The position numbers and the translations under genes were made by a program. From Salinibacter altiplanensis (GTDB taxonomy: Bacteria > Bacteroidota > Rhodothermia > Rhodothermales > Salinibacteraceae), in assembly GCF_002894645.1 (NCBI RefSeq), contig NZ_NCQY01000009.1, positions 190,433-254,432 of the forward strand: a stretch of DNA of 64,000 bases. The letters run 5' to 3'. This document shows positions 1 to 64,000 of this stretch, in pieces. The notes beneath the pieces were generated by a model. It had not been told where the DNA came from, searched no databases, and saw only the letters and a program-made list of their open reading frames with translations. Positions within the stretch are counted from its first letter, which is position 1; each line of letters starts with the position of its first letter.

Positions 1-212
1 GGGGGTTGGTGCAGGGCATTGACGCGAGGCAACTGCAGTGACGCGGTTCTGTACGCTCCAGGCGCGGTCGCGTTCGCCCCTTGCCTTCCGGCCAGGGGCC
101 GATCAGCGCTTCCGCCCTAATTGGGCTTTAACGTACTCGCCCTTCAAATTTGCCCGCGAGGGGACTATGTTGTGTCTGATTTGTCCTTCCGCCATCCCCT
201 CCTTCCCCCGCC

Positions 213-2231
213 ATGCCTCTTCGCTTCCGCCTCCTCGCCGGCGTTCTGGTCGCGGCGCTCGCTCCTATGCTCGGCGGCTCGGCCCTTGCCCAGCAGAGTC
301 CCGAGGACGTTCCGCCCCACAACCTCACGTCGTTCGCGCCGGTCGACTTCCCCACCCCGAATCGGTACCGGGACGCCGACGGAAGTCCCGGACGTGCCTA
401 CTGGCAGAACGAGGCCGACTACCGGATCGACGTCGCGCTCGACACGGCCACCAACCGGGTCACCGGCACCGAGACGATCACCTACACGAACAATGCCCCG
501 GAGGCCCTGGAGCGGCTCTGGGTACAGCTGGAGCAGAACTACTTCAAGACGGGCAGCCGCGGCAACGCCGCCGTGTCCGCCGACGCCCGCTTCGGGGGCT
601 TCTTTGAGGAGGCCGGATACGACCTCTCCAACCTTCGCATCCAACGGGATGGGGAGACGGCGACCCCGGACACGCTCGTCGACGGCACCCGGATGCGCGT
701 ATCGCTCGACGCACCGCTCGCGTCCGGCGACAGCCTGCAGCTCTCGTTCGACTTCGAGTACACGCTGCCGAAGGACGGCGCCGACCGCCACGGCTGGATG
801 GACATGGAGGACGGCACGGTCTACCAGTTCGCCCAGTGGTACCCCCGGATGTACGTCTACGACGATGTCCACGGCTGGAACCCGCTTCCCTACCTAGGGC
901 AGGGCGAGTACTACCTGGAGTACGGCACCTTCAACGTCAACATCACAGTGCCGCGCGACATGATCGTGGGTGGCACCGGACGTCTCCAGAACCCCGATGA
1001 GGTCTTGACCGACACGCAGCGGGATCGCCTGGCCGACGCCCGGGAGAGCCGTGAGTCGGTCATGATTATCGACAGCACCGAGGTGGGACGCCCCGACACT
1101 CGTCCCGACGGGGAGGGCCCCCTCACCTGGCGGTACGAGGCCGATCGGGTGCGCGACTTTGCGTGGGCGGCCTCCCAGGCCTTCATCTGGGACGCCGCGC
1201 GGGCCGACGCGGGGGACCGCACGGTGCTGGCCCAGTCGCTGTACCCGAAGGAGGGCCTCGGCACCGACCAGGAGCCCGGCTGGGAGCGGTCGACCGCGTA
1301 CACGCAGCACTCCATCGAGTTCTACTCCGACTTCGTGACGCCGTATCCCTACCCCAACGCGATCAACGTGGCCGGGCGGGCGCAGGGCATGGAGTACCCG
1401 CAGATCGTGTTCTGCGACGTCAACTCGCGGGGGCGCTCTCTCTTCCAGGTCACCGACCACGAGTTCGGCCACACCTGGTTTCCGATGGTCGTCGGGTCCG
1501 ACGAGCGCCGCTGGGTCTGGATGGACGAGGGCCTGAACACGTTCATAAACCAGTACTCGGCACTCGACTTCTACGGCCAGGGCCGGGTGCCTCCGGCAAA
1601 GGTCATGGGCGGCCTCTCAAACTACGTGACGAAGCAGATGGACTCGCCCTTCGGGGACCAGCCCATCATGACGTACGCCGATCGCATTCGGGACGACGCC
1701 CTCGGGTTTCTCGCCTACCTGAAGCCGGGCTACGGCCTCATGGTGCTGCGCGAGCACGTGCTGGGGCCCGAGCGTTTCGACTCGGCCTTCAAGGAATACG
1801 TCGACCGGTGGGCCTACAAGCACCCGAAGCCCGCCGACTTTTTCCGCACCATGGAGGACGTAAGCGGGGAGGACCTGGACTGGTTCTGGCGCAGCTGGTT
1901 CTACGAGACAGACGCGCTGGACCCGGCGGTCGACTCGGTGGCGACCGGCGACACCACGATGGTAACGATCTCGCAGAACAAGGAGCTGATGCTGCCGGTG
2001 ACCGTGCAGCTCACCCACGCGGACGGCTCGACCGAGCAGCGCCGCGTCCCCGCCGAGGCCTTCTACACCCAGGACACCAACACGCTCCGCGTAACGGATG
2101 GCCCGCTGCGGAAGGTGACCATCGACCCCAACCAGATTCTACCGGACATGAACCGGGGCAACAACACCTGGACGCCGTCGGACGCCGTGGAGTCCTCTTC
2201 CACGGGATCCTCCTCTAGCTCGGACCGCTAG
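213..2231 (+). CDS. Secreted M1-family metallopeptidase (aminopeptidase N-like)
   Basis: 672 residues. A gluzincin peptidase expected to hydrolyse N-terminal residues from peptides outside the cytoplasm. The first 26 or so residues form a signal peptide ending ALA-QQ. The zinc motif HEFGH lies at about residues 416-420 and the third zinc ligand is the Glu of MDEG near 439, the normal M1 spacing. A GMEYP substrate-binding motif near residue 392 replaces the classical GAMEN, as is usual in this Bacteroidota subgroup. The C terminus ends in a Ser-rich tail of about 15 residues. It is transcribed toward the nucleoside transporter but separated by 208 bases with a hairpin, so it is probably monocistronic. 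Family assignment is firm; the substrate is unknown. Confidence 0.93.
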   Translation: MPLRFRLLAGVLVAALAPMLGGSALAQQSPEDVPPHNLTSFAPVDFPTPNRYRDADGSPGRAYWQNEADYRIDVALDTATNRVTGTETITYTNNAPEALERLWVQLEQNYFKTGSRGNAAVSADARFGGFFEEAGYDLSNLRIQRDGETATPDTLVDGTRMRVSLDAPLASGDSLQLSFDFEYTLPKDGADRHGWMDMEDGTVYQFAQWYPRMYVYDDVHGWNPLPYLGQGEYYLEYGTFNVNITVPRDMIVGGTGRLQNPDEVLTDTQRDRLADARESRESVMIIDSTEVGRPDTRPDGEGPLTWRYEADRVRDFAWAASQAFIWDAARADAGDRTVLAQSLYPKEGLGTDQEPGWERSTAYTQHSIEFYSDFVTPYPYPNAINVAGRAQGMEYPQIVFCDVNSRGRSLFQVTDHEFGHTWFPMVVGSDERRWVWMDEGLNTFINQYSALDFYGQGRVPPAKVMGGLSNYVTKQMDSPFGDQPIMTYADRIRDDALGFLAYLKPGYGLMVLREHVLGPERFDSAFKEYVDRWAYKHPKPADFFRTMEDVSGEDLDWFWRSWFYETDALDPAVDSVATGDTTMVTISQNKELMLPVTVQLTHADGSTEQRRVPAEAFYTQDTNTLRVTDGPLRKVTIDPNQILPDMNRGNNTWTPSDAVESSSTGSSSSSDR

Positions 2232-2263
2232 AAGGGGACGAGCCCCGCTTTGCTGCTTCTCCT

Positions 2264-2297
2264 CGAGGGCACCGGGCCTCCGCCGGGTGCCCTCGTC
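2264..2297 (+). terminator. Hairpin after the M1 peptidase gene
   Basis: A 10-bp GC-rich stem (arms 2264-2273 and 2286-2295) lies 33 bases after the stop codon. It is followed by a T-poor run, so it is a weak candidate for intrinsic termination. Confidence 0.45.
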
Positions 2298-2439
2298 GTG
2301 TTTGCAGGGGGGCGAGACGCGCGACAGGCACTCGCGGTGCGGCCAACTTGTGTTCGCGTCCCTGGTGGTTATTTTACGCTCGGCTCGGGGGGAAGGGCTC
2401 CACTGCACTATCCTCTCGTCTACCCCCTTGCGCGTCTCC

Positions 2440-3750
2440 ATGTCGCTTCCCGTCGCCCTGCTCCGTGGCCTCATCGGCGTGGCTGTCTTCATCGGCATTG
2501 CCGTGCTGTTCTCCACCAACCGCAAGGCCATCAACTGGCGGCTCGTGGGCATGGGGATCGGGCTGCAGCTCCTCTTCGCGCTCCTCGTCCTGAAGACCGG
2601 GCCGGGCGAGATGCTGTTCGACACCCTCGCCACGTTTTTTGACACGCTGCTGTCGTTTACGTACGAGGGGTCGGAGTTCATCTTCGGCGACCTGGGCAAT
2701 CCGGACGAGGGCAACAACTTTGCCTTCCAGGTGCTGCCGACGATCGTCTTTTTCGCCTCGCTGATGGGGGTGCTCTACCACCTGCGCATCGTGCAGCCAC
2801 TCGTGAACGGAATGGGGTGGGTGATGCAGAAGACGCTGCGCATCTCGGGGGCCGAGTCGCTGGCCGCCGCGGCGAACGTGTTCATCGGGCAGACGGAGGC
2901 CCCCCTGGCCGTGAAGCCGTACGTGGAAGACATGACGCGCAGCGAGATCATGACGCTCATGACGGGGGGCATGGCGACGATCGCCGGCGGGGTCCTGGCC
3001 GCCTACATCGGGTTTTTGGGCGGGGACTCGCCCGAGTCGCGACAGCTCTTCGCGAAGCATCTCCTGTCGGCCTCGGTGATGAGCGCCCCCGCAGCCATCG
3101 TGATGGCGAAAATTCTGGTGCCGGAGACCGAAACGCCCGACACCCAAGGGGGCGCTGAAGTTCAGGACACCGAGGGGGCGGACAACGTCATCGAGGCCGC
3201 CGCCAACGGCGCCTCCGACGGGCTGCACCTCGCCCTGAACGTGGGGGCCATGCTGCTGGCGTTTTTGGCCCTCATCGGCACCATCAACGCCGGCTTTGAG
3301 TGGGTGGGCGCGCCGGTGGTCTACGGCGTCGAGCTCTACGACGTGAACCAGCTCGTGGCCCAGACGTCCGGCGGCCGCTTTGAGGCGCTCTCGCTGGAGG
3401 CGATCTTCGGATTCCTCTTCGCCCCGCTGGCCTGGGCGATGGGCGTGGGGGCGGCCGACATTCTGCAGTTCGGCACGCTGCTCGGCGAGAAGGTGGCCGT
3501 GAACGAGTTCGTGGCCTACGCCTCGCTGCGCGACCTCCAGGGGGCAATCAGCGAACGGTCCATGATCATCGGCACGTACGCCCTGTGTGGATTCGCCAAC
3601 TTCTCATCCATCGCGATCCAGATTGGCGGCATTGGCGGCATCGCGCCGTCGCGCAAGAGCGAGATCGCGGCGCTCGGCCTGCGGGCTGTGCTCGGGGGTG
3701 CCCTTGCGTCCTGGCTCACGGCCACGGTTGCCGGCGTCCTCGTGGCCTAG
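2440..3750 (+). CDS. nupC: NupC-type concentrative nucleoside transporter (CNT family)
   Basis: 436 residues of an inner-membrane Na+ or H+ coupled nucleoside symporter. The ATG at 2440 begins MSLPVALLRG, immediately the first membrane helix; the frame stays open upstream to 2287 but that part is not protein-like. Visible family landmarks are the GQTEAPLAVKPY segment (nucleoside and cation binding loop), the MTGGMATIAGG stretch and the C-terminal GFANFSSIAIQIGGIGG segment. Between the halves there is an acidic hydrophilic insert of about 35 residues (PETETPDTQGG onward), probably cytoplasmic and fitting a halophile. Single gene, with a bidirectional hairpin after it. Confidence 0.95.
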   Translation: MSLPVALLRGLIGVAVFIGIAVLFSTNRKAINWRLVGMGIGLQLLFALLVLKTGPGEMLFDTLATFFDTLLSFTYEGSEFIFGDLGNPDEGNNFAFQVLPTIVFFASLMGVLYHLRIVQPLVNGMGWVMQKTLRISGAESLAAAANVFIGQTEAPLAVKPYVEDMTRSEIMTLMTGGMATIAGGVLAAYIGFLGGDSPESRQLFAKHLLSASVMSAPAAIVMAKILVPETETPDTQGGAEVQDTEGADNVIEAAANGASDGLHLALNVGAMLLAFLALIGTINAGFEWVGAPVVYGVELYDVNQLVAQTSGGRFEALSLEAIFGFLFAPLAWAMGVGAADILQFGTLLGEKVAVNEFVAYASLRDLQGAISERSMIIGTYALCGFANFSSIAIQIGGIGGIAPSRKSEIAALGLRAVLGGALASWLTATVAGVLVA

Positions 3751-3802
3751 CGGCCCCTCACGGTGGCTGCCCCGGCCGCCTCACCGCTCATTCCCAAACA
3801 CG

Positions 3803-3835
3803 TTCGGCCCCTCCGCACGGGGCAGAGGGGCCGAA
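3803..3835. terminator. Bidirectional hairpin between convergent genes
   Basis: A perfect 10-bp inverted repeat (3803-3812 with 3826-3835, arms TTCGGCCCCT and AGGGGCCGAA) sits between the stop codons of the convergent transporter and lipoprotein genes. Position and symmetry suggest a shared terminator, although no long T tract follows on either strand. Confidence 0.55.
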
Positions 3836-3873
3836 GGGAACGACGCCGGACGGACCGCCCGGTCCGGTAGAGG

Positions 3874-4620
3874 CTACCGCGTCTGAAAGGGAATGTTGAA
3901 CTGGACCCAGCTCTCGGTCGGGCTCCAGCTGCCGTCCTTCAGGACGTAGGCGGGCTGCCACGTGGCCTGAGTGGCGGCCTTCAGGGCAATTCGGTTGAGC
4001 GTCGGGTGCGGCCCGGAGAGCACCTCGACCGCGTTGGCCCGGGCGACGGCCTCTTCCCCTTCTCCTTCGGGGGCGAGGTGCGCCTGGAGCTTCACGACGC
4101 CGGAGTACTCCTCCGACCGCAGACTGTCGGGCCAGACGATGTTGTCGGGCGACTGCTCCCGCTGCGGCTCACGGAAATACTCGGTAATCGCCTCGTAGGC
4201 CATCTTCTGGTTCTTGTTCAGCAGGTCCGACTTCAGCTCGCCGTTGCTCTGCAGCACATCCCCGCTCAGATCCACCTCTTCCAACTGCGGGGCAGCATAC
4301 TCGCCGAAGAGCGAGTCAACGACCATCGGATTGTTGCGGTAGAGCGGCAGGAGGCTGCGCTTGATTGCGGCCTGGAATTGCTCCGGGGTGACATCGCCGT
4401 TCGCCGCCAGTTGCACCTCTGCGGTCCCGACGCCCATTCCAGAGAGACTATCAAGGTTGGTGAACACCGCCGAGGTGTCGGCCCCCTCTTCCCACCAGTG
4501 CAAGTCCGAGGTCTGCCAATCGTCCGGCGGCGCCGTGGGGCTGTTGCCCCCGCCACACCCAACAACAAAGAGGAAGAAGATTCCTATGAACGCTGTCCCA
4601 ACATTACGAGTTGAAAACAT
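3874..4620 (-). CDS. Lipoprotein with a TonB C-terminal-like domain
   Basis: 248 residues from the ATG at 4620. The N terminus is a lipoprotein signal: hydrophobic FIGIFFLFVVG followed by Cys and GGGNSPTAPP. The middle of the protein is charged and unfamiliar. The last 75 residues resemble the TonB C-terminal fold: a V-K-L-Q strand, then VEVLSG, then a helix ALKAATQATWQPAY, then a final strand VQFNIPFQTR, the layout of energy-transducer TonB proteins. Unlike a real TonB it has no N-terminal transmembrane helix or proline-rich spacer; it would be lipid-anchored. The longer open frame to 4815 has no supporting features. The TonB-C match is by eye and needs a profile search; the function is unknown. 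Confidence 0.6.
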   Translation of the reverse strand: MFSTRNVGTAFIGIFFLFVVGCGGGNSPTAPPDDWQTSDLHWWEEGADTSAVFTNLDSLSGMGVGTAEVQLAANGDVTPEQFQAAIKRSLLPLYRNNPMVVDSLFGEYAAPQLEEVDLSGDVLQSNGELKSDLLNKNQKMAYEAITEYFREPQREQSPDNIVWPDSLRSEEYSGVVKLQAHLAPEGEGEEAVARANAVEVLSGPHPTLNRIALKAATQATWQPAYVLKDGSWSPTESWVQFNIPFQTR

Positions 4621-4736
4621 GACACAATCCTGTAATCCGTGAGATGGGTGAAATTGTGATACGATGGTAGGAGCCCGGCCCGGAGGCGTTCCTAACTCGG
4701 GCCCATGCCCACGGCGGCCGCACCGGCGGGGCATCA

Positions 4737-5561
4737 TCATTCGATGAGGACCGGCGTCCCGACACGGACCTGCTCCCAGATCACGTCCATGGCTGTGTTG
4801 CGGATGGCCACGCACCCCTGTGTCCAGGCGGTCGCGTCGCCGGTGCCATCGCCGTGAATCTCGATCCAGCCGCCCAGGTCCGTGCCCATGGGCGGCATCC
4901 GGTGCTCTTCCTGGGCCTGTTGGATCGCCTCGTACTGGGCACGGGAGATGAGCCCGGCGTCCAGCCCTCGGCGCGCGTCTTCCACCTTCGGGTAGTTCAG
5001 CACGAGGGCCCGATGAAACTCGCTCTGCGGGTTTTTATGAACCACGTAGAACGCGCCCTCTGGCGTGCGCCAGTGGTCGGGGCGGTCCTCGGCTCCGTTC
5101 CGCTTCTTGTCGGCGAAGGAGTTGTAGGCCATGTCCGCCTCAAAGGCGTGGGCAAGCTCCGTCCCGCGGTACACGTAGACGCGCCGTTTCGCCTTTGAGA
5201 CACGCACCCAGACGTTCGAGAGGGCCGTGTCGGCGACGTACCCGGTCGTTCCCCCCTCGGTGTGCACCCGGCACCAGTCCGCCTCACACGCCAGGCGCCG
5301 GACGGGTGTGCGCATCGGCAGCTGGGTCACGGGGGCGTTCAAGCCCGAGTGGTTGTGAAGGGTCGCCGCTTCCTCGGCCACGTAAAACAGCGGCGTCGTC
5401 CGAAACACCCCGCCTCGGCGGTCAAGCCTTTCCGGCGCCGCTTCCGCCGTGGTCGGGGCGCCCACGCGGGTCGTGTCGGTCGGGGCGCTGGGCTGGGCGA
5501 CCGCCGCACACAGACCGCTCATCAGTCCCCCGAGAAAAAGCACCCACCCTGTGGTGCGCAT
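4737..5561 (-). CDS. L,D-transpeptidase (YkuD family) with SH3-like domain
   Basis: 274 residues from the ATG at 5561; an in-frame ATG at 5579 would add six residues, and the frame is open to 5675. An N-terminal signal peptide (TGWVLFLGGLMSGLCAAVAQ) directs it to the periplasm. Residues about 65-130 look like an SH3b module with a CEADWCRV segment. The second half is a YkuD catalytic domain: WIEIHGDG supplies the conserved His and TQGCVAIRN carries the nucleophilic Cys followed by Arg. Such enzymes cross-link peptidoglycan or attach lipoproteins to it. It is the only gene on its strand here; upstream is a 298-base spacer. Confidence in family is high; cross-linking versus anchoring cannot be told. 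Confidence 0.88.
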   Translation of the reverse strand: MRTTGWVLFLGGLMSGLCAAVAQPSAPTDTTRVGAPTTAEAAPERLDRRGGVFRTTPLFYVAEEAATLHNHSGLNAPVTQLPMRTPVRRLACEADWCRVHTEGGTTGYVADTALSNVWVRVSKAKRRVYVYRGTELAHAFEADMAYNSFADKKRNGAEDRPDHWRTPEGAFYVVHKNPQSEFHRALVLNYPKVEDARRGLDAGLISRAQYEAIQQAQEEHRMPPMGTDLGGWIEIHGDGTGDATAWTQGCVAIRNTAMDVIWEQVRVGTPVLIE

Positions 5562-5859
5562 GGCACGTCGGTTACCCATGTGGGAGAAATTTCGTGAACT
5601 GTTTCCGCCGATCGTCCCGAGGGCGGTCGACCGCCTTTGTATGTGGGCGTACAGGACGCGGGAACGAGGGGACACAGGGACGCGCTCTGCGGGATACGTT
5701 CTCCACGGCTCTCCATCTCCGCGTCCCCCTGCTACATCGAGGACATCGGAAATTTTCCCGGGGAGCCGGCTCCGTTTGGATACTTTCTCGCACGTCGGTA
5801 ATGACCTTGTGGCGTAAGTGTCTACTCCCGTCCGGTGCCGGGCTCAGCACTGTGGGAGC

Positions 5860-6594
5860 TCACGCTGCGTTCTGGGCTCGGCAGTATCGGTAGGCCTCCA
5901 GGGTGCCGTCAAGAACCGTCCCGTCCGTCACGTGGTCCACCCGAGCCCGCACCGCCGGGTCGGCATTGGCCGGGGCAAACGACGTGCCGACCGCGTCGAG
6001 GGCCTCCAGGTCGGTCTCGGCGTCGCCGATGTACGCCATCTCGTCAAGCGCCAGATCGAGGCGGTTGGCCAGCCATTCCACCCCATCCCGCTTCGTGATG
6101 CCGGGCGGGACGACGTCTACCGAGATGTCAGTCGCAAAGACGTGGAGCCCAGGGGTCTCCTCGGCCACGAACTGCTCGGTGCGGGGCCGGAGGGCCCGAA
6201 TCTCTTCTGCCTCCGGCGAGACGACACCCGTCTGTGTGCGCTTGGCGTGATCGAGGGAAATCTGAGTGCCCGGCACGCACTCGGTCATGAACCAGTCCTC
6301 CACGACGCGGAGCTTGGCCTCCACCGCATCGGTCAGGTGCGGGCTCCAGGCGGTCTGGGCCGCCACCGGATCGAACTGCCCGCCGCCGGCCTCGAACAGC
6401 ACCGGGGTCGTAAGATTGAGTGCCTGCGTCATGGCCTCCACGTACGGGTAGGACCGCCCCGAACAGAGGGTGAGGGCCGGGGCCGTGTCCGCCTCCTGCG
6501 GCAGCCGCCGGAGCGCGTTGAGCCCCGCCAAGTCGTACGCCTCATAGGGCGCGGCTAGGCAGCCATCGATGTCGGCAATAAACAGTTTGGTCAC
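5860..6594 (-). CDS. HAD-superfamily phosphatase (Cof/IIB type)
   Basis: 244 residues when started at the GTG at 6594 (VTKLFIADIDGCLA); the frame is open to 6663 but the extra 23 residues are unlike the family, so the GTG is preferred. Motif I is DIDGC with the nucleophile Asp and acid/base Asp; motif II is the Ser of LTLCSGRSYP; motif III and IV are the Lys of ITKRDGV and the GDAETD acidic pair. This is the arrangement of type IIB HAD hydrolases such as sugar phosphatases and archaeal-type phosphoglycolate phosphatase. The physiological substrate is not predictable. It follows fabI on the same strand after 138 bases. Confidence 0.82.
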   Translation of the reverse strand: MTKLFIADIDGCLAAPYEAYDLAGLNALRRLPQEADTAPALTLCSGRSYPYVEAMTQALNLTTPVLFEAGGGQFDPVAAQTAWSPHLTDAVEAKLRVVEDWFMTECVPGTQISLDHAKRTQTGVVSPEAEEIRALRPRTEQFVAEETPGLHVFATDISVDVVPPGITKRDGVEWLANRLDLALDEMAYIGDAETDLEALDAVGTSFAPANADPAVRARVDHVTDGTVLDGTLEAYRYCRAQNAA

Positions 6595-6732
6595 GGCGTT
6601 GACCTGATGGTGCGGCGGGCAAAGCGAAACGGGACGCGTGCAGAGTGGGCCGTAGAGGGGCAATCACGATGCACGCATCCCGTAGCACGGCTCCTTGACC
6701 GGAGGTCTCTGGTACCGGGCCGGCGCTGGCCC

Positions 6733-7566
6733 CTACGACTCCTCCTCCTCCGCGAAGGAGTCCTCCATCGCCTCCACAATTTCATCGGAGATGCCCATGC
6801 TGGCAAAGCCACCGTCGTGGTAGAGGGTCTGCATGGTGACCATGCGCGTGAGGTCACTGAGGAGCGTTACCGCGTAGTCGGCGCAGCTGTCGGCGCTGGC
6901 GTTGCCGAGGGGCGCAACGCGCTCGGCGAACTCGTACATTGCGTCGAAGCCTTCGATCCCGGAGCCGGCGGTCGTCTTGGTCGGACTCTGAGAGATGGCG
7001 TTGATGCGGATGTCGCGCTCGCCCAGCCGGTAGCCGAAGGAGCGCACGATGCTTTCCAGCAGCGCCTTGGCGTCGCCCATCTCCGAGTACTTCGAGAAGA
7101 TGCGCTCGGCCCCGATGTAGCTCATCGCCAGGATCGACCCGCCGTCGTTGATCGCCTCGGTGTCGAGGGCATGGTTGACGATGCGGTGCAGGCTCACGGC
7201 CGAGACGTCGAGCGTCTGCTCGTACCAGTTGTAGTTGAGGTCCTCGTAGGGCACGTCCTTGCGCACGTTGACGCCCATCCCAATGGAGTGGACGATGAAG
7301 TCGATCGAGCCGTATTCGTCTTTTACCTCCTCAAAGAGCTCGGCAAGCTCCTCGTCGTCGGTGGCGTCGGCCCAGATGATGGGGCTGTCCGTCTCGTCCG
7401 CCAGCTCATCGAGCGAGCCGAGGCGGCGGGCCACCGGGGCATTGGAGAGGACAAAGTCTGCCCCTTCGCGGTGACAGGCCTGAGCGAGTGACCAGGCGAT
7501 GCTGTCCTCATTGAGGGCTCCAAAGATGACGCCCGTCTTTCCGTCGAGCAGGTCGTAACCGTCCAT
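6733..7566 (-). CDS. fabI: Enoyl-[acyl-carrier-protein] reductase (NADH), FabI
   Basis: 277 residues of a short-chain dehydrogenase-type enoyl-ACP reductase, the last reductive step of fatty-acid elongation. The N-terminal GVIFGALNEDSIAW is the FabI nucleotide-binding loop (atypical glycine pattern plus SIAW). SYIGAERIF and KYSEMGDAKALLES provide the catalytic Tyr and the Met...Lys pair in the Y-x6-K spacing of FabI. AISQSPTKTTAGSGI is the substrate-binding flexible loop. The C terminus is a very acidic tail (EDSFAEEEES). The upstream spacer contains copies of a short intergenic repeat. Confidence 0.95.
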   Translation of the reverse strand: MDGYDLLDGKTGVIFGALNEDSIAWSLAQACHREGADFVLSNAPVARRLGSLDELADETDSPIIWADATDDEELAELFEEVKDEYGSIDFIVHSIGMGVNVRKDVPYEDLNYNWYEQTLDVSAVSLHRIVNHALDTEAINDGGSILAMSYIGAERIFSKYSEMGDAKALLESIVRSFGYRLGERDIRINAISQSPTKTTAGSGIEGFDAMYEFAERVAPLGNASADSCADYAVTLLSDLTRMVTMQTLYHDGGFASMGISDEIVEAMEDSFAEEEES

Positions 7567-7615
7567 GGCGTATTGAGTTCAGTTTGAGAAGCAGTATCGA
7601 GGAGGATCGTTCTTC

Positions 7616-7652
7616 TGTGGTTCGTGATGCGTGACGCACGATGCGTGACGTG
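7616..7652. repeat. Short direct repeats of a CACGCATCA-type unit upstream of fabI
   Basis: Two near-copies of GATGCGTGAC (at 7626 and 7640) separated by four bases. The reverse complement CACGCATCA also occurs three times near 47769-47808. They lie in the leader of the minus-strand fabI gene; their function is unknown. Confidence 0.6.
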
Positions 7653-7699
7653 TGCGATTGAATCCGAGGAGGCCGTGGGCACGTTTCGCGCCCCACGCG

Positions 7700-8533
7700 T
7701 CACAGCCGCACGTCGTCCATCGGGGCCAGGCGACTCAGCAGGTCGGCATGCACCGGCCCATTGGTGGCACACACCTGTTGGTCGAACACGGGCGTGAGCC
7801 CACCGTCGTCGTGGTAGTTCGTGACTCGTCCGCCGCCTTCACGCACGAGCAGGGCGCCCGCCGCCACGTCCCAGGGGTTGAGTCCCGTCTCGAAAAAGCC
7901 GTCAAACCGGCCGCACGCCGTCCAGGCCAGGTCGATGGCCGCGGCCCCGTGCCGGCGCACCCCCTGGGCACTGCGCAGGATGCCGGCCAGGACCTCCAGG
8001 TACCGATCCGTGTGCTCGAAGCGGCGATACGGAAATCCCGTCGCCAGGAAGGCCGCGTCGAACGACTCCGTCGCGCTCACGCCCACGGCCTCCCCGTCGA
8101 CCTGAAGCCCGTGCCCGGCCACCGCAGTGAAAAGCTCATCGCGCGGCACGTCGAGCACCACACCGACCACAATCTCGTCCTCGTCCTGCAGTGCAATGCT
8201 GACGGCGTAGGGCGGCACCTGGTGCATGAAGTTCGTCGTGCCGTCGATCGGGTCCACGATCCAGCGCCGCCCCGATGCGACCGACGCGCTCTCCGGGGCC
8301 GCCTCTCCCTCTTCGGCGAGAATGACATCCCGGGGAAACGTCTCGCGAAGGAACTCCGTGATGACTGCTTGGGCCCGCTCGTCGGCGTCGGTCACGAAGT
8401 CGTTGCGGCCTTTGTCGCGCACGTCGCTGGGCGTGCCGGCCTCCTCCCGAATGACGGCGGCCGCCCGCCAGGCCGCCCGCACGGCCGTGTCGAGAAGCAG
8501 ATCGTACGGCGAATCGTGTGTGGGAGTGTCCAT
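7700..8533 (-). CDS. Inositol monophosphatase family protein (SuhB-like)
   Basis: 277 residues. Metal-dependent sugar-phosphate phosphatase fold. The first metal site Glu is in VILAEEGEAA; the core motif WIVDPIDGTTNF (D-P-I-D-G-T) is near residue 90; the second motif NPWDVAAGALLVREGGG is near residue 210. The N terminus is a hydrophilic helix with EEAGTPSDVRDKGRNDFVT, where K and D/T residues match the family. Candidate substrates include inositol phosphates, 3'-phosphoadenosine 5'-phosphate or fructose bisphosphate; motifs alone do not decide. It precedes fabI on the same strand with a 133-base repeat-bearing spacer. Confidence 0.9.
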   Translation of the reverse strand: MDTPTHDSPYDLLLDTAVRAAWRAAAVIREEAGTPSDVRDKGRNDFVTDADERAQAVITEFLRETFPRDVILAEEGEAAPESASVASGRRWIVDPIDGTTNFMHQVPPYAVSIALQDEDEIVVGVVLDVPRDELFTAVAGHGLQVDGEAVGVSATESFDAAFLATGFPYRRFEHTDRYLEVLAGILRSAQGVRRHGAAAIDLAWTACGRFDGFFETGLNPWDVAAGALLVREGGGRVTNYHDDGGLTPVFDQQVCATNGPVHADLLSRLAPMDDVRL

Positions 8534-8672
8534 CTGTGGACGGTCGATTGCGAGCGTCGGTGGCCGAACGCCCCGAAGACTTTACGAAGCCCGCTGCGCG
8601 AGCCGAAACTTTTGGCCAGGTTTGCGCTAGCGGTACCGGAATGCGTCCCAACATATAAACCGACGATGAGTG

Positions 8673-9512
8673 ATGCAGCCCGCCCCTTCCGAACGCGCCC
8701 GTTTTTTACATATCATTGTGGGCGGGTGGCTCCTGCTGCTTGGGGGCCCTCTGGGCTGCACCCAACCTCTTGAGCACGAAGGAGAGTATGCTTCGTTCGG
8801 TCCCCTCGATACGATTGAGGCCACAGATGTGCCTCGGGACTCGGTGCTCGCCGTTCTCACACGGCTCAACCGGACGGCGTTCGACTCGGCCTTCGCCCGC
8901 CTCGACGCGTACGCCGTCACCCGACACGTGCGCACCGAACAACTGGACACGACCGGGACGATCACCGCCCGCCGCACACGGACCCTCCGGTATCCGCCCG
9001 GCCCAGACCCCGGGACGGTCCAGCGAGCCGACTCGGCGGGCCAGTTTCGGGCCGGCGGACTGCTGGCAGGCCTCTCCCCTACGCCGTCCCGCCGCACCCG
9101 CCCCAACAACCTGGCGGAACAGGCCCTCTCCGATCAGCCCGCCTATCTCGCCCCCCGAACCCAGGAGGCCTACCGGTATGCCCTCCGCCGCGACTCGCTG
9201 CTGGACGGCACGCCGACCCACGTGGTGGAGGCGAAGGCACGCTCGGGCGAGCGGGGCGCCGACCGGAGCATCCGGTACGCCCGCCTCACGATTGATCGCG
9301 CGTCCCACGAATTGGTCGGCCTTAGCACCACCCGGGCCAGCCAGATCCTGCTGTTCCGCGAACAGAGCCAGATCACGCTGCGTCTCCGGCGGGCGCCCGA
9401 CGAGGCCTGGGTTCCACACCTGGCCCGCACCCGGGCCGTCGTAGATGTCCCCCTGCGCGCCCCGCGACAGTTCCGCACGACCTCAGCGTACTCCGGGTAC
9501 GTTCCCCGCTAA
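8673..9512 (+). CDS. Predicted lipoprotein of unknown function
   Basis: 279 residues from the ATG at 8673 (a GTG lies directly before it). Hydrophobic HIIVGGWLLLLGGPLGC ends in a lipobox with Cys near residue 27, so it is probably exported and lipid-anchored. The mature part is mixed beta/hydrophilic with no cysteine cluster or catalytic motif I recognise. The late segments (YARLTIDRASHELVGL, then LLFREQSQITLRLRRAP) resemble the beta strands of outer-membrane lipoprotein-sorting-like folds, which is only an impression. It is 62 bases upstream of birA on the same strand but unlikely to be related in function. Confidence 0.7.
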   Translation: MQPAPSERARFLHIIVGGWLLLLGGPLGCTQPLEHEGEYASFGPLDTIEATDVPRDSVLAVLTRLNRTAFDSAFARLDAYAVTRHVRTEQLDTTGTITARRTRTLRYPPGPDPGTVQRADSAGQFRAGGLLAGLSPTPSRRTRPNNLAEQALSDQPAYLAPRTQEAYRYALRRDSLLDGTPTHVVEAKARSGERGADRSIRYARLTIDRASHELVGLSTTRASQILLFREQSQITLRLRRAPDEAWVPHLARTRAVVDVPLRAPRQFRTTSAYSGYVPR

Positions 9513-9574
9513 CAGGGAGCGCTCGCGCACTGCCCCGCACGGGCTCCGCCCCACGCACCAATCCTTCTGGTCCC

Positions 9575-10372
9575 ATGGCCCTCTCTCTCGTCAAGAACGC
9601 GCAGGATCGGCTCTCCACCGACCACTTTGGGCGGCCGATGCGCGGGGTTGAAGAGGTCGGTTCGACGAACGAGCGGGCGGCCCAGTGGGCCGCGAAGGGC
9701 GCACCGGAGGGCGCCACGGTGCTCACCGAATACCAGACGACTGGGCGGGGCCGACATGGGCGCGAGTGGACGGCCGAGAAGGGCCGAAACTTGCTCTTTT
9801 CGGTCGTGCTGCGTCCCGGGCTGTCCCCCGATCGGTTCGGGCTCCTCACCGTGGCCGCGGGCGTGGCCGTCGCCGAGGCGGTGGAAACGGTCGTGTCGCC
9901 CCACTCGGCCCTCCTCAAGTGGCCCAACGACGTCCTCCTAGAGGACCGCAAGACCTGTGGCATCCTGCTGGAGTCCTCTCTTGCCCCGCCCGATGCGGAC
10001 GCCGTGGTCGTGCTGGGGGTCGGCCTCAACGTGAACCAGTCCGACTTTCCTGCCTCCCTCGCCGACACGGCCACGTCGCTCCGCCTCGCGGCCGGCCGCC
10101 CTGTGCCGCGCCCTCCGCTCTTGGCCCAACTTCTCCAGTCCCTCGAACGCCGGTACGAGGCCGTGCGCACCGGCGACGCCGCGTCCGTTCGCGCCGCGTT
10201 CCGCACACGCCTCGCCTCCCTCGGGGCCACTCGGACCCTCCAGGCCCCCGGCACCGACGAGGCCCTTACGGGCACGGTGCAGGGCATCACGGAGACCGGG
10301 GCGCTGCGGCTCCGCACGGCGGACGGCACGGTGACCGAGGTGCACGCCGGGGACGTGACAAGTCAGAATTGA
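9575..10372 (+). CDS. birA: Biotin--[acetyl-CoA-carboxylase] ligase, BirA
   Basis: 265 residues. Activates biotin to biotinyl-AMP and attaches it to the biotin carboxyl carrier protein. The family motifs are all visible: [19 protein letters not shown] (biotinyl-AMP binding loop), then [19 protein letters not shown] with the catalytic Lys. A C-terminal SH3-like domain follows ([15 protein letters not shown]). There is no N-terminal helix-turn-helix, so it is the monofunctional class without repressor activity. It starts an apparent operon with coaX, 52 bases downstream, pairing two cofactor genes as in many bacteria. Confidence 0.94.
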
Positions 10373-10424
10373 GGACCGATCCGTGTGTCCCGAATGCGTC
10401 CCCGAGACAGCCGCTTCCCCCAGC

Positions 10425-11198
10425 ATGCTTCTCACGATCGACGTCGGAAACAGCGCCGTGAAGGCGGGGCTCTTTTCGGACGAGGGCCTCGACCGCGTTT
10501 TCTCCGTCGACGCTCCGGACGAGGCCTCCGACACGGCTGCCCACTGGCGGGCCCTCCTCGCCTCCCTCCTCCCCGATGAGCCCGTTGGGCACATCGGACT
10601 CGTGTCGGTCGTCCCCCCCCACACCGACGCCGTGGCCCGCGCCCTTCAGGCCCTCATGGACGACGCCCCCACGACAATCATTGGGCCCGAGGGGCCGCTT
10701 CCGTTCGTCCTCGACTACGAGACCCCCGACACGCTGGGCACCGACCGGCTGGCCGCAGCCGCCGCTGCGTGGGAGCAGTACGGACGCGGTCCGTCCCGCA
10801 GTGTCATCGTGGTGGACGCCGGAACCGCGGTCAACTACGAGGTGATACACCGGAGCGGCACCTACCAGGGCGGCGCGATCGGGCCAGGGGCGGCCCTCAT
10901 GCGAAACGCCCTTCAAGCCGGCACCGCGCAGTTGCCGGAGGTCTCACTGCGGCTCCCGGAGACCCCGCTGGGGACCTCCACCCAGACGGCCCTGCAGAGC
11001 GGCATCCTGTGGGGCCTCGTCGACAGCATGCAGGGCATGACAACCCGCCTCGCCGACCGGCTCCCGGACACGCCCCGGTTCGTCCTTACGGGCGGTTGGA
11101 GCGACCGTCTCACCCACCACCTCGGCGTTGAGGCCGTGCACGCCCCCCATCTCGTGCTGCGAGGCGCACGGCTACTGACAGAGATGCGCCGGGCGTAG
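10425..11198 (+). CDS. coaX: Type III pantothenate kinase, CoaX
   Basis: 257 residues, first step of coenzyme A synthesis. The ATG at 10425 gives [17 protein letters not shown], the ASKHA-fold phosphate-1 motif exactly at the N terminus as in characterised CoaX proteins; the frame extends 14 codons further upstream without family similarity. [13 protein letters not shown] is the phosphate-2 motif, [12 protein letters not shown] is the pantothenate-binding segment, and [11 protein letters not shown] is the adenosine motif. No type I or II signature is present. Co-directional with birA and convergent with udk, only 30 bases away. Confidence 0.94.
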
Positions 11199-11228
11199 CC
11201 CACCGCGTCATGCCCCCGCCCGACGAGG

Positions 11229-11900
11229 CTACGCCTGCAGCGTCCCCTGCTCCACGAGCCGGAGCAACTCTTGGATTCGCGACATGACCATCTGGATGGC
11301 GACCTCGTTGTGCCCCCCCCGCGGGATGATGATGTCGGCCTCTCGCTTTGAAGGCTCGACAAACTCGAGGTGCATCGGGCGCACGGTCCGCTCGTACTGG
11401 CGCAAAATGCCTTCGATGGACCGGTCCCGCTCCTGCATGTCCCGCCGGATGCGGCGCATGAGCCGAATGTCATCGGCCGCGTCGACATAAATTTTGATGT
11501 CCATCCGCTCCTCCAGGGCCGGCTCAGCCAGCACGAGGATGCCCTCGATGATGATGACGGGGCGGGGCTCCACCGTCTCGGTCTCTTCGCGACGCGTGTG
11601 CGTGGTGAAGTCGTACACGGGCTTCTCGATCGTCTCCCCCTCGACGAGGCGGTCGAGATGATCGCGCATGAGCGATGTTTCCAGCGCGTCGGGGTGGTCG
11701 AAGTTGAAGTGCGCCCGCTTCTCCGGAGAGAGGTGGGCAAGGTCCTGGTAGTAGGCGTCGTGGTCGAGAATCGCAATCGGGTCGGACCCAAACTCCTCGA
11801 TAATGTGGTTCAGGACCGTCGTCTTTCCCGACCCGGACCCCCCGGCGATACCAATAACAACCGGAGGCGTCATGGGCATCGGGACACGAGGGATGGACAT
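11229..11900 (-). CDS. udk: Uridine kinase
   Basis: 223 residues. Phosphorylates uridine and cytidine for pyrimidine salvage. The Walker A loop GIAGGSGSGKTT is near residue 20; DHDAYYQD is the nucleoside-binding segment; FDHPDALE and VYDFTTHTR are the conserved uridine-binding segments; VIIIEGIL is the Walker B-like strand. The ATG at 11900 is chosen for length; ATG at 11873 (MTPPVVIG) would be equally family-like and no strong ribosome-binding site separates them. Pyrimidine salvage fits with the nucleoside transporter elsewhere in the window, but they are not linked. Confidence 0.94.
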   Translation of the reverse strand: MSIPRVPMPMTPPVVIGIAGGSGSGKTTVLNHIIEEFGSDPIAILDHDAYYQDLAHLSPEKRAHFNFDHPDALETSLMRDHLDRLVEGETIEKPVYDFTTHTRREETETVEPRPVIIIEGILVLAEPALEERMDIKIYVDAADDIRLMRRIRRDMQERDRSIEGILRQYERTVRPMHLEFVEPSKREADIIIPRGGHNEVAIQMVMSRIQELLRLVEQGTLQA

Positions 11901-11957
11901 GCGCGAACAATTGGCGAGACAGAGCAGGATCTCGGTGGGACCCGCGGGCAGTGCGGG

Positions 11958-12782
11958 CTACTCTTGTACCATGACGATCCTCCAGGTTTTCGTATCCTCG
12001 TCGTAGGAGGAGGCCTCCTCATCGAACGTGAGCTCGTCGGACTCTTCCTCCGACCATTCCCGAAGGTCCTCCATTTCCTCGGCCGTCTCCTGCACAACGA
12101 AGTTCACGAACTGGCCGCGCTGCACCTCCAGATCTTCTCCGGTAATGGGAACGCGCTCCCCATCTTCGACGCGCTCGAACTGCACCTCCACGCGGGCCGT
12201 GTACCGATGCTCGTCGGTCCACGCCTTCCGGTGCACCTCCGGGAGCAGGTCCCACACCCACCGGTCCTCAAGGCTGTCGTTCAGCATGGGGCTGATGATG
12301 GGCCGCCAGTAGTCGGCCACCGATCCGATGTCCGGCAGGGAGGCCTCCATGCCCAGCTGGTAGTTCGGAATCAGGTCGTCGGGACGCAGAAGCCCGAACA
12401 GGCCGGACAGGATGACCCCGTTTTCGAGAAGGCGACGCTGGGCCCCGGTCGGAAGGTTCGCAAAGTCCATGGCAGCGTACATCACGCCCGGGCTGAACCG
12501 GTCGAGTGCCGACATGAGTGGGGCATCGTAAATTTCTTCGTTCACGCGGGTGGCCTCTTGGAGCTCGTAGCCCTCCACCCCGAACACCTCCCCGAGTGCC
12601 TCATCGTCTTTGTCGTCGACCACCGTCTGCAGGGTGTCGATCAATTGGCGCCGGTCGGGGTTTAGGGCGTCGAAGTAGTTGAATGTCCCCGACGTGCGAT
12701 AGTCGAACATGTCCGGGGCAAACGGATTCCCACCGGGCTGCTTTTGGTCGGCGGGGGAGAGCAGGACGGTCAAATCTGGCAT
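11958..12782 (-). CDS. yaaA: YaaA-family protein (DUF328)
   Basis: 274 residues. The YaaA family lowers intracellular iron damage under peroxide stress in E. coli. Landmarks are the N-terminal VLLSPADQK (family: I.SPAK.), a central AMDFANLPTGAQRRLL and the hallmark GLLRPDDLIPNYQLGMEA. The protein is unusually acidic: about 40 C-terminal residues are rich in Glu and Asp (EEMEDLREWSEEESDE), longer than the E. coli protein end. It sits just upstream of udk on the same strand (57 bases). The role in oxidative stress is transferred from E. coli and untested here. Confidence 0.85.
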   Translation of the reverse strand: MPDLTVLLSPADQKQPGGNPFAPDMFDYRTSGTFNYFDALNPDRRQLIDTLQTVVDDKDDEALGEVFGVEGYELQEATRVNEEIYDAPLMSALDRFSPGVMYAAMDFANLPTGAQRRLLENGVILSGLFGLLRPDDLIPNYQLGMEASLPDIGSVADYWRPIISPMLNDSLEDRWVWDLLPEVHRKAWTDEHRYTARVEVQFERVEDGERVPITGEDLEVQRGQFVNFVVQETAEEMEDLREWSEEESDELTFDEEASSYDEDTKTWRIVMVQE

Positions 12783-12846
12783 GTAGGGGTCGGTCGGTCA
12801 GTCGGTGGCGACGGAAAGGGAGCGGGGCTTCGACGCGAGACGGCAT

Positions 12847-13176
12847 TCAGTCCATGTCGTCGGCCTGTGACGCCTGGCGGAGCTCTTCCATCAGCGCGTC
12901 AATGTCGTCGCGGATGTGGTCGGCTCGGGTTTCTGCGTCCTCCACGACAGCGTCGCTGTTGCGACGCCCCTCGCTCTCTCCCCCGGATCGGAGGAGTCGA
13001 CGGAACAGCATTCCCGTCTGGACCGACAACCGTTCGAGCTGGTACGCGACACGGCGGCGCGCATCGGGGCCGCGCTGCGGGGCGAACAACATTCCCAGGG
13101 CAAACCCGACGGCTCCCCCAGCCAGTGCACTGCACACCCCAATTCGAGTCATGCGTTTCCGTGACGTCTCTTTCAT
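12847..13176 (-). CDS. YtxH-like single-span membrane protein
   Basis: 109 residues from the ATG at 13176 (MKETSRKRMTRIG); the upstream extension to 13236 lacks support. One transmembrane segment (GVCSALAGGAVGFALGMLFAPQRG), the glycine-rich helix followed by APQRGPDARR typical of YtxH family (the usual motif is LFAP..G...R). The remainder is an amphipathic helical tail. YtxH proteins are general-stress linked in Bacillus, but their action is unknown. It lies 64 bases upstream of the YaaA-like gene on the same strand, which might indicate a shared stress role; that is inference. Confidence 0.75.
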   Translation of the reverse strand: MKETSRKRMTRIGVCSALAGGAVGFALGMLFAPQRGPDARRRVAYQLERLSVQTGMLFRRLLRSGGESEGRRNSDAVVEDAETRADHIRDDIDALMEELRQASQADDMD

Positions 13177-13659
13177 GAACAATCGGTGTGCTGGACGAGA
13201 AATGGTGTAGGGGAGGTTGTTCGGATGGTACCGCACAGCGAGGATTCAGTTTCTGTCAGGCAGGGCCCGATCGGGGCTGTGTAGCTGCCGTGGATCCGCT
13301 GGCCCAAACGCGCCTCTTCCCCAAATCTTCGTCGCGCTCACTGTTTCGACCCGGGGGCAGACCGGGGAGCGGAACGAACCCCTTTGGGTTCAGGACTTTG
13401 AATGTTACTGGCCTCGTGCGTTTCTTGCAACACGTGATTGGGAATCTACACGGCCTTTGCCTGCGCGCGTCTGCCGATCTTGCCGTTCCCCACCGACCGG
13501 GCTGGGCCCTCCCCGTCCGCCTCTGTGATGGGTTTCCGCAGGTCGTACGCGTCGCCCCTCGCTGGGGCTGAAGCATCGTTCCGGGCGTTCTGCCGCCGGG
13601 AACGATGCTCGACGCGGCCCCGAACTGCCCCGTCCTCATTGACGACGAGTCTACGACGT
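13177..13659. other. 483-base divergent intergenic region
   Basis: Spacer between the divergent YtxH-like and alpha/beta hydrolase genes. I see no convincing gene. Its right part has an imperfect inverted repeat (13573-13608). No consensus promoter could be assigned with confidence. Confidence 0.6.
13573..13608. repeat. Inverted repeat in the leader of the alpha/beta hydrolase gene
   Basis: Arms GCATCGTTCC (13573-13582) and GGAACGATGC (13599-13608) are perfectly complementary over 10 bp with a 16-base spacer, ending 51 bases before the start codon. It could be an operator or a transcript hairpin. Confidence 0.6.
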
Positions 13660-14475
13660 ATGCACGAAACCCCCTTCCCCATCTACGAAACGGGTTCTTT
13701 TCGGTACAACGCGGAGGGCCCCTCCGACTCTCCCCTCCCGCCAGTCGTTCTCCTTCACGGCATGCTAGGGGATCTGAGCAACTGGGTCGACACCGTGGAG
13801 GCCCTCTCGGACAACGGCCACCGGGTGTTCGCCCCCGTCCTTCCGGTGTACGACTTTCCCCTGTCGGAAACGGGCGTGCCGCGCCTCACGACACACGTCC
13901 AGGACTTCGTGGACACCCTCGATCTCGACAGTGTCATCCTCGTGGGCAACTCTCTCGGGGGACACGTCGCGCTCCTCTACGCGCTGAAGCACGTGGAGAA
14001 GGTCCACGCCATGGTGCTCTCCGGATCCTCCGGCATCTACGAGACCACGATGGGCTCATCGTTCTTCCGGCGTCAGGACCGCGAATTTATCAAGGAGCGC
14101 ACGGAGATGACGTTCTACGACCCGGCCCACGCGACCGAGGACCTGGTCGACGAAATGCTCGAAATCGTAAACGACCGGCCGCGGGCCCTTCGGCTGCTCA
14201 AAATCGCCCGCTCGGCCGATGAGGAAACCGTCACGGAGCAGCTCCCGCAGCTCGACATGCCGTCTCTGTTGGTGTGGGGCCACGACGACATCGTTACCCC
14301 GCCCGAAGTGGGCGAGGAGTTTCGGAACCGGATGCCAGATGCCCGCCTTGAGTTCATCGACGAGTGTGGGCACGCCCCAATGATTGAGCACCCGGACACG
14401 TTCAACACGCTCACCCTTGGGTTCTTGGGAGAGCTTGCCGAGGAGACTCAGGTCACGTCCCCGTCCGGGCAGTAA
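13660..14475 (+). CDS. Alpha/beta-fold hydrolase
   Basis: 271 residues from the ATG at 13660 (MHETPFPIYETG); 74 additional open codons upstream are not protein-like. Oxyanion-hole segment VVLLHGMLGDLSNW, nucleophile elbow ILVGNSLGGHVALL (Ser in G-N-S-L-G), acid in LLVWGHDDIVTPP and the catalytic His in DECGHAPMIEHP complete the triad. Close family members include carboxylesterases and MhpC/PcaD-like hydrolases. The substrate is unknown. A nearby hairpin at 14489 may end its transcript. Confidence 0.9.
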   Translation: MHETPFPIYETGSFRYNAEGPSDSPLPPVVLLHGMLGDLSNWVDTVEALSDNGHRVFAPVLPVYDFPLSETGVPRLTTHVQDFVDTLDLDSVILVGNSLGGHVALLYALKHVEKVHAMVLSGSSGIYETTMGSSFFRRQDREFIKERTEMTFYDPAHATEDLVDEMLEIVNDRPRALRLLKIARSADEETVTEQLPQLDMPSLLVWGHDDIVTPPEVGEEFRNRMPDARLEFIDECGHAPMIEHPDTFNTLTLGFLGELAEETQVTSPSGQ

Positions 14476-15041
14476 CAGCCCGCGTCCCCTGTCCAATCGG
14501 ACGGACAGTTGTGTCAAGGAGCGTACGCTGCCGCCCTGCGCATGCGGCGCTCACCCGCAGGATGGCCAGCCAGTCCCTGTCTGGCACACACATTGCGCGT
14601 CATCTGTCATGCAACGTCGGTCGCGTGCGCGGTCACGTTGTGCCTGGGACCTCACAGTCCCCAGGAGGCCTCCATCCTTGCCGGGCAGATGCGTCTTTGG
14701 GTGAGCGCATCTGCCCGGCTTTTTTGGTGCGAGAATTTTGTTTCGGGAATGCGCGGGGGACTGCCCAGGCCCTCCCTTCGCGTTTCCTCTCGCCCCCCTG
14801 CCTCAACCTGCCAAACCTCCTGCCCAAACCGTTTGGATCCTTTGGCTCAGAAGTTATGCTCCGGGCTGCTCGTGTGTCTACGGAACGAACTGAGGCCCGC
14901 GCTCTTTCTTTGCCGCTCGCCTGCGTCACAACGGCACTCCGGGACACTTGTCGCGGCTCGTCGTATAGGGGCCACAGAACAGCACCGCAAGGCAGGCTTG
15001 GGCGCTCATCGATCTTCGAACAACACGGCTAGGTGGTCATC
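14476..15041. other. 566-base structured intergenic region before ssb
   Basis: No open frame with protein-like features. It holds three hairpins: CTGTCC/GGACAG at 14489-14508, CCTGGG/CCCAGG at 14643-14665, and a strong terminator at 14680-14725. A small transcript of roughly 200 bases ending at that terminator is possible, but I do not recognise a known RNA family (no SRP, tmRNA or RNase P motifs). The 316 bases after it must contain the ssb promoter. Confidence 0.5.
14680..14725 (+). terminator. Strong intrinsic terminator
   Basis: Perfect 14-bp stem (14680-14693 with 14706-14719, arms GCCGGGCAGATGCG / CGCATCTGCCCGGC), 12-base loop and a run of six T from 14720. It lies 204 bases after the hydrolase stop, so it ends either a long 3' leader or a separate small RNA. 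Confidence 0.9.
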
Positions 15042-15545
15042 ATGGCACGCGGAGTCAACAAAGCTACTCTCATTGGCAACCTCGGGGACGACCCCGAACT
15101 TCGGTACACCGGCAGCGGGACGGCGGTCTGCAACATGTCGCTTGCGACGAACGAAACCTACACCGACAGCGACGGCAATGAGGTACAGAACACCGAGTGG
15201 CACGACGTAGTGGCGTGGGGACGGCTTGGAGAAATCTGCAACGAGTACCTCAGCAAGGGGTCGCAGGTCTACTTCGAAGGGAAGCTCCAGACCCGCTCCT
15301 GGGAAGACCGCGACAACAACACGCGCTACTCGACAGAGGTGAAGGCCCAGGAAATGATGTTCCTCGACAGCAACCGACAAGGCGGGGCGGACATGGACGG
15401 CTTTGACCAGACCCGAGAGGACGAGGCGCTGGACCAGACTCGTCAGGAACAACCCGCCAGCCCCTCCGGTCCACAGCCGGATCAACAGGCGTCTTCGGGA
15501 GAGGACGACGACACGTTCGAGCCGGACGACGATCTCCCGTTCTGA
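15042..15545 (+). CDS. ssb: Single-stranded DNA-binding protein
   Basis: 167 residues. Binds ssDNA in replication, recombination and repair. ATG at 15042 follows an AGGTGG ribosome-binding site at 15031 with good spacing; a GTG at 15033 overlaps that site and is rejected. The OB-fold spans residues 1-110 (NKATLIGNLGDDPELRY, then the W-H-D-V and LSKGSQVYFEGKL segments). The linker is Gln/Asp rich and acidic. The C-terminal acidic tip DDDLPF is the canonical partner-binding motif. A terminator follows within 80 bases, so the gene is monocistronic. Confidence 0.96.
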   Translation: MARGVNKATLIGNLGDDPELRYTGSGTAVCNMSLATNETYTDSDGNEVQNTEWHDVVAWGRLGEICNEYLSKGSQVYFEGKLQTRSWEDRDNNTRYSTEVKAQEMMFLDSNRQGGADMDGFDQTREDEALDQTRQEQPASPSGPQPDQQASSGEDDDTFEPDDDLPF

Positions 15546-15864
15546 ACCATTCGCCTCTGTCTGTACAGCTCCATCTGATCTCCCCGAGAGGAGGGAGGCC
15601 GGAAGCACCTCGGCCTTCCTCCTTTTCGCATTTCTACCGGGCTCCGTTCTCTTCCTTGGGGTGCCGTGGCGGCATGCCCGCGGCGCTTCGCTCGCTCTCC
15701 TCAGTCTCGTTTTTGACGATTTGTTGCAGCTTCGTTTGCAGATCCCTCCTGCGCAGTCGATCTTTGATGCTGTGTGCTCGTTGTGGTAACGTGGTAATCC
15801 ACCGATATCATTCCGTTACAGCCCCGACTTGGGCTCACTGTCTCCTTGAGACCCCCAGCACAAA
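15546..15864. other. 319-base intergenic region
   Basis: Contains the ssb terminator in its first third. The remainder is less GC-rich than the genes and should hold the promoter of the acyl-CoA dehydrogenase gene, but I cannot point to convincing promoter boxes. Confidence 0.5.
15590..15626 (+). terminator. Intrinsic terminator of ssb
   Basis: A 12-bp stem with one G-T pair (15590-15601 with 15611-15622) and a 9-base loop, followed by TTTT, 45 bases after the ssb stop. Confidence 0.88.
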
Positions 15865-17400
15865 ATGAGCATCGCCTCTTACCTGTCCAAAGACCTCGGG
15901 ACCTCCGTCGAATTTGAGACCTTCCGGGACGCCTTTCAGAAGAAGCTCCACAAGGTTTTCCGGGTACGCGGTGACTTCGACGCAGTCAGCACGCAGCGGG
16001 GCCTTCCTCCGTTCATGATGCGGGAGGTCCAGTCGATGACCCCACTCTCGGTCTTCATTCCCGAAGAGTACGGGGGACGGGGCGGCCACGTCCACGAGTG
16101 CCAGTCCATTCTCGCGACGGCCTCGTACGAGTCGCTTGCCCTTTCCCTCACACTGGGCATCAACGGCGCCCTGTTTCTTCAGCCCCTCACCAAGTACGGC
16201 GCCGAATCCATCAAGCCTCCGATCTTTGAGCGCTTCATCGAGGAGAAGAATTTGGGGGGGCTCATGATCACGGAGCCCGACTACGGGACCGATGCCCTCA
16301 GCATGGAGACCTCCTACACGGAGACCGAGGACGGGGACTATCGCCTGCGGGGCACGAAGCACTGGGCCGGCCTCACGGGCTGGGCCGACTTCTGGCTCGT
16401 GACCGCCCGGCACCAGGGGGCCGACGGCGACCTGGGGCGCGACATCGACTTCTTCGTTGCCGACATGAATCAGCCCGAGCAGATGATTGAGGTCGAGGAG
16501 CTCTACGAGAACCTCGGGCTCTACATGATTCCATACGGGCGCAATCACGTGGACATTCAGGTGCCCGCACAGCATCGTCTGCAGCCCGAGAGCACAGGCA
16601 TCAAGATGATGCTCGACACCCTGCACCGGAGCCGGATTGAGTTTCCCGGAATGGGCATGGGATTCCTCCAACGCATCCTCGACGAGGCCCTGGGGCACTG
16701 CAAGGAGCGCGTCGTGGGCGGCAAGCCACTGCTCGAGTACAACCAGGTGCAGCGCCGTGTTGCAGACATCCAGGCCGCCTACACGGCATGCTCGGCCATG
16801 TGCCTCCACACCAGCGAACACGCTCACACCGACAACAACCTTGCCGGCGACGCCCTCTCGGCCAACGCCACCAAGACGGTGGTGACGGACCTCATGCAGA
16901 ACGCTGCGCAGTCGCTCCTGCAACTGACCGGGGGCAAGGGCTACCGGCTCGACCATGTGGCCGGCCGCTCGGTGGTCGACAGCCGCCCATTCCAGATCTT
17001 CGAGGGCTCGAACGATGTCCTCTACCAACAGATTTCGGAGGCGATTCTCAAGTCCATGCGCCAGGCAAAGGAGCGCAACCTCTGCTCGTTCTTGGAGGAT
17101 CACGACCTGACGGCCCGTGCCACCGACTACGTCTCCGACGCGCTCGACTTTGAGGTCGATCAGTCGCTCTCCCAGCGCAAGCTCGTAGACCTGGGGCGCG
17201 TTCTCGGGCGCGTCATAACGATGGAGATGGTCATCGAGCTCGGCGACCGGGGCTTTCGAAGCGACCTGATCTCCAACTGCCTACAGTCGTTCCAGGAGAA
17301 GGTCGAGCGCCTGCTCGCCTCGTACGGGCGCACGAATACGCCGTCCGTGATCGACGACTACGTGGACGGAAGCGCGTGGCTCGACTACGTAGAAGCGTAG
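15865..17400 (+). CDS. Acyl-CoA dehydrogenase family protein
   Basis: 511 residues. FAD enzyme catalysing alpha,beta-dehydrogenation of acyl-CoA in fatty-acid or branched-chain degradation. [11 protein letters not shown] is the N-terminal family motif; [12 protein letters not shown] corresponds to the flavin-contact MTEPxAGSD signature; [19 protein letters not shown] is the beta-domain signature; [15 protein letters not shown] carries the catalytic Glu and the end-of-core signature. It is about 130 residues longer than the classic 380-residue enzymes owing to a C-terminal helical extension. No electron-transfer or thiolase genes are adjacent. Chain-length preference is unknown. Confidence 0.88.
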
Positions 17401-17573
17401 GGGGGATCTTGACAACGATCGCTCATCCCCGTGCACTGTTGCCTCCTGCCGCTCAGAATTGCACGCTGCGCACTGCGTGTGCGCGAACGAATGATGGACT
17501 GCGCGAAACGCGCGGCACGAAAGGCGTCCCGCAAAGTCCTCCCGCTATTCTGTCTCCCCCTTCTCCGCTTTCC

Positions 17574-18281
17574 ATGCCTGCCCGCTTCGGTGTTGTCGTT
17601 TTTCCGGGGTCGAACTGCGACCACGACGCGTACCACGCTGCCCATCACGTCTTCGACCAGGAGACTCGGTTCATCTGGCACGAAGAAGAGTCGATCGGAG
17701 ACGTGGACGTGGTGATCGTGCCGGGCGGGTTCTCGTACGGGGACTATCTGCGGTCCGGGGCCGTTGCTCGCTTCTCCCCCGTCATGCAGGACGTGGTGCG
17801 GTTCGCCGAGGAGGGTGGGCTTGTGTTTGGCATCTGCAACGGCTTCCAGGTTCTCTGCGAGGCGGGCCTGCTCCCAGGCACCCTCATGCGCAACGAGTCG
17901 CTCCGCTTCGTCTGCAAGGACACCCCGCTCCGGGTCGAAAACGCCGACACGCCCTTTACGAACGGCCTGACGGAGGACCAGGTCGTGACGATTCCCATCT
18001 CTCACGGCGAAGGCCGGTACTACGCCGACGAAGACGTGCTCGCCCGCATCGAGGCCCACGACCAGGTGCTCTTTCGCTATTCCACGGCGGACGGAGAGGT
18101 GACCGACGACGCCAATCCAAACGGCTCGGCCCGCGGCATCGCCGGCCTCGTGAACGAGGCGGGCAACGTGTGTGGCCTGATGCCCCACCCGGAGCGCTGT
18201 GTGGAATCGCTCCTCGGGGGCGACGATGGCCGGCTCATCTTCGAGTCGCTCCTCGCCCACGTCTCCACCGTCGCGGCGTAA
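17574..18281 (+). CDS. purQ: Phosphoribosylformylglycinamidine synthase glutaminase subunit, PurQ
   Basis: 235 residues. Supplies ammonia from glutamine to PurL in purine synthesis. Start ATG at 17574 gives [16 protein letters not shown], the PurQ N terminus (family pattern [10 protein letters not shown]). [15 protein letters not shown] is the conserved loop, the nucleophile Cys is in [11 protein letters not shown], and the His-Glu dyad is in [12 protein letters not shown]. No purS or purL is adjacent, so the small multi-subunit FGAM synthase must be completed elsewhere. The 173-base upstream spacer lacks a convincing ribosome-binding site. Confidence 0.95.
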
Positions 18282-18378
18282 GAATGGGCCGTAAGCACGC
18301 GAGTCTTCTCTTCGGGGGAGAGCAGCACGTCGTCCCGGCCCTCCATCTCTCGCTTCCCCGTCCCCGCCCCGCATTCGA

Positions 18379-19011
18379 ATGGAGCGTCTTCTCGGAGCCC
18401 CCATCACGCTCGCGCTGCTCGTGTCCAACCTCGGCGTGAGCCTCTACGCCTTTACCGATCCGTCCCTCCTTCGTGAGCTGTCGTTCCGGCCCCACCGCAT
18501 CCGGGCGCACCGTGAGTTCTACCGGTTTCTCACGGCCGGATTTGTGCATGCCAGCGGGACGCACCTGGCCTTCAACATGATCACGTTCTACTTCTTTGGG
18601 CCGCTGCTGGAGGGGATTCTGGGGGTTGGGGCGTTTCTGCTGCTCTACCTCGGGTCCGAGCTGGCCGCCCATGCCCTCACGTTCGCCGCCCACCGCGGGG
18701 ACCCCCAGTATTCGGCGGTCGGGGCATCGGGCGCAATCAGTGGGGTCGTGTTTGCGTTCTGCGTGTTCTTTCCGCTTCGCAACCTGTACTTGTTTTTCGC
18801 ACTGCCCATTCCGGCCATTCTCTTCGCCTTCGGGTACGTGTTCGGGTCGGTCTACGCGATGGGCCGTGACGGTCCACAGGGCGGCGTGGGGGACTGGATC
18901 GCCCACGAGGCACACGTGGGCGGGGCCCTCGCCGGGGTCGTGCTCACGGTCCTGCTCGAACCACGCTCGGTGCAGGTCTTCCTGGAGTCGTTTCGGCAGC
19001 TTCTCGGGTAG
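18379..19011 (+). CDS. Rhomboid-family intramembrane serine protease
   Basis: 210 residues, six predicted membrane helices. The catalytic Ser lies in VGASGAISGVVFAF (GxSG motif) and the catalytic His in HEAHVGGALAGVV; the HAFNM-like loop appears as HASGTHLAFNMITFYFFG after the first helix. Such proteases cleave membrane-spanning substrates; in bacteria they are implicated in signalling or quality control. Its substrate is unknown. It is 97 bases behind purQ on the same strand and converges on the HAD gene with only 3 bases between stops. Confidence 0.92.
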   Translation: MERLLGAPITLALLVSNLGVSLYAFTDPSLLRELSFRPHRIRAHREFYRFLTAGFVHASGTHLAFNMITFYFFGPLLEGILGVGAFLLLYLGSELAAHALTFAAHRGDPQYSAVGASGAISGVVFAFCVFFPLRNLYLFFALPIPAILFAFGYVFGSVYAMGRDGPQGGVGDWIAHEAHVGGALAGVVLTVLLEPRSVQVFLESFRQLLG

Positions 19012-19014
19012 CCC

Positions 19015-19713
19015 TCAGCACAACCGGTCGTGCAGCTCGGCCCAGTCCGAGAAGGCGAAGCTTCGCTCGTTCGTCGACCGTCCGTTGGTGCCGTTCCGGG
19101 CGTACCAGGCCACGCGCCATCCCACCGGCTGAGCGCCCTCCACGTCGGACCGGTACGAGTCGCCCACGTAGAGCACGTCCTCGTGGGGGACGCCTGCCCT
19201 CTCGGTGGCATGGTCGAAAATCTCCGGGTCGGGCTTCAGGACCCCAACGTCCTCACAAATCACGAGGGCCTCGGTCCGCTCGCGGAGCTGGGGAAACTGG
19301 TCGAACTTCTTCTCCTGCACCTCCGCGAAGCCGTTGGTGATCACGCCCACCGGATAGCGATCGGCGACGGCCAAGAAGGCCTCCTGTGCCCCCGGAATGA
19401 AGGCCCAGTGCTCGGCGTAGCGCTGTATGTAGTACCGGGCGACGAGGGTTGCGTCGGCGTGGGGGGCATCCACGGCCTCCAGCAGTCCCTCGAACCGCTG
19501 CTGCTGCACCGCCTGCTTGCCGATCGTTCCGTCGGCGTAGCGGCGCCAAAGCGGCGTATTGATGGCGTGGTAGGTCTCCTGCAGCTCGTCCACCGAGAGG
19601 GCCCCGAAGAGGGCCGAGTAGCGGGTCCGCGTGTCAGCCAGGGCCTCCCGCTCGGCCTTTTGGTGGTCGAGCAGGGTGTCGTCGAGATCGAAGTAGACGA
19701 ATTCGGGGTCCAT
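19015..19713 (-). CDS. HAD hydrolase, YjjG-like pyrimidine nucleotidase type
   Basis: 232 residues from the ATG at 19713 (MDPEFVYFDLDDTLLD); the longer frame to 19842 is rejected. Motif I is DLDDTLLD; motif II the Thr of VGVITNGF; motif III the Lys of GVLKPDPEIF; motif IV GDSYRSDVEGA. The pattern DDTLxD with KPDPEIF resembles YjjG-type nucleotidases and 2-haloacid dehalogenase-like phosphatases. It is the third gene of an apparent minus-strand group behind the SPT-type and acyltransferase genes (55-base spacing), so a role on a lipid phosphate cannot be excluded, although the family is normally soluble and nucleotide-directed. Confidence 0.85.
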   Translation of the reverse strand: MDPEFVYFDLDDTLLDHQKAEREALADTRTRYSALFGALSVDELQETYHAINTPLWRRYADGTIGKQAVQQQRFEGLLEAVDAPHADATLVARYYIQRYAEHWAFIPGAQEAFLAVADRYPVGVITNGFAEVQEKKFDQFPQLRERTEALVICEDVGVLKPDPEIFDHATERAGVPHEDVLYVGDSYRSDVEGAQPVGWRVAWYARNGTNGRSTNERSFAFSDWAELHDRLC

Positions 19714-19768
19714 CGCGAGGGAGGGATGTGAGGGGGCGGGCGTCGGCGGGGGGCGACCGGTCGTGTCC

Positions 19769-20938
19769 TCAGCCGGTTTCGGAAAGGGCCGCCTCGAACA
19801 TTGCGTATTCCTTATCGACGACGCCCCCCAGCGACTCGACATGATTTTTGAGGCGATCGTTCGTGTCGAGCACCCAGCTCATCTCACAGGCCGGGTAGCC
19901 ATTCGCCGGTCCGTTTTCGATGGTGGCGAGGACGAGCATGCTGTCCAGTCCCTTCCCCTGATAGTCCTTCCGGACGCCCATGAGGGGCATGCGACACTTG
20001 TGGACGCCGTACTGCATGTGGAGAAACAGCGTCGTGAGGCCGGACGGTACGCCGTACGGAAAGAGGCGGCCGTCCGGGACGTGCTGCAGCGCCTGATTCA
20101 CGTCCGGGAGCGCCACTGAGAAGCCCACGGGGGTGCCCTCATGCTCCACGAAGAACACGATCTCGGGGTCGACGATCTGCTTCAGCTCGTCGGCGAGCTG
20201 CTGAAGCTCCCCCTCTGTCATGGGCACGAAGCCCCAGTTGTCGGACCACGCGTCGTTGTAGATGTCGCGGACGGTGCGGACCTCCTCCTCGAGACGGTCC
20301 ATGTCGAGCGTGCGTAGGGAGAGGCCCGGCGTGCGTCGTTTGACAAGCTCCACGCCGCGCTGCAGCCGTTCGTACTCCGCGTACTTCTTGTGGAGGTAGT
20401 ACGCCCACATTGTCATTGCGCGCGTGAGGCCGTAGCGCTCCAGAAAGGCCTCGTGGTACGGGGGATTGTAGGGCATGAGGACCGACGGCCGCCGGTCAAA
20501 CCCATCCACCAGCAGCCCGGCCGTATCGTTGAGCGACGGGTTGGCCGGCCCGCGCATGCGACGAAGGCCCTGCCCGCGGAGCCAGTCGGCAGCGGCGTCG
20601 AGGAGCGCCTCGGCCACGGCGTAGTCCTCTACGCACTCGAAGAAGCCGAAGAAGCCAGTCGCGTCTTCGTGCTTGTCGAGGTGCATGCCGTTGACGATGC
20701 CCGCAATGCGCCCGACGACGGTGCCGGAGGCGTCCTCAGCCAGGAACAGCTGCATGTCGCCGTGTTCGAAGAAGGCATTGGCGGACGGGTCGAGCGTGTC
20801 TTTCACGTCGCGGCGCAGCGGCGGCACCCACTGCGGGTAGCGCCCCGGATAGAAGTCGTAGGGGACATCGATGAACCGTGTTCGGGCGCGCCGCCCCTCG
20901 ACGGGGCGGACGGTCACGGCGGAGGTGGAAGCCGGCAT
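19769..20938 (-). CDS. GNAT-fold acyltransferase, candidate bacterial ceramide synthase-like
   Basis: 389 residues from the ATG at 20938; the frame extends to 21268 without support. The N-terminal half has VPYDFYPGRYPQWVPPLR, then NAFFEHGDMQLFLAE and TVVGRIAGIVN, the pattern of a large GNAT-related family; the C-terminal half has FFVEHEGTPVGFSVAL and GVRKDYQGKGLDSMLV, an acyl-CoA pyrophosphate-loop-like segment. Proteins of this type sit beside serine palmitoyltransferase in several bacteria, and a Caulobacter member acts as a ceramide synthase. Here the gene follows the SPT-type gene by 113 bases on the same strand. N-acylation of a sphingoid or capnine base is therefore a reasonable inference, not a demonstrated function. 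Confidence 0.65.
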   Translation of the reverse strand: MPASTSAVTVRPVEGRRARTRFIDVPYDFYPGRYPQWVPPLRRDVKDTLDPSANAFFEHGDMQLFLAEDASGTVVGRIAGIVNGMHLDKHEDATGFFGFFECVEDYAVAEALLDAAADWLRGQGLRRMRGPANPSLNDTAGLLVDGFDRRPSVLMPYNPPYHEAFLERYGLTRAMTMWAYYLHKKYAEYERLQRGVELVKRRTPGLSLRTLDMDRLEEEVRTVRDIYNDAWSDNWGFVPMTEGELQQLADELKQIVDPEIVFFVEHEGTPVGFSVALPDVNQALQHVPDGRLFPYGVPSGLTTLFLHMQYGVHKCRMPLMGVRKDYQGKGLDSMLVLATIENGPANGYPACEMSWVLDTNDRLKNHVESLGGVVDKEYAMFEAALSETG

Positions 20939-21051
20939 GCAAAGCGAGCGGGGTGCTGTGGAAAGCCACGCGGAAACGCCGCCCCTCTCCGGCGAAGGTC
21001 GGACAACGACGGCGTCGGTACGAACCGAATGGGGACGCTGTTCGGGAACGA

Positions 21052-22380
21052 CTACGCGCTCACCGACACGTCGTGCCCGTTCGTTCCGATCACCCCCATC
21101 TTTGTGCCTACCCTGTAGAAGGCGTCGAGAATTTCGTCCAGTTCCTCGTCGGAGTGCGTGGCCATGTAGGAAGTGCGCATGAGCGCCTGTCCCTTCGGCA
21201 CGGCGGGCGGCACCACGGCGTTGACGAAGACCCCCTCGTCGATCAGCTCTCGCCAGAAGCGGAAGCACAGCTCCATGTCGCCAATGACGACGGGAATGAT
21301 TGGCGTCTCACTCTCCCACACGTCGAAGCCCAGGTTGCGAAATCCGTCGCGCATGTAGTCCGAGATCTCGTGCAGCCGGTCGAGCCGCTCCGGCTCGTTC
21401 TGGAGAATCTCCAGGGACTTCAGGACGGTGGCCACGGTAGACGGCGGCATCGACGCGCTGAAGACGTGGGTGGACGCCTCGTGACGGATGTACTCGATCA
21501 CGTCACGGTCCCCCACGCAGAATCCTCCAATGGAGGCAAAGCTCTTCGAAAAGGTGCCCGTGATGAGGTGCACGTCGTCCTTGCGGCCAAACGTGGAGGC
21601 CGACCCGCGCCCGCCCTCGCCCACAACCCCGATCGCGTGGGCGTCATCGAGCATAAGGGCCGCGTCGAACTCGTCTGCGAGGTCGAGCAGGGCGGGCACC
21701 CGTGCAATTTTGCCACTCATGGAGAAGACGCCGTCGGTGGCAATGAGCTTGCCCGCGTCCGGGCGCTCCTCATGGGTCCGCTCGAGCATTTTCCGGAGGT
21801 GATCAAAGTCGTTGTGGCGGTACCGCTTGGTCTCCGCAAGGCTTTTCTGCGCCCCGGCATTGATACAGGCGTGGTTGTCCTTGTCGGAGAAGATAATGTC
21901 TCCGCGCCCGGCCACGGCCTCCAACACGCCTTCGTTTGTCATGTAGCCGGTGGAGAACAGCACAGCCTTCTCTTTCCCCATGAAGTTGGCCAGCCGCTCC
22001 TCCAGCTCCAGGTGCAGGTCGAGCGTGCCGTTCAGGAAGCGACTGCCCGTACAGCCAGTGCCGTACGTGGCCGTCGCCTCTTGCGCCGCCTCCTTCACAC
22101 GAGGGTCCGCGGTGAGCCCGAGGTAGTTGTTCGACCCTGCCATCACGAGTTCATCTCCGTTCATGACGGCCCGGGAGCCTTCGCTCTCCTCAATGGGCCG
22201 GAAGTACGGGTACAGGTCCGCCTGCTTCAACTTGGCGTAGTCGCCCGAGGGGTCGAAGAAGCGATGACACTTCTCAAACAGGGAGGGCTCTTCCTCGGAA
22301 GACCCTTCTTGGGAGGACACCTCCTGTTCGGACTCGTCGGACCGGGTAGACTGGCGGGGGGGGCGATCGGGGGTCGTCAT
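21052..22380 (-). CDS. Alpha-oxoamine synthase, serine palmitoyltransferase type (possible cysteate acyltransferase)
   Basis: 442 residues. PLP enzyme condensing an amino acid with an acyl thioester. The N terminus is a Ser/Glu-rich extension of about 40 residues; then YPYFRPIEESEG and MAGSNNYLGLTADPRV, a substrate-binding segment. LMLDDAHAIGVVG carries the PLP-contacting Asp and His, and TGTFSKSFASIGGF carries the Schiff-base Lys (about residue 279). That last motif matches SPT rather than KBL (GTLGKALGG) or BioF. In Salinibacter-like organisms, which make capnine-type sulfonolipids, the natural amino acid could be cysteate instead of serine. Promoter probably in the 327-base spacer upstream. 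Class is firm, substrate open. Confidence 0.82.
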   Translation of the reverse strand: MTTPDRPPRQSTRSDESEQEVSSQEGSSEEEPSLFEKCHRFFDPSGDYAKLKQADLYPYFRPIEESEGSRAVMNGDELVMAGSNNYLGLTADPRVKEAAQEATATYGTGCTGSRFLNGTLDLHLELEERLANFMGKEKAVLFSTGYMTNEGVLEAVAGRGDIIFSDKDNHACINAGAQKSLAETKRYRHNDFDHLRKMLERTHEERPDAGKLIATDGVFSMSGKIARVPALLDLADEFDAALMLDDAHAIGVVGEGGRGSASTFGRKDDVHLITGTFSKSFASIGGFCVGDRDVIEYIRHEASTHVFSASMPPSTVATVLKSLEILQNEPERLDRLHEISDYMRDGFRNLGFDVWESETPIIPVVIGDMELCFRFWRELIDEGVFVNAVVPPAVPKGQALMRTSYMATHSDEELDEILDAFYRVGTKMGVIGTNGHDVSVSA

Positions 22381-22707
22381 AAAGGCGGGAACGCAGTGCG
22401 TAGTTCAGGACGCGAAGGACGAAAGTATGCCGCGCGTTCGTGGGTGCCCGCGACTAAGCACGATCTTTTTGCATCCAAGGGTTGCCGCGCCGTTCTGAAC
22501 AAAAGTAACACGCGGCCCTGGATCCTTCCCCCGTTTCTGGTGTGCCACGACTCTCAAATTCGGATGTTGGCTAAATGCGCCCCACCAGTACGGTTTTTGA
22601 CGCAGGGGTTTCACCAATTTCCGGCATCGAAGGGCTTCCACCCCATCCTCCAGGCAATATTTTGGGGCAGTTTTACATCTTGCCCAGTGCAGGCGTCGTC
22701 TCCATTG
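22381..22707. other. 327-base intergenic region upstream of the SPT-type gene
   Basis: Lies between the DUF5683 stop and the SPT-type start, both on the minus strand. It is less GC-rich than the flanking genes and presumably holds the promoter of the lipid gene pair. I found no tRNA, ORF or strong hairpin. Confidence 0.5.
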
Positions 22708-23436
22708 TCATCGAAACCGCATGTGGAGACGGATCCCGATGCCGTTAAAATTCCAGGAAGACGTTTCGCCAAGTGCACGATCGAAGCTCTTGTGCCGTCC
22801 GGCCAGCACCGGCTCCCCCCCACTCGGACGCACCTCAAGCGCAACGCCTCCCACGTCAAAGCTCAGCAGGTGCGCACTGACGTACGCGTCCAGGATGGTG
22901 AGCGCGTAGAACAGACCCGTTCCCAGAATGGAGAGGTCGCGCCAGCGCCGATACTGGTCGCGCTCGTCTCGGAGTTGACGCCCTCCAACATTGCTGGTCT
23001 CCGGGTTCCCCCCCAGCCGCACGACGGCCTCGTCGTACTCCGACTTCAACTGCTCGTATGGATTTCTCCCGCCATTTTCTTCGGCCCGGTTTCGCCCGAT
23101 TACGTAAAGATTGGCGTCCCGGAACAGACGATAGCGCTGGGTCAGGGTGTAGATGGCGTAGCCGCCGCCCGCCAGGCCCGCGTACGCGAACGGCAGTTTG
23201 TAATACTGACGATTGTAGAATTGTCCCCATCCGGGCACGGCAGCCGCTCGCCAGAGGGCCCCGCGAGGGGAGTGGTCCGGGGGAAATCCCTGCTCCTCCA
23301 GAATCGAGGCACGCACGCTGTCCGGCTGCGCAGAGGCCGTGTCCATGCTCAGGCCGCCGCCCCAAAGCAGGGCACACACCCCCAAGCAAACCCCGATACG
23401 GCGCAGTTGGATCACGGGTACCTGGGCGACGATCAA
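22708..23436 (-). CDS. DUF5683 membrane protein
   Basis: 242 residues. Signal-peptide-like N terminus (LGVCALLWGGGLSMDTASA). The signature is ALWRAAAVPGWGQFYNRQYYKLPF, a Trp-Gly-Gln loop at the start of a membrane hairpin followed by YAGLAGGGYAIYTL; a second hydrophobic segment is LSILGTGLFYALTILDAYVSAHL. The motif P-G-x-G-Q-x-Y-N defines the DUF5683/TM2-like family in Bacteroidota, often located immediately after parB as here. Function unknown; the association with chromosome partition genes is positional. It starts 85 bases after parB. Confidence 0.78.
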   Translation of the reverse strand: MIVAQVPVIQLRRIGVCLGVCALLWGGGLSMDTASAQPDSVRASILEEQGFPPDHSPRGALWRAAAVPGWGQFYNRQYYKLPFAYAGLAGGGYAIYTLTQRYRLFRDANLYVIGRNRAEENGGRNPYEQLKSEYDEAVVRLGGNPETSNVGGRQLRDERDQYRRWRDLSILGTGLFYALTILDAYVSAHLLSFDVGGVALEVRPSGGEPVLAGRHKSFDRALGETSSWNFNGIGIRLHMRFR

Positions 23437-23521
23437 CCGGAAATGATGAGGTCTTTCGTGGAGGGACGCGTCCTCCCGCCCCCAACGCCCCGGCGCCCTC
23501 AGTCCCGTTGCGTAGGGCGGG

Positions 23522-24502
23522 TTATGCGTCCGCCAGCAGCTCCACGAGACGATTCAGGTCTTCCTCCGAGTAGTAGGAAATTTCGATCTTTCCCTCCCCG
23601 TCTTTTCTGTGTTGAATCTGCACCTGCGTGCTAAATTGGGAGCGAAGCCGGTTGCAGAGCTCCTCAAACTGGAGGTCATCGCGGCCGGGCGTCGTCTCGG
23701 AAATCGGGGCCTCTTCGGAGGGCGCCGTCTCCACCGACTCGTCCTCGTCGGTGTCCGCGTGCCATTGGCGGGCCCGGCGCTCCACCTCGCGCACCGACAG
23801 GTCGTCCGCGATGGTTTCTTCGAGCAGTGCCACCTGCGCCTCGTCGTCGTCCATCGCGATGAGGGCGCGGGCATGGCCCATGCTCACCTGTTTGTCTCGC
23901 AGGGCGGCCTGGATGCGGGGCGGAAGGCGAAGCAAACGAAGGAAGTTGGAGACCGTTGCTCGGCTCTTGCTCACCCGCTCGGCCACCTCCTCCTGGGTCA
24001 GGTCGCACTCCTCAACGAGGCGCTGGTAGCCAAGGGCGATCTCGATGGGATTCAACTCCTCGCGCTGGACATTCTCAACGAGGGCCATCTCGAGCATTTC
24101 TTCCGAGTCGGCCTCCCGGATGAAGGCCGGCAGGTGCTCCATGCCCGTCCGCCGGGCGGCCCGCAGGCGCCGTTCGCCAGAGATAATTTCGAACTCGCCG
24201 TCCCCCAGCGCCCGCACCGTAATGGGCTGGATAATGCCGATCTGCTCGATGGACGCCGCCAATTCATCGAGCGCCTCCTCCGCAAACTCCTGCCGCGGCT
24301 GGTACGGGTTGGGCCGGATGCGCTCCACCGCCACCTCCGCGACACGCCCGAGCAGGCGGGTCCCGTCCTCAAACTGGTACAGCTGATTTTGCTCCTCCGG
24401 CGCCTCATCGGTGTCGTGTCCGCCGTCCTCCGACGCCTGCTCATCCTGCTCTTCGGGCAGGAGCGCGCTGAGGCCTTTGCCGAGTGCTGATTTCTTGCCC
24501 AT
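23522..24502 (-). CDS. parB: Chromosome-partitioning protein ParB
   Basis: 326 residues. CTP-dependent DNA clamp that loads at parS sites. MGKKSALGKGLSALLPE is the canonical N-terminal motif. An acidic linker of about 40 residues follows. ERIRPNPYQPRQEF is box I, ISGERRLRAARRTGMEHLPAF is box II with the CTP-binding GERR motif, and SKSRATVSNFLRLLRLP is the helix-turn-helix. The C-terminal dimerisation segment is KIEISYYSEEDLNRLVELL. It follows parA after 66 bases on the same strand. I could not find a good parS sequence in the window. Confidence 0.96.
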   Translation of the reverse strand: MGKKSALGKGLSALLPEEQDEQASEDGGHDTDEAPEEQNQLYQFEDGTRLLGRVAEVAVERIRPNPYQPRQEFAEEALDELAASIEQIGIIQPITVRALGDGEFEIISGERRLRAARRTGMEHLPAFIREADSEEMLEMALVENVQREELNPIEIALGYQRLVEECDLTQEEVAERVSKSRATVSNFLRLLRLPPRIQAALRDKQVSMGHARALIAMDDDEAQVALLEETIADDLSVREVERRARQWHADTDEDESVETAPSEEAPISETTPGRDDLQFEELCNRLRSQFSTQVQIQHRKDGEGKIEISYYSEEDLNRLVELLADA

Positions 24503-24568
24503 GCGGAACCGGGGATCGACGAAAAAGGGAAACGAAGCAGGCGGGGACGGCGATTGCAGCGTACAGGA

Positions 24569-25489
24569 CTACATGGAAAACTCGTCGGCCGGGGTTGCGG
24601 CATCCTCCTCCGCGTCGGACGACGCCCCGATCGCGTCCGACAAGGTTTCCTGATCGTCGGCAGGCGGCGTCTCGATGGGTTCCGCCTCGCCCCGCCCGCC
24701 TGTGCCCTGTGCGGAGCCAAGGTGTTCCTCGTTGTTGGCCAGAATCTCACGGGCAAGGGCCATGTAGTTCTGCGCCCCCGTGCTGGAGGCCTCGTACAAC
24801 AGGGCCGGCTTCCCAAAGCTGGGGGCCTCCGAGAGGCGCACGTTGCGTTTCACAATGGTCTCGAAGACCCGCTCGCCGAAGTACCGGCGCACCTCGTCGG
24901 CCACCTGGTTCGACAGACGGAGGCGCGTGTCAAACATGGTCATGAGCACGCCCTCAATGTCCAGGTCCGGGTTTAGGTGCTGGCGAACAATTTTGATCGT
25001 GTTCAGCAACTGCCCCAGCCCTTCCAGCGCAAAGTACTCGGCCTGCACCGGAATGAGAACCGAATCCGAGGCGGTGAGCGAGTTGAGCGTAAGCAGCCCC
25101 AGTGAGGGCGGGCAGTCGATGACGATGAAGTCGTACTTGCGCCGGATGCGGGGCAGGGCGGCACTCAGCAGCTTCTCGCGCTGGGTCTCATCAATGATTT
25201 CGACCTCGGCCCCCACAAGGTTGATGTGACTCGGCATCATGTCGAGGAAGGGCATCGCCGTACTCATCACCGCGTCGGACGCATCGACCTCGCCGATGAG
25301 CACCTCGTAGATGGAGCTGTCTACCTCGTCGGACGCGATGCCGATGCCGGAGGTGCAATTGGCCTGCGGGTCGATGTCCAACAGGAGGGTGGGATGCTCC
25401 GTCGCCGCCAGGGAAGCGGCAAGATTGATTGCGGTGGTCGTCTTGCCCACCCCGCCCTTCTGGTTCGCGATCGCGACAACTTTTCCCAT
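24569..25489 (-). CDS. parA: Chromosome-partitioning ATPase ParA (Soj)
   Basis: 306 residues. Dimerising ATPase that binds nucleoid DNA and is released by ParB. Deviant Walker [18 protein letters not shown] is at residues 11-27 with the signature Lys of the ParA/MinD group; the Walker B strand is [13 protein letters not shown]; the DNA-binding Arg region is [17 protein letters not shown]. About 50 C-terminal residues are an acidic low-complexity extension (Glu/Ala/Asp rich). Divergent from the UvrD-type helicase across a 305-base spacer. Confidence 0.96.
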
Positions 25490-25794
25490 AATAGACTACC
25501 GAAGACGGTCTCGCTCGCAAAGGAAATTCGTGCGGACAGGGGCTTGGCCAGGGTCTCCACCGGGCGGTAGGCACCAACAATCTACGGACCACGCCGCCCC
25601 AATGTCCACCCCTCGCAACCGGATCACTCGTCCCGCCCCAGAGGTTTACTGACTGGCCTGCTTTTCCCCAGTGTTGAGGGTACTAGTTTTTGTCTCAACC
25701 AGCGTCTGGCAGTTAGTGTTCTGCCCCCCTGGGGCCCGGTCGGCCCCGGGCCTCCGTTCCATCGTTGCCTCGCACAAGTGCCTCGCTTCTCATC
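25490..25794. other. 305-base divergent promoter region between parA and uvrD-type gene
   Basis: Separates two divergent genes and must contain promoters for both. I see no ORF or convincing inverted repeat. Confidence 0.5.
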
Positions 25795-27933
25795 ATGGCG
25801 CGCCGCATCGTACTGTCGTCGGACCGGGACGAGCCGTCGGGGTCGACCGAAGACCTCACGATCGACTACGCGGAGGCCCTCAACGAGCAGCAGTACGCAG
25901 CCGCCACGGCGGGCGAGGGGCCGCTCCTCATCGTGGCCGGGGCCGGCACCGGCAAGACGCGCACCCTCATCTACCGCCTCGCCTACCTGGTGGAGACGGG
26001 CACGCGGCCCCAGCAGATTGTCCTCCTCACGTTTACGCGCCGGGCGGCCAACGACATGACGGCCCGCGCGTCCAACCTGCTCGACGGCCGCTGCGAAAAG
26101 GTGCGCGGCGGCACGTTTCACGCCTTTTGCCTGGAGGTGCTGCGACAGCACGCCGAGGCCCTCGGCTTCCCCCGCAACTTCACAGTCCTCGACGCGGCCG
26201 ACGCCGCCGACGTGCTCAGCGTCATCCGGGCCCGCGGCGATTACGCCGACGGGGAGGAGCGCTTTCCGAAGAAGAACACGCTCTACTCGATGTTCTCCTC
26301 GGCCACGAACCGCAACGAAACGCTCGGCGAGACCCTGACGAAGCGCTACCCCCAGTTCACGAACCGCCACGCGGCGCTCGACGCCCTCCGCAACGAGTAC
26401 CGGCAGTACAAAAAGGCGCACGGGCTCATGGACTTCGACGACCTGCTGGAGCGCACGCTGGAGCTTCTCGAGACGAACGACGACGTGCGCCACCAGGTGG
26501 CCAGCCGCTGCCGCCACGCGCTGGTCGACGAATATCAGGACACCAATGCCCTGCAGGCCGCGTTGGTGAAGAAGTTCTCGTCGGTTCATGGCAACGTGAC
26601 CGTGGTGGGGGACGACGCGCAGAGCATCTATAAATTTCGGGGCGCCGACTTTCGCAACATCTTCCGCTTCCCCGACGAGTTCGACGACCCGGAGGTCCTG
26701 AAGCTGGAGCGCAACTACCGCTCCACCCAGCCGATCCTGAACCTCGCCAATCGCGTCATTGAGCAGGCCGACCGCTCGTACGACAAGACCCTCTTCACCG
26801 AGACGACGGAGGGGGACCTCCCGGCCCTCGTCCCGGCCGCCGACGGCGACATGGAGGCCCGCTTCGTGGCCCAGATGGTGCTTCGCCTGCGTGAGGAGGG
26901 CGTGCCCCTCAGTGACGTGGCAGTGCTCTTCCGCAGCAGCCACAACGCATATGACCTGGAGGTGGAGCTGAATCAGCGCAACCTTCCGTTCGTGAAGTAC
27001 GGCGGGATGAAGCTCAACGAGGCCGCCCACATCAAAGACGTGCTCGCCCACCTGAAGGTGGTGGAAAACCCGCAGGACGCCGCCTCCTGGAACCGGGCGC
27101 TCCAGCTGATTCACGGGATCGGCCCCAAGACGGCGCAGTCTCTGATCGAGTGGGCGACGGGCGCGGCCGAGGACCCGCTCACCCTTGGGGAAGACGCCCC
27201 GTTCTCCGACCGCTACGCGGCCCGGCTGAAGCAGCTCTTCTCCACGCTCCGGCACGTCCGGTCCGAAGACACAGCGGTCCCCGAGCAGGTGGAGGCAGTC
27301 CTCAGCTACTACCAGCCCCTTTTCGAGAACAAGTACGCCGACGATCACCCGAAGCGCGAGCCGGACCTAGAGCACCTGGCCGGCCTCGCCGCCAACTACG
27401 AGTCGCGACAGCGCTTCTTGTCGTCCCTCACGCTCGACCCCATCGAGCTGACCGCCCTCGACCAGGAGGCCGACGAGACCGACGAGCCGCCCCTCGTGCT
27501 CTCCACCATTCACTCGGCAAAGGGCCTCGAATTCCACACCGTGTTCCTCATCCGGGCGCTCGACGGCACCCTTCCCTCCCGCCATGCCCTTCGCGAGCCG
27601 GACGGGGTCGACGAGGAGCGGCGCCTCTTTTACGTGGCCGTGACCCGGGCGGAGGAGGACCTGTTCATCTCCTACCCGATGACACAGTACCGACGCGGGC
27701 AGGGCGAGTACATGACGACCCCGAGCCGCTTCGTCGACGACGTGCCCGAAGACGTTCTCGAACCGGTCCGGCTCGTGGAAGAAGACGCCACGGCGGGGAA
27801 CGAAGCGGCCCCGTCCGGGGTGAACGACGAAGCGTCTTCTGCCCGGAACGGAGAGGCCTCGGCGTCCACCGAACCGTCCCAAGACACTCCCCCGTCCGAC
27901 GATCCCCCCGATGCCGACGGACTTCCGTTTTAG
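25795..27933 (+). CDS. UvrD/Rep/PcrA-type ATP-dependent DNA helicase
   Basis: 712 residues from the ATG at 25795 (an alternative start 30 bases upstream adds ten residues). SF1A helicase. LNEQQYAAATAGEGPLL is the Q motif, VAGAGTGKTRTL the Walker A, VLLTFTRRAANDM motif Ia, LVDEYQDTNALQ motif II (DEYQ), VVGDDAQSIYKFRGA motif III, LERNYRST motif IV, LSTIHSAKGLEFHTVFLI motif V and RRLFYVAVTRAEEDL motif VI, all in order. The C-terminal 60 residues are an acidic Glu/Asp/Ser tail without motifs. Likely role in repair or replication restart; UvrD versus PcrA cannot be told by eye. Confidence 0.94.
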   Translation: MARRIVLSSDRDEPSGSTEDLTIDYAEALNEQQYAAATAGEGPLLIVAGAGTGKTRTLIYRLAYLVETGTRPQQIVLLTFTRRAANDMTARASNLLDGRCEKVRGGTFHAFCLEVLRQHAEALGFPRNFTVLDAADAADVLSVIRARGDYADGEERFPKKNTLYSMFSSATNRNETLGETLTKRYPQFTNRHAALDALRNEYRQYKKAHGLMDFDDLLERTLELLETNDDVRHQVASRCRHALVDEYQDTNALQAALVKKFSSVHGNVTVVGDDAQSIYKFRGADFRNIFRFPDEFDDPEVLKLERNYRSTQPILNLANRVIEQADRSYDKTLFTETTEGDLPALVPAADGDMEARFVAQMVLRLREEGVPLSDVAVLFRSSHNAYDLEVELNQRNLPFVKYGGMKLNEAAHIKDVLAHLKVVENPQDAASWNRALQLIHGIGPKTAQSLIEWATGAAEDPLTLGEDAPFSDRYAARLKQLFSTLRHVRSEDTAVPEQVEAVLSYYQPLFENKYADDHPKREPDLEHLAGLAANYESRQRFLSSLTLDPIELTALDQEADETDEPPLVLSTIHSAKGLEFHTVFLIRALDGTLPSRHALREPDGVDEERRLFYVAVTRAEEDLFISYPMTQYRRGQGEYMTTPSRFVDDVPEDVLEPVRLVEEDATAGNEAAPSGVNDEASSARNGEASASTEPSQDTPPSDDPPDADGLPF

Positions 27934-28201
27934 AACCAATGTTAATCCTGAATCGGACGGGGAGAGCATCTGGATGGGAGGGAGCATCGAGGCGCCGAAC
28001 ATCGGCCCCGGGCCCGCCCTCGCCAAGGGATGTGGTGGAACGACCGCCCGAGCCCCGAGCCGACTTGCGGGTCTCCGCCGCCGGTCGGCACCCCAAGACA
28101 AGAATTGAACCAGGGTTCCAGTCGACACGCTTCTGATCGGCCCCGCCTCCTTTATCATGAGGCCCTTACCTCCCCCTTCCACATTCCCCAGTGCGCCCGA
28201 G

Positions 28202-28648
28202 ATGGCCGAGGTTCCCCTCGACATTGTGGAGGTGGGCATGGACCGGCTTGATGCCATCCGTCGCCTCAACGTCACCATTTTCGACGATGCCCACATCATC
28301 GAGACGTTCGAGCGGGACGACCTGCTTATGCTGCTCGCCCGGTCGGGGGGGACCAACGTCGGCTTCAAGCTGGGCTACCGCCTCGACGAGGCCACGTTCT
28401 ACAGCGCCAAGGGCGGGGTCCATCCCGGCCATCGCCGCAACGGCATCGCCCGGGCCCTTCTCCACGCCATGCTCGACCTCGTGGCCCGCCGTGGCTACGA
28501 GCGCTTCGTGTACGACACGTTTCCGAACAAGCACCCCGGCATGACGGTCCTCGGCCTCGACGAAGGATTTGAGGTCATTCGGGCCGGCTACAGTGCCAAG
28601 TACCAAGACTACCGGCTCCGCTTTGCATGGGCCTTCGACGAGGCATAA
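28202..28648 (+). CDS. GNAT-family N-acetyltransferase
   Basis: 148 residues from the ATG at 28202; the 15 codons upstream (proline rich) are probably leader. The acetyl-CoA pyrophosphate loop is GGVHPGHRRNGIARALLHAML (V-x-P-x-x-R-x-x-G-I/A motif) near residue 80-95, and YDTFPNKHPGMTVLGLDEGF is the C-terminal motif B segment. Closest in shape to RimI-like or small-molecule GNATs; substrate unknown. It precedes rpiA by 100 bases on the same strand. Confidence 0.85.
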   Translation: MAEVPLDIVEVGMDRLDAIRRLNVTIFDDAHIIETFERDDLLMLLARSGGTNVGFKLGYRLDEATFYSAKGGVHPGHRRNGIARALLHAMLDLVARRGYERFVYDTFPNKHPGMTVLGLDEGFEVIRAGYSAKYQDYRLRFAWAFDEA

Positions 28649-28748
28649 TATGCGGCAGGGGCCGCGTCCGCCCTCATTAAAACGGGGGCGGACCTGCGCT
28701 CCACTTCCCTTCCCCTCTCTCAACTTCATTTTCCCTCCTCCCCCTTCT

Positions 28749-29444
28749 ATGGATCGCGATTCCGCTAAGCAGGCCGCCGCGGAGGCGGCCGTTCAGCTCG
28801 TGTCGGACGGCATGTGCGTCGGCCTCGGCTCCGGCTCCACGACGGCCTATGCCCTCGAATTTCTTGGCCGCCGCATTCAGGACGAGGCCCTCAACGTGCG
28901 TGGCGTCCCCACCTCGTTTGCCACGGAGCGGCGGGCCCGTGCCCACGGCATTCCGCTGGCCTCGCTCGACGACGACCCAGCGCTCGACCTCGCGCTCGAT
29001 GGGGCCGACGAGGTCGACAGTGACTTCCGCCTCATCAAAGGAGGCGGCGGGGCTCACGCTCGCGAGAAGGTCGTGGCCCACCAGGCCGATCGGTTCGTGG
29101 TGCTCGTCGACCCGACGAAAGAGGTGCACCGCCTCGGCACAGGGTTCCCAGTGCCGGTGGAGGTCCTCCCCATGGCCGCGACGCCGGTGATGAACACGCT
29201 GGAGGCGGCCGGGGCGACGCCGACCCTCCGCACGGCCGAGGCCAAGGATGGACCGGTGGTGACCGATCAGGGCCTGTGGATCATCGACGCCCAGTTTCCC
29301 GACGGCATCGACGCCCCGGCCGAGCTCAGTCGCCGACTTTGCAGCCGTCCCGGCGTGCTCGACCACGGCCTGTTTCTGGAAATGGCCACCGATGTCCTCG
29401 TGGGGCATCCCGACGGATCGGTTGATCACCACTCGGCTTCCTAG
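28749..29444 (+). CDS. rpiA: Ribose-5-phosphate isomerase A
   Basis: 231 residues. Interconverts ribose 5-phosphate and ribulose 5-phosphate in the pentose phosphate pathway. ATG at 28749 begins MDRDSAKQAAAE. GLGSGSTTAYALEF is the phosphate-binding loop, DGADEVDSDF contains the catalytic Asp pair, KGGGGAHAREKVV includes the Lys and catalytic Glu, and the C-terminal GVLDHGLFLEMATDVLVG is the standard RpiA ending. Downstream the tonB terminator lies between it and convergent tonB. Confidence 0.96.
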   Translation: MDRDSAKQAAAEAAVQLVSDGMCVGLGSGSTTAYALEFLGRRIQDEALNVRGVPTSFATERRARAHGIPLASLDDDPALDLALDGADEVDSDFRLIKGGGGAHAREKVVAHQADRFVVLVDPTKEVHRLGTGFPVPVEVLPMAATPVMNTLEAAGATPTLRTAEAKDGPVVTDQGLWIIDAQFPDGIDAPAELSRRLCSRPGVLDHGLFLEMATDVLVGHPDGSVDHHSAS

Positions 29445-29488
29445 TCCACCGTCGCGGCGACCTGCATCGACCGCCCGATGACTCGCAC

Positions 29489-29528
29489 AAAAAAAAACGC
29501 GCACCGCGGAGGTCCTCGCGGTGCGCGC
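29489..29528 (-). terminator. Intrinsic terminator of tonB
   Basis: Read on the minus strand: a 10-bp stem GCGCACCGCG / CGCGGTGCGC with an eight-base loop followed by a run of nine T. It starts about 30 bases after the tonB stop. Confidence 0.93.
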
Positions 29529-29558
29529 TCAAATGGACCGAACGGCGGTAGGCGCCCG

Positions 29559-30218
29559 CTACCGCAGCCGGAACGTTACGGGAAGTGACATCTGCACCTT
29601 CACGGCCTCACCGCGCTGCTTGCCCGGCTTGAAGCTCTGCTCCCGGACGGCGCGGACAGCTTCCTCGTTGAGAAGCTTGTGGACCCCGCGTGTGACCTTC
29701 GGCTCTTGGATATTGCCCTGCTCGTCCACGACGAACTGCACAATCACGCGGCCTTCAATGCCGGCTTTCTTCGCAAACTCGGGGTACTCGACCGACTGCT
29801 GAAGCGCCTTCATGCCGCCGACCAGTTCCGGCTGGTTCTCCACAACCATGAAGATTTCCTGCTCTTCTTCCTCCTCTTCTTCGCCGTCGTCGGGCGGACC
29901 CTGGCTGGTGTCCAGCCGCTCGTCCATGTCAAGCGAGGCGTCGAAGTCGGTCTCGTTCTCGATGACCTCATTGTTCGGGACCTCTTGCGGAACCGGGGGC
30001 TTCGGCGGGGGCGGGGGCTCTTTCTCCTGCTGGGTCTGCTGAATCTGCTTCATGTCCACGGTCTCCTGCTCCTCCATCTGAACCTGAAACGAGCTTTGGT
30101 TCGAGAAATCGGCCCGGAAGGCCACAATGAGAAGCGTGAGCGAGAGAACCAGGCCGATCTCTACATACAGCGGGTACTGGCTGCGTAGATCCGCCCCTTC
30201 TTTCTTGCGCAGGGCCAT
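29559..30218 (-). CDS. tonB: TonB energy transducer
   Basis: 219 residues. Inner-membrane protein coupling proton motive force (with ExbB/ExbD) to outer-membrane TonB-dependent transporters. N-terminal single membrane helix (EIGLVLSLTLLIVAF), then a Gln and Pro rich spacer (KEPPPPPKPPVPQEVP), an acidic stretch with ten or more Glu, and a TonB C-terminal domain: VEYPEFAKKAGIEGRVIV, QFVVDEQGNIQEP, NEEAVRAVREQSFKPGKQRG, ending in VTFRLR. No exbBD are adjacent. Strong terminator downstream. Confidence 0.94.
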   Translation of the reverse strand: MALRKKEGADLRSQYPLYVEIGLVLSLTLLIVAFRADFSNQSSFQVQMEEQETVDMKQIQQTQQEKEPPPPPKPPVPQEVPNNEVIENETDFDASLDMDERLDTSQGPPDDGEEEEEEEQEIFMVVENQPELVGGMKALQQSVEYPEFAKKAGIEGRVIVQFVVDEQGNIQEPKVTRGVHKLLNEEAVRAVREQSFKPGKQRGEAVKVQMSLPVTFRLR

Positions 30219-30406
30219 GGTGGGTCACCTTGTTGTGAGACAGTGCGGGTACCGCCGCGCGAGCACACGGCTATTTCGCGAATTTGACAGGAGCAATTAC
30301 ACCAGTACTTCCTCGATGTTTCATCTTTGGGACGCTGCCGTTGCGGCACTCGGTCCCCTCAGGAAGTCCTGAGCAGGGCGTCTGCCGCCCAGCGCATCGC
30401 TGCGGC

Positions 30407-30820
30407 CTAGGCTGACGCCCGGCTAATTGGGCGCACATGGTAGACGTAGTAGCCCACAAATGCAACGACGAACCCGAGAAGGTCCGCCGTGACGTCGTAG
30501 GGATCCGCCACGCGACAAAGGGGAATCAGGGACTGGTACACCTCCGTCCCCACCGCGAAGAGGAGTCCCCCGACGAAAAACAGTCCCCCACGCCGACGAA
30601 AGCACCGCGGAAGCCCCTCAGCGTCCGGCGGGCATAGGCCTCGCAGCCAGAGGACCCCGAATCCAGCGAAGAGGCCCGCGTGCACGACTTTGTCGAGGCC
30701 AGTCGTCTGGGGGCCCGGCACACTGCCGGTGGGGAGGGTTAGCGCGACGAGAATGCCAATCGTCCAAAGCACCGCCAGCAGGCGGTAGTGAGCAGTCTGG
30801 AGAGGCAACGGAAGGCGCAT
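30407..30820 (-). CDS. VanZ-like membrane protein
   Basis: 137 residues. Two or three membrane helices and the pattern LDKVVHAGLFAGFGVLW plus TEVYQSLIPLCRVADPYDVTADLLG, in which an E-x-x-Q and a late D-x-x-x-D-x-x-x-N/D-x-x-G motif are typical of the VanZ-like family. Function of such proteins is poorly known (teicoplanin resistance in one case). Upstream is the nnr gene on the same strand, 51 bases away, so it may be co-transcribed. Confidence 0.8.
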   Translation of the reverse strand: MRLPLPLQTAHYRLLAVLWTIGILVALTLPTGSVPGPQTTGLDKVVHAGLFAGFGVLWLRGLCPPDAEGLPRCFRRRGGLFFVGGLLFAVGTEVYQSLIPLCRVADPYDVTADLLGFVVAFVGYYVYHVRPISRASA

Positions 30821-30871
30821 TGGGCGTGGCGGGTGTAGAAGGGAGAAGGATGTGTCGGACCGGGGACCGAT

Positions 30872-32500
30872 TCAGTCTCGCCGGCGCCCTCCCCCGAACC
30901 GGTCGGCGGCCACACGGGGAATCGTGTCGAGCAGATCGGTCGCCACCATCGACCGGGGATCGTGCGTGGCCCCGTATCGTTGCGCGGCGGCCCCGCCTAT
31001 GTGCAGGGCCGCGGCGGCGGCTTCGAGCGGCGGCACCCCCTGGGCCAGAAGCCCCACACATTGACCGGCGAGCACATCGCCCGTGCCGGCCGTCGCCAGG
31101 GCCGGCGTGGCAGTGCTTCCGAGAAACACCTGCCCGTCCGGCCCCGCAACGACGCTCGGCATGCCTTTGAGCAGACACACGGCGCCCCACCGCTCCGCGT
31201 GGGCCTGCGCGACCCGGACCCGATCCGTAAGGACCACGTCGTCCCCCACGAGCCGACGAAATTCGCCGGCGTGCGGCGTCAACACCCACGGCGCCCGCCG
31301 TTGATCTGCCAGCTCATCGATGTGCCCGGCCAGTGCGTTGAGGCCGTCGGCGTCGAGCACGAGGGGCACGTCGACCGTCCGCACGAGTCGGCGCACAAAC
31401 TGTGCCGTTCCCGCGGCCTGGCCGAGGCCCGGTCCCACGAGCAGCGCGTCCGCCGTGTCTGTTGCGTCGGCCAGGGCCTCGGGGGCCGCGTCGGGATCGA
31501 TGCCGTCGCCGTCCGTAGTGGGGAGGGGGAGCGTCGGGATCGTCGTGAGGGCGCCCGAGAGCGTCGCGTGTATGCGGTCTGGCCCAGCACAGCGCACATA
31601 CCCGGCCCCGCTACGCCCCGCCGCCTGGGCCGCCATGACCGGCGCCCCCGAAAACGGAGGCGCGCCCCCGACGACCAGGGCCGTGCCCACGCTGTACTTG
31701 TACGCGCCGGACGCCCGGGCCGGCCACCACGCTCGCACCGCCGCGTCGGTCGTCGGCCGCGCACAGCCGGGCCGCTCCGCAACCCGGTCGAGCACGAACG
31801 GGGGAATGCCAATGTCGACGACGTCGACCGCACCGGCCCGGGTGGGCCCCTCCCCAACCCGCAGCCCGACCTTCGGCGCGGCCATCGTGGCCGTGCGGTC
31901 GGCCCGGACGGCCACGCCAAGGACCGCTCCGGTGTCGCTGTGCAGGCCGGTGGGCAGGTCGAGCGCCACCGTCGGGGCGTCGCGCTCGTTGACCCACGTG
32001 ACGAGGCTACGGATCGGCTCGCGCACGTCGCTCGTGAGGCCCGTGCCCAGCAGGGCGTCGACGTAGAGGCGGGGCCGGAGCGGGGCCACCGTATGTGTCA
32101 ACGTCTCCAGGCCGTCCAGCGGACCGATCGTCAGTCGCGCCCCGGCCGCTCCGTCCGTCCCGAGCTGTCGCAGCAGCGACAGGTTGCGGGCCGCATCATC
32201 ACTTAGCTCGTCGGGGGCACCCGCCAACACGACGTGGACCCGGGCGCCCTCATTCACGAGGCACCGCGCCACGACGAGCCCATCTCCGCCGTTGTTGCCC
32301 TTCCCGCAGAGCACCACTACCGCCTCGCCCTCCAAGGGCCCATGGGCATCCAGGATGCGCTCGGCACAGCCCCGACCGGCCGTCTCCATGAGTGTGAAGC
32401 CGGGCAGGCCGTACTCCTCGATCGTGTACTGGTCCGCCGCCCGCATGGCCTCGGCGGTGAGGGCGGGGGGACACAAGGATCCAGTGGTAGAAGGGGCCAT
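30872..32500 (-). CDS. nnr: Bifunctional NAD(P)H-hydrate epimerase / ADP-dependent dehydratase
   Basis: 542 residues from the ATG at 32500; the 80 open codons upstream are proline and arginine rich and not family-like. Repairs damaged NAD(P)H hydrates. The N-terminal YjeF_N domain (about 1-220) has LMETAGRGCAERI and VVLCGKGNNGGDGLVV. The C-terminal dehydratase domain has LVGPGLGQ, VLDADGLNALAG, WVLTPHAGEFRRL and the AGTGDVLAGQCVGLLAQG nucleotide-binding loop. Both catalytic halves look intact, which is the usual bacterial fusion. Confidence 0.95.
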   Translation of the reverse strand: MAPSTTGSLCPPALTAEAMRAADQYTIEEYGLPGFTLMETAGRGCAERILDAHGPLEGEAVVVLCGKGNNGGDGLVVARCLVNEGARVHVVLAGAPDELSDDAARNLSLLRQLGTDGAAGARLTIGPLDGLETLTHTVAPLRPRLYVDALLGTGLTSDVREPIRSLVTWVNERDAPTVALDLPTGLHSDTGAVLGVAVRADRTATMAAPKVGLRVGEGPTRAGAVDVVDIGIPPFVLDRVAERPGCARPTTDAAVRAWWPARASGAYKYSVGTALVVGGAPPFSGAPVMAAQAAGRSGAGYVRCAGPDRIHATLSGALTTIPTLPLPTTDGDGIDPDAAPEALADATDTADALLVGPGLGQAAGTAQFVRRLVRTVDVPLVLDADGLNALAGHIDELADQRRAPWVLTPHAGEFRRLVGDDVVLTDRVRVAQAHAERWGAVCLLKGMPSVVAGPDGQVFLGSTATPALATAGTGDVLAGQCVGLLAQGVPPLEAAAAALHIGGAAAQRYGATHDPRSMVATDLLDTIPRVAADRFGGGRRRD

Positions 32501-32547
32501 CGTGCAGGGCAGGGCGGCTTGGTGAAATCGAGCGTGCGGAGTGTTCC

Positions 32548-34563
32548 TCAGCGGTCTTGTCCGGCGGTCCCGGAGGTGTCGGGCAGTGTCGTGTCTCGTG
32601 GAACAGGGGCGGGCATCAGAACCGGAATTCGCAGGGGAGCCGGCAGCTCCGTCGTCCACCGGGGGCGCACCTCCAGGGGCTCCCGCAGCCATGTCACCGG
32701 CTCGGCGGGCACGTACGGCTGAACCCGGCCGCCGTCCCACCGTCCGTTTTCGTTTCGGTCAAGGTACGCCCGAAACCGGTACCGGCCGTCCGGCAACTCT
32801 ACAAACTCGAACAGACTGTCGGGCGACGTGATCAGTTGCCGGGGGAGCCCCGGAGTGGAAGGCTCGACCGCCGTCAGCTCCACCGCGATGGGGCCGTCGC
32901 GCAGCAGTGAATCCCGGCGGGGACGTTCCCTTCGCTCCCTCAGGGAATCTCTCGTGGGAGTGAGGGAGTCGGTCCGCACCGAGTCGGCGAAGGTGGGGGA
33001 TGAGGGGACCGCCGGGGTGTCCCTCCCCCTTCTTCGGCCCTCTCCGTCTGCGCGTGTCGTGTCGACGATGCGGGCACGGCCCGCCAGGGCCCCAAGAACC
33101 CGGTCCGTGACGCGTCGAAAGCGGCGGCGAAACGTCGTGTCGGGCCGGGCAAATGCGCTCCCGGCTATCGTCACGTCGACGATCTGTCCGGGCGAGAGAG
33201 ATGGGGCGGGCTGAAGCCGGTACGACGTGCCGTTGTCGGTCGCCAACGAGACTGATCGGGGCGTGCCGGTGGTGTCCTGAACGCTGACGCCCATCCGCAG
33301 GGCCGCACTGTCGGGAACCTGGGTGAAGCGAACCCTCGGCTGTACGTCCGGCAACAGAAGATGCGCCCCCGTCGAGTCTTCTCCGAGGCCGGTCGACGCG
33401 AAGCCCCGGAACCGCGTGCGCACAGTGTCGGCCCGCGTGGCCGCCTGAAAGCGGACCGTGTCCGGCCTGAGCGGCTGGCCCAGGGTGTCGACCACCGCCC
33501 CCCGCCGCAGTGGGAGGACGTAACGCGCATCGGGCATCGCGTCCGTGCGCACCACGACCGCGTTCGGGCGCTCGGGGGCGCTGTACACCCCCCGTACGGG
33601 AACCGACGTACCGGTGGCCGAGTCGCGCGGGGCCCACGCCGTCGGGGCTCGCGTCTCGACCCGTACCGGCTCGTCGAAGCGCAGGCGCAGGCGTCGCTGG
33701 CTGACCGGCCGCACCTGCTGGAGCTGGGGACCGGTCGTATCCCGCTGGGCCAGGAGCCAGGCCACCGGCACCGCCGCGGCGGCTCCACTGTCGGCCAGAA
33801 GCGACCGCCGGGGCGGCACGGCCACCGGCTCCTGGGGATCGGGCTGGCGATTGCGGTTGTCGTCGCGCAGGGCAAGGACATAGTAGGGCCCCTCCCGCAT
33901 GTACTCGAACGAGAAGCGCCCTTCCTCCCCCGTTTGCGTGCGGTAGCCGGGGGCATCCGGCAGCGGCCGAACGGTGTCCGCCCCAGGCGGCAGGGCGTAC
34001 GCGAACACGTCCACGCCCTGCCGTGCGGTGCCCCGCCGCCCGTCTACGACGCGTCCCTCAATCTGGCCCCGGTTGATGCGCTTCCCCGTCGAAAATGCCA
34101 CCGTGGCCGGGTCCTCACGCGAGACGCCACGGGCATCGCTCAGGTTCGTATCGAACGTGAAGATGTAGGTCGTGCTGTCACGCAGGGCCGACGGGAACTG
34201 AATCTCAACGGCCTGTCCGTCCCAGCTAAACTGGAGACGCTGCTCGAAGGTGGGAGTCACGGAGAGCGACTGCGAGAGGGTGCTCCGCTCGATGTACTCC
34301 GAGAACTCGACGCGCAGCGCCTCCGTGTCCGTGGACACGTTGACGGTGTCCTGCGCGGGACGCGTCCGCACGACTGAGGGGGGCGTGCTGTCCCTCGGGC
34401 CGCCGCTCGGGGCCTGCGGATTGGCACAGGACACGAGAATCCCGACCAGTAGTCCCAACACAGGTCCGACGGCAATCGGATCCCGCCCCTCAGTGCCCCC
34501 GCTCCAGCAACAGTGCCCCCTTCGCCCCGAGGCCGACGTTCGGTCCATCGTCATTGTGTCCAT
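32548..34563 (-). CDS. Large lipoprotein with N-terminal Ig-like domain (SbsA/Big_5 type)
   Basis: 671 residues from the ATG at 34563; ATGs at 34554 and 34548 are alternatives and the frame is open to 34806. VLGLLVGILVSCANP gives a lipobox about 40 residues from the start. Residues about 60-150 form an SbsA-type Ig-like domain (PPSVVRTRPAQDTVNVS, then YIFTFDTNLSDARG). A second domain has GQIEGRVVDG with GYRTQTGEEGRFSFEYMREG, the pattern of a carboxypeptidase-regulatory beta sandwich. The C terminus has FVELPDGRYRFRAYLDRNENG, again a sandwich with possible Ca-binding residues. Probably a surface or cell-envelope protein of the kind common in Bacteroidota; role unknown. Ends 47 bases before the glutamate dehydrogenase stop region. 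Confidence 0.82.
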   Translation of the reverse strand: MDTMTMDRTSASGRRGHCCWSGGTEGRDPIAVGPVLGLLVGILVSCANPQAPSGGPRDSTPPSVVRTRPAQDTVNVSTDTEALRVEFSEYIERSTLSQSLSVTPTFEQRLQFSWDGQAVEIQFPSALRDSTTYIFTFDTNLSDARGVSREDPATVAFSTGKRINRGQIEGRVVDGRRGTARQGVDVFAYALPPGADTVRPLPDAPGYRTQTGEEGRFSFEYMREGPYYVLALRDDNRNRQPDPQEPVAVPPRRSLLADSGAAAAVPVAWLLAQRDTTGPQLQQVRPVSQRRLRLRFDEPVRVETRAPTAWAPRDSATGTSVPVRGVYSAPERPNAVVVRTDAMPDARYVLPLRRGAVVDTLGQPLRPDTVRFQAATRADTVRTRFRGFASTGLGEDSTGAHLLLPDVQPRVRFTQVPDSAALRMGVSVQDTTGTPRSVSLATDNGTSYRLQPAPSLSPGQIVDVTIAGSAFARPDTTFRRRFRRVTDRVLGALAGRARIVDTTRADGEGRRRGRDTPAVPSSPTFADSVRTDSLTPTRDSLRERRERPRRDSLLRDGPIAVELTAVEPSTPGLPRQLITSPDSLFEFVELPDGRYRFRAYLDRNENGRWDGGRVQPYVPAEPVTWLREPLEVRPRWTTELPAPLRIPVLMPAPVPRDTTLPDTSGTAGQDR

Positions 34564-34610
34564 CAGTCGAGGCCAGAGCGCTGCACGGTCGTGGCTTGCC
34601 CTTCCGGGTC

Positions 34611-35915
34611 CTACGCGTAAATTCCACGCATTCGGAGCGCCTCCGCCACCCGGCGAATGCCGACCACATACGCCGCAATCCGGAGCGACACGTCGTACTC
34701 GTCCGCCGCCGCGTAGACCTTGTCGAAGGCCTCCGTCATCATCCGGTCGAGGCGGCGGTTTACCTCCTCCTCGGTCCAGAAGAAGCCCTGTCGGTTCTGC
34801 ACCCATTCGAAGTAGGACGCCGTCACGCCCCCCGCGTTCGCCAGGATGTCTGGAACGACGAGCACCTCCTTGTCCGCCAAAATCTCATCGGCCTCCGGCC
34901 GGGTAGGCCCGTTTGCGCCTTCTGCTACGATGCGGGCACTGAGGCCTTCGGCAATCTCTCGATCGATCTGATCCTCCTTGGCCGCCGGCACGAGCACGTC
35001 TACGTCGAGCATCAGCAGCTCTTCGTTGGTGATGTGCTGTGCCTCTTCGTAGCCCGCCAGCGTGCCTCCGTTTTGCTGGGTGTAGGCCTGCATCGCCTTC
35101 AGGTCGAGGCCATTTTCGTCGTAGTATCCGCCCGTGATGTCGCTGACAGCCACCACGGTGCATCCCTGCTCGCCCAGCAGGTCGGCGGCCGTGGCCCCGA
35201 CGTTGCCAAAGCCCTGCACGGCCACGGTGCAGTCGCCCGGCGCGAGCCCGATCTGCTCCATCGCAGCAAGCGTCACGGTCATCACGCCCCGCCCGGTGGC
35301 CTGCCGGCGTCCCTTCGAGCCCCCCAGCCCGACCGGCTTGCCCGTTACGACGGCGTTTTCGGTCTGGCGGGCATGCATCGAGTACGTGTCCAGCACCCAC
35401 GCCATGATCTGCTCGTTCGTGTTCATGTCGGGGGCCGGAATGTCCTTGTCCGGGCCAAACACGTCGAACAAATCGGCGGTGTACCGACGCGTGAGCCGTT
35501 CCAGCTCCCCCGGACTCATCTCCTCCGGGTTGCACGTCACGCCCCCCTTTGCGCCCCCGAAGGGCAGATCTACCAACGAGCACTTCCACGTCATCCAACC
35601 GGCGAGCGCCTTCACCTCGTTCAGCGTCACGTCCGGGGCAAAGCGGATGCCGCCCTTGCTGGGCCCCAGGACGTTGTTGTGGATGACCCGGTACCCCTCG
35701 AACACCTTTACACGGCCCGAATCCATCTCCACGGGAACCGACGTCACGTGCATTCGGGCCGGGCGGCACAGGTACTCGTAGAAGCCGGGACTGAGCTCAA
35801 GAATTTCGGCGGCCACGTCAAACCGCTCCATCATGGACTGGAACGGGCTGTCGTGGTCGATCGGGGCCGGCTCGCGGTACGCCGATCGTTCGTAGACATC
35901 AAACTTGAACGGCAT
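34611..35915 (-). CDS. gdhA: Glutamate dehydrogenase
   Basis: 434 residues from the ATG at 35915 (MPFKFDVYERSAY); the frame continues open for 293 codons antisense-like upstream and is discarded. Catalyses reversible oxidative deamination of glutamate. GPSKGGIRFAPDV and LPFGGAKGGV carry the conserved substrate/catalytic lysines; APDMNTNEQIMAW is the conserved segment; VAVQGFGNVGATAADLL is the dinucleotide-binding Rossmann loop (G-x-G-x-x-A/G). The length is near the hexameric class. NAD or NADP specificity cannot be set from sequence alone. S. ruber has been reported to have more than one GDH. Divergent from the methyltransferase gene. Confidence 0.95.
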   Translation of the reverse strand: MPFKFDVYERSAYREPAPIDHDSPFQSMMERFDVAAEILELSPGFYEYLCRPARMHVTSVPVEMDSGRVKVFEGYRVIHNNVLGPSKGGIRFAPDVTLNEVKALAGWMTWKCSLVDLPFGGAKGGVTCNPEEMSPGELERLTRRYTADLFDVFGPDKDIPAPDMNTNEQIMAWVLDTYSMHARQTENAVVTGKPVGLGGSKGRRQATGRGVMTVTLAAMEQIGLAPGDCTVAVQGFGNVGATAADLLGEQGCTVVAVSDITGGYYDENGLDLKAMQAYTQQNGGTLAGYEEAQHITNEELLMLDVDVLVPAAKEDQIDREIAEGLSARIVAEGANGPTRPEADEILADKEVLVVPDILANAGGVTASYFEWVQNRQGFFWTEEEVNRRLDRMMTEAFDKVYAAADEYDVSLRIAAYVVGIRRVAEALRMRGIYA

Positions 35916-36140
35916 GGGGCGACGGAACACGGTGCGACGATAGTGAGAAGAGAACGTCTTCGTTCTCTTGAGGCAAGGGGACCGGAATGAGAAAGGGAAC
36001 CGGAGCAGGCAAGGTCCGGATTCTCCGTCAAAATGTCGAATGCCCGGCCTCCGTCTTTCAAAACGAGTGAACGATTTGCGGCGCCTCCAGTTGCCCGCCG
36101 CGCGTTCTGCCGTCTTCTTTCCCCTCTGTTGGTCACTTTC

Positions 36141-36929
36141 ATGCCGACGCCCCTGTCCAACCGCCGCCGCAAGGCCATCGCCGCCCTTACCCGCCGCCGG
36201 GGCCGCCGGCGCCACGACCGCACCCTCGTGGAAGGTCCTCGCGCCCTCCAGGCCGCCCTCGACGCGGAGGCCCCTCTCGTGGAGGTCGTCGTTACCCCGG
36301 CGGGCCTCAACGACCCGACCGTCCGGGGCCTTCTGGAGCAACTGTCGGTGTCTGTGTACGAGACGTCCCCCGATACGATGGCCGCCCTTGCCGACGTGGA
36401 GACGCCCCAGGGCATCGTGGCCGTGGCGGAGCGCCGCCTCCACGATCCCGCCACGGTGCCCGCACAGCTCGGCGATGTCGGCACCGTCCTTCTGCTGGAT
36501 GGGGTGCAGGACCCGGGCAATGTGGGCACGCTGCTCCGCACGGCCGCGTGGTTCGGGGCACAGGCCGTTGTGGCCGGGCCCGGCACCGCAGGCCTGTACG
36601 GCCCCAAAGTGATGCGTGCGGGGGCCGGGGGTCACTGGGCCCTGCACCTCGCCCGCACAGACGCCCCCGGCCCGCTCCTCGACCGCCTGCGCCGCCACGA
36701 CGCGGCCCTCTACGGCGCCGACCTCCAGGGCACCCGCGCCGACGCGTGGCGTCCCGCCCGCCCTTCTGCGCTCGTGCTGGGCAGTGAGGCCCACGGACTT
36801 AGCGCTGCCGTGCTCGACCGCCTCGACCTGACCGTTTCTCTCCCCGGCACCCCCAACCGTCCCGCCGCCGAGTCGCTCAACGTGGCCGTCGCCGGCGGCA
36901 TCCTCTTGTACGAATGGCTCGGTCTATGA
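36141..36929 (+). CDS. SpoU/TrmH-family RNA 2'-O-methyltransferase
   Basis: 262 residues from the ATG at 36141. SPOUT methyltransferase for 23S rRNA or tRNA. A substrate-binding N-terminal part (RRHDRTLVEGPRALQAAL) precedes the catalytic domain with motif 1 DGVQDPGNVGTLLRTAAW, motif 2 VLGSEAHGLS and motif 3 VSLPGTPNRPAAESLNVA. The arrangement resembles RlmB or the TsnR-like 23S methyltransferases. The target nucleotide is unknown. A terminator-like hairpin lies about 115 bases past the stop. Confidence 0.92.
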   Translation: MPTPLSNRRRKAIAALTRRRGRRRHDRTLVEGPRALQAALDAEAPLVEVVVTPAGLNDPTVRGLLEQLSVSVYETSPDTMAALADVETPQGIVAVAERRLHDPATVPAQLGDVGTVLLLDGVQDPGNVGTLLRTAAWFGAQAVVAGPGTAGLYGPKVMRAGAGGHWALHLARTDAPGPLLDRLRRHDAALYGADLQGTRADAWRPARPSALVLGSEAHGLSAAVLDRLDLTVSLPGTPNRPAAESLNVAVAGGILLYEWLGL

Positions 36930-37234
36930 CCGCGTGTCCGCCCCCCGACACGCACCAAAACATTAAGAAACGAGAAACGACGTTAGATCACAGGACGTCC
37001 GCGTGTCTACCGAGTGCATTTCATTTGGGGCGCATTTCTCCCAAAGCCCGGTCTCTTGGTGGGGGTCCGGGCTTTTTTCTTTGCCGGAACGGGATTTTTG
37101 CCCTCCTTTCCCGAACGATTCGTCTCACGTGGCCGCCCGATCAGTCGGTTCTCGGAAACGGCGACGATGCACGCGCATTGGGAACCGACGGTTGTCCACT
37201 TCACGTCTGTGTCCTTCATTCTTCTTTTGCCTCT
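36930..37234. other. 305-base intergenic region with a terminator
   Basis: Holds the hairpin at 37044-37077 and then about 155 bases before the small gene at 37235. No ORF with protein-like features seen. Confidence 0.5.
37044..37077 (+). terminator. Intrinsic terminator
   Basis: Stem AAGCCCGG (37044-37051) with CCGGGCTT (37067-37074), 15-base loop, continuing into a T run. Orientation fits the end of the methyltransferase transcript. Confidence 0.85.
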
Positions 37235-37489
37235 ATGCCCACCTATACAATCATTGGCTTCGAGAAGGACGGCTTTGATTCATTCTCGAGCGTCGCGACC
37301 GCCGACACCCCCACCGAGGCCGCCCAGAAAGCCATCCAGGATACGTTCATTAAGACCCAGGGCCGGCGCCCCCCCAACACCGAGGCCCTCGCCCAACTCG
37401 AAGACGAAACGGGACTCTTCGTGGTCGGCATCGTAGAGGGCGAGCACGACAACCTCAACGAGATCGTCGATCACTACGAGCAGTGGTAG
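37235..37489 (+). CDS. Small acidic protein of unknown function
   Basis: 84 residues from the ATG at 37235. Begins MPTYTIIGFEKDG and continues TADTPTEAAQKAIQDTFI, then ETGLFVVGIVEGEHDNL, ending DHYEQW. The pattern (beta strand, helix with alternating Ala, Ile, then a beta strand and acidic tail) suggests a compact alpha-beta fold. No signal, membrane segment or cysteine. Located between two terminator regions with its own upstream spacer, so it is expressed alone. I recognise no family. Confidence 0.75.
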   Translation: MPTYTIIGFEKDGFDSFSSVATADTPTEAAQKAIQDTFIKTQGRRPPNTEALAQLEDETGLFVVGIVEGEHDNLNEIVDHYEQW

Positions 37490-37838
37490 GCTACGTTACG
37501 TCCCGTGCCGCGTGGATGGCGCCCCACCCCAGCCAAGCCCTTCCCCCTGCCGTTCCCGTTGCGAGTGCGGCGCGGCGTCGGTGGACGCACGGCGTGCCAT
37601 CCCGCGCACGCTACCCAGGGCCCGGCTAATTTCTTCGGCGCCCCCCGACAGTCGGCCAGCGACCCGCCGTGGGGATTAAGAACGGCCGGGGGAACCAGCG
37701 CGCCGGGGGCGACGCCGTAGGTCTGTCGAAGCATGCCTGCGGGCGCACAACGCCCGTTCCGCGTTCGGGGCCGCCCCATCTGCCCGAAGCCGCCCCTCCT
37801 GTACGTTCAGCCGACACGCCCCGGGCCTCCGCGAGGGC
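37490..37838. other. 349-base GC-rich intergenic region
   Basis: Between two convergent genes. Several open frames on both strands lack protein-like composition. I see no riboswitch or RNA gene signature. Nothing further recognised. Confidence 0.5.
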
Positions 37839-38399
37839 CTACGACCACCAGGCCCACCGGCCGATGCGGACTGCGGAGGCCACGACGTACGCCCCGTAGA
37901 CCAGCAGTCCGATGGCGGCAGCGTCGCCGAGGGTTGCGGGGTCCACTGACGGATGGAGCGCCCGGTGCAGCTCTCGTGGGGGCTCCAGCCAGGCCGCACA
38001 GACGGGGCTCTCCGCCCCCTCCCAGACGCACCGAAGCGCGGGCACGCTGAGCAGCAGGCTCGCGCCGCAGAGGACCGTGGCCCCGATCCGCCAGCGCCGG
38101 AACCAGGTTGCCACTGCACTCGCGCCCAGGGGCGCCCGCCCCGCCACGAAGAGCCCATCGCCGACGTGGAGCGCAAGGGGAATCAGCACAAGGGCGACGG
38201 GGCCCGCCACGAAGGCCCCCGGGCGGCCGTCGATCAGCAGGTAGACCGTCCCCATGAGCAGCGACGAGGCCCGCCAGTAGGCCAGAAGGCGCCCCCGCAC
38301 CGCGGGCCGCCGCACGGCCGCAGCGAGGAGCCCCAGCGGCGCGACGACCAGCAGCGCCGTGGCGAGAACAAAATCGAGACGGATGAGGACGGGGAGCAC
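37839..38399 (-). CDS. Multi-span membrane protein (possibly DUF3177-like)
   Basis: 186 residues with five or so membrane segments: FVLATALLVVAPLGLLAAAV, ASSLLMGTVYLL, AGPVALVLIPLALHV, GATVLCGASLLLSVPAL and a C-terminal GDAAAIGLLVYGAYVVASAV. A short loop of tryptophans ends the protein (GRWAWWS). The layout, with LRLDF at the N terminus and the LAYWRASSLLMGTVYL segment, reminds me of the DUF3177 proteins of cyanobacteria, but this is an impression only. Its neighbour on the same strand is the restriction remnant. Confidence 0.6.
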   Translation of the reverse strand: MLPVLIRLDFVLATALLVVAPLGLLAAAVRRPAVRGRLLAYWRASSLLMGTVYLLIDGRPGAFVAGPVALVLIPLALHVGDGLFVAGRAPLGASAVATWFRRWRIGATVLCGASLLLSVPALRCVWEGAESPVCAAWLEPPRELHRALHPSVDPATLGDAAAIGLLVYGAYVVASAVRIGRWAWWS

Positions 38400-38581
38400 A
38401 GTATAGCGTGCCGTGTCGAACGATTAGCCACGAATCCTAGGGGACACAGAGGCGAGCCCCTTCAGAAAATGCAGAGAGGACGACATGATAAGCCCATTTC
38501 TGTCCACTACCATCGTGCCTCAAGACGTGTCTGTACTTTTTTATGGACTCAGGGTGCGTTTCCGAAATATCTCCTTGCACC

Positions 38582-39396
38582 TCAGGCCGTCGTCTCATAG
38601 AAATTGTCGTCAGGGCCATAGTACTTGTCATAAACGTGCTCGTAGATAGCGTTGCCCTTTTTCTTATAAACCTTGGTCTCGTACGAGTGGGGAAGGTATT
38701 CGTCGAGGACTTTCTCGATCGCCATCCGGACTGCAGAACGCGCCTGTTGCTTTTCGCGCCAGTCGACGACGAGCTTTTCGTTCTTGGGGGAGGGCCGCCC
38801 GCATGTTGCCCGCAAACACGTCGTACTGCGAGCGGTGCGCTTCGTCGGTCCTCACGATGACGTCGGACCGGTCGGACAGCTGTGGGTATTCCTCGCCGCC
38901 CTCGGTCCGAAACTTCTGAATGAGCGTGAGCAGCACGCGGAGGTCCTGGCCGCTCTGGGCGCGCACCTGCTCCTCGGGTTCGGTGAGCACGCCGGCCCGG
39001 GCAAAGGTCTTGTAGATCTGGTCGTCGAGATTGATGCGGTCGGTAACAACCAGGAACGTCCAGTTGCCTTCAAGAGTGCGCTGCACCTTCTGTGAGCTGT
39101 GAGAAAAACACCATCGAGATGCTCTTGCCGCTCCCCTGCGTGTGCCAGAAGACGCCGAGGCGGAAGTCGTTCTCAAACGGGTAGCGCCAATCGATCATGT
39201 CCGCCCGCCGCTCGACCTCCTGTCCCGTTTCGTCGCGCACGGTGACGGGAATCCCGTCTTTCAGCAGATGGTAGACCTGCCGGTTGGCGCGGGCCAGGGA
39301 GAGGGAGCTTCGCCCCTGCGTGAGCTTGGCGACGGCCTGGTTGAACGCGTCCGCCGGATCCTAAACAAGCGTCTCTTCGCGGAACGGATTGGACAT
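38582..39396 (-). pseudogene. hsdR: Type I restriction endonuclease subunit R (hsdR) remnant
   Basis: Collapsed remnant of about 270 codons from a gene that is normally near 1,000. The start ATG at 39396 opens MSNPFREETLV and then hits an in-frame TAG at 39361-39363. The same frame continues with ARANRQVYHLLKDGIPV, jumps from DWRYPFENDF straight to LGVFWHTQGSGKSIS (Walker A), implying loss of the nuclease core between. A 7-base tandem duplication CTGTGAG at 39090-39103 then shifts the frame; removing one copy restores the reading FFSQKVQRTLEGNWTF. The helicase motif DEAHRSQYD follows in the second frame. The end (KNEKLVVDWREKQQARSAVR onward, to 38582) is in a third frame. No hsdS or hsdM is adjacent. 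Confidence 0.88.
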
Positions 39397-39410
39397 GCAA
39401 CTTTCCTACT

Positions 39411-39443
39411 CTGTGTGCGCAGAGATCGGCGATGTGCGCACAG
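39411..39443. repeat. Imperfect inverted repeat after the RAYT gene
   Basis: CTGTGTGCGCA and TGTGCGCACAG are complementary with a two-base bulge, around an 11-base spacer. It sits between the hsdR start and the RAYT stop, where REP-type hairpins are expected. Confidence 0.5.
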
Positions 39444-39493
39444 AAACGGTGGGGGAAGGTTTCCGTCTCGGCAAGCGGCCGACCGCGATTCGA

Positions 39494-40186
39494 TCAGGCG
39501 TCGGAAAAATGCCGGTCGTCGGTCCAGGTTGTCGGGTTCCGGTAGATGTACCGGCGCACCGCCGTCCATTCGCGGCGGTTGCGGACGATCCGGTCGTAAT
39601 ACCGGGATTGCCACCCAAAATCGGGGAAGGACGACGCCCGGATGCGTTTGGTGCATACCGATTTGTATTGGCCGATGATAGCCCCCAACGAATGGGCGCG
39701 CAACCGAAATTCGTCGTTCGGTTTATCCGTGTTTTTCTGCGTAGATGCGTCTCGCGGAGACGCATCTACGGGAACGGATTTTGGCGAATTGGACTGGGCG
39801 TGGCGGGACGCATCTACACCGTCGGAATTGCCAACATCACCCGCGGTGTTTGATCCGTCGCATTCGGATGCATCCGTGCCGGTGGCGTCGTCGTGACCGG
39901 GCGATGCGGTGGTAATTCCAATCAATCCATGCACGTGATTTGGCATGACGATCCACGCCCCCAACCGCACGTACGGGCGGACTTCCGGCGTGCGCCGCCC
40001 TTCCTGCGCCGCGATGCATCCAGCGGGCGACAATCCGACGAGGCCGTTCCGGACCGCACCGAAATACGGGATTCGATTGTGGGTGCAGATCGTCACGAAA
40101 TACCACGCCGAACGGCGGTAGTCCCAACCGTCGAGCCGAATCGTATCCGAGCGGTAGCCGCGGTACCGGCGGTCGGGGGTGGACAT
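39494..40186 (-). CDS. RAYT/REP-associated tyrosine transposase (Y1 transposase family)
   Basis: 230 residues from the ATG at 40186; a longer frame to 40231 is not needed. Rolling-circle-type Y1 enzyme: N-terminal YRRSAWYFVTICTHNR, the HUH-like motif MPNHVHGLIGI (His84 and His86) and the catalytic Tyr of IIGQYKSVCTKRI (about Tyr174), ending RRYIYRNPTTW. Residues about 93-157 are a low-complexity insert rich in Asp, Ala and Ser (VDASPRDAST and similar), not part of the typical fold, and encoded by a palindrome. The core motifs look complete, so the enzyme may be active. Solitary in the accessory pocket. Confidence 0.85.
   Translation of the reverse strand: MSTPDRRYRGYRSDTIRLDGWDYRRSAWYFVTICTHNRIPYFGAVRNGLVGLSPAGCIAAQEGRRTPEVRPYVRLGAWIVMPNHVHGLIGITTASPGHDDATGTDASECDGSNTAGDVGNSDGVDASRHAQSNSPKSVPVDASPRDASTQKNTDKPNDEFRLRAHSLGAIIGQYKSVCTKRIRASSFPDFGWQSRYYDRIVRNRREWTAVRRYIYRNPTTWTDDRHFSDA
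39741..39769. repeat. Perfect palindrome inside the RAYT coding sequence
   Basis: 13-bp arms around a 3-base centre: GTAGATGCGTCTC - GCG - GAGACGCATCTAC. It encodes VDASPRDAST on the transposase strand. A second half copy (GACGCATCTAC) lies at 39807-39817. Confidence 0.9.
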
Positions 40187-40275
40187 GAGGCCGAGAATAA
40201 GTCTGAAGAGACAGGCCTCGTATAGACACACGGTCGCTGCCGCGCATAACCTCGCACCGGGGACGGCAGGACGGT

Positions 40276-40598
40276 TCAGTTCGCGTGCCGCTCCATAAAT
40301 CCGGCAAGCCGATCCTGATTCCCCTTTAGATTCGAGAAGAGCGTGCCCGCGATGTCCATAAATTTCGTCAACTGGTTGTCGCTAATCTCCCGGACATCCT
40401 CGAAGACGCCGGCGGAATCATACTCTAATCCCCACTGCTCGTATTTAAGAAGATGGTGGCGTCCCCCACTCGTGTATTCGTGTTGAGGGCAAAGAGGAAG
40501 AGGGGACGATGATTCGGGACCGAAATGCCTTCAGGAAGTCCATCCACTCGTCTCAGCGCTTCCTCGAAAAGGGCACGCGGGACCTCTTCCAAGTCCAT
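40276..40598 (-). pseudogene. Frameshifted small gene of unknown function
   Basis: Short ORF MDLEEVPRALFEEALRRVDG starting at the ATG at 40598 and stopping at 40425. From about 40450 a second frame continues coherently (LKYEQWGLEYDSAGVFED, then SDNQLTKFMDIAGTLFSNL, ending MERHAN) to a stop at 40276-40278. The joined reading gives a plausible soluble protein of about 107 residues; a single-base slip near the TTCTTAAATACG stretch would explain the break. I cannot exclude that two small ORFs are real. Not recognised. It is 23 bases after the small membrane peptide. Confidence 0.5.
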
Positions 40599-40621
40599 TC
40601 TGACACTCCTACTGATAGCCC

Positions 40622-40771
40622 TCAGACCACAAGCAAATTGTAAAGGGCCCGACTCAAATCTTTACGTTCCCGGTTCTTTCGGTAGAGCCAGACGACCAGC
40701 CCCAGTAGAAGAGCAAACGAGGTACCGAGTGCTGTGGGTATCGATTCGGCAAGTACGGTGCCCCAGTTCAT
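40622..40771 (-). CDS. Small single-span membrane protein
   Basis: 49 residues: MNWGTVLAESIPTALG, then a hydrophobic helix TSFALLLGLVVWLY and a charged cytoplasmic tail RKNRERKDLSRALYNLLVV. Start at 40771 has an AGGTAG ribosome-binding site directly upstream. Probably expressed. Unknown function; comparable small peptides include toxins and membrane regulators, but no evidence supports either here. Confidence 0.55.
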   Translation of the reverse strand: MNWGTVLAESIPTALGTSFALLLGLVVWLYRKNRERKDLSRALYNLLVV

Positions 40772-40941
40772 CTACCTGCAATGCGGGAGTTGGAGAGCGC
40801 CTTCGAACCAACTGCCAGTCGCGGCACCGGAAAGACGTGCAGGTTAACAGAAGTCCCGACCCACAGTCGAAATTGTTATACCAGTGTTGTCCCCACAAAC
40901 ACGTACACCCCTGCAGTGCAGGGGCTTGTGAATAAAACCAG

Positions 40942-41015
40942 TGGGCCCTCCTGGATTTGAACCAGGGACCTCTCGCGTGTGAGGCGAGCGCTCTAAACCG
41001 CTGAGCTAAGAGCCC
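40942..41015 (-). tRNA. tRNA-Val (anticodon CAC)
   Basis: 74-base cloverleaf on the minus strand: acceptor stem GGGCTCT pairing with AGGGCCC, D-stem GCTC/GAGC, anticodon stem CTCGC/GCGAG with loop CTCACAC giving anticodon CAC (reads GUG), T stem CCTGG/CCAGG with the loop TTCAAAT. CCA is not encoded. All stems close and the invariant loop bases are in place. Confidence 0.95.
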
Positions 41016-41094
41016 GTTCTGTATGTTGGAAGTACTCAACGGAGGCGAACAGACGGTGTTCGGCCAAGATGACGCAAAGTCGCCCGCGTCCGTC

Positions 41095-41736
41095 TCAGCG
41101 CTCCCCGGCCGTCATGAACGTGGACGCCGCACGGCTCGTGTCCATGCGCGGCCCCGACGCGCCCGCCGGGAACGTGAAGGAACTGCCCCCTGGCGAGACC
41201 GACGAGAGGGGCGATGCGCGCCCCGGATCGGCGGCATTCGGACGCGGCGGCGCTTCCCCCCGCTCACCCTCCGACGGCGTGTCGGTTCGCTCGACCGCGG
41301 TGGCCAGCCCGGACGACAGGGTGGCCGGCTCCACCAGCACCGACCCGGCGAGGAACCCCACGACGAGGGCGACGGCGATGGACGAGGCGAGCCCCACGGC
41401 CACAGCCGACCGGCTGGTCCCTTCCGCCGAGACCAACTCCGGGGCAGCCCCTCGAAGCACGTCGTCCTCGACATCCCGTGTGGACTCCATCGCGGACGGT
41501 TCCGACGTCGCTCCTTCGTTGTCGCCCCCCCCACAAAGCAACTCACGCGTCTGACGGAGGCGCTCCACATGGGCCTTCAAATCAGGATTGGCCTCCACGT
41601 ACTGCTCGAACACGGCCTCAACCGAGGGGTCCATCGTCCCGTCCACGTACTCGCAGAGCCACTCGTGGAGCCACTCGTAGGAGGGGGCCCCGTCGCCGGA
41701 CGCCTCTCCGTCAAAGGGTCGTTCAGGGAACCGCAT
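41095..41736 (-). CDS. Anti-sigma-factor-like single-span membrane protein
   Basis: 213 residues. The N terminus (SYEWLHEWLCEYVDGTMDPS) matches the anti-sigma domain pattern (short acidic/helix followed by EYVDGxM and later ANPDLKAHVERLRQTRELLC). A membrane segment (VGLASSIAVALVVGFLAGSVL) follows near residue 120, then a Ser/Thr/Pro-rich, presumably periplasmic region. It lacks a clear HxxxCxxC zinc motif. No sigma gene is adjacent (the upstream 269 bases and holA on the far side are unrelated), so the partner is unknown. Fits a membrane anti-sigma regulator, with moderate confidence. Confidence 0.6.
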   Translation of the reverse strand: MRFPERPFDGEASGDGAPSYEWLHEWLCEYVDGTMDPSVEAVFEQYVEANPDLKAHVERLRQTRELLCGGGDNEGATSEPSAMESTRDVEDDVLRGAAPELVSAEGTSRSAVAVGLASSIAVALVVGFLAGSVLVEPATLSSGLATAVERTDTPSEGERGEAPPRPNAADPGRASPLSSVSPGGSSFTFPAGASGPRMDTSRAASTFMTAGER

Positions 41737-42005
41737 AGAGCAATGATTCGCCGGGTGTGCGTCTTGCGTTGGCGACGCCGATGCGAGGCGCTCCGTCGCA
41801 CGAGATCGCCTTCTCAGCCCTCCGCGGAGTGGGCCGGACGGTTTCCCCTGTACGGTGCGCTCGCACAGCACAATTTCGAAGGAAAGAGCGTCGCCGGTAC
41901 GTATTCGACTGTCCACGCCTTGTTTCCGTGAATTCCGGGCCTGACCGGCGCAAACGGCCCTGGTCGGCACCATGGGGACGAGACTGTCTTCCGGAAACCG
42001 CCCCT

Positions 42006-43049
42006 CTACGCCGCCGCTGGACGGGCATCCGGAGGAAGCAGCCGCCGCAACAGAAGCGTCATGACGAGCGAGGCCTCGCGGGACGCCCCGCCTTTGAGCT
42101 CGTAGTCCGCCGCCACGAGGGCCGAGTAGGCATCGGCGATGGCCGAGCGGTCGTAGCGCTGGGCGGCGTGCTTGTACTCCTCCACGAAATAGGGGCTGAC
42201 CCCGATGTAGCCGGCAAGGTCATACTTGTTTTCGCGCAGCGCCCCGGGCTTCTGCAGCTTCCAGAGCTTGTCGACGTAGCCATTCAGCACCGCCACCATC
42301 ATGATGGCCTCGCTGCGGGGGTTGGAGGCCTGCTGCAGGATGCGGTCGACGATGCGCTGGGCGTCGGCGGGACGCCCCTCCCCAAGCGCGCTCTGCAACT
42401 CAAAGACGTTAAAGTCACGCGTCTGGCCACTGGCGGCGAGCACGTCGTCGGCCGTGAGCCGTGTGGCATCGCCGGCAAACGTGATGAGCTTCTCAATCTC
42501 GCTGGCGGCCCGCTGCAGGTCGGTCCCCACGTAGTCGGCCAGCATCTGGACGGCCTTCGGCTTGATCTCATAGCCCTGGCCCTGCACGTAGTCCTGAATC
42601 CAGCCCGGCATCTCGTTGTCGTACGGCGACTCGAACTCGGACCACGTGGCGTGCTCCTTCAGCGCGCGGTACGGGTGGGCACTCAGGTTCGGCTTACCGG
42701 TGCAGACAAGCAGGACGATGGCCTTCGGGTTGGGCTGGGAGGCGTAGTCCTTGAACTGGCGGTTGTTCGCAAGCTTCTCGAACTCGCGCACGACAACAAC
42801 GCGCCGGGGGGCGCCGGCCGGAAAGCCCTGACACAGCCCAATCACCTCCGAGGCCTCGGTCTCCGACCCGTACACGACGTCGAGGTTGAAGTCATGCTGG
42901 CTCGGGTCGAGCGCCTCTTCGATGAGCAGCTCCTGAAGCTCGTCGGCAAGGAACGTTTCGTCCCCAAAGAAGAAGTAGAGGGGCTGAAAGTTGTGGTGCC
43001 GGAAGGCCGTGGCCAGATCGTCGTAGGACGGGCCTGTGTCTTTTGCCAT
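42006..43049 (-). CDS. holA: DNA polymerase III subunit delta
   Basis: 347 residues. Clamp-loader subunit that opens the beta clamp. N-terminal segments YFFGDETFLADELQELL and VVREFEKLANNR, then the AAA-like RPNLSAH... region, and the late RSEAIMMVAVLNGYVDKLWKL helix match the delta subunit. No Walker A, as expected for delta. Length and fold agree with bacterial HolA. Upstream is a DinB-like gene on the same strand. Confidence 0.92.
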   Translation of the reverse strand: MAKDTGPSYDDLATAFRHHNFQPLYFFFGDETFLADELQELLIEEALDPSQHDFNLDVVYGSETEASEVIGLCQGFPAGAPRRVVVVREFEKLANNRQFKDYASQPNPKAIVLLVCTGKPNLSAHPYRALKEHATWSEFESPYDNEMPGWIQDYVQGQGYEIKPKAVQMLADYVGTDLQRAASEIEKLITFAGDATRLTADDVLAASGQTRDFNVFELQSALGEGRPADAQRIVDRILQQASNPRSEAIMMVAVLNGYVDKLWKLQKPGALRENKYDLAGYIGVSPYFVEEYKHAAQRYDRSAIADAYSALVAADYELKGGASREASLVMTLLLRRLLPPDARPAAA

Positions 43050-43130
43050 TGCCGGGGATCAGGGTGTCAAGTGACGAACGCGAACACGCCTTCCTCTCTT
43101 TCTTCCCCCACGATTCGACCGCCCCGATTG

Positions 43131-43682
43131 CTAGGTGGGCAGGGGCTCGTCCTCGTCGGAAAGATGGGCCCCGTGGAGGCGATAGCCAAGGTCGCGGAGC
43201 CGCTGGAAGTCGCTCTTCGTCATGCGGTGAACCAGCCCAAAGAGAGTGAGCGTCTCGCCCCCCAGCGTGGCGGCACGGTGCCAGGCCTTGAGGGGCAGCC
43301 CCTCAAGACGTTCGGCAAGGGCACGCCGGGCGGCCTTCACCTCCCGAAGAATATCGTCGATGGCGCGCTCGTTCCAGCCCGCATCGTACACCTCCGCGTC
43401 AACGTCGACCGGCGACAGAACCGGCTCGTCGTGGCTTACGACCCGGTCGACCCGGGGCCGCCGCACCTCCGCGTCCAGCATGGCGATGGCCCCGTACAGC
43501 TCCTTCATCGTAAGGGCCTCGGGCTCCGGGCGCCCGCCGAGAATCTCGTCGGGAAGCCCGTCTACGACCGTCCGGAGGGCCGTCACCTCGTCGACGAGGT
43601 GGCCGAACTGATCCACGAGTGCCGTCCGCAGGGCCTCCGGATCATCGGCCCGCGCCTCGGCAATGTCGATTGTTTCTTCCAT
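43131..43682 (-). CDS. DinB-like / DUF664-type protein
   Basis: 183 residues from the ATG at 43682. Four-helix pattern (EALRTALVDQFGHLVDEV, LTMKELYGAIAMLDAEV, NERAIDDILREVKAARRALAE and LFGLVHRMTKSDFQRLRDLG) typical of the DinB metal-binding superfamily. The late His (VHRM) and other helix positions are compatible with the three-His/Glu metal set but I cannot assign them all. Function not known. It overlaps no gene and lies 81 bases upstream of holA. Confidence 0.65.
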   Translation of the reverse strand: MEETIDIAEARADDPEALRTALVDQFGHLVDEVTALRTVVDGLPDEILGGRPEPEALTMKELYGAIAMLDAEVRRPRVDRVVSHDEPVLSPVDVDAEVYDAGWNERAIDDILREVKAARRALAERLEGLPLKAWHRAATLGGETLTLFGLVHRMTKSDFQRLRDLGYRLHGAHLSDEDEPLPT

Positions 43683-43800
43683 CTGCGTCTGGGCATGTCT
43701 GGAATGAACCGGATAGGGAGGCGCTGAGGCCAACGGAGGGGCCCTCCGTCCGACCAGCCGTGCCCCTCTCGGGTCAAGGGCTGTGGCCCGCCGCTCGGGC

Positions 43801-44520
43801 CTACTCCGCGGCGTGCTTGGTCTGGGGCGGGCCCTGTCGCTCGGTGCCCCACTCTTGGTTTCCCCCCGTGGCCATGCGATCCTCACGCTGGTGGGTGGTG
43901 TCCAGGTCGTCCATGCCCTCTTCGGCCAGCCAGTCCAGGAAGTGCTGGTCCTTCACGCTGTGGAGGTTGTTCTCCTTCTTGAACTCCCACTGCTGCCCGA
44001 ACTGCTTATTCTTGTACTGCTCGAGGTATTCGAGCCGGTCCTGCATCTGCTCGCTGGGCCGCAGTAGGTCTTCGAGGTCAAAGACCGCCTCGTCGCGGCT
44101 CTGGAACGTGAGGTCGTGCTCCTTCGACATGACAATCGCCTCCTCCGGGCACACCTCCTCGCAGAAGCCGCAGTAGATGCAGCGGAGCATGTTGATCTCA
44201 AACCACTCCGGCTCTCGTTCCTTCACGTTGTCCACCTCCTTCGACTGCATGGAGATGGCAAGTGGGGGACAGGCCCGGGCACACAGGTTGCACGAGACGC
44301 ACCGGGGCCGGTCGTCCTCCTCCACGAGCACCGGCCGCCCGCGGTAGCTGTCGGGCGGGTACCACTGCTCCTCCGGGTACTCGAACGTATAGGTCGGCTC
44401 GTTGGCCATTCGGTCAAACGAGTAGCCGAGCCCCTTAAACAGCTCCGGCAGGTAGAGGCTCTCCCAGAAGTTGAGGTCCCGCTCGTTCTCCGTCTTGGTG
44501 TTCTCGGGGGTACCAGGCAT
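43801..44520 (-). CDS. nuoI: NADH-quinone oxidoreductase subunit I, NuoI
   Basis: 239 residues. Electron-transfer subunit of Complex I with two [4Fe-4S] clusters: [12 protein letters not shown] near residue 75 and [12 protein letters not shown] near residue 115. The N-terminal [15 protein letters not shown] helix is the membrane-associated region typical of NuoI. The C-terminal 90 residues (after [10 protein letters not shown]) are a longer, charged extension than in many NuoI. No other nuo gene lies within the window, which is unusual because nuoI is normally in the nuo operon. Possibly a separate nuo locus with this piece dispersed. Confidence 0.9.
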
Positions 44521-44671
44521 GGGCGTGTTGCGTCGTGAAGGAGTGCTACGTCAGGGCAGAGCGAGCGTCTGTCCACGTCACCAAGGGGTATACGCATGGC
44601 GGCCCGAAGGATTCCGGCCCGCAATCCCCGGCCCGTCAAGAGCCGATCCATTTCCCCACCTGGCCCCCTCG

Positions 44672-45238
44672 TCAGTTCATGCGGGGGTCGTCGGGGAAGT
44701 TGGCGAGGACGGCGTACTCCCCCCCCATGCGCCGCAGAATGGTACGCCAGAGCGAGTCGGGGCTGGTGTCGAAGACAAACTCGGCGGCGCCCGGGGCAGG
44801 GATCCAGGCCTCCTCGCCAATCTCATCGTCGAGCTGGCCCGGCCCCCAGCCCGCGTAGCCCAGGAAAAAGCGCAGGTCATCGGGCGCGGCGTCGCCCCCT
44901 TTGGCAAGCCGTTGTACCGTCTCAAAATCGCCCCCCCACGTCACGTCACCGGGCAGCACCACGCCCCCCGGGATGTCGTCGCGCATGTGGAGGTAGTGCA
45001 GCGTTTCGCGCTGGACCGGCCCGCCCATGTACAGCGACGGGTCGTAGGTGACGTACTCGTCGAGCACGTCCCCAAGCTGGACATCGAGCTCGCGGTTCAG
45101 GATGAGCCCGAAGGTGCCCTCCCGGTCGTTGTGCTCACAGATCAGCACCACGGCCCGGCGGAAGTTCGGGTCCTGCATCATCGGGGCCGAGATGAGGAGT
45201 GTGCCGGGACCAAGGTCGATCTCGTCAAAATCGGGCAT
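44672..45238 (-). CDS. YqgE/AlgH family protein (DUF179)
   Basis: 188 residues from the ATG at 45238 ([17 protein letters not shown]); 11 codons of upstream extension are dropped. Family signature [28 protein letters not shown] and the GTFGLILNR segment. YqgE/AlgH is widespread; its role is unsettled (AlgH was first linked to alginate regulation). Start of the conserved region coincides with the ATG. Confidence 0.9.
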
Positions 45239-45376
45239 TGGAGAGGACGGAGCGGGCTGGGCCGGGAGCATTGCGCCAATACGTTACTGAGCAGGATGCT
45301 ACTGATGCCCCTGCCTCATGGTTCGCGCCGCCCCCCATCCGTGACAAAATCATTTTCCCCTGCCCCCTCCCCCCGT

Positions 45377-47083
45377 TCACCCAAACAACCGCCGCGTCCA
45401 CACGTCAATCTCATCGAAGCCGAGCCCCCACGCCGCCCCGAGGTAGACGGCCGCGTACGCCGCCACCACGACCGGCGCTACGACGAGCACGGGCCCGTTC
45501 GGAAGGAGCCCCCACACGACCGCCCCCGGCCCAAGTGCGGCGAGCGCAAGCCCCCCCGTCCACCCGACCTGTCCCCACGGGAGGCCCGCGTCCGGGAGCG
45601 GCCCCCGGAGCCAGTACCGCAGCGCCGCCACCTCGACCCACGCCCCAACCGTCGCGCCCAGACTCAGCCCGAGCGCCCCGAGAAACAGCCCGTCGCCCGA
45701 CAGCGGCCCGACAACGCGCTCAAGAGCCACGGTGTCGAGCCCAAACATGGCCGGCACCGCCACGACCGTCGAGACGGTGACACGCAGGACGGCGATCCAG
45801 GCCGGCGTGGTCGTGTCTCCGATCGCGTAGAAGGCGTTTTGGAAGAGCCGCGAGAAGGTCGTCGCCAGGATCCCGAGGCTGTACCCCCCCAGCACGATCG
45901 CCACGAGCCACGTGCTTGCCGCCTGAAACTGCCCGGTCCGGAAGAGCGCGCCCACCAGCAGGACGCCGAACGCAAGGTAGCCCACGACCGTGGGCACGGT
46001 GAGAAACGCAATCTGCCGCAACGAGCGGCGCAGGCGCGCCGAGAACGCCGCCACCTTCTCCTGCGTCAGGCGCGAGAGCTCCGGCAGCTCCGAGGCGGCC
46101 ACCGACATGCCAAAGAGGCTGATGGGCAGCATGTAGAGGATCTGCGCGTAGCGGAGCGCGCTGAGGGCACCCACCGCCAGCCACGACGCCAGAAACAGAT
46201 CCAGGTAGGCCGAGAGCTGGGCCACGCCCCGGCTCGCCACCACGGGGCCGAAGGCACTCAAGGCCTCGCGCACCCCCTCCACGCGCGTCGACACCGAAAA
46301 CGAGAAGCCCTCCATGCGCCCCACCACGAACGGCAGCTGCACGCCAAACTGTAGCAGCCCGCCCCCGAAGGCGCCCACGCAGGCCATCAGGAGCAGGCGC
46401 GTCAGGCCGTCGCCCGCCAGGGCCTCCGGCGCCCCCGGCGTGCCGGCCAGCGCGTACCCGCCGCCGAACAGGGTGGCGATGATGGCCGCGTTCCACAGCG
46501 TGGGCGCCACGTAGGGGACGAAGAACTGCCGGTGGCTGTTGAGCACGCCTAACGCCCAGGCCGAGAGGACGAGCACCCCCGCCATGGGGAAGATGATGCG
46601 CACGGCCCGCACCGCCAGGTCGAACCGGTTGAGCGGCAGTGTGCCCGCCGCCACCCGTGCGGCATCGTCCAGGAAGCCCGGCGCCAGCACCGTCACGATC
46701 GGCTCCGCGAAGACGACCCCAAGCAGCGCCCCGCCGCCGGCCGCGGCCAGGAGCAGCCCAAAGATCGCCCCCGCAAAGCGCCCGGCCGCCTCGGGGCGCT
46801 CCTCCTCGATCAGGCGGCTGTAGATGGGAATGAAGGCGGCCGAGATCGTGCCCTCTCCCAACAGGTTCTGCAGCAGGTTGGGCGATTTGAAGGCCACCTG
46901 GAGCACGTCCGCGTGCGCCCCCACCCCGAAGAAGTAGGCCACTGCCCGCTCCCGCAACAGCCCGAAAATTCGGCTCAGGAAAATCCCACCCGCCACGGAC
47001 CCCGCCGCACTTTCCCCTGCCGCACTCTCTCCCGCCGCGTCCGATTCCCCTTCCGCCGATACGGTCTCCGCTTCGTCACCCAT
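45377..47083 (-). CDS. murJ: MurJ lipid II flippase
   Basis: 568 residues from the ATG at 47083 (MGDEAETVSAEG); the frame is open to 47785 without support. MOP-superfamily flippase with about 14 helices. LSRIFGLLRERAVAYFFG is the MurJ N-terminal motif (R-x-x-G-x-x-R); LLQNLLGEGTISAAFIP and the IGDTTTPAWIAVLRV helix are also diagnostic. A short tandem repeat at the N terminus (AAGESAAGESAAGS) is just before the first helix. It is needed to export lipid II for peptidoglycan synthesis. Confidence 0.94.
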   Translation of the reverse strand: MGDEAETVSAEGESDAAGESAAGESAAGSVAGGIFLSRIFGLLRERAVAYFFGVGAHADVLQVAFKSPNLLQNLLGEGTISAAFIPIYSRLIEEERPEAAGRFAGAIFGLLLAAAGGGALLGVVFAEPIVTVLAPGFLDDAARVAAGTLPLNRFDLAVRAVRIIFPMAGVLVLSAWALGVLNSHRQFFVPYVAPTLWNAAIIATLFGGGYALAGTPGAPEALAGDGLTRLLLMACVGAFGGGLLQFGVQLPFVVGRMEGFSFSVSTRVEGVREALSAFGPVVASRGVAQLSAYLDLFLASWLAVGALSALRYAQILYMLPISLFGMSVAASELPELSRLTQEKVAAFSARLRRSLRQIAFLTVPTVVGYLAFGVLLVGALFRTGQFQAASTWLVAIVLGGYSLGILATTFSRLFQNAFYAIGDTTTPAWIAVLRVTVSTVVAVPAMFGLDTVALERVVGPLSGDGLFLGALGLSLGATVGAWVEVAALRYWLRGPLPDAGLPWGQVGWTGGLALAALGPGAVVWGLLPNGPVLVVAPVVVAAYAAVYLGAAWGLGFDEIDVWTRRLFG

Positions 47084-47157
47084 CGCACACCTCAACAACC
47101 CAAGCACTAACGACCTCCCGTGCCCCCTTCTCTCTTTCCTCTTCCCCCACGCGCCCC

Positions 47158-47634
47158 CTACCATAGCCGATCCACGACGAGGTGACTCAGGTACCCGACG
47201 ACCGCCGCGCCGTAGAACGGCAGTCCCACGAGCGGACGCCCCGGCACGTGCAGGTACGGCAGGATGAGCAGCGGGGACGGGACCAGCACCATCGCCCACC
47301 ACGTGTGCGTCCAGCCGCGATGCGTGCTCAGGACCAGCAGCACCGCCACCAGGCCCAGGTAGGCCGCCGCCCGAAACTGCTCCGTCATCACCAGAAACAG
47401 GTCCACGGCGAAGAAGATCGAGTAGAAGACCTCTTGCCCCTTCGAGTCGGTGTCCACGTCGGGCCAGAGGCCAAACAGGAGCGCCAGCACCAGGAGCGAC
47501 AGCGGGTAGCCCACCTGCTCCAGCGCCGTGAACTGCCGGTAGGCCGCGTCGATGGTAAACGCGTACCCCAGGGCCGCCAGGTACACGCCCCCAAACGCGG
47601 TTGCGCCCGCAATATGGCCCTTGTAGCCCGCCAT
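47158..47634 (-). CDS. YdjM-like membrane-bound metal-dependent hydrolase
   Basis: 158 residues from the ATG at 47634 (MAGYKGHIAGATAFGG). Motifs GLWPDVDTDSKGQ, STHRGWTHTWW and VGYLSHLVVD supply the conserved Asp/His set of the YdjM/DUF457 family of polytopic proteins. The first His motif (GHIAGA) is also present. Biological role not established. It precedes murJ on the same strand by 74 bases and may form an operon. Confidence 0.85.
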   Translation of the reverse strand: MAGYKGHIAGATAFGGVYLAALGYAFTIDAAYRQFTALEQVGYPLSLLVLALLFGLWPDVDTDSKGQEVFYSIFFAVDLFLVMTEQFRAAAYLGLVAVLLVLSTHRGWTHTWWAMVLVPSPLLILPYLHVPGRPLVGLPFYGAAVVGYLSHLVVDRLW

Positions 47635-47768
47635 CGAGGGTCCTGACAACTGTCGATTTGCAAATGTCGAGGGTCAAAGGGGGAGGCGAGAGGGGAATCC
47701 AACCTGGAATCGCCCCCACCTCCCGACCCGCCCTACGCAATACGAAACCCGCAAGACCTCTCCTCTCC

Positions 47769-47808
47769 CACGCATCACGCCTCACGCATCAACACGCCTC
47801 ACGCATCA
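47769..47808. repeat. Three short copies of CACGCATCA after aroQ
   Basis: CACGCATCA at 47769, 47783 and 47800; the last overlaps the aroQ stop codon. The same 9-mer, reverse-complemented, occurs near 7625. Function unknown. Confidence 0.7.
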
Positions 47809-48221
47809 AAGAGAAACCGCGTCGCCAGCCGGTACCCCGCCGCCCCAAACCCGCTCATCTGCCCCACACAGGCCGGGGCGATCCGGGACGTGCGCCGGAA
47901 GTCCTCGCGGGCGTGGACGTTGGACAGGTGCACTTCCACCACCGGCGGATCGATGGCGGCCACCGCATCCCGCAGGGCGACGGACGTGTGGGTGTACCCG
48001 CCCGGATTGAAGACGACCCCATCGACCCCATCCTCGTGCGCGGCATGGAGGTGATCGATGAGCGCCCCCTCGCTGTTCTCTTGTTCGAAGCGGAAGGTCA
48101 CTTCGGGAAGCTGCTCGTCGAGATCCGACTCGATGTCGGCGAGCGTGGTGGTGCCGTAGGTGTCCGGCTCGCGGACGCCAAGCAGGTTCAGGTTGGGGCC
48201 GTTGAGGACGAGGAGGGACAC
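47799..48221 (-). CDS. aroQ: 3-dehydroquinate dehydratase, type II
   Basis: 140 residues from the GTG at 48221 (VSLLVLNGPNLNLLG), a length matching the dodecameric type II enzyme; the frame is open to 48359 but adds no family-like residues. Third step of the shikimate pathway. NGPNLNLLGVREPDTYG contains the conserved Arg and the catalytic Tyr loop; NPGGYTHTSVALRDA and EVHLSNVHAREDFR contain the conserved catalytic His and Arg residues. Upstream spacer includes a strong promoter on the opposite strand. Confidence 0.93.
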   Translation of the reverse strand: MSLLVLNGPNLNLLGVREPDTYGTTTLADIESDLDEQLPEVTFRFEQENSEGALIDHLHAAHEDGVDGVVFNPGGYTHTSVALRDAVAAIDPPVVEVHLSNVHAREDFRRTSRIAPACVGQMSGFGAAGYRLATRFLFDA

Positions 48222-48544
48222 AGACCGGAGCGGGTGGTGAGGAAAAAACTCCCTCCAATCAATTGCCGACCGCCCGGAAAGGTTCACGGCCTGTTCGGTC
48301 AGGTTCCAGTCACGCCTCGGAACGGCGACCAGCCGCCGCCCTGTCATATTTTTTGACACCTCCTAACGTTTGCAATTTTATGAGGAACGGGACCATATTG
48401 TGAGTGTGTGAAGTGACGGGTTAAAACGGCCTCTCCTGCGCACTAGGGCTCCCTCTCGACACGACTTCTCAAATGCGCTCGCTCCGCTTGCTCGGTTTCG
48501 CCACGCGACGATTCACATCTTTTGGCCTGCAATTCGGGGGACTG
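48222..48544. other. 323-base divergent intergenic region
   Basis: Between aroQ (minus) and the barrel gene (plus). It contains the sigma-70-like promoter at 48353-48381 for the plus-strand gene. The remainder shows no gene. Confidence 0.6.
48353..48381 (+). promoter_or_regulatory. Candidate sigma-70-type promoter
   Basis: TTGACA at 48353-48358, a 17-base spacer and TTTTAT at 48376-48381, 164 bases before the start of the outer-membrane barrel gene. Bacteroidota often use a different -7 consensus, so this is a suggestion. Confidence 0.5.
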
Positions 48545-49363
48545 ATGCCTGATTCTACCTCTTTCTTATACCGCCGAATCGTTCTTCTGATAGGCCTCTG
48601 CCTGCAGCTTTTGCCCACCCCTGCAGCCGGACAAACGGACACCGGCCCTACAGCACAAGCCGTCCCTTCCGCCCCAGCTTCCGACAGCCGCTGGAACGCA
48701 AACGAACTTTCTCGGCGAACCGGAGCGATGACCGGTGCCCAGACGGACGCTGTAGACCTCCAGGCTGGAATTAGGGCTGGCCTCAACGTCGCCACCTTTA
48801 GGGGCGACGAGGCAAAAACGATTCAGACCCTCTTTCGGAGAATCCCGACCGTTTCGGGGACGAATGAAGGGTGGCGCACCGGCTTTATGGCGGCCGTGTT
48901 TGTCGTCGCCGACTTTGGCGGGCCCGTCGCTCTTCAGCCCGAGATGAGATACATCCAGAAGGGAAACCAGATTGAGTTCACCGTTCGGAATTCCGATGGG
49001 GAAATAGAATCGGGGAGCATTACGACAAAGGCCGATTACATTGAGGTTCCGATTCTGGCACGGGTCGAGCTTCCGGCGGCTGGTCCGGTCGCGCCTCACG
49101 TCCTGGCGGGGCCTACGCTTGGATTCAGCGTCAACACGGCAGCCGAAGCAACGCTTGGGGAGAGGTCGCAGGCGATACGCGTCGGCGAAGATTTCAGTGG
49201 AAATGCCATCGGCCTGGACTTTGGCGCCGGCGCGGACATCGAACTCGGAGCGGCCACGCTAACTGTGGATGGCCGATTCGGCCTCGGGTTGTCCGACGTG
49301 CCCGGTCTTCGGTTCTCCGCCCAAAACCGGGGAATTGCGGTAACGGTCGGAGTTGTCTTTTGA
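48545..49363 (+). CDS. Outer-membrane beta-barrel protein (PorT-like family)
   Basis: 272 residues from the ATG at 48545 (24 additional codons open upstream). Signal peptide IVLLIGLCLQLLPTPAAGQ. The remainder has alternating polar/apolar strands (AGIRAGLNVATFRGDE, VALQPEMRYIQKGNQ, VAPHVLAGPTLGFSV, GLDFGAGADIELGAATL), with aromatic girdle residues and a final strand GIAVTVGVVF. This is the Bacteroidota outer-membrane barrel family PF13568. Function unknown. Confidence 0.82.
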   Translation: MPDSTSFLYRRIVLLIGLCLQLLPTPAAGQTDTGPTAQAVPSAPASDSRWNANELSRRTGAMTGAQTDAVDLQAGIRAGLNVATFRGDEAKTIQTLFRRIPTVSGTNEGWRTGFMAAVFVVADFGGPVALQPEMRYIQKGNQIEFTVRNSDGEIESGSITTKADYIEVPILARVELPAAGPVAPHVLAGPTLGFSVNTAAEATLGERSQAIRVGEDFSGNAIGLDFGAGADIELGAATLTVDGRFGLGLSDVPGLRFSAQNRGIAVTVGVVF

Positions 49364-49454
49364 ATTTGGTTCAACTGCAGGAGGACAGTTTTCGTAGTCC
49401 GAGCCAGTTTGCTCTCGTTTTCCTGCCTGTGTTTCCTTGCTGATCAGTTTTGCC

Positions 49455-50534
49455 ATGCGACGCATTTTGCTTCCTGTTCTCATAACGACTGGCCTTGCGG
49501 CTTTACTGATGGCCGCGGCCTGCTCGACCGCTCCGCAGCCACTGGAGAAAAAGTCCGAACCGACTTTTGATGAGGGCGAGTACGGGGGCGAACCGCTACC
49601 GGGCACCGAGCAAGTTACCATCGTGGAACCAAGTCCAAGTGGGGATCGCTTCGCGCTGATTCGTAGGCGAACCCCTGGAGAGCCGTCTGATCCCCGATTT
49701 CAACTCTGGATCGTTGATGGCGACGGATCGAATCCACGGCTAATCAGCGTCAACACCCATGACGTGGCCTGGCATCCGAGCGGCGATCGCGCAGTTGTGA
49801 CTGTGGCGACTGGCATTGACTTCTACGTCTACACGATCGACCTGGAGACGATGGAAACGACGCAGTGGACCGGCAAGGAGAGTCAGCGGCTTTCTTTCCC
49901 CGTGGTAAGTATGGCCGGATGGTTTCGCGACGGCCACCGCCTTCTCGTTTTTGCAAACCAAGAAGCATATCAGCAACCGTTCCCAAGGGGGCTGTATGTC
50001 ATTGATACTCGCGATTCGACGACAACAGGTCCTCTAGTCAAACTGTTTTCCACTACCCGCCTCGGGAATCAAGACCGATATACTGTTGGGAAGAAATACG
50101 TTCGGAGTGACGATCCTAGCAGTGGAAACTTCGCACGATACGACTTTGACGACGAGTCCTGGCGTTGGATCACAGACTTTCCCAAAGACTCTCTCCGGTT
50201 TGTTCAAAAGCCCGTACCGAGCCCGACCAGTGATCTTATTATACAGGCACAAGAGACAGGCAATGCAAAGCAGCTTTTCCTAATGAACCATCGCGGCAAG
50301 GACGTACGGCAGATTACTGAGTTCGGCGGAGACATTCCAGTCTGGAGTTCAGATGGCTCATACGTCACGTTCCGCCGGGACGTGCACCGGGGCGAGGGGG
50401 CCCGGTATGTGCCCTTTAAGTTCAACTTGAAGACAAGGGAGGCCGAGCCCCTCTGGCCAGTCTCGCCCGACTCGGTGCCGGACTTTCCCGACCTCTCGAC
50501 GCAAACCCTCGACAAACTGAAACCACGGAGATGA
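49455..50534 (+). CDS. Beta-propeller (TolB-like) lipoprotein
   Basis: 359 residues from the ATG at 49455 (MRRILLPVLITTGLAALLMAAACS), a lipoprotein signal with lipobox AAAC. Repeated blades follow, each with a DG or D/S-rich turn: RFQLWIVDGDGSNPRLI, DVAWHPSGDRAVV, WFRDGHRLLVF, ELYVIDTRD-like, and VWSSDGSYVTFRRD. This is the TolB/PD40 propeller layout. It lies 91 bases behind the barrel gene on the same strand. The exact role is unknown; a link with Tol-type envelope function is not established. Confidence 0.8.
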   Translation: MRRILLPVLITTGLAALLMAAACSTAPQPLEKKSEPTFDEGEYGGEPLPGTEQVTIVEPSPSGDRFALIRRRTPGEPSDPRFQLWIVDGDGSNPRLISVNTHDVAWHPSGDRAVVTVATGIDFYVYTIDLETMETTQWTGKESQRLSFPVVSMAGWFRDGHRLLVFANQEAYQQPFPRGLYVIDTRDSTTTGPLVKLFSTTRLGNQDRYTVGKKYVRSDDPSSGNFARYDFDDESWRWITDFPKDSLRFVQKPVPSPTSDLIIQAQETGNAKQLFLMNHRGKDVRQITEFGGDIPVWSSDGSYVTFRRDVHRGEGARYVPFKFNLKTREAEPLWPVSPDSVPDFPDLSTQTLDKLKPRR

Positions 50535-50559
50535 TTGCTTTCTTCTGACCCGCAGAAAA

Positions 50560-50594
50560 AAGTCCCTGACGTGCTGTCGGCACGCCAGGGACTT
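50560..50594 (-). terminator. Hairpin with T tract reading to the left, orphan
   Basis: Arms AAGTCCCTG (50560-50568) and CAGGGACTT (50586-50594), inner stem CGTGC/GCACG, and on the minus strand a run of six T after it. No minus-strand gene ends here; the ORF to the right begins at the edge of the hairpin. Confidence 0.75.
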
Positions 50595-50595
50595 G

Positions 50596-51309
50596 ATGCG
50601 CAATCCGGACGTGCCGAAACGATTCACGGAGGTTCTTTCCGGCGAGCCCGGTGGCGTATCCACCCTTTCGGGCACAGATGCCTCCGCCGTCCAGTCGACC
50701 AACCCGGCAGGGAAGACCTATAATCTTCAGGCTAGTCGTATCGAGGAGGAGGTCATCCTGACCTGGAGCGGCGGAAAACATTCAGCACAAACCACATTTG
50801 CCGTTCAGCACCGCACGGACCCAGCAGAGCAGTGGTCGAAGATCGGGACCGTCGCGACCTCCGACTCGGTGCAAACCGATGAAGTGAAAGGGCCAGCTTA
50901 TCGCTTCGAGGCAGGTGGCTTGGCCGTTGGGACACACCAGTTCCGTCTTGCGCACGCTGGTCCTCAGAGGGTTGAAAGTCGGCGGTCTGGAGGAAAGACA
51001 AAAGCCTCTCGGGTCGTATCTGCAACGCTTGAACTGGACGGCGCCTACCGACTGTCGACGTATCCGAACCCAGTGCGGGAACGGGCGACCGTCGGGCTCG
51101 CGGTGAAGGAACAACAAGACGTGCAGGTACGTCTCTACGACGTGCTCGGGCGGCAGATAGCGACACTACATGACGGACTGCTACCCGCACAAGAGGTGCA
51201 GCGGCTACAGCTGGACGTGTCGACGACCGGCCTCACGAGCGGGACCTACTTCCTGCGGGTGACCGGCGAGGACTTTGCCACCACCGAGCAGATTACCGTC
51301 GTGCGGTAA
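50596..51309 (+). CDS. Fragment-like protein with fibronectin-III-like region and T9SS-type C-terminal tail
   Basis: 237 residues from ATG at 50596 (TTG at 50593 is a possible start). No signal peptide, although the C terminus is a typical secreted-protein sorting tail: RLSTYPNPVRERATVGL, then YDVLGRQIATLHDGLL and GTYFLRVTGEDF ending in ITVVR. Residues 45-130 show an Ig/Fn3-like module (ASRIEEEVILTWSG onward). A secreted protein lacking its N-terminal portion is the simplest reading, so this may be the remnant of a larger gene. Type A T9SS tails are recognised by the type IX secretion system; whether the system exists here is unknown. Confidence 0.6.
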   Translation: MRNPDVPKRFTEVLSGEPGGVSTLSGTDASAVQSTNPAGKTYNLQASRIEEEVILTWSGGKHSAQTTFAVQHRTDPAEQWSKIGTVATSDSVQTDEVKGPAYRFEAGGLAVGTHQFRLAHAGPQRVESRRSGGKTKASRVVSATLELDGAYRLSTYPNPVRERATVGLAVKEQQDVQVRLYDVLGRQIATLHDGLLPAQEVQRLQLDVSTTGLTSGTYFLRVTGEDFATTEQITVVR

Positions 51310-51335
51310 AATTCTTCTACATCAGTCCATCACTG

Positions 51336-51374
51336 CCCCTCGTCCAGCACACCGCTGGTCGGGGGTTTTTGTTT
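51336..51374 (+). terminator. Intrinsic terminator between convergent genes
   Basis: CCAGC/GCTGG stem extended by CCCC/GGGG with a mismatch, followed by TTTTTGTTTT. Ends the transcript of the sorting-tail protein and lies just before the MBL gene stop. Confidence 0.82.
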
Positions 51375-51377
51375 TCT

Positions 51378-52241
51378 CTATTTGGCGGCATCGTACGCCG
51401 GCACCTCCAGGGTGAGTCCGTCGTGGGCAAGGTGGACGTCGTCGGGGAGGGCCGCCTCCGCCTCGGCATGGCGCACGTCGTGGGTCATGTGGACGAGGTA
51501 CGTCTCCCGTGCCCCGATGCGGCGGGCGGCGGCCACCGCTTCCTCGAACGAGAAGTGGGTGGGGTGCGATCGAGGGCGAAGGCCGTCCAGAACGAGCGTG
51601 TCGATGCCCTGCAGCTGCTCAAAGCTCGCCTCGGGGATGGTGCTCGCGTCCGTCAGGTACGCGAAGCGGCCGAGGCGATAGCCGTAGACCGACACGGTAC
51701 CATGCATCAGTGGAATCGGATCGACGGGCACCGAGGTCTCCTCATCGGTCCGGCTTGGCACGCGGAACGGGGCGTCCACAACCTTCATCTCCAGGTTCGC
51801 GGCGCCCGGGTACGGGTCCACGCCGAAGACGTAGTCGTAGTTGCGCCGGAGCACCGCGGCGGTGTCGGCGTGCGCGTAGCACGGCATCACGCGCCGGTTG
51901 TCCCGAAAATAGGGCCGCAGGTCGTCGAGGCCCACGACGTGGTCGAAGTGGTAATGGGTGTAGCAGACGGCGTCGATGCGACCGATGTCCTCGCGCAGCG
52001 CCTGCGTTCGGAAGTCCGGCCCCGTGTCGATCAGAAGGCCCATGTCGCCCACCTCAATGTAGCAGGCACACCGGGTGCGCGTGTCGCGCGGATCGGGAGA
52101 GGTGCACACCTCACAGTCGCACCCGAGGACGGGCACGCCGGTGGAGGTGCCCGTCCCCAGCAAGGTGACGGTGACAGGGGGCGTACGGGCGTGACGGTCG
52201 GCCGGCGGAACGTCTGTGGACACGCTGGGGCTAGTTGCCAT
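51378..52241 (-). CDS. MBL-fold hydrolase, PhnP-like
   Basis: 287 residues. Metallo-beta-lactamase-fold phosphodiesterase. GTGTSTGVPVLGCDCEVC is the PhnP-type N-terminal loop; THYHFDHVVGLDDLRP carries the H-x-H-x-D-H metal motif; TYLVHMTHDVRHAEAE provides the late His-containing motif, and a metal-bridging Asp lies in YLTDASTIPEAS. The N terminus carries an extra 22 residues. It begins 11 bases inside the end of the upstream small gene (52231), so translation is probably coupled. Substrate could be a cyclic phosphate, but it is undetermined. Confidence 0.88.
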   Translation of the reverse strand: MATSPSVSTDVPPADRHARTPPVTVTLLGTGTSTGVPVLGCDCEVCTSPDPRDTRTRCACYIEVGDMGLLIDTGPDFRTQALREDIGRIDAVCYTHYHFDHVVGLDDLRPYFRDNRRVMPCYAHADTAAVLRRNYDYVFGVDPYPGAANLEMKVVDAPFRVPSRTDEETSVPVDPIPLMHGTVSVYGYRLGRFAYLTDASTIPEASFEQLQGIDTLVLDGLRPRSHPTHFSFEEAVAAARRIGARETYLVHMTHDVRHAEAEAALPDDVHLAHDGLTLEVPAYDAAK

Positions 52242-52518
52242 GAGAGGCTCGGGCCGCCGACGCGTCTTCGGGCCAGGCTTCTTCGAGGGCCCGGCGCACC
52301 GCCGGCTTTAAATAGATGGTATCGAGTGGGGCGTCCCGCAGGGCCTCGGCCAACACCACCAGCTGCGTCTCCGGAAGGTCGTTCGTGTTGATCATGATCA
52401 CCTCCTTCCCCTCCACGACACAGCGCCCCCCGCGGAAGTTGCCAGGCTCGGCCCGCACCTCAATCCCCAGCCGACCCGCAACGCCTTCCAGCTCGTCAAT
52501 AATCGCAGTGGTATCCAT
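52231..52518 (-). CDS. Small conserved protein of unknown function
   Basis: 95 residues. Pattern IEVRAEPGNFRGGRCVVEGKEV, then VIMINTNDLPETQLVVLAEAL and LDTIYLKPAVRRALEEA. I recall similar short proteins (R-x-E-x-G-x-F-x-G-G-x-C-x-V...PxxxQ) across Bacteroidota but no function. No signal or membrane segment. Its 3' end overlaps the MBL hydrolase start by 11 bases, and the RNase G gene ends 86 bases before its start, so the three likely form one transcript. A Cys in GGRC is invariant-looking. Confidence 0.7.
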   Translation of the reverse strand: MDTTAIIDELEGVAGRLGIEVRAEPGNFRGGRCVVEGKEVIMINTNDLPETQLVVLAEALRDAPLDTIYLKPAVRRALEEAWPEDASAARASHGN

Positions 52519-52604
52519 GCTGCACTGTCACACCCCAGTCGAGAAATACGTCTCCATTTCATCTCGGGCGATCCCCCAGTTGTTTCCCTCGCGCCCGTTC
52601 CTGA

Positions 52605-54386
52605 CTACGGCGACTCCGAGAGGGGCTCGCCGGACGCATCCATCATCCGGAAGCTGTGCGGCGGCACCGCTGCGTCTTCCTCCACGTGCACACGCACGAG
52701 GTGCTCCATAAACCAGCGAGTGGCGTGCGTGGGCACAGGCCGTCGCAGAAACGCCGCCACGAAGGGATGCACCCGGAGCGTGACGGCACGGTGGGTGTCG
52801 CTGTGCGCCACGAGCCACTGCTCGATGTCCTCGACGAGTTCGTCGGGGACGGCGTCGGTCTCTGTAGGCTCGTCCGACGAGGCCGAGCGGGGCTCCGTGT
52901 CCCCCGTCGCCTGCTGGGCCCGTGCCGCCTCTAGCTTGTCTTCGAGCGTCTGGATTTTTTGCCGCAGGGCCCTCATTTCCTCATCCGGGGTGTCCTCTTC
53001 GTCCCGCAGGCGCTCGACCTCCTGTTCCCGCTTCTCCACTTCCTTCTCCAAGCTCTGAATTTTGCGCTCGGCCTGGCGCAGCTCTTTGGGGTCGGCCCCA
53101 TTGTCGCCGTCGTCGGACGGCGTCCCGTTGGCCGACGCGAAGGTCGTCGTGATGCTGGGCCGGAGCCGCTGGCGGGTGATCTCGACCAGTCCAAAGTCGC
53201 TCATCGGCAGCACCTTCGTCACCGCCCGGTCCTCTTCGAAGCCCTTTTTGATCTCATTGTAGACCTTCTTCTTGTCACCCTCGTCCCGCAGGTCGATGAA
53301 GTCGACGACGATAATGCCACCCAGGTCACGGAGCCGAATCTGTCGGGCAATCACGCGGGCGGCCTCCAGGTTGACGTTGAGCGAGTTTTCCGCCTGCGAC
53401 TTGCCCTTTCCGGAACGACCCGAGTTTACATCGACCACATGCATCGCCTCGGTCTTTTCGATGAAGAGGTAGCCGCCGGATGGCAGCTCCACACGGTCCT
53501 TGAACGCACGGTCGGCCCCGTGCCGGATGCCCACCGACTCGAAGACCGGCTGGGTGCCTTCGTGCAGCTCTACCCGGTCTACCAGCTGCGGCCCCACGGC
53601 CCGCACATAACTCTGGATGCTGTTGTGTAGCCTCTCATGATCGACCAAAATCCGGTCGTACTCCTCCGAAAACTCATCGCGCACGATGGAAGAGGCCATG
53701 TCTACATCTTTGTGCACGAGCTCCGGGGGGCTCGGCTTGTCCTTCAGGCGCGTCTCCACACGACGCCACCGTTCCATCAACAGCTTCATGTCCTTGTCCA
53801 GTGACTTGGCGTCTCGATCCTGGGCCACGGTGCGGACGATGACCCCCACGCCGTCGGGAACGAGGCTGCTGGCCAGGGACTCAAGACGGCGGCGCTCTTC
53901 GTCGCTGGTAATCTTGCGGGAGACGGCCACGTAGTTTTGGAGGGGCACCAGCACGAGGAAGCGCCCTGCGAGCGAGATGTCCGTGGAGATGCGGCTGCCC
54001 TTGTTCGAGATGGGCTCTTTGGTAACCTGGACGAGGATCGTCTGCCCGCGGTTAAGGATGTCGGACGGGCGCTTGTCCCAGTCCTTCTTGCCCCTGGGCA
54101 CATCGATCGCCTCTGCCTTTGGCGTCTCAAGCCCGAGGAAGTCGAGCAGGTACGGCAGGTTGTCGGACAGGTCCGAGAAGTGGAGGAAGGCATCCTGCTC
54201 CTGGCCAATGTCCACGAAGGCGGCCTGGATGCTGGGCATTACCTTTCGGATCTGCCCGAGATACAAGTTGCCGATCGTGCGTTTGTGCTCGGCATTTTCA
54301 ATGTAGAGCTCCGCGAGCTTGCCATCTTCGACGATGGCGATGCGCGTCTGCTCTTTGCCGACGTTGAAAACAATTTCTTTGGACAT
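52605..54386 (-). CDS. rng: Ribonuclease E/G family protein (RNase G)
   Basis: 593 residues. Endoribonuclease for rRNA and mRNA processing. The S1 domain (residues about 35-120) has GNLYLGQIRKVMPSIQAAFV and FVDIGQEQDAFLHFSDL. Catalytic aspartates: the Asp of VVDVNSGRSGKG (about D319) and of IIVVDFIDLRDEGD (about D362). The sequence EITRQRLRPS follows near 405, but the CPxCxG zinc-link that should come next is absent; instead an acidic linker and a heptad-rich coiled coil of roughly 65 residues lead on to a C-terminal globular end. No cysteine is present in the whole protein. The ribonuclease core is intact. Confidence 0.92.
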   Translation of the reverse strand: MSKEIVFNVGKEQTRIAIVEDGKLAELYIENAEHKRTIGNLYLGQIRKVMPSIQAAFVDIGQEQDAFLHFSDLSDNLPYLLDFLGLETPKAEAIDVPRGKKDWDKRPSDILNRGQTILVQVTKEPISNKGSRISTDISLAGRFLVLVPLQNYVAVSRKITSDEERRRLESLASSLVPDGVGVIVRTVAQDRDAKSLDKDMKLLMERWRRVETRLKDKPSPPELVHKDVDMASSIVRDEFSEEYDRILVDHERLHNSIQSYVRAVGPQLVDRVELHEGTQPVFESVGIRHGADRAFKDRVELPSGGYLFIEKTEAMHVVDVNSGRSGKGKSQAENSLNVNLEAARVIARQIRLRDLGGIIVVDFIDLRDEGDKKKVYNEIKKGFEEDRAVTKVLPMSDFGLVEITRQRLRPSITTTFASANGTPSDDGDNGADPKELRQAERKIQSLEKEVEKREQEVERLRDEEDTPDEEMRALRQKIQTLEDKLEAARAQQATGDTEPRSASSDEPTETDAVPDELVEDIEQWLVAHSDTHRAVTLRVHPFVAAFLRRPVPTHATRWFMEHLVRVHVEEDAAVPPHSFRMMDASGEPLSESP

Positions 54387-55218
54387 ATGTGGGGTCGGGG
54401 TGTGCCTGCCCCTGTGCCGGCTGGCGGGTGTGGGTCCAACGGAATCTTCGCGACATCAGTACAAGCGAAACAACGGCGAAGGAACCGAACGGAACTGCCA
54501 TCAGGGTGGGCCGGGGATACACGACCGGCTGCGGGGCGCCGCTGTGCGACACGCCCGCAGGCCCTGAACCGGCACCGAGTGCTCGGGCACGGATTGGTGA
54601 CTCGTGAGCAATGGGTTCGAACGGGGGCTGTCTCTCTGCGCCAGGACACAGCCGCATAGAATGGGATGCTGGTCAGCGGACGGAGCCCGAACGGGGACCG
54701 CGACGGGGCACAGACCGCGCATCTGCTGTGCAGAGCGATCGGCCTACGCGTCTTCGTCCCCGGGCTCGACCCGTGAGCCGCACTTCTACGTCCGGCCGCC
54801 CACGGGCACGCTTGCATCCTTGGCACTCACAGAGGTGTTTTCCGCGAATGCTGAATATCACTAAGGGATATTGTCTTTCCGTCCCGAATGATCCCAAAGG
54901 GGAGCCAAGTCCCTCATATGAGGCCTAATCACCCCCTTAAATCAAAATTCGTGGGGTCCTCGCGCCGTCATTTGTATAATGACTTTTCCCATATGTAACC
55001 CTTCGGCGTCACGTACAACCCCATGATGGAGAGTTCTCCGTACTGGGGGGGCTCCCTTTGGGCCTTTTGCAAATGCGTTCCCGAGAGGACGTTCGTTTCC
55101 CGGGCGCGGCTCTCCTGCGTCATTCTCTTGAGCGCTCCTCGCCGCCACCGGTGCCATTGTGACCACGACGGTCACGCTTTCCCACTTCACTTCGGCTTTC
55201 ACATACACGTTCTTCGAC
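54387..55218. other. 832-base intergenic region between rng and citrate synthase
   Basis: The longest gap in the window. Open frames in it have random-like composition. The right part is less GC-rich and contains CCTCATATGAGG near 54912 and the inverted repeat at 54967. I found no tRNA, tmRNA, RNase P or SRP features. Both divergent promoters must be here. Confidence 0.5.
54967..54983 (+). promoter_or_regulatory. Inverted repeat with embedded TATAAT upstream of citrate synthase
   Basis: GTCATT and AATGAC arms flank TGTAT, and TATAAT (54975-54980) is inside. No good -35 box is found at the usual distance. It could be a regulated promoter of the TCA cluster 236 bases from the start codon. Confidence 0.4.
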
Positions 55219-56385
55219 ATGGCTGATCAAGAATCTGTAACGGAGCTGACACCCGACAAGGCCCCCATCAAGGCTCGGGGGCTTGAAGGGGTCATTGCTC
55301 TTGAATCGGAGCTGTCCTCGATTGATGGAGATGAAGGCCAGCTCATCTACCGCGGCTACGACATCCACGACCTCGCCGACCACGCCTCGTTTGAGGAGGT
55401 CGTGTACCTCCTCCGCCACGGCGAGCTCCCGACCCAGGCCGAGCTCGACGACTTTTCCGAGCACCTGCGCAGCGAGCGGGCGCTCCCAGCCCCCATCCTG
55501 GACCTCCTGCGGGACACGCCCACGAGCGCCCATCCCATGGCGGTTCTCCGCACGGCGGTGTCCGCCCTCGCCCTCTACGACGAGGAGGAGGACGCGGGGA
55601 ACGAGGCCGCCAACCACCGCACGGCCGACCGCATTCTTGCCCAAATCCCGACCATCATCGCGGCGTTTGACCGCCTGCGGAAGGGCGAGGAGCCCGTCGC
55701 CCCACTCGACCACGGGTCGATGGCCCACAACTTCCTCTACATGCTGAACGGAGAGGAGCCCGGCACGGCCGCCGAGGAGACCTTCGACGTGTGCCTCGTG
55801 CTACACGCCGACCACGGCCTGAACGCCTCCACGTTCACCAGCCGCGTCATCGGGTCTACCCTTTCGGACATGTATTCGGCGGTCGCCGGATCGATCGGCG
55901 CCCTCAAGGGCCCGCTGCACGGCGGGGCCAACCAGGAGGTCATGCGCATGCTGATCGACATTGACGAGAAGGGGGCAGACCCGGGCCCGTACGTGCAGGA
56001 TCGCCTCGACGCCAACGAGCGCGTGATGGGCTTCGGCCACCGCGTCTACAACACCATGGACCCCCGCGCCGCCATCCTCCGCACCATGGTGAAGGAGCTC
56101 AGTGAGGAGGCCGGCGACATGAAGTGGTACGAGTACACCACGAAAATCCACGAGACGATGAAGGAGGAAACGGGCATCGATCCGAATGTGGACTTCTTCA
56201 GCGGCCCGACCTACTACCAGCTTGGGCTCGCCCCCGACCTCTTCACGACCATCTTTTCGCTGAGCCGCACGGCGGGCTGGACGGCCCACCTTCTGGAGCA
56301 GTGGGCCGACAACCGCCTCATCCGGCCGCGTGCCCAGTACGTGGGGGCGCACGACCGAACCGTGACCCCCATCGAGGAACGGTAG
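55219..56385 (+). CDS. gltA: Citrate synthase
   Basis: 388 residues from the ATG at 55219 (MADQESVTELT). Condenses oxaloacetate and acetyl-CoA. GQLIYRGYDIHDLADH is the family N-terminal signature; the catalytic residues are His in LHADHGLNAS, His and Arg in GFGHRVYNTMDPRA and the later Asp in NVDFFSGPTYYQLG; GALKGPLHGGANQEVMRML is the conserved core loop. It is 165 bases ahead of sdhC on the same strand. The surface is rich in acidic residues. Confidence 0.96.
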   Translation: MADQESVTELTPDKAPIKARGLEGVIALESELSSIDGDEGQLIYRGYDIHDLADHASFEEVVYLLRHGELPTQAELDDFSEHLRSERALPAPILDLLRDTPTSAHPMAVLRTAVSALALYDEEEDAGNEAANHRTADRILAQIPTIIAAFDRLRKGEEPVAPLDHGSMAHNFLYMLNGEEPGTAAEETFDVCLVLHADHGLNASTFTSRVIGSTLSDMYSAVAGSIGALKGPLHGGANQEVMRMLIDIDEKGADPGPYVQDRLDANERVMGFGHRVYNTMDPRAAILRTMVKELSEEAGDMKWYEYTTKIHETMKEETGIDPNVDFFSGPTYYQLGLAPDLFTTIFSLSRTAGWTAHLLEQWADNRLIRPRAQYVGAHDRTVTPIEER

Positions 56386-56550
56386 GGACTGCTCGGGGGC
56401 CGAAGTGAATCGTCGGTCCCCGAAACCTCTGCCTCTTTCCCCCCATTTTGATTCTTGACACGGGTGCCTCCGTGCGGAACGGAGCGCAACGCGGCACGTG
56501 TGCTCTTGGTCTCCCGACTGTTTTGCCACGTCACAATCCCTTCCAGGCCC

Positions 56551-57012
56551 ATGGCCGTTGACACCAAGGAACGCCCTTCGGCGCCCCAACAGACGGATGC
56601 CTCCGCCGAACAGGAGGGGCGATTTCAGTCCTACCGCATCCGGACCGGCATGTTTGCGTGGATGATGCACCGCCTCACCGGCGTGGGGCTGGTCGTGTAC
56701 CTCATTGTCCACATCTGGGGCCTCACCGCACTGACGGACCCGGAGACCTTCAACGCACTCATTGCGAAGTACCACAGTCCCATCTTCAAGGTCGGCGAGT
56801 TTGCCCTCCTGGTGGCCGTGGCCTACCACGCAATGAATGGCCTTCGACTCGTCCTCATCGACTTCCTGGGGTGGAGCCCGAAGCAGAAGAAGCTGTTCTG
56901 GACACTGGGAGGCGTTACGGCCGTGATCATCGCGGTGGGCGGTTGGCCCTCCATCTACGCCCTCGGCGAGTGGCTTCTCGGGCCCGGCTCAATGCCGACC
57001 CTCTTCCTCTAG
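56551..57012 (+). CDS. sdhC: Succinate dehydrogenase cytochrome b subunit, SdhC
   Basis: 153 residues. Membrane anchor of Complex II with three helices. After a 25-residue hydrophilic N terminus comes TGMFAWMMHRLTGVGLVVYL, with the heme-ligand style His in LIVHIWGL and the AYHAMNGLRLVLID motif that provides the second conserved His. It follows citrate synthase by 165 bases and precedes sdhD by 54 bases. Confidence 0.9.
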   Translation: MAVDTKERPSAPQQTDASAEQEGRFQSYRIRTGMFAWMMHRLTGVGLVVYLIVHIWGLTALTDPETFNALIAKYHSPIFKVGEFALLVAVAYHAMNGLRLVLIDFLGWSPKQKKLFWTLGGVTAVIIAVGGWPSIYALGEWLLGPGSMPTLFL

Positions 57013-57066
57013 CGTCTCCCGGCGTGCCTCTTCCCCCACCGGCTCACCCCTAGGCTCCTTCCTGCC

Positions 57067-57519
57067 ATGGCTCAGACCAACGCGCTGAACTGGTTTCTGC
57101 ATCGCATCACCGGCACGTTTCTCATCTTTATGCTGATCACCCACTTCTGGGTGCAGCACTACGACCACCAGGCTGCCTCGGTCACCCACGAGGTCGTCAC
57201 GGAGAAAAATGAGATGCCGGACTACCCCGACGAAGCGAAGGAGGGCGTGCGGGCCCGCTTGGGACCGGACGCTGCGGCCACCCCGTACCAAGTGGTGATG
57301 CAGCGCCTGGCCGATCCGGTCTACGCGGTACTGTGGAAGGGATTCAACATTCTGTTCCTCGTGGTGGCGCTCCATCACGGCTTCTACGGCCTGAACAACG
57401 TGATGACGGACTACATCCGTGCCCCCATGGGGCGCCTTATTGCCCGTACGCTGTCTTGGACCGTGGCCCTCGGCCTGCTCATCATCGGGATGTACTCGGT
57501 GATCACGGCCGGGTGGTAA
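57067..57519 (+). CDS. sdhD: Succinate dehydrogenase membrane anchor subunit, SdhD
   Basis: 150 residues. Second membrane anchor with [22 protein letters not shown] at the N terminus and [19 protein letters not shown] for the central His-containing helix. Between these lies a hydrophilic insert of about 50 residues, which is long for SdhD. It is co-directional with sdhC and sdhA; the spacer to sdhA (106 bases) contains repeats. Confidence 0.85.
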
Positions 57520-57526
57520 AGGACGT

Positions 57527-57625
57527 GCGTATTTCGTATTGCGTCTTTGGGGAGGTAGCTCTCCTCGCACGCAGTACGCTTACGCATCTACGCAATACGC
57601 AGCACGCAATACGCATCTACGCACC
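57527..57625. repeat. Short repeat cluster in the sdhD-sdhA spacer
   Basis: The spacer carries several near-copies of ACGCAATACGCA and CGCATCTACGC (ACGCATCTAC at 57582 and 57611). ACGCATCTAC also occurs at 39760 and 39808 in the transposase gene. Confidence 0.7.
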
Positions 57626-59368
57626 ATGACTTTTGAGCACGATGTTGTCGTTGTTGGAGCGGGCGGATCTGGCCTGATGGCCGCCCTCTATGCCCGCGAG
57701 GGCGGGGCCGACGTGGGAGTGGTCTCGAAGCTGCATCCCCTCCGATCCCACACGGGGGCGGCCCAGGGCGGCATCGCCGCGTCCCTCGGCAACGAGGAGG
57801 AGGACCACTGGCTCTGGCACGCCTTCGACACGGTCAAGGGCAGCGATTACGTCGGCGACCAGGACGCGATCGAGGCGCTCTGCAAGGACGCCCCCCGCAC
57901 GATCGTGGAGCTCGAGCACTACGGGGTGCCCTTCAGCCGCAACGAGGAAGGCACGATCTCGCAGCGGCGGTTCGGGGGGCACACGCGCAACTTCGGGGAG
58001 GCACCGGTCAAGCGCTCCTGCCACGCCGCCGACCGCACCGGCCACACAATCCTGCACACCCTCTATGACCAGTGCACGAAGCAGGGGGTCCGGTTCTACG
58101 ATGAGTTTCAGGTGCTGGACCTCATCATGACGGAGGACGGAGAGTGTGCCGGCGTGGTGGCCTACGAGATCCTCACCGGCGAAATCCACACCTTCCACGC
58201 CAAGCAGGTGTGCTTCGCGACCGGCGGCTACGGCCGCGCCTTCGAGACCACCTCCAACGCCCACGCCGGCACGGGCGACGGCATGGGCATCATGCTGCGC
58301 AACGGCATCCCCCTGGAGGACATGGAGTTCGTGCAGTTCCACCCGACCGGCCTCTATCGCCTCGGGATTCTCATCACGGAGGGCGCACGCGGGGAGGGCG
58401 GCATCCTGCGCAACAGCGACGGAGAGCGCTTCATGGAGCGCTACGCGCCGACGGTGAAGGACCTCGCCCCGCGCGATCTCGTGAGTCAGTGCATCTACCA
58501 GGAGATCCGTGAGGGACGGGGCGTGCAGGGCGAAAACTACGTGCACCTTGACCTCACTCACCTCGACAACGCAATCCTCGATAAAAAACTGCCAGAGGTC
58601 ACCGAGTTCTCGCGGACCTACATGGGCGTGGACCCGAAGGAGGAGCCCATTCCGGTCGTGCCCACCTGTCACTACGCGATGGGCGGAATCCCGGCCAACG
58701 AGGACGGCCACGTGGAGATGGGGGAACGGGGCGAGTATGTGCCAGGGCTTTATGCCGTGGGCGAGTGTGCCTGCGTGAGCATCCACGGCGCCAACCGCCT
58801 CGGCACCAACGCCCTGCTGGAGCTCGTGGTAATGGGCCGCCGCACCGGCATTGAAATGGCCAAGCAGGTGCGCCAGGGCAAGGACTACGCCCCGCTGCCC
58901 GAGACGCCTGAAGACGACACGCGCACCATGCTCGACGACTTGCTCTCCAACACCCGCGACGAGGGCGAACCCATCGTGAACGTGCGGAGCGAACTGCAAG
59001 AGACCATGATGGAGAACGTCTCGGTCTTCCGCAATGACGACACGCTCTCCACGGCCCTCAACGACCTCCAGGGCCTTCGGAAGCGCGCGAAAAACGTGGT
59101 CGTGGACGACAAGAGCAAGCGGTTCAACACGGACCTGATGGACGCGGTGGAAGTGGGCTTCATGGTCGACTACGCCGAGGCCATCGCCGGCGGTGCCCGC
59201 AACCGGACAGAGAGCCGGGGGGCCCACTCCCGCGAAGACTACGAGGAGCGCAACGATGAGGACTGGCTCAAACACACCCTCTTTCACAGCGACGGCAACG
59301 GCAACTACGAGTTTGACGACAAGGAGGTCGTCATCACCCGGTTCGAGCCGAAGGAGCGAAGCTACTAG
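57626..59368 (+). CDS. sdhA: Succinate dehydrogenase flavoprotein subunit, SdhA
   Basis: 580 residues from the ATG at 57626 (29 additional open codons upstream come from the repeats). FAD-binding: [17 protein letters not shown]; covalent-flavin His segment [12 protein letters not shown]; substrate motif [23 protein letters not shown]; catalytic His/Arg region [15 protein letters not shown] and [17 protein letters not shown]. The C-terminal domain ends in the usual acidic basic pattern. It is the third gene of the sdhCDAB order. Confidence 0.96.
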
Positions 59369-59454
59369 GGGACCCGCCCCCATACGGGCCCTGGAGATCC
59401 AGGGCCACGCTCCGTTTTCACAGCTGTCTCCACACGCACAGCGCTTCTGGACTT

Positions 59455-60186
59455 ATGGCTGAGATGCAGCTCAACATTGAAATCAAACGCTACAATCCCG
59501 AAGACGACGACGGGCCGCACTGGGAGTCGTATGAGGTGCCGGCCGACCCGCTCGACAGCGCCCTGTCACTTCTGCTCCACGTGAAGTGGCACATCGACGG
59601 CACCCTCTCGCTGCGCAAGAGCTGCGCGCACGGCATCTGCGGGTCCGACGCCATGCAGATCAACGGCGAGAACAAGCTCGCCTGCTCGGTACTGGTACAA
59701 GACCTGGTAGACGGAGACGGCGACACGATCACGTACGCCCCACTCCCCTCTGCCCCGGTGGTCAAGGACCTCATCATCGACCAGAGCCGCTTCTTCGAAA
59801 AGTACCGGGAGGTGAAGCCCTGGCTCATCACCGACGGACCGGCCCCGGAGCGGGAGCGGGAGCAGAGCCCCGAGGAGCACGCCATGATTGAGGACGCCAC
59901 GAAGTGCATCATGTGCGGGGCCTGCACCCACGCCTGTCCCTCCACGTGGGCCGATCCGGACTACCTCGGCCCCGCGGCCATGCTGAAGGCATACCGCTAC
60001 ACCTTCGACAGTCGCGACGACGGCGCGGAGGAGCGCCTCGATGTGGTCGACTCGCCCGACGGCCTCTGGAAGTGCTACACCATCTTCAACTGCAACGAGG
60101 CCTGCCCGAAGGACATCGACATCACGCGTTGGCTCTCGGCCCTGAAGCGCCGCGCCGCGACGTCCCAGGCGTCTACCAAAGCGTAG
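59455..60186 (+). CDS. sdhB: Succinate dehydrogenase iron-sulfur subunit, SdhB
   Basis: 243 residues. [2Fe-2S] motif SCAHGICGSDAM with the additional Cys of NKLACSVLV; [4Fe-4S] motif CIMCGACTHACP; [3Fe-4S] motif with CYTIFNCNEACPKDI. Transfers electrons from FAD to quinone. Starts 86 bases after sdhA. The 580-base spacer after it ends the operon and probably contains its terminator (60238-60266). Confidence 0.95.
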   Translation: MAEMQLNIEIKRYNPEDDDGPHWESYEVPADPLDSALSLLLHVKWHIDGTLSLRKSCAHGICGSDAMQINGENKLACSVLVQDLVDGDGDTITYAPLPSAPVVKDLIIDQSRFFEKYREVKPWLITDGPAPEREREQSPEEHAMIEDATKCIMCGACTHACPSTWADPDYLGPAAMLKAYRYTFDSRDDGAEERLDVVDSPDGLWKCYTIFNCNEACPKDIDITRWLSALKRRAATSQASTKA

Positions 60187-60769
60187 TCGACCGGCTCCCC
60201 CTCTTTCCCCATTCCTGTCGGGTATCGCCCCCATCGAAGCCCCCTGTTCGTTCTTGGAGCAGGGGGATGTCTTTGTGCCTGTGCTTCCTCGTACCGTTTG
60301 GTGTCCCCTGGAGCCCCCCACATCTTGGGCACCGGATGTACGTCGGGAACCGATTCGTCCAGGGCATCCTTTCTCCAAGCAACAGGGCATGCACATCGGC
60401 ACCAGTCGTCCGAAAAGCCCGCACGGAAAAGAATCTCATGTGGAAAATCTCCACGTGGAGGGTACGATTGTGCATCACGTCGTAGAGCACCGTCCGCTCA
60501 GTGAAGGCTGCGGAGCAGTTCACAGCGAAACGCATGCCCTCCACAGCTAAGAAAGGACCGACGGAGGTGCTATCGATCTCCATTTTCTTCTTGGATATCG
60601 TTCTTTTACAAATATTGATCAATATTTTTGTCCCAAATACAGATCTGGTTTTATGTTTGTGTGGTGATGTACATTGGAATCAAAGTACACCTTCGGGAGG
60701 ACTTCTTTGTACTCAAGGGTCTTGTACAGGCCCTCCTTCACCGTACACCGAGGCAATCACTTCCTACGG
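60187..60769. other. 583-base intergenic region with AT-rich section
   Basis: Begins with a hairpin, CCCCCTG/CAGGGGG at 60240-60266, as a likely sdh terminator without a T tract. From 60590 to 60700 the sequence is markedly AT-rich and holds a perfect 18-bp palindrome. It should contain the promoter of the sensor gene. No ORF is convincing. Confidence 0.6.
60610..60627. promoter_or_regulatory. Perfect 18-bp AT-rich palindrome
   Basis: AAATATTGATCAATATTT, a self-complementary site in the AT-rich segment 143 bases before the sensor start codon. Composition unlike the surroundings. Could be a binding site for a dimeric regulator. Confidence 0.6.
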
Positions 60770-63700
60770 ATGCAACATATTGCCTTGAGAAGCCTCCGAG
60801 CTCTCCTAGCATGTGCGGCCGTCGGGGGCGCTCTTTTCATGGCCGGTCCTGTGATGGCCCAGGACCAGCGCGTTACTACGTACGACACAGAAGACGGCCT
60901 GCCGGAGATGCAGGTGTTTGATGGACTACAGGGACCGAGAGGGTACCTGTGGTTGGGCCTGTACAGTGGAGGAGTCGCCCGATTTGACGGTCAGGAGTTC
61001 AAGCAACTCACGATTGAGGACGGGCTTCCCGACAACCTGACGACGACGCTCCACGCCGACTCCGCCGGAAGGATCTGGATCGGGACACTCAATGGCCTGG
61101 CGCGCTACGACGGGCAAAGGATAGAAACGTTTACGACCGAGAACAGCCCACTCGCCCAGAACGACATCCAGTCGATCGTCGGCGGAAAGAATGGGAGACC
61201 GGTCTGGGTCGGAACGTCCGATGACGTGTACGCCCACGACGGGGAGGCCTTACGTGCCGTGGCCCCGGATCGCCTTCAAAGCCTTCACCCCGGCAGCCTC
61301 GCCAGCCGAGGCGACACGCTCTGGGTGGGGACGAGCGACGGCCTGTACCGGTACACCGACTCCACGCTCACCGCCCTGTCCGTGGCAGACCTCGACACCG
61401 CAGCGGTGACGACCCTCGCCACCTCCCCAAGCGGCCGCCTCTGGGTTGAGACGGAGCAGGGGCTGTTTCGGCGCGATGGGTCCCGCTTCGAGCAGCTCCC
61501 CGGGACGTCCGACCGGGACGTGCTGTCGATCCTGGACTCGGCGGGCCGGTCTCTCTGGCTTGGAACCCGAACCGGCCTCTACCGCTGGCAGAGCGGCCGG
61601 CTCCGGCCCACCGCCGTCGAGGGCGTCTCCGTTCAGGGCCTCTTTGAGGACCGGGAGCAGAATGTCTGGGTCACAACCGATTCGGACGGCCTCTACAAGT
61701 ACCCCCACACGCCCTTCGACCACTTCTCCACCGCCGAGGGTCTGCCAGAAGGAGTTTCCTGGGAGATCGACGAGGGGCCAAACGGGAACCTGTGGGTTGC
61801 GACCCACGACGGGCTGAGCCGCTACGACGGCACCACGTTTACCGACGTCCCGGGCCCCAACGACCAGCTGCAACAGGAGCTGATCTCGGTCCACTGGACA
61901 CAGGACGACGTTCTGTGGGTGGCAGCCCGGTCGACGCTCTTTCGGTACGACGGAGAGACCTACACCTCGTACGACCGGGTCGAGGGCGATCCCGTCGGCA
62001 CAGTGACCGGCATCGCGGAGGCCCCTGACGGCACCCTCTGGTTCACGACCACCGAGCGTGGACTCCTCCGCCACGACGGCTCCGGCTTTACGCGCTTCAC
62101 GACCGCCGATGGGCTGACGAGCAATCAGGCCCGGAGCATGGCGATCGATAGCACGGGCCAGGTGTGGGCCGGCAAGGGCGCAGCCCGCTTCGATGGCGAG
62201 TCGTTCCACCCCACCCCAGCGGTGGAGGACGCGGACCTCGGGGGGGTGTTGAGCCTGGAGGTTGACAGGAAGGGATACCTCTGGATCGGCACGCAGCGAG
62301 GCGTTTTCGTCCATCCCCCTCCGCAGCAGGGACGGGCGGACTCGCTCCACCACATCACCGACGACGACGGACTCAACGGCACGACCTCGGTCAATCTCCA
62401 TCTTGACCGACGAGACAACCTCTGGGTCGGAAATGGGGGCGGATTCAATCGGATCGATGTACGCACGTACCACCAGACCGGAGAGGTGTCGGTTCGATCG
62501 TACGACAAAGACATCCACCTTCGGGGCGGGGTGGCGGCCGAGCACGCAACCTACGAGGACGACAACGGCAGGCTCTGGTTCGGGACGAGCGACGGCCTCG
62601 TGCGCTACAATCCCAGCGAGGATTTGGGGCAGCCTGCGCCGCCCAAGGCACACCTGACCAATGTCCAGCTGTACCCTGAGGATCTGGACTGGGGCCAGTA
62701 CGCCGACGGCACCACCCCCTGGGAACAGCTTCCAACGAACCTGTCGCTTCCGTACGACAAGGATCATCTCATTTTTCGCTTCGTCGGCATCAATCACACC
62801 GTTCCTGATCAGGTCACGTACAAGTACCGCCTGGAAGGACTCGACGAGAGATGGTCGCGGCCCACGGAGCGACGGCGGGCCACCTACTCCAACCTACCGC
62901 CCGGCTCGTATACCTTTCAGGTCAAGGCAGCCAACAGCAACAACGTGTGGGGGCCTGTGGAGGCCTACTCTTTTGCCATCACGCCTCCCTTCTGGCGAAC
63001 CACATGGTTTTACCTCCTGTCGGCCCTCGGCTTTATCGGGCTCGTCGCAGGAGCCATTCGCTGGCGCACCCGGATCTTGGAGAAGCGAAAGCGCCGACTG
63101 GAGCGAAAGGTCGCACAGCGCACCCGTCAGCTCAAGGACGCTCAGGAAGAGGCGCTTGCGGCCTCGAAGGCCAAAAGCAAGTTTCTGGCGAACATGAGCC
63201 ACGAGATCCGCACACCGATGAACGGCGTCATCGGCTTTGCCGATCTCCTTTCCGACACCGAACTGACGACCGAGCAGCAGCAGTTCGTCGACGCGATCCA
63301 GGGCAGCGGCACTACACTCCTGTCGATTATTGACGACATCCTCAATTTTTCGAAGCTGGAGGCGGGCGAGACGGAGCTAGAGGAGACGCCCGTTCGCCTA
63401 CAGACCTGCGTGGAGGACGCTCTGGATCCGCTTGCCGCAAGGGTCGCCGAGAAGGGACTCGAGCTGACCTACCTGATTGACTCGGCGGTCCCTTCGGTCA
63501 TCCACAGCGACCGAACCCGGCTCCACCAAATTCTTCTCAACCTGCTGTCCAACGCGGCCAAGTTCACCGAGGACGGGGAAATCACACTTCGGGTACAGGT
63601 AGCGTCCTCCCCCTCTGCGCCGGACGGAAAATATGAGATTCACTTTTGTGTGCAGGACACCGGCATTGGCATCCCGGAGGAGGAGTGCGACCGGCTCTTC

Positions 63701-64000
63701 GAGTCGTTCAGCCAGGCCGACGCGTCGAAGAGCCGAGAGCACGGAGGCACTGGGCTCGGCCTCTCCATTTCCCAGCGGTTGGCAGAGGCGATGGGGGGAG
63801 AAATGTGGGTCGAGAGTGAGGTTGGCGAAGGGTCCACGTTCCACTTTACGATTGAGGCAGAAAAGGGCACGCAGACCGACGAAGATGGGGCCCCCACTGG
63901 CCCTTCCCCAGCCGTGGAGGGCGTGCCGGTCCTCATTGTCGCCCCCAACGAGACCGATCGTGCACTTCTCCAGCAGCAGACGGAGAGGTGGGGAATGAAC
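60770..64000 (+). CDS. Hybrid two-component sensor kinase with two-component regulator propeller, truncated by the window
   Basis: At least 1,077 residues; open to the right edge. ATG at 60770 gives a signal peptide ending VMAQ. Residues about 35-690 are a periplasmic Reg_prop beta-propeller with many copies of the LWVGTSDGL-like motif followed by YDG. A Y_Y_Y domain follows (YRLEGLDERWSRP, then GSYTFQVKAAN). A single membrane helix (FYLLSALGFIGLVAGAI) is at about 741-766. HisKA: NMSHEIRTPMNG with the phospho-acceptor His at about 811. HATPase: LLSNAAKFTEDG near 923, DTGIGIPEEE near 963, GTGLGLSIS near 990. The sequence then enters a receiver-like segment (VPVLIVAPNETDR). This family senses polysaccharide or other extracellular cues in Bacteroidota. 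Confidence 0.95.
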   Translation, partial: MQHIALRSLRALLACAAVGGALFMAGPVMAQDQRVTTYDTEDGLPEMQVFDGLQGPRGYLWLGLYSGGVARFDGQEFKQLTIEDGLPDNLTTTLHADSAGRIWIGTLNGLARYDGQRIETFTTENSPLAQNDIQSIVGGKNGRPVWVGTSDDVYAHDGEALRAVAPDRLQSLHPGSLASRGDTLWVGTSDGLYRYTDSTLTALSVADLDTAAVTTLATSPSGRLWVETEQGLFRRDGSRFEQLPGTSDRDVLSILDSAGRSLWLGTRTGLYRWQSGRLRPTAVEGVSVQGLFEDREQNVWVTTDSDGLYKYPHTPFDHFSTAEGLPEGVSWEIDEGPNGNLWVATHDGLSRYDGTTFTDVPGPNDQLQQELISVHWTQDDVLWVAARSTLFRYDGETYTSYDRVEGDPVGTVTGIAEAPDGTLWFTTTERGLLRHDGSGFTRFTTADGLTSNQARSMAIDSTGQVWAGKGAARFDGESFHPTPAVEDADLGGVLSLEVDRKGYLWIGTQRGVFVHPPPQQGRADSLHHITDDDGLNGTTSVNLHLDRRDNLWVGNGGGFNRIDVRTYHQTGEVSVRSYDKDIHLRGGVAAEHATYEDDNGRLWFGTSDGLVRYNPSEDLGQPAPPKAHLTNVQLYPEDLDWGQYADGTTPWEQLPTNLSLPYDKDHLIFRFVGINHTVPDQVTYKYRLEGLDERWSRPTERRRATYSNLPPGSYTFQVKAANSNNVWGPVEAYSFAITPPFWRTTWFYLLSALGFIGLVAGAIRWRTRILEKRKRRLERKVAQRTRQLKDAQEEALAASKAKSKFLANMSHEIRTPMNGVIGFADLLSDTELTTEQQQFVDAIQGSGTTLLSIIDDILNFSKLEAGETELEETPVRLQTCVEDALDPLAARVAEKGLELTYLIDSAVPSVIHSDRTRLHQILLNLLSNAAKFTEDGEITLRVQVASSPSAPDGKYEIHFCVQDTGIGIPEEECDRLFESFSQADASKSREHGGTGLGLSISQRLAEAMGGEMWVESEVGEGSTFHFTIEAEKGTQTDEDGAPTGPSPAVEGVPVLIVAPNETDRALLQQQTERWGMN

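Follow-up and report, generated by a model that had tools for sequence, protein, structure and literature searches.

In bacterial ceramide synthesis, the Caulobacter CerS protein CC_1154 and its E. coli counterpart YghO are listed as the acyl-CoA N-acyltransferase that dihydroceramide formation requires, the role of YghO being a proposed one (PMC9386255). The Caulobacter data favor N-acylation ahead of reduction (PMC11087976), and cerS in Rhodobacteria is described as always lying in another operon than spt (PMC11324152). For the first enzyme of such routes an active-site discriminator is available, as SulA has a lysine, Lys281, where SPT has an alanine (PMC9304779). Salinibacter produces sulfonolipids (PMC2596770). 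In the literature that we searched we found no report of Salinibacter ceramides, no paper that brings a GNAT ceramide synthase together with Bacteroides, and no enzyme named for sulfonolipid N-acylation, though that step is described.

A tandem gene pair in Salinibacter altiplanensis

We analyzed a stretch of 64,000 nucleotides from S. altiplanensis (the window; source genome G000, 3.59 Mb), in which an earlier note had pointed to a probable sphingoid or sulfonolipid gene pair. The features of the locus are as follows.

21052-22380, minus strand: spt, SPT-type alpha-oxoamine synthase (PLP), predicted serine C-acyltransferase, 442 aa
20939-21051, minus strand: intergenic gap of 113 bp within the putative spt-cerS operon (ORF coordinates)
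19769-20938, minus strand: tandem-GNAT N-acyltransferase of the CerS/YghO family, predicted ceramide synthase, 389 aa (ATG at 20938)
19015-19713, minus strand: HAD phosphatase (YjjG-like), 232 aa, the third gene, 55 bp after the GNAT gene (TIGR02254, 153.5 bits; cut-off 159.9)

The ORF coordinates agree exactly with the note's placement of the GNAT gene, next on the same strand and 113 bases past the PLP gene. No terminator-like sites were found in a scan of 19300-23000. The two genes may be cotranscribed. A longer, 499-aa reading of the GNAT frame from a GTG (to 21268) was rejected; it overlaps the PLP gene and its extension is not conserved. Because of this overlap, and because homologs align from about residue 4 to 16 of the 389-aa form, we take the shorter start to be the right one. 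It is uncertain whether the HAD phosphatase belongs to the spt-cerS unit. It follows the GNAT gene in at least 16 of the 29 other loci sampled from the order, a count in which the 1.5-kb flanks hide some cases. The YjjG-like phosphatase also stays with the GNAT gene in two loci (L021 and L080) where SPT is not adjacent.

The PLP enzyme and its likely substrate

The PLP enzyme carries GTFSKSFASIGG and matches the Pfam family Aminotran_1_2 (2.7e-56). The catalytic Asn, His and Lys and the carboxylate-binding Arg of the PLP fold-type I core are all conserved in the alignment. Its top PDB match is the SPT of Sphingobacterium multivorum (8guh/3a2b; 1.8e-119, 402 bits), and it scores about 283 bits (about 1e-83) against KBL/BioF, 224 bits (3e-65) against SulA (7u7h) and 220 bits (6e-64) against the cysteate acyltransferase (CFAT) 28eh. 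Comparison of the Schiff-base motifs, which read GTFSK(S/T)xxSxGG in SPTs, TxTLGKAxGG in KBLs, TFGKGFG in E. coli BioF and TFAKSMAxIGA in CFATs, confirmed that the 442-residue enzyme has an SPT-type lysine motif unlike that of KBL or BioF, as had been noted from the sequence. The best NCBIfam model, NF047600 (SerpalmtaseCFB, Bacteroidota SPT), gave 480.7 bits, below its curated cut-off of 640. SPT-group members outside the Sphingobacterium side likewise fall below this cut-off, and one Sphingobacterium SPT scores 714; the shortfall thus points to a narrow model rather than a different function. A second model, NF005697, was considered as a candidate CFAT model and dropped, since it marks another alpha-oxoamine synthase.

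In a tree of 55 alpha-oxoamine synthases, the PLP enzyme fell in the Bacteroidota SPT group, with CFATs and KBLs forming separate groups. With the longest branches removed, a branch supported at 99/96 set all SPTs, the PLP enzyme included, apart from the remaining sequences. AU tests, for which the groups had been named from annotation beforehand, rejected a grouping of the window clade with KBL (p-AU 0.0034) and with CFAT (p-AU 0.02). At the position of SulA Lys281, the PLP enzyme has Ala (FSASM, as in S. multivorum SPT), as does every one of the 32 SPT-group sequences. The 10 CFATs all have Lys there and the KBLs proper have Asn, while E. coli BioF and the KBL/BioF enzyme of Thermus have Thr. 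The placement inside KBL or BioF that would have told against the earlier note was therefore not observed. KBL identity was rejected on the tree and AU test, the motif, and Ala rather than Asn at the diagnostic position; BioF identity on tree placement and the lack of a TFGKG motif; and CFAT/SulA identity on Ala rather than Lys and the AU test. SulA and CFAT (7u7h, 28eh) have the superfamily and general chemistry in common with the PLP enzyme but form a clade of their own (100/100). Only two alpha-oxoamine synthases were found in the source genome, the PLP enzyme and a true KBL (639 bits, cut-off 460); the latter is 35% identical to the PLP enzyme, from which it differs in its clade, its TLGKALGG motif and its Asn at the diagnostic site. 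Together, the SPT-clade placement and the alanine favor serine over cysteate, so that we regard the enzyme as SPT-type, with serine as its probable substrate. Of the two substrates that had been proposed for a base-forming enzyme, serine is thus the one that the data favor, and cysteate, with the capnine product, is the weaker half.

Two further divergent alpha-oxoamine synthases were seen among the sampled loci. One, a 637-aa ORF (L180:775-2688, minus strand; also L181-L183), carries about 230 extra residues at its C terminus, for which there is no Pfam match. The other (L204, G227:C1:2360369-2361472; also L079) has Gln at the SulA-281 position, and a second, divergent copy of the GNAT in the same order lies about 3 kb away.

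The GNAT family and its linkage to SPT genes

Pfam recognized only a C-terminal Acetyltransf_1 domain (1e-7) in the GNAT, neither Pfam nor NCBIfam assigns it a function, and PDB gave no sequence match at all. YghO of E. coli BL21, however, is an end-to-end homolog (31% over 390 columns, 219 bits, 1e-72), and yghO in BL21 adjoins ligase, epimerase, ACP and spt genes. An AlphaFold (AF2) model built with 36 sequences is a tandem GNAT (pLDDT 87.9, pTM 0.88), whose nearest folds are MAB_4324 (7q3a; Z 25.3, 308 aligned), mycothiol synthase and Eis; fold similarity of this kind does not by itself demonstrate function. N-myristoyltransferases, which likewise transfer a long acyl chain to an amine, are also among the fold neighbors (Z about 16). 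The GNAT is thus predicted to be a ceramide synthase of the CerS/YghO family that would N-acylate a long-chain base.

Of the 394 Bacteroidota genomes sampled, 378 have the GNAT. The 16 that lack it comprise 5 with an SPT-type match, 4 in which a CFAT-type enzyme is the sole match besides KBL/BioF-like sequences, and 7 with neither. In 29 of 30 loci from the order, 25 of 25 from the class and 13 of 26 from further Bacteroidota, the gene immediately upstream of the GNAT gene, on the same strand, encodes an SPT; because these loci were collected starting from the GNATs that best match the window's, the sample is not random, and it includes none from B. thetaiotaomicron or P. gingivalis. Genomes in which the two genes do not adjoin have an SPT (48-74% identical) at another site. 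An independent scan of 80 named loci, starting from S. multivorum SPT, gave 51 with SPT-GNAT order, 5 with GNAT-SPT order and 19 with none, some of the last ending at contig ends. In all eight Sphingobacterium loci, whose SPTs are 78-87% identical to the crystallized enzyme, the GNAT lies just downstream. With about 3,000 genes per genome, the chance of such repeated adjacency is negligible. The linkage in relatives and the CerS/YghO homology thus agree with the proposal that this GNAT is of a type found beside SPT, with a ceramide synthase among its members, and the absence of an SPT link in related genomes, which would have spoken against it, was not seen. In one further locus (L081:4013-8349, genome G352), the SPT gene precedes two GNAT copies in tandem, between which lies a HAD-like sequence.

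A tree of the GNATs separates two subfamilies. Subfamily A contains the window GNAT, SPT-linked genes of many Bacteroidota, and YghO; subfamily B (100/100) contains some Bacteroidales SPT-linked genes and GNATs that adjoin CFAT genes in one family, f28, whose checked genomes have CFAT and no SPT. N360 and G130-P131 do not vary across the two subfamilies and YghO, and N228 hardly does. In one such locus (L213), a CFAT (1e-214 to PDB 28eh) lies head-to-head with a subfamily B GNAT (the two genes at 270-1388, plus strand, and 1447-2706, minus strand), and similar neighborhoods occur in many f28 genomes (L233-L259). No GNAT was found beside CFAT in the CFAT neighborhoods of other families; the CFAT-GNAT linkage is thus local. 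On the simplest reading, the GNAT family would act on any long-chain base that the local alpha-oxoamine synthase supplies, and the CFAT-adjacent branch of f28 is a candidate sulfonolipid N-acyltransferase.

The predicted ceramide route and rival readings

We consider it very likely that the spt-GNAT pair encodes the enzymes for steps one and two of ceramide synthesis in bacteria, a reading drawn from protein families, clade, active-site residues, gene linkage and modeled fold. In the proposed route, Spt, with its PLP held on the lysine of TFSKS, would bind an amino acid, probably serine, as an external aldimine and condense it with a fatty acyl thioester, with loss of CO2, to give 3-ketosphinganine. 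The tandem GNAT would then use a thioester to place another long acyl chain on the amine, which yields 3-keto-dihydroceramide; if reduction precedes N-acylation, its product would be dihydroceramide. A CerR-like NAD-dependent reductase encoded elsewhere in the genome would complete dihydroceramide. Indeed, a CerR homolog is present in the source genome (C29:515525-516478; 35% over 295 aa, 6.8e-33), unlinked to spt-GNAT, so that one genome holds a complete predicted Spt-CerS-CerR route.

The sulfonolipids of Salinibacter bear on two other readings. No CFAT was found among the 27 genomes that represent the Salinibacter family (the best matches to a CFAT query being SPT and KBL, at about 30-35%), and other members of its class and order do have CFATs. 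The archaeal-type cysteate synthase model TIGR03844 reached 19 bits in the genome, against a cut-off of 325. Either Salinibacter sulfonolipids arise by a different chemistry, or a sulfonated amino acid is a further substrate of the SPT-type enzyme. It is unlikely, in our judgment, that an SPT-clade enzyme lacking Lys281 supplies a sulfonated base besides or instead of the ceramide base, with the GNAT as its acyltransferase and the GNAT family as a general sphingoid and capnine N-acyltransferase in Bacteroidota. Still more doubtful is a dedicated sulfonolipid pair, in which cysteate would be the substrate of the PLP enzyme and the resulting capnine-type base would be N-acylated by the GNAT to yield the Salinibacter sulfonolipids. 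The known sulfonolipids, the presence of only the PLP enzyme and KBL together with the lack of CFAT in the family, and the position beside CFAT, in f28, of distantly related members of this GNAT family fit such a pair; set against these are the Ala at SulA-281, the rejected CFAT grouping and the TIGR03844 score. Moreover, the Salinibacter sulfonolipid described by Corcelli in 2004 reportedly retains its carboxyl group and is O-acylated, a structure not expected from an alpha-oxoamine synthase. Of the proposal that Salinibacter-like halophiles contain capnine-type sulfonolipids whose base this locus may form, the sulfonolipids stand (PMC2596770), and the capnine role of the PLP enzyme is disfavored by the tree and the alanine.

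It is very improbable that glycine or alanine is the substrate, with the PLP enzyme acting as a KBL/BioF-like or 1-deoxysphingolipid-forming enzyme whose product the GNAT acylates. Some alpha-oxoamine synthases are promiscuous, and B. thetaiotaomicron SPT is reported to accept alanine (PMC10056535), but a separate true KBL is present and the KBL grouping was rejected. Finally, a functionally unrelated spt and GNAT in incidental adjacency are the least probable reading: the pair is broken in half of the sampled loci from other classes and the GNAT is nearly universal in the phylum, but order, strand and short gap are kept in 29 of 30 loci of the order, in 25 of 25 of the class and in deeply diverged named genera, and the GNAT is homologous to CerS. 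The ceramide reading is thus preferred, and the initial interpretation of a sphingoid or sulfonolipid gene pair appears largely borne out, with its capnine option disfavored.

Comparison with described systems

An extremely halophilic genus known for sulfonolipids thus gains a complete predicted ceramide route. Among characterized enzymes, S. multivorum SPT (3a2b/8guh) is closest to the PLP enzyme; both belong to the SPT clade, are 50% identical over the aligned core, and share the catalytic residues and the diagnostic alanine, and the genus Sphingobacterium has the same downstream GNAT. S. multivorum SPT sits in a sister subclade, and the PLP enzyme falls short of the NCBIfam equivalog cut-off. 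The GNAT was aligned with BL21 YghO, the counterpart of Caulobacter CerS/bCerS (CC_1154), and shares subfamily A with it. The tandem supplies a concrete N-acyltransferase candidate for Sphingobacterium and its relatives, and the CFAT-adjacent branch a testable candidate for sulfonolipid N-acylation.

The arrangement differs from that described for Rhodobacteria, in that the Salinibacter GNAT gene directly follows spt, and in much of Bacteroidota spt stands in tandem with a gene of the cerS family. This widespread tandem contradicts the published separate-operon generalization (PMC11324152), a point that other papers may already have noted, and refines a second published generalization, one that covers all three genes. 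The spt-cerS pair is well supported by the data, and its recurrence offers a useful regularity at the operon level rather than a novel type of system.
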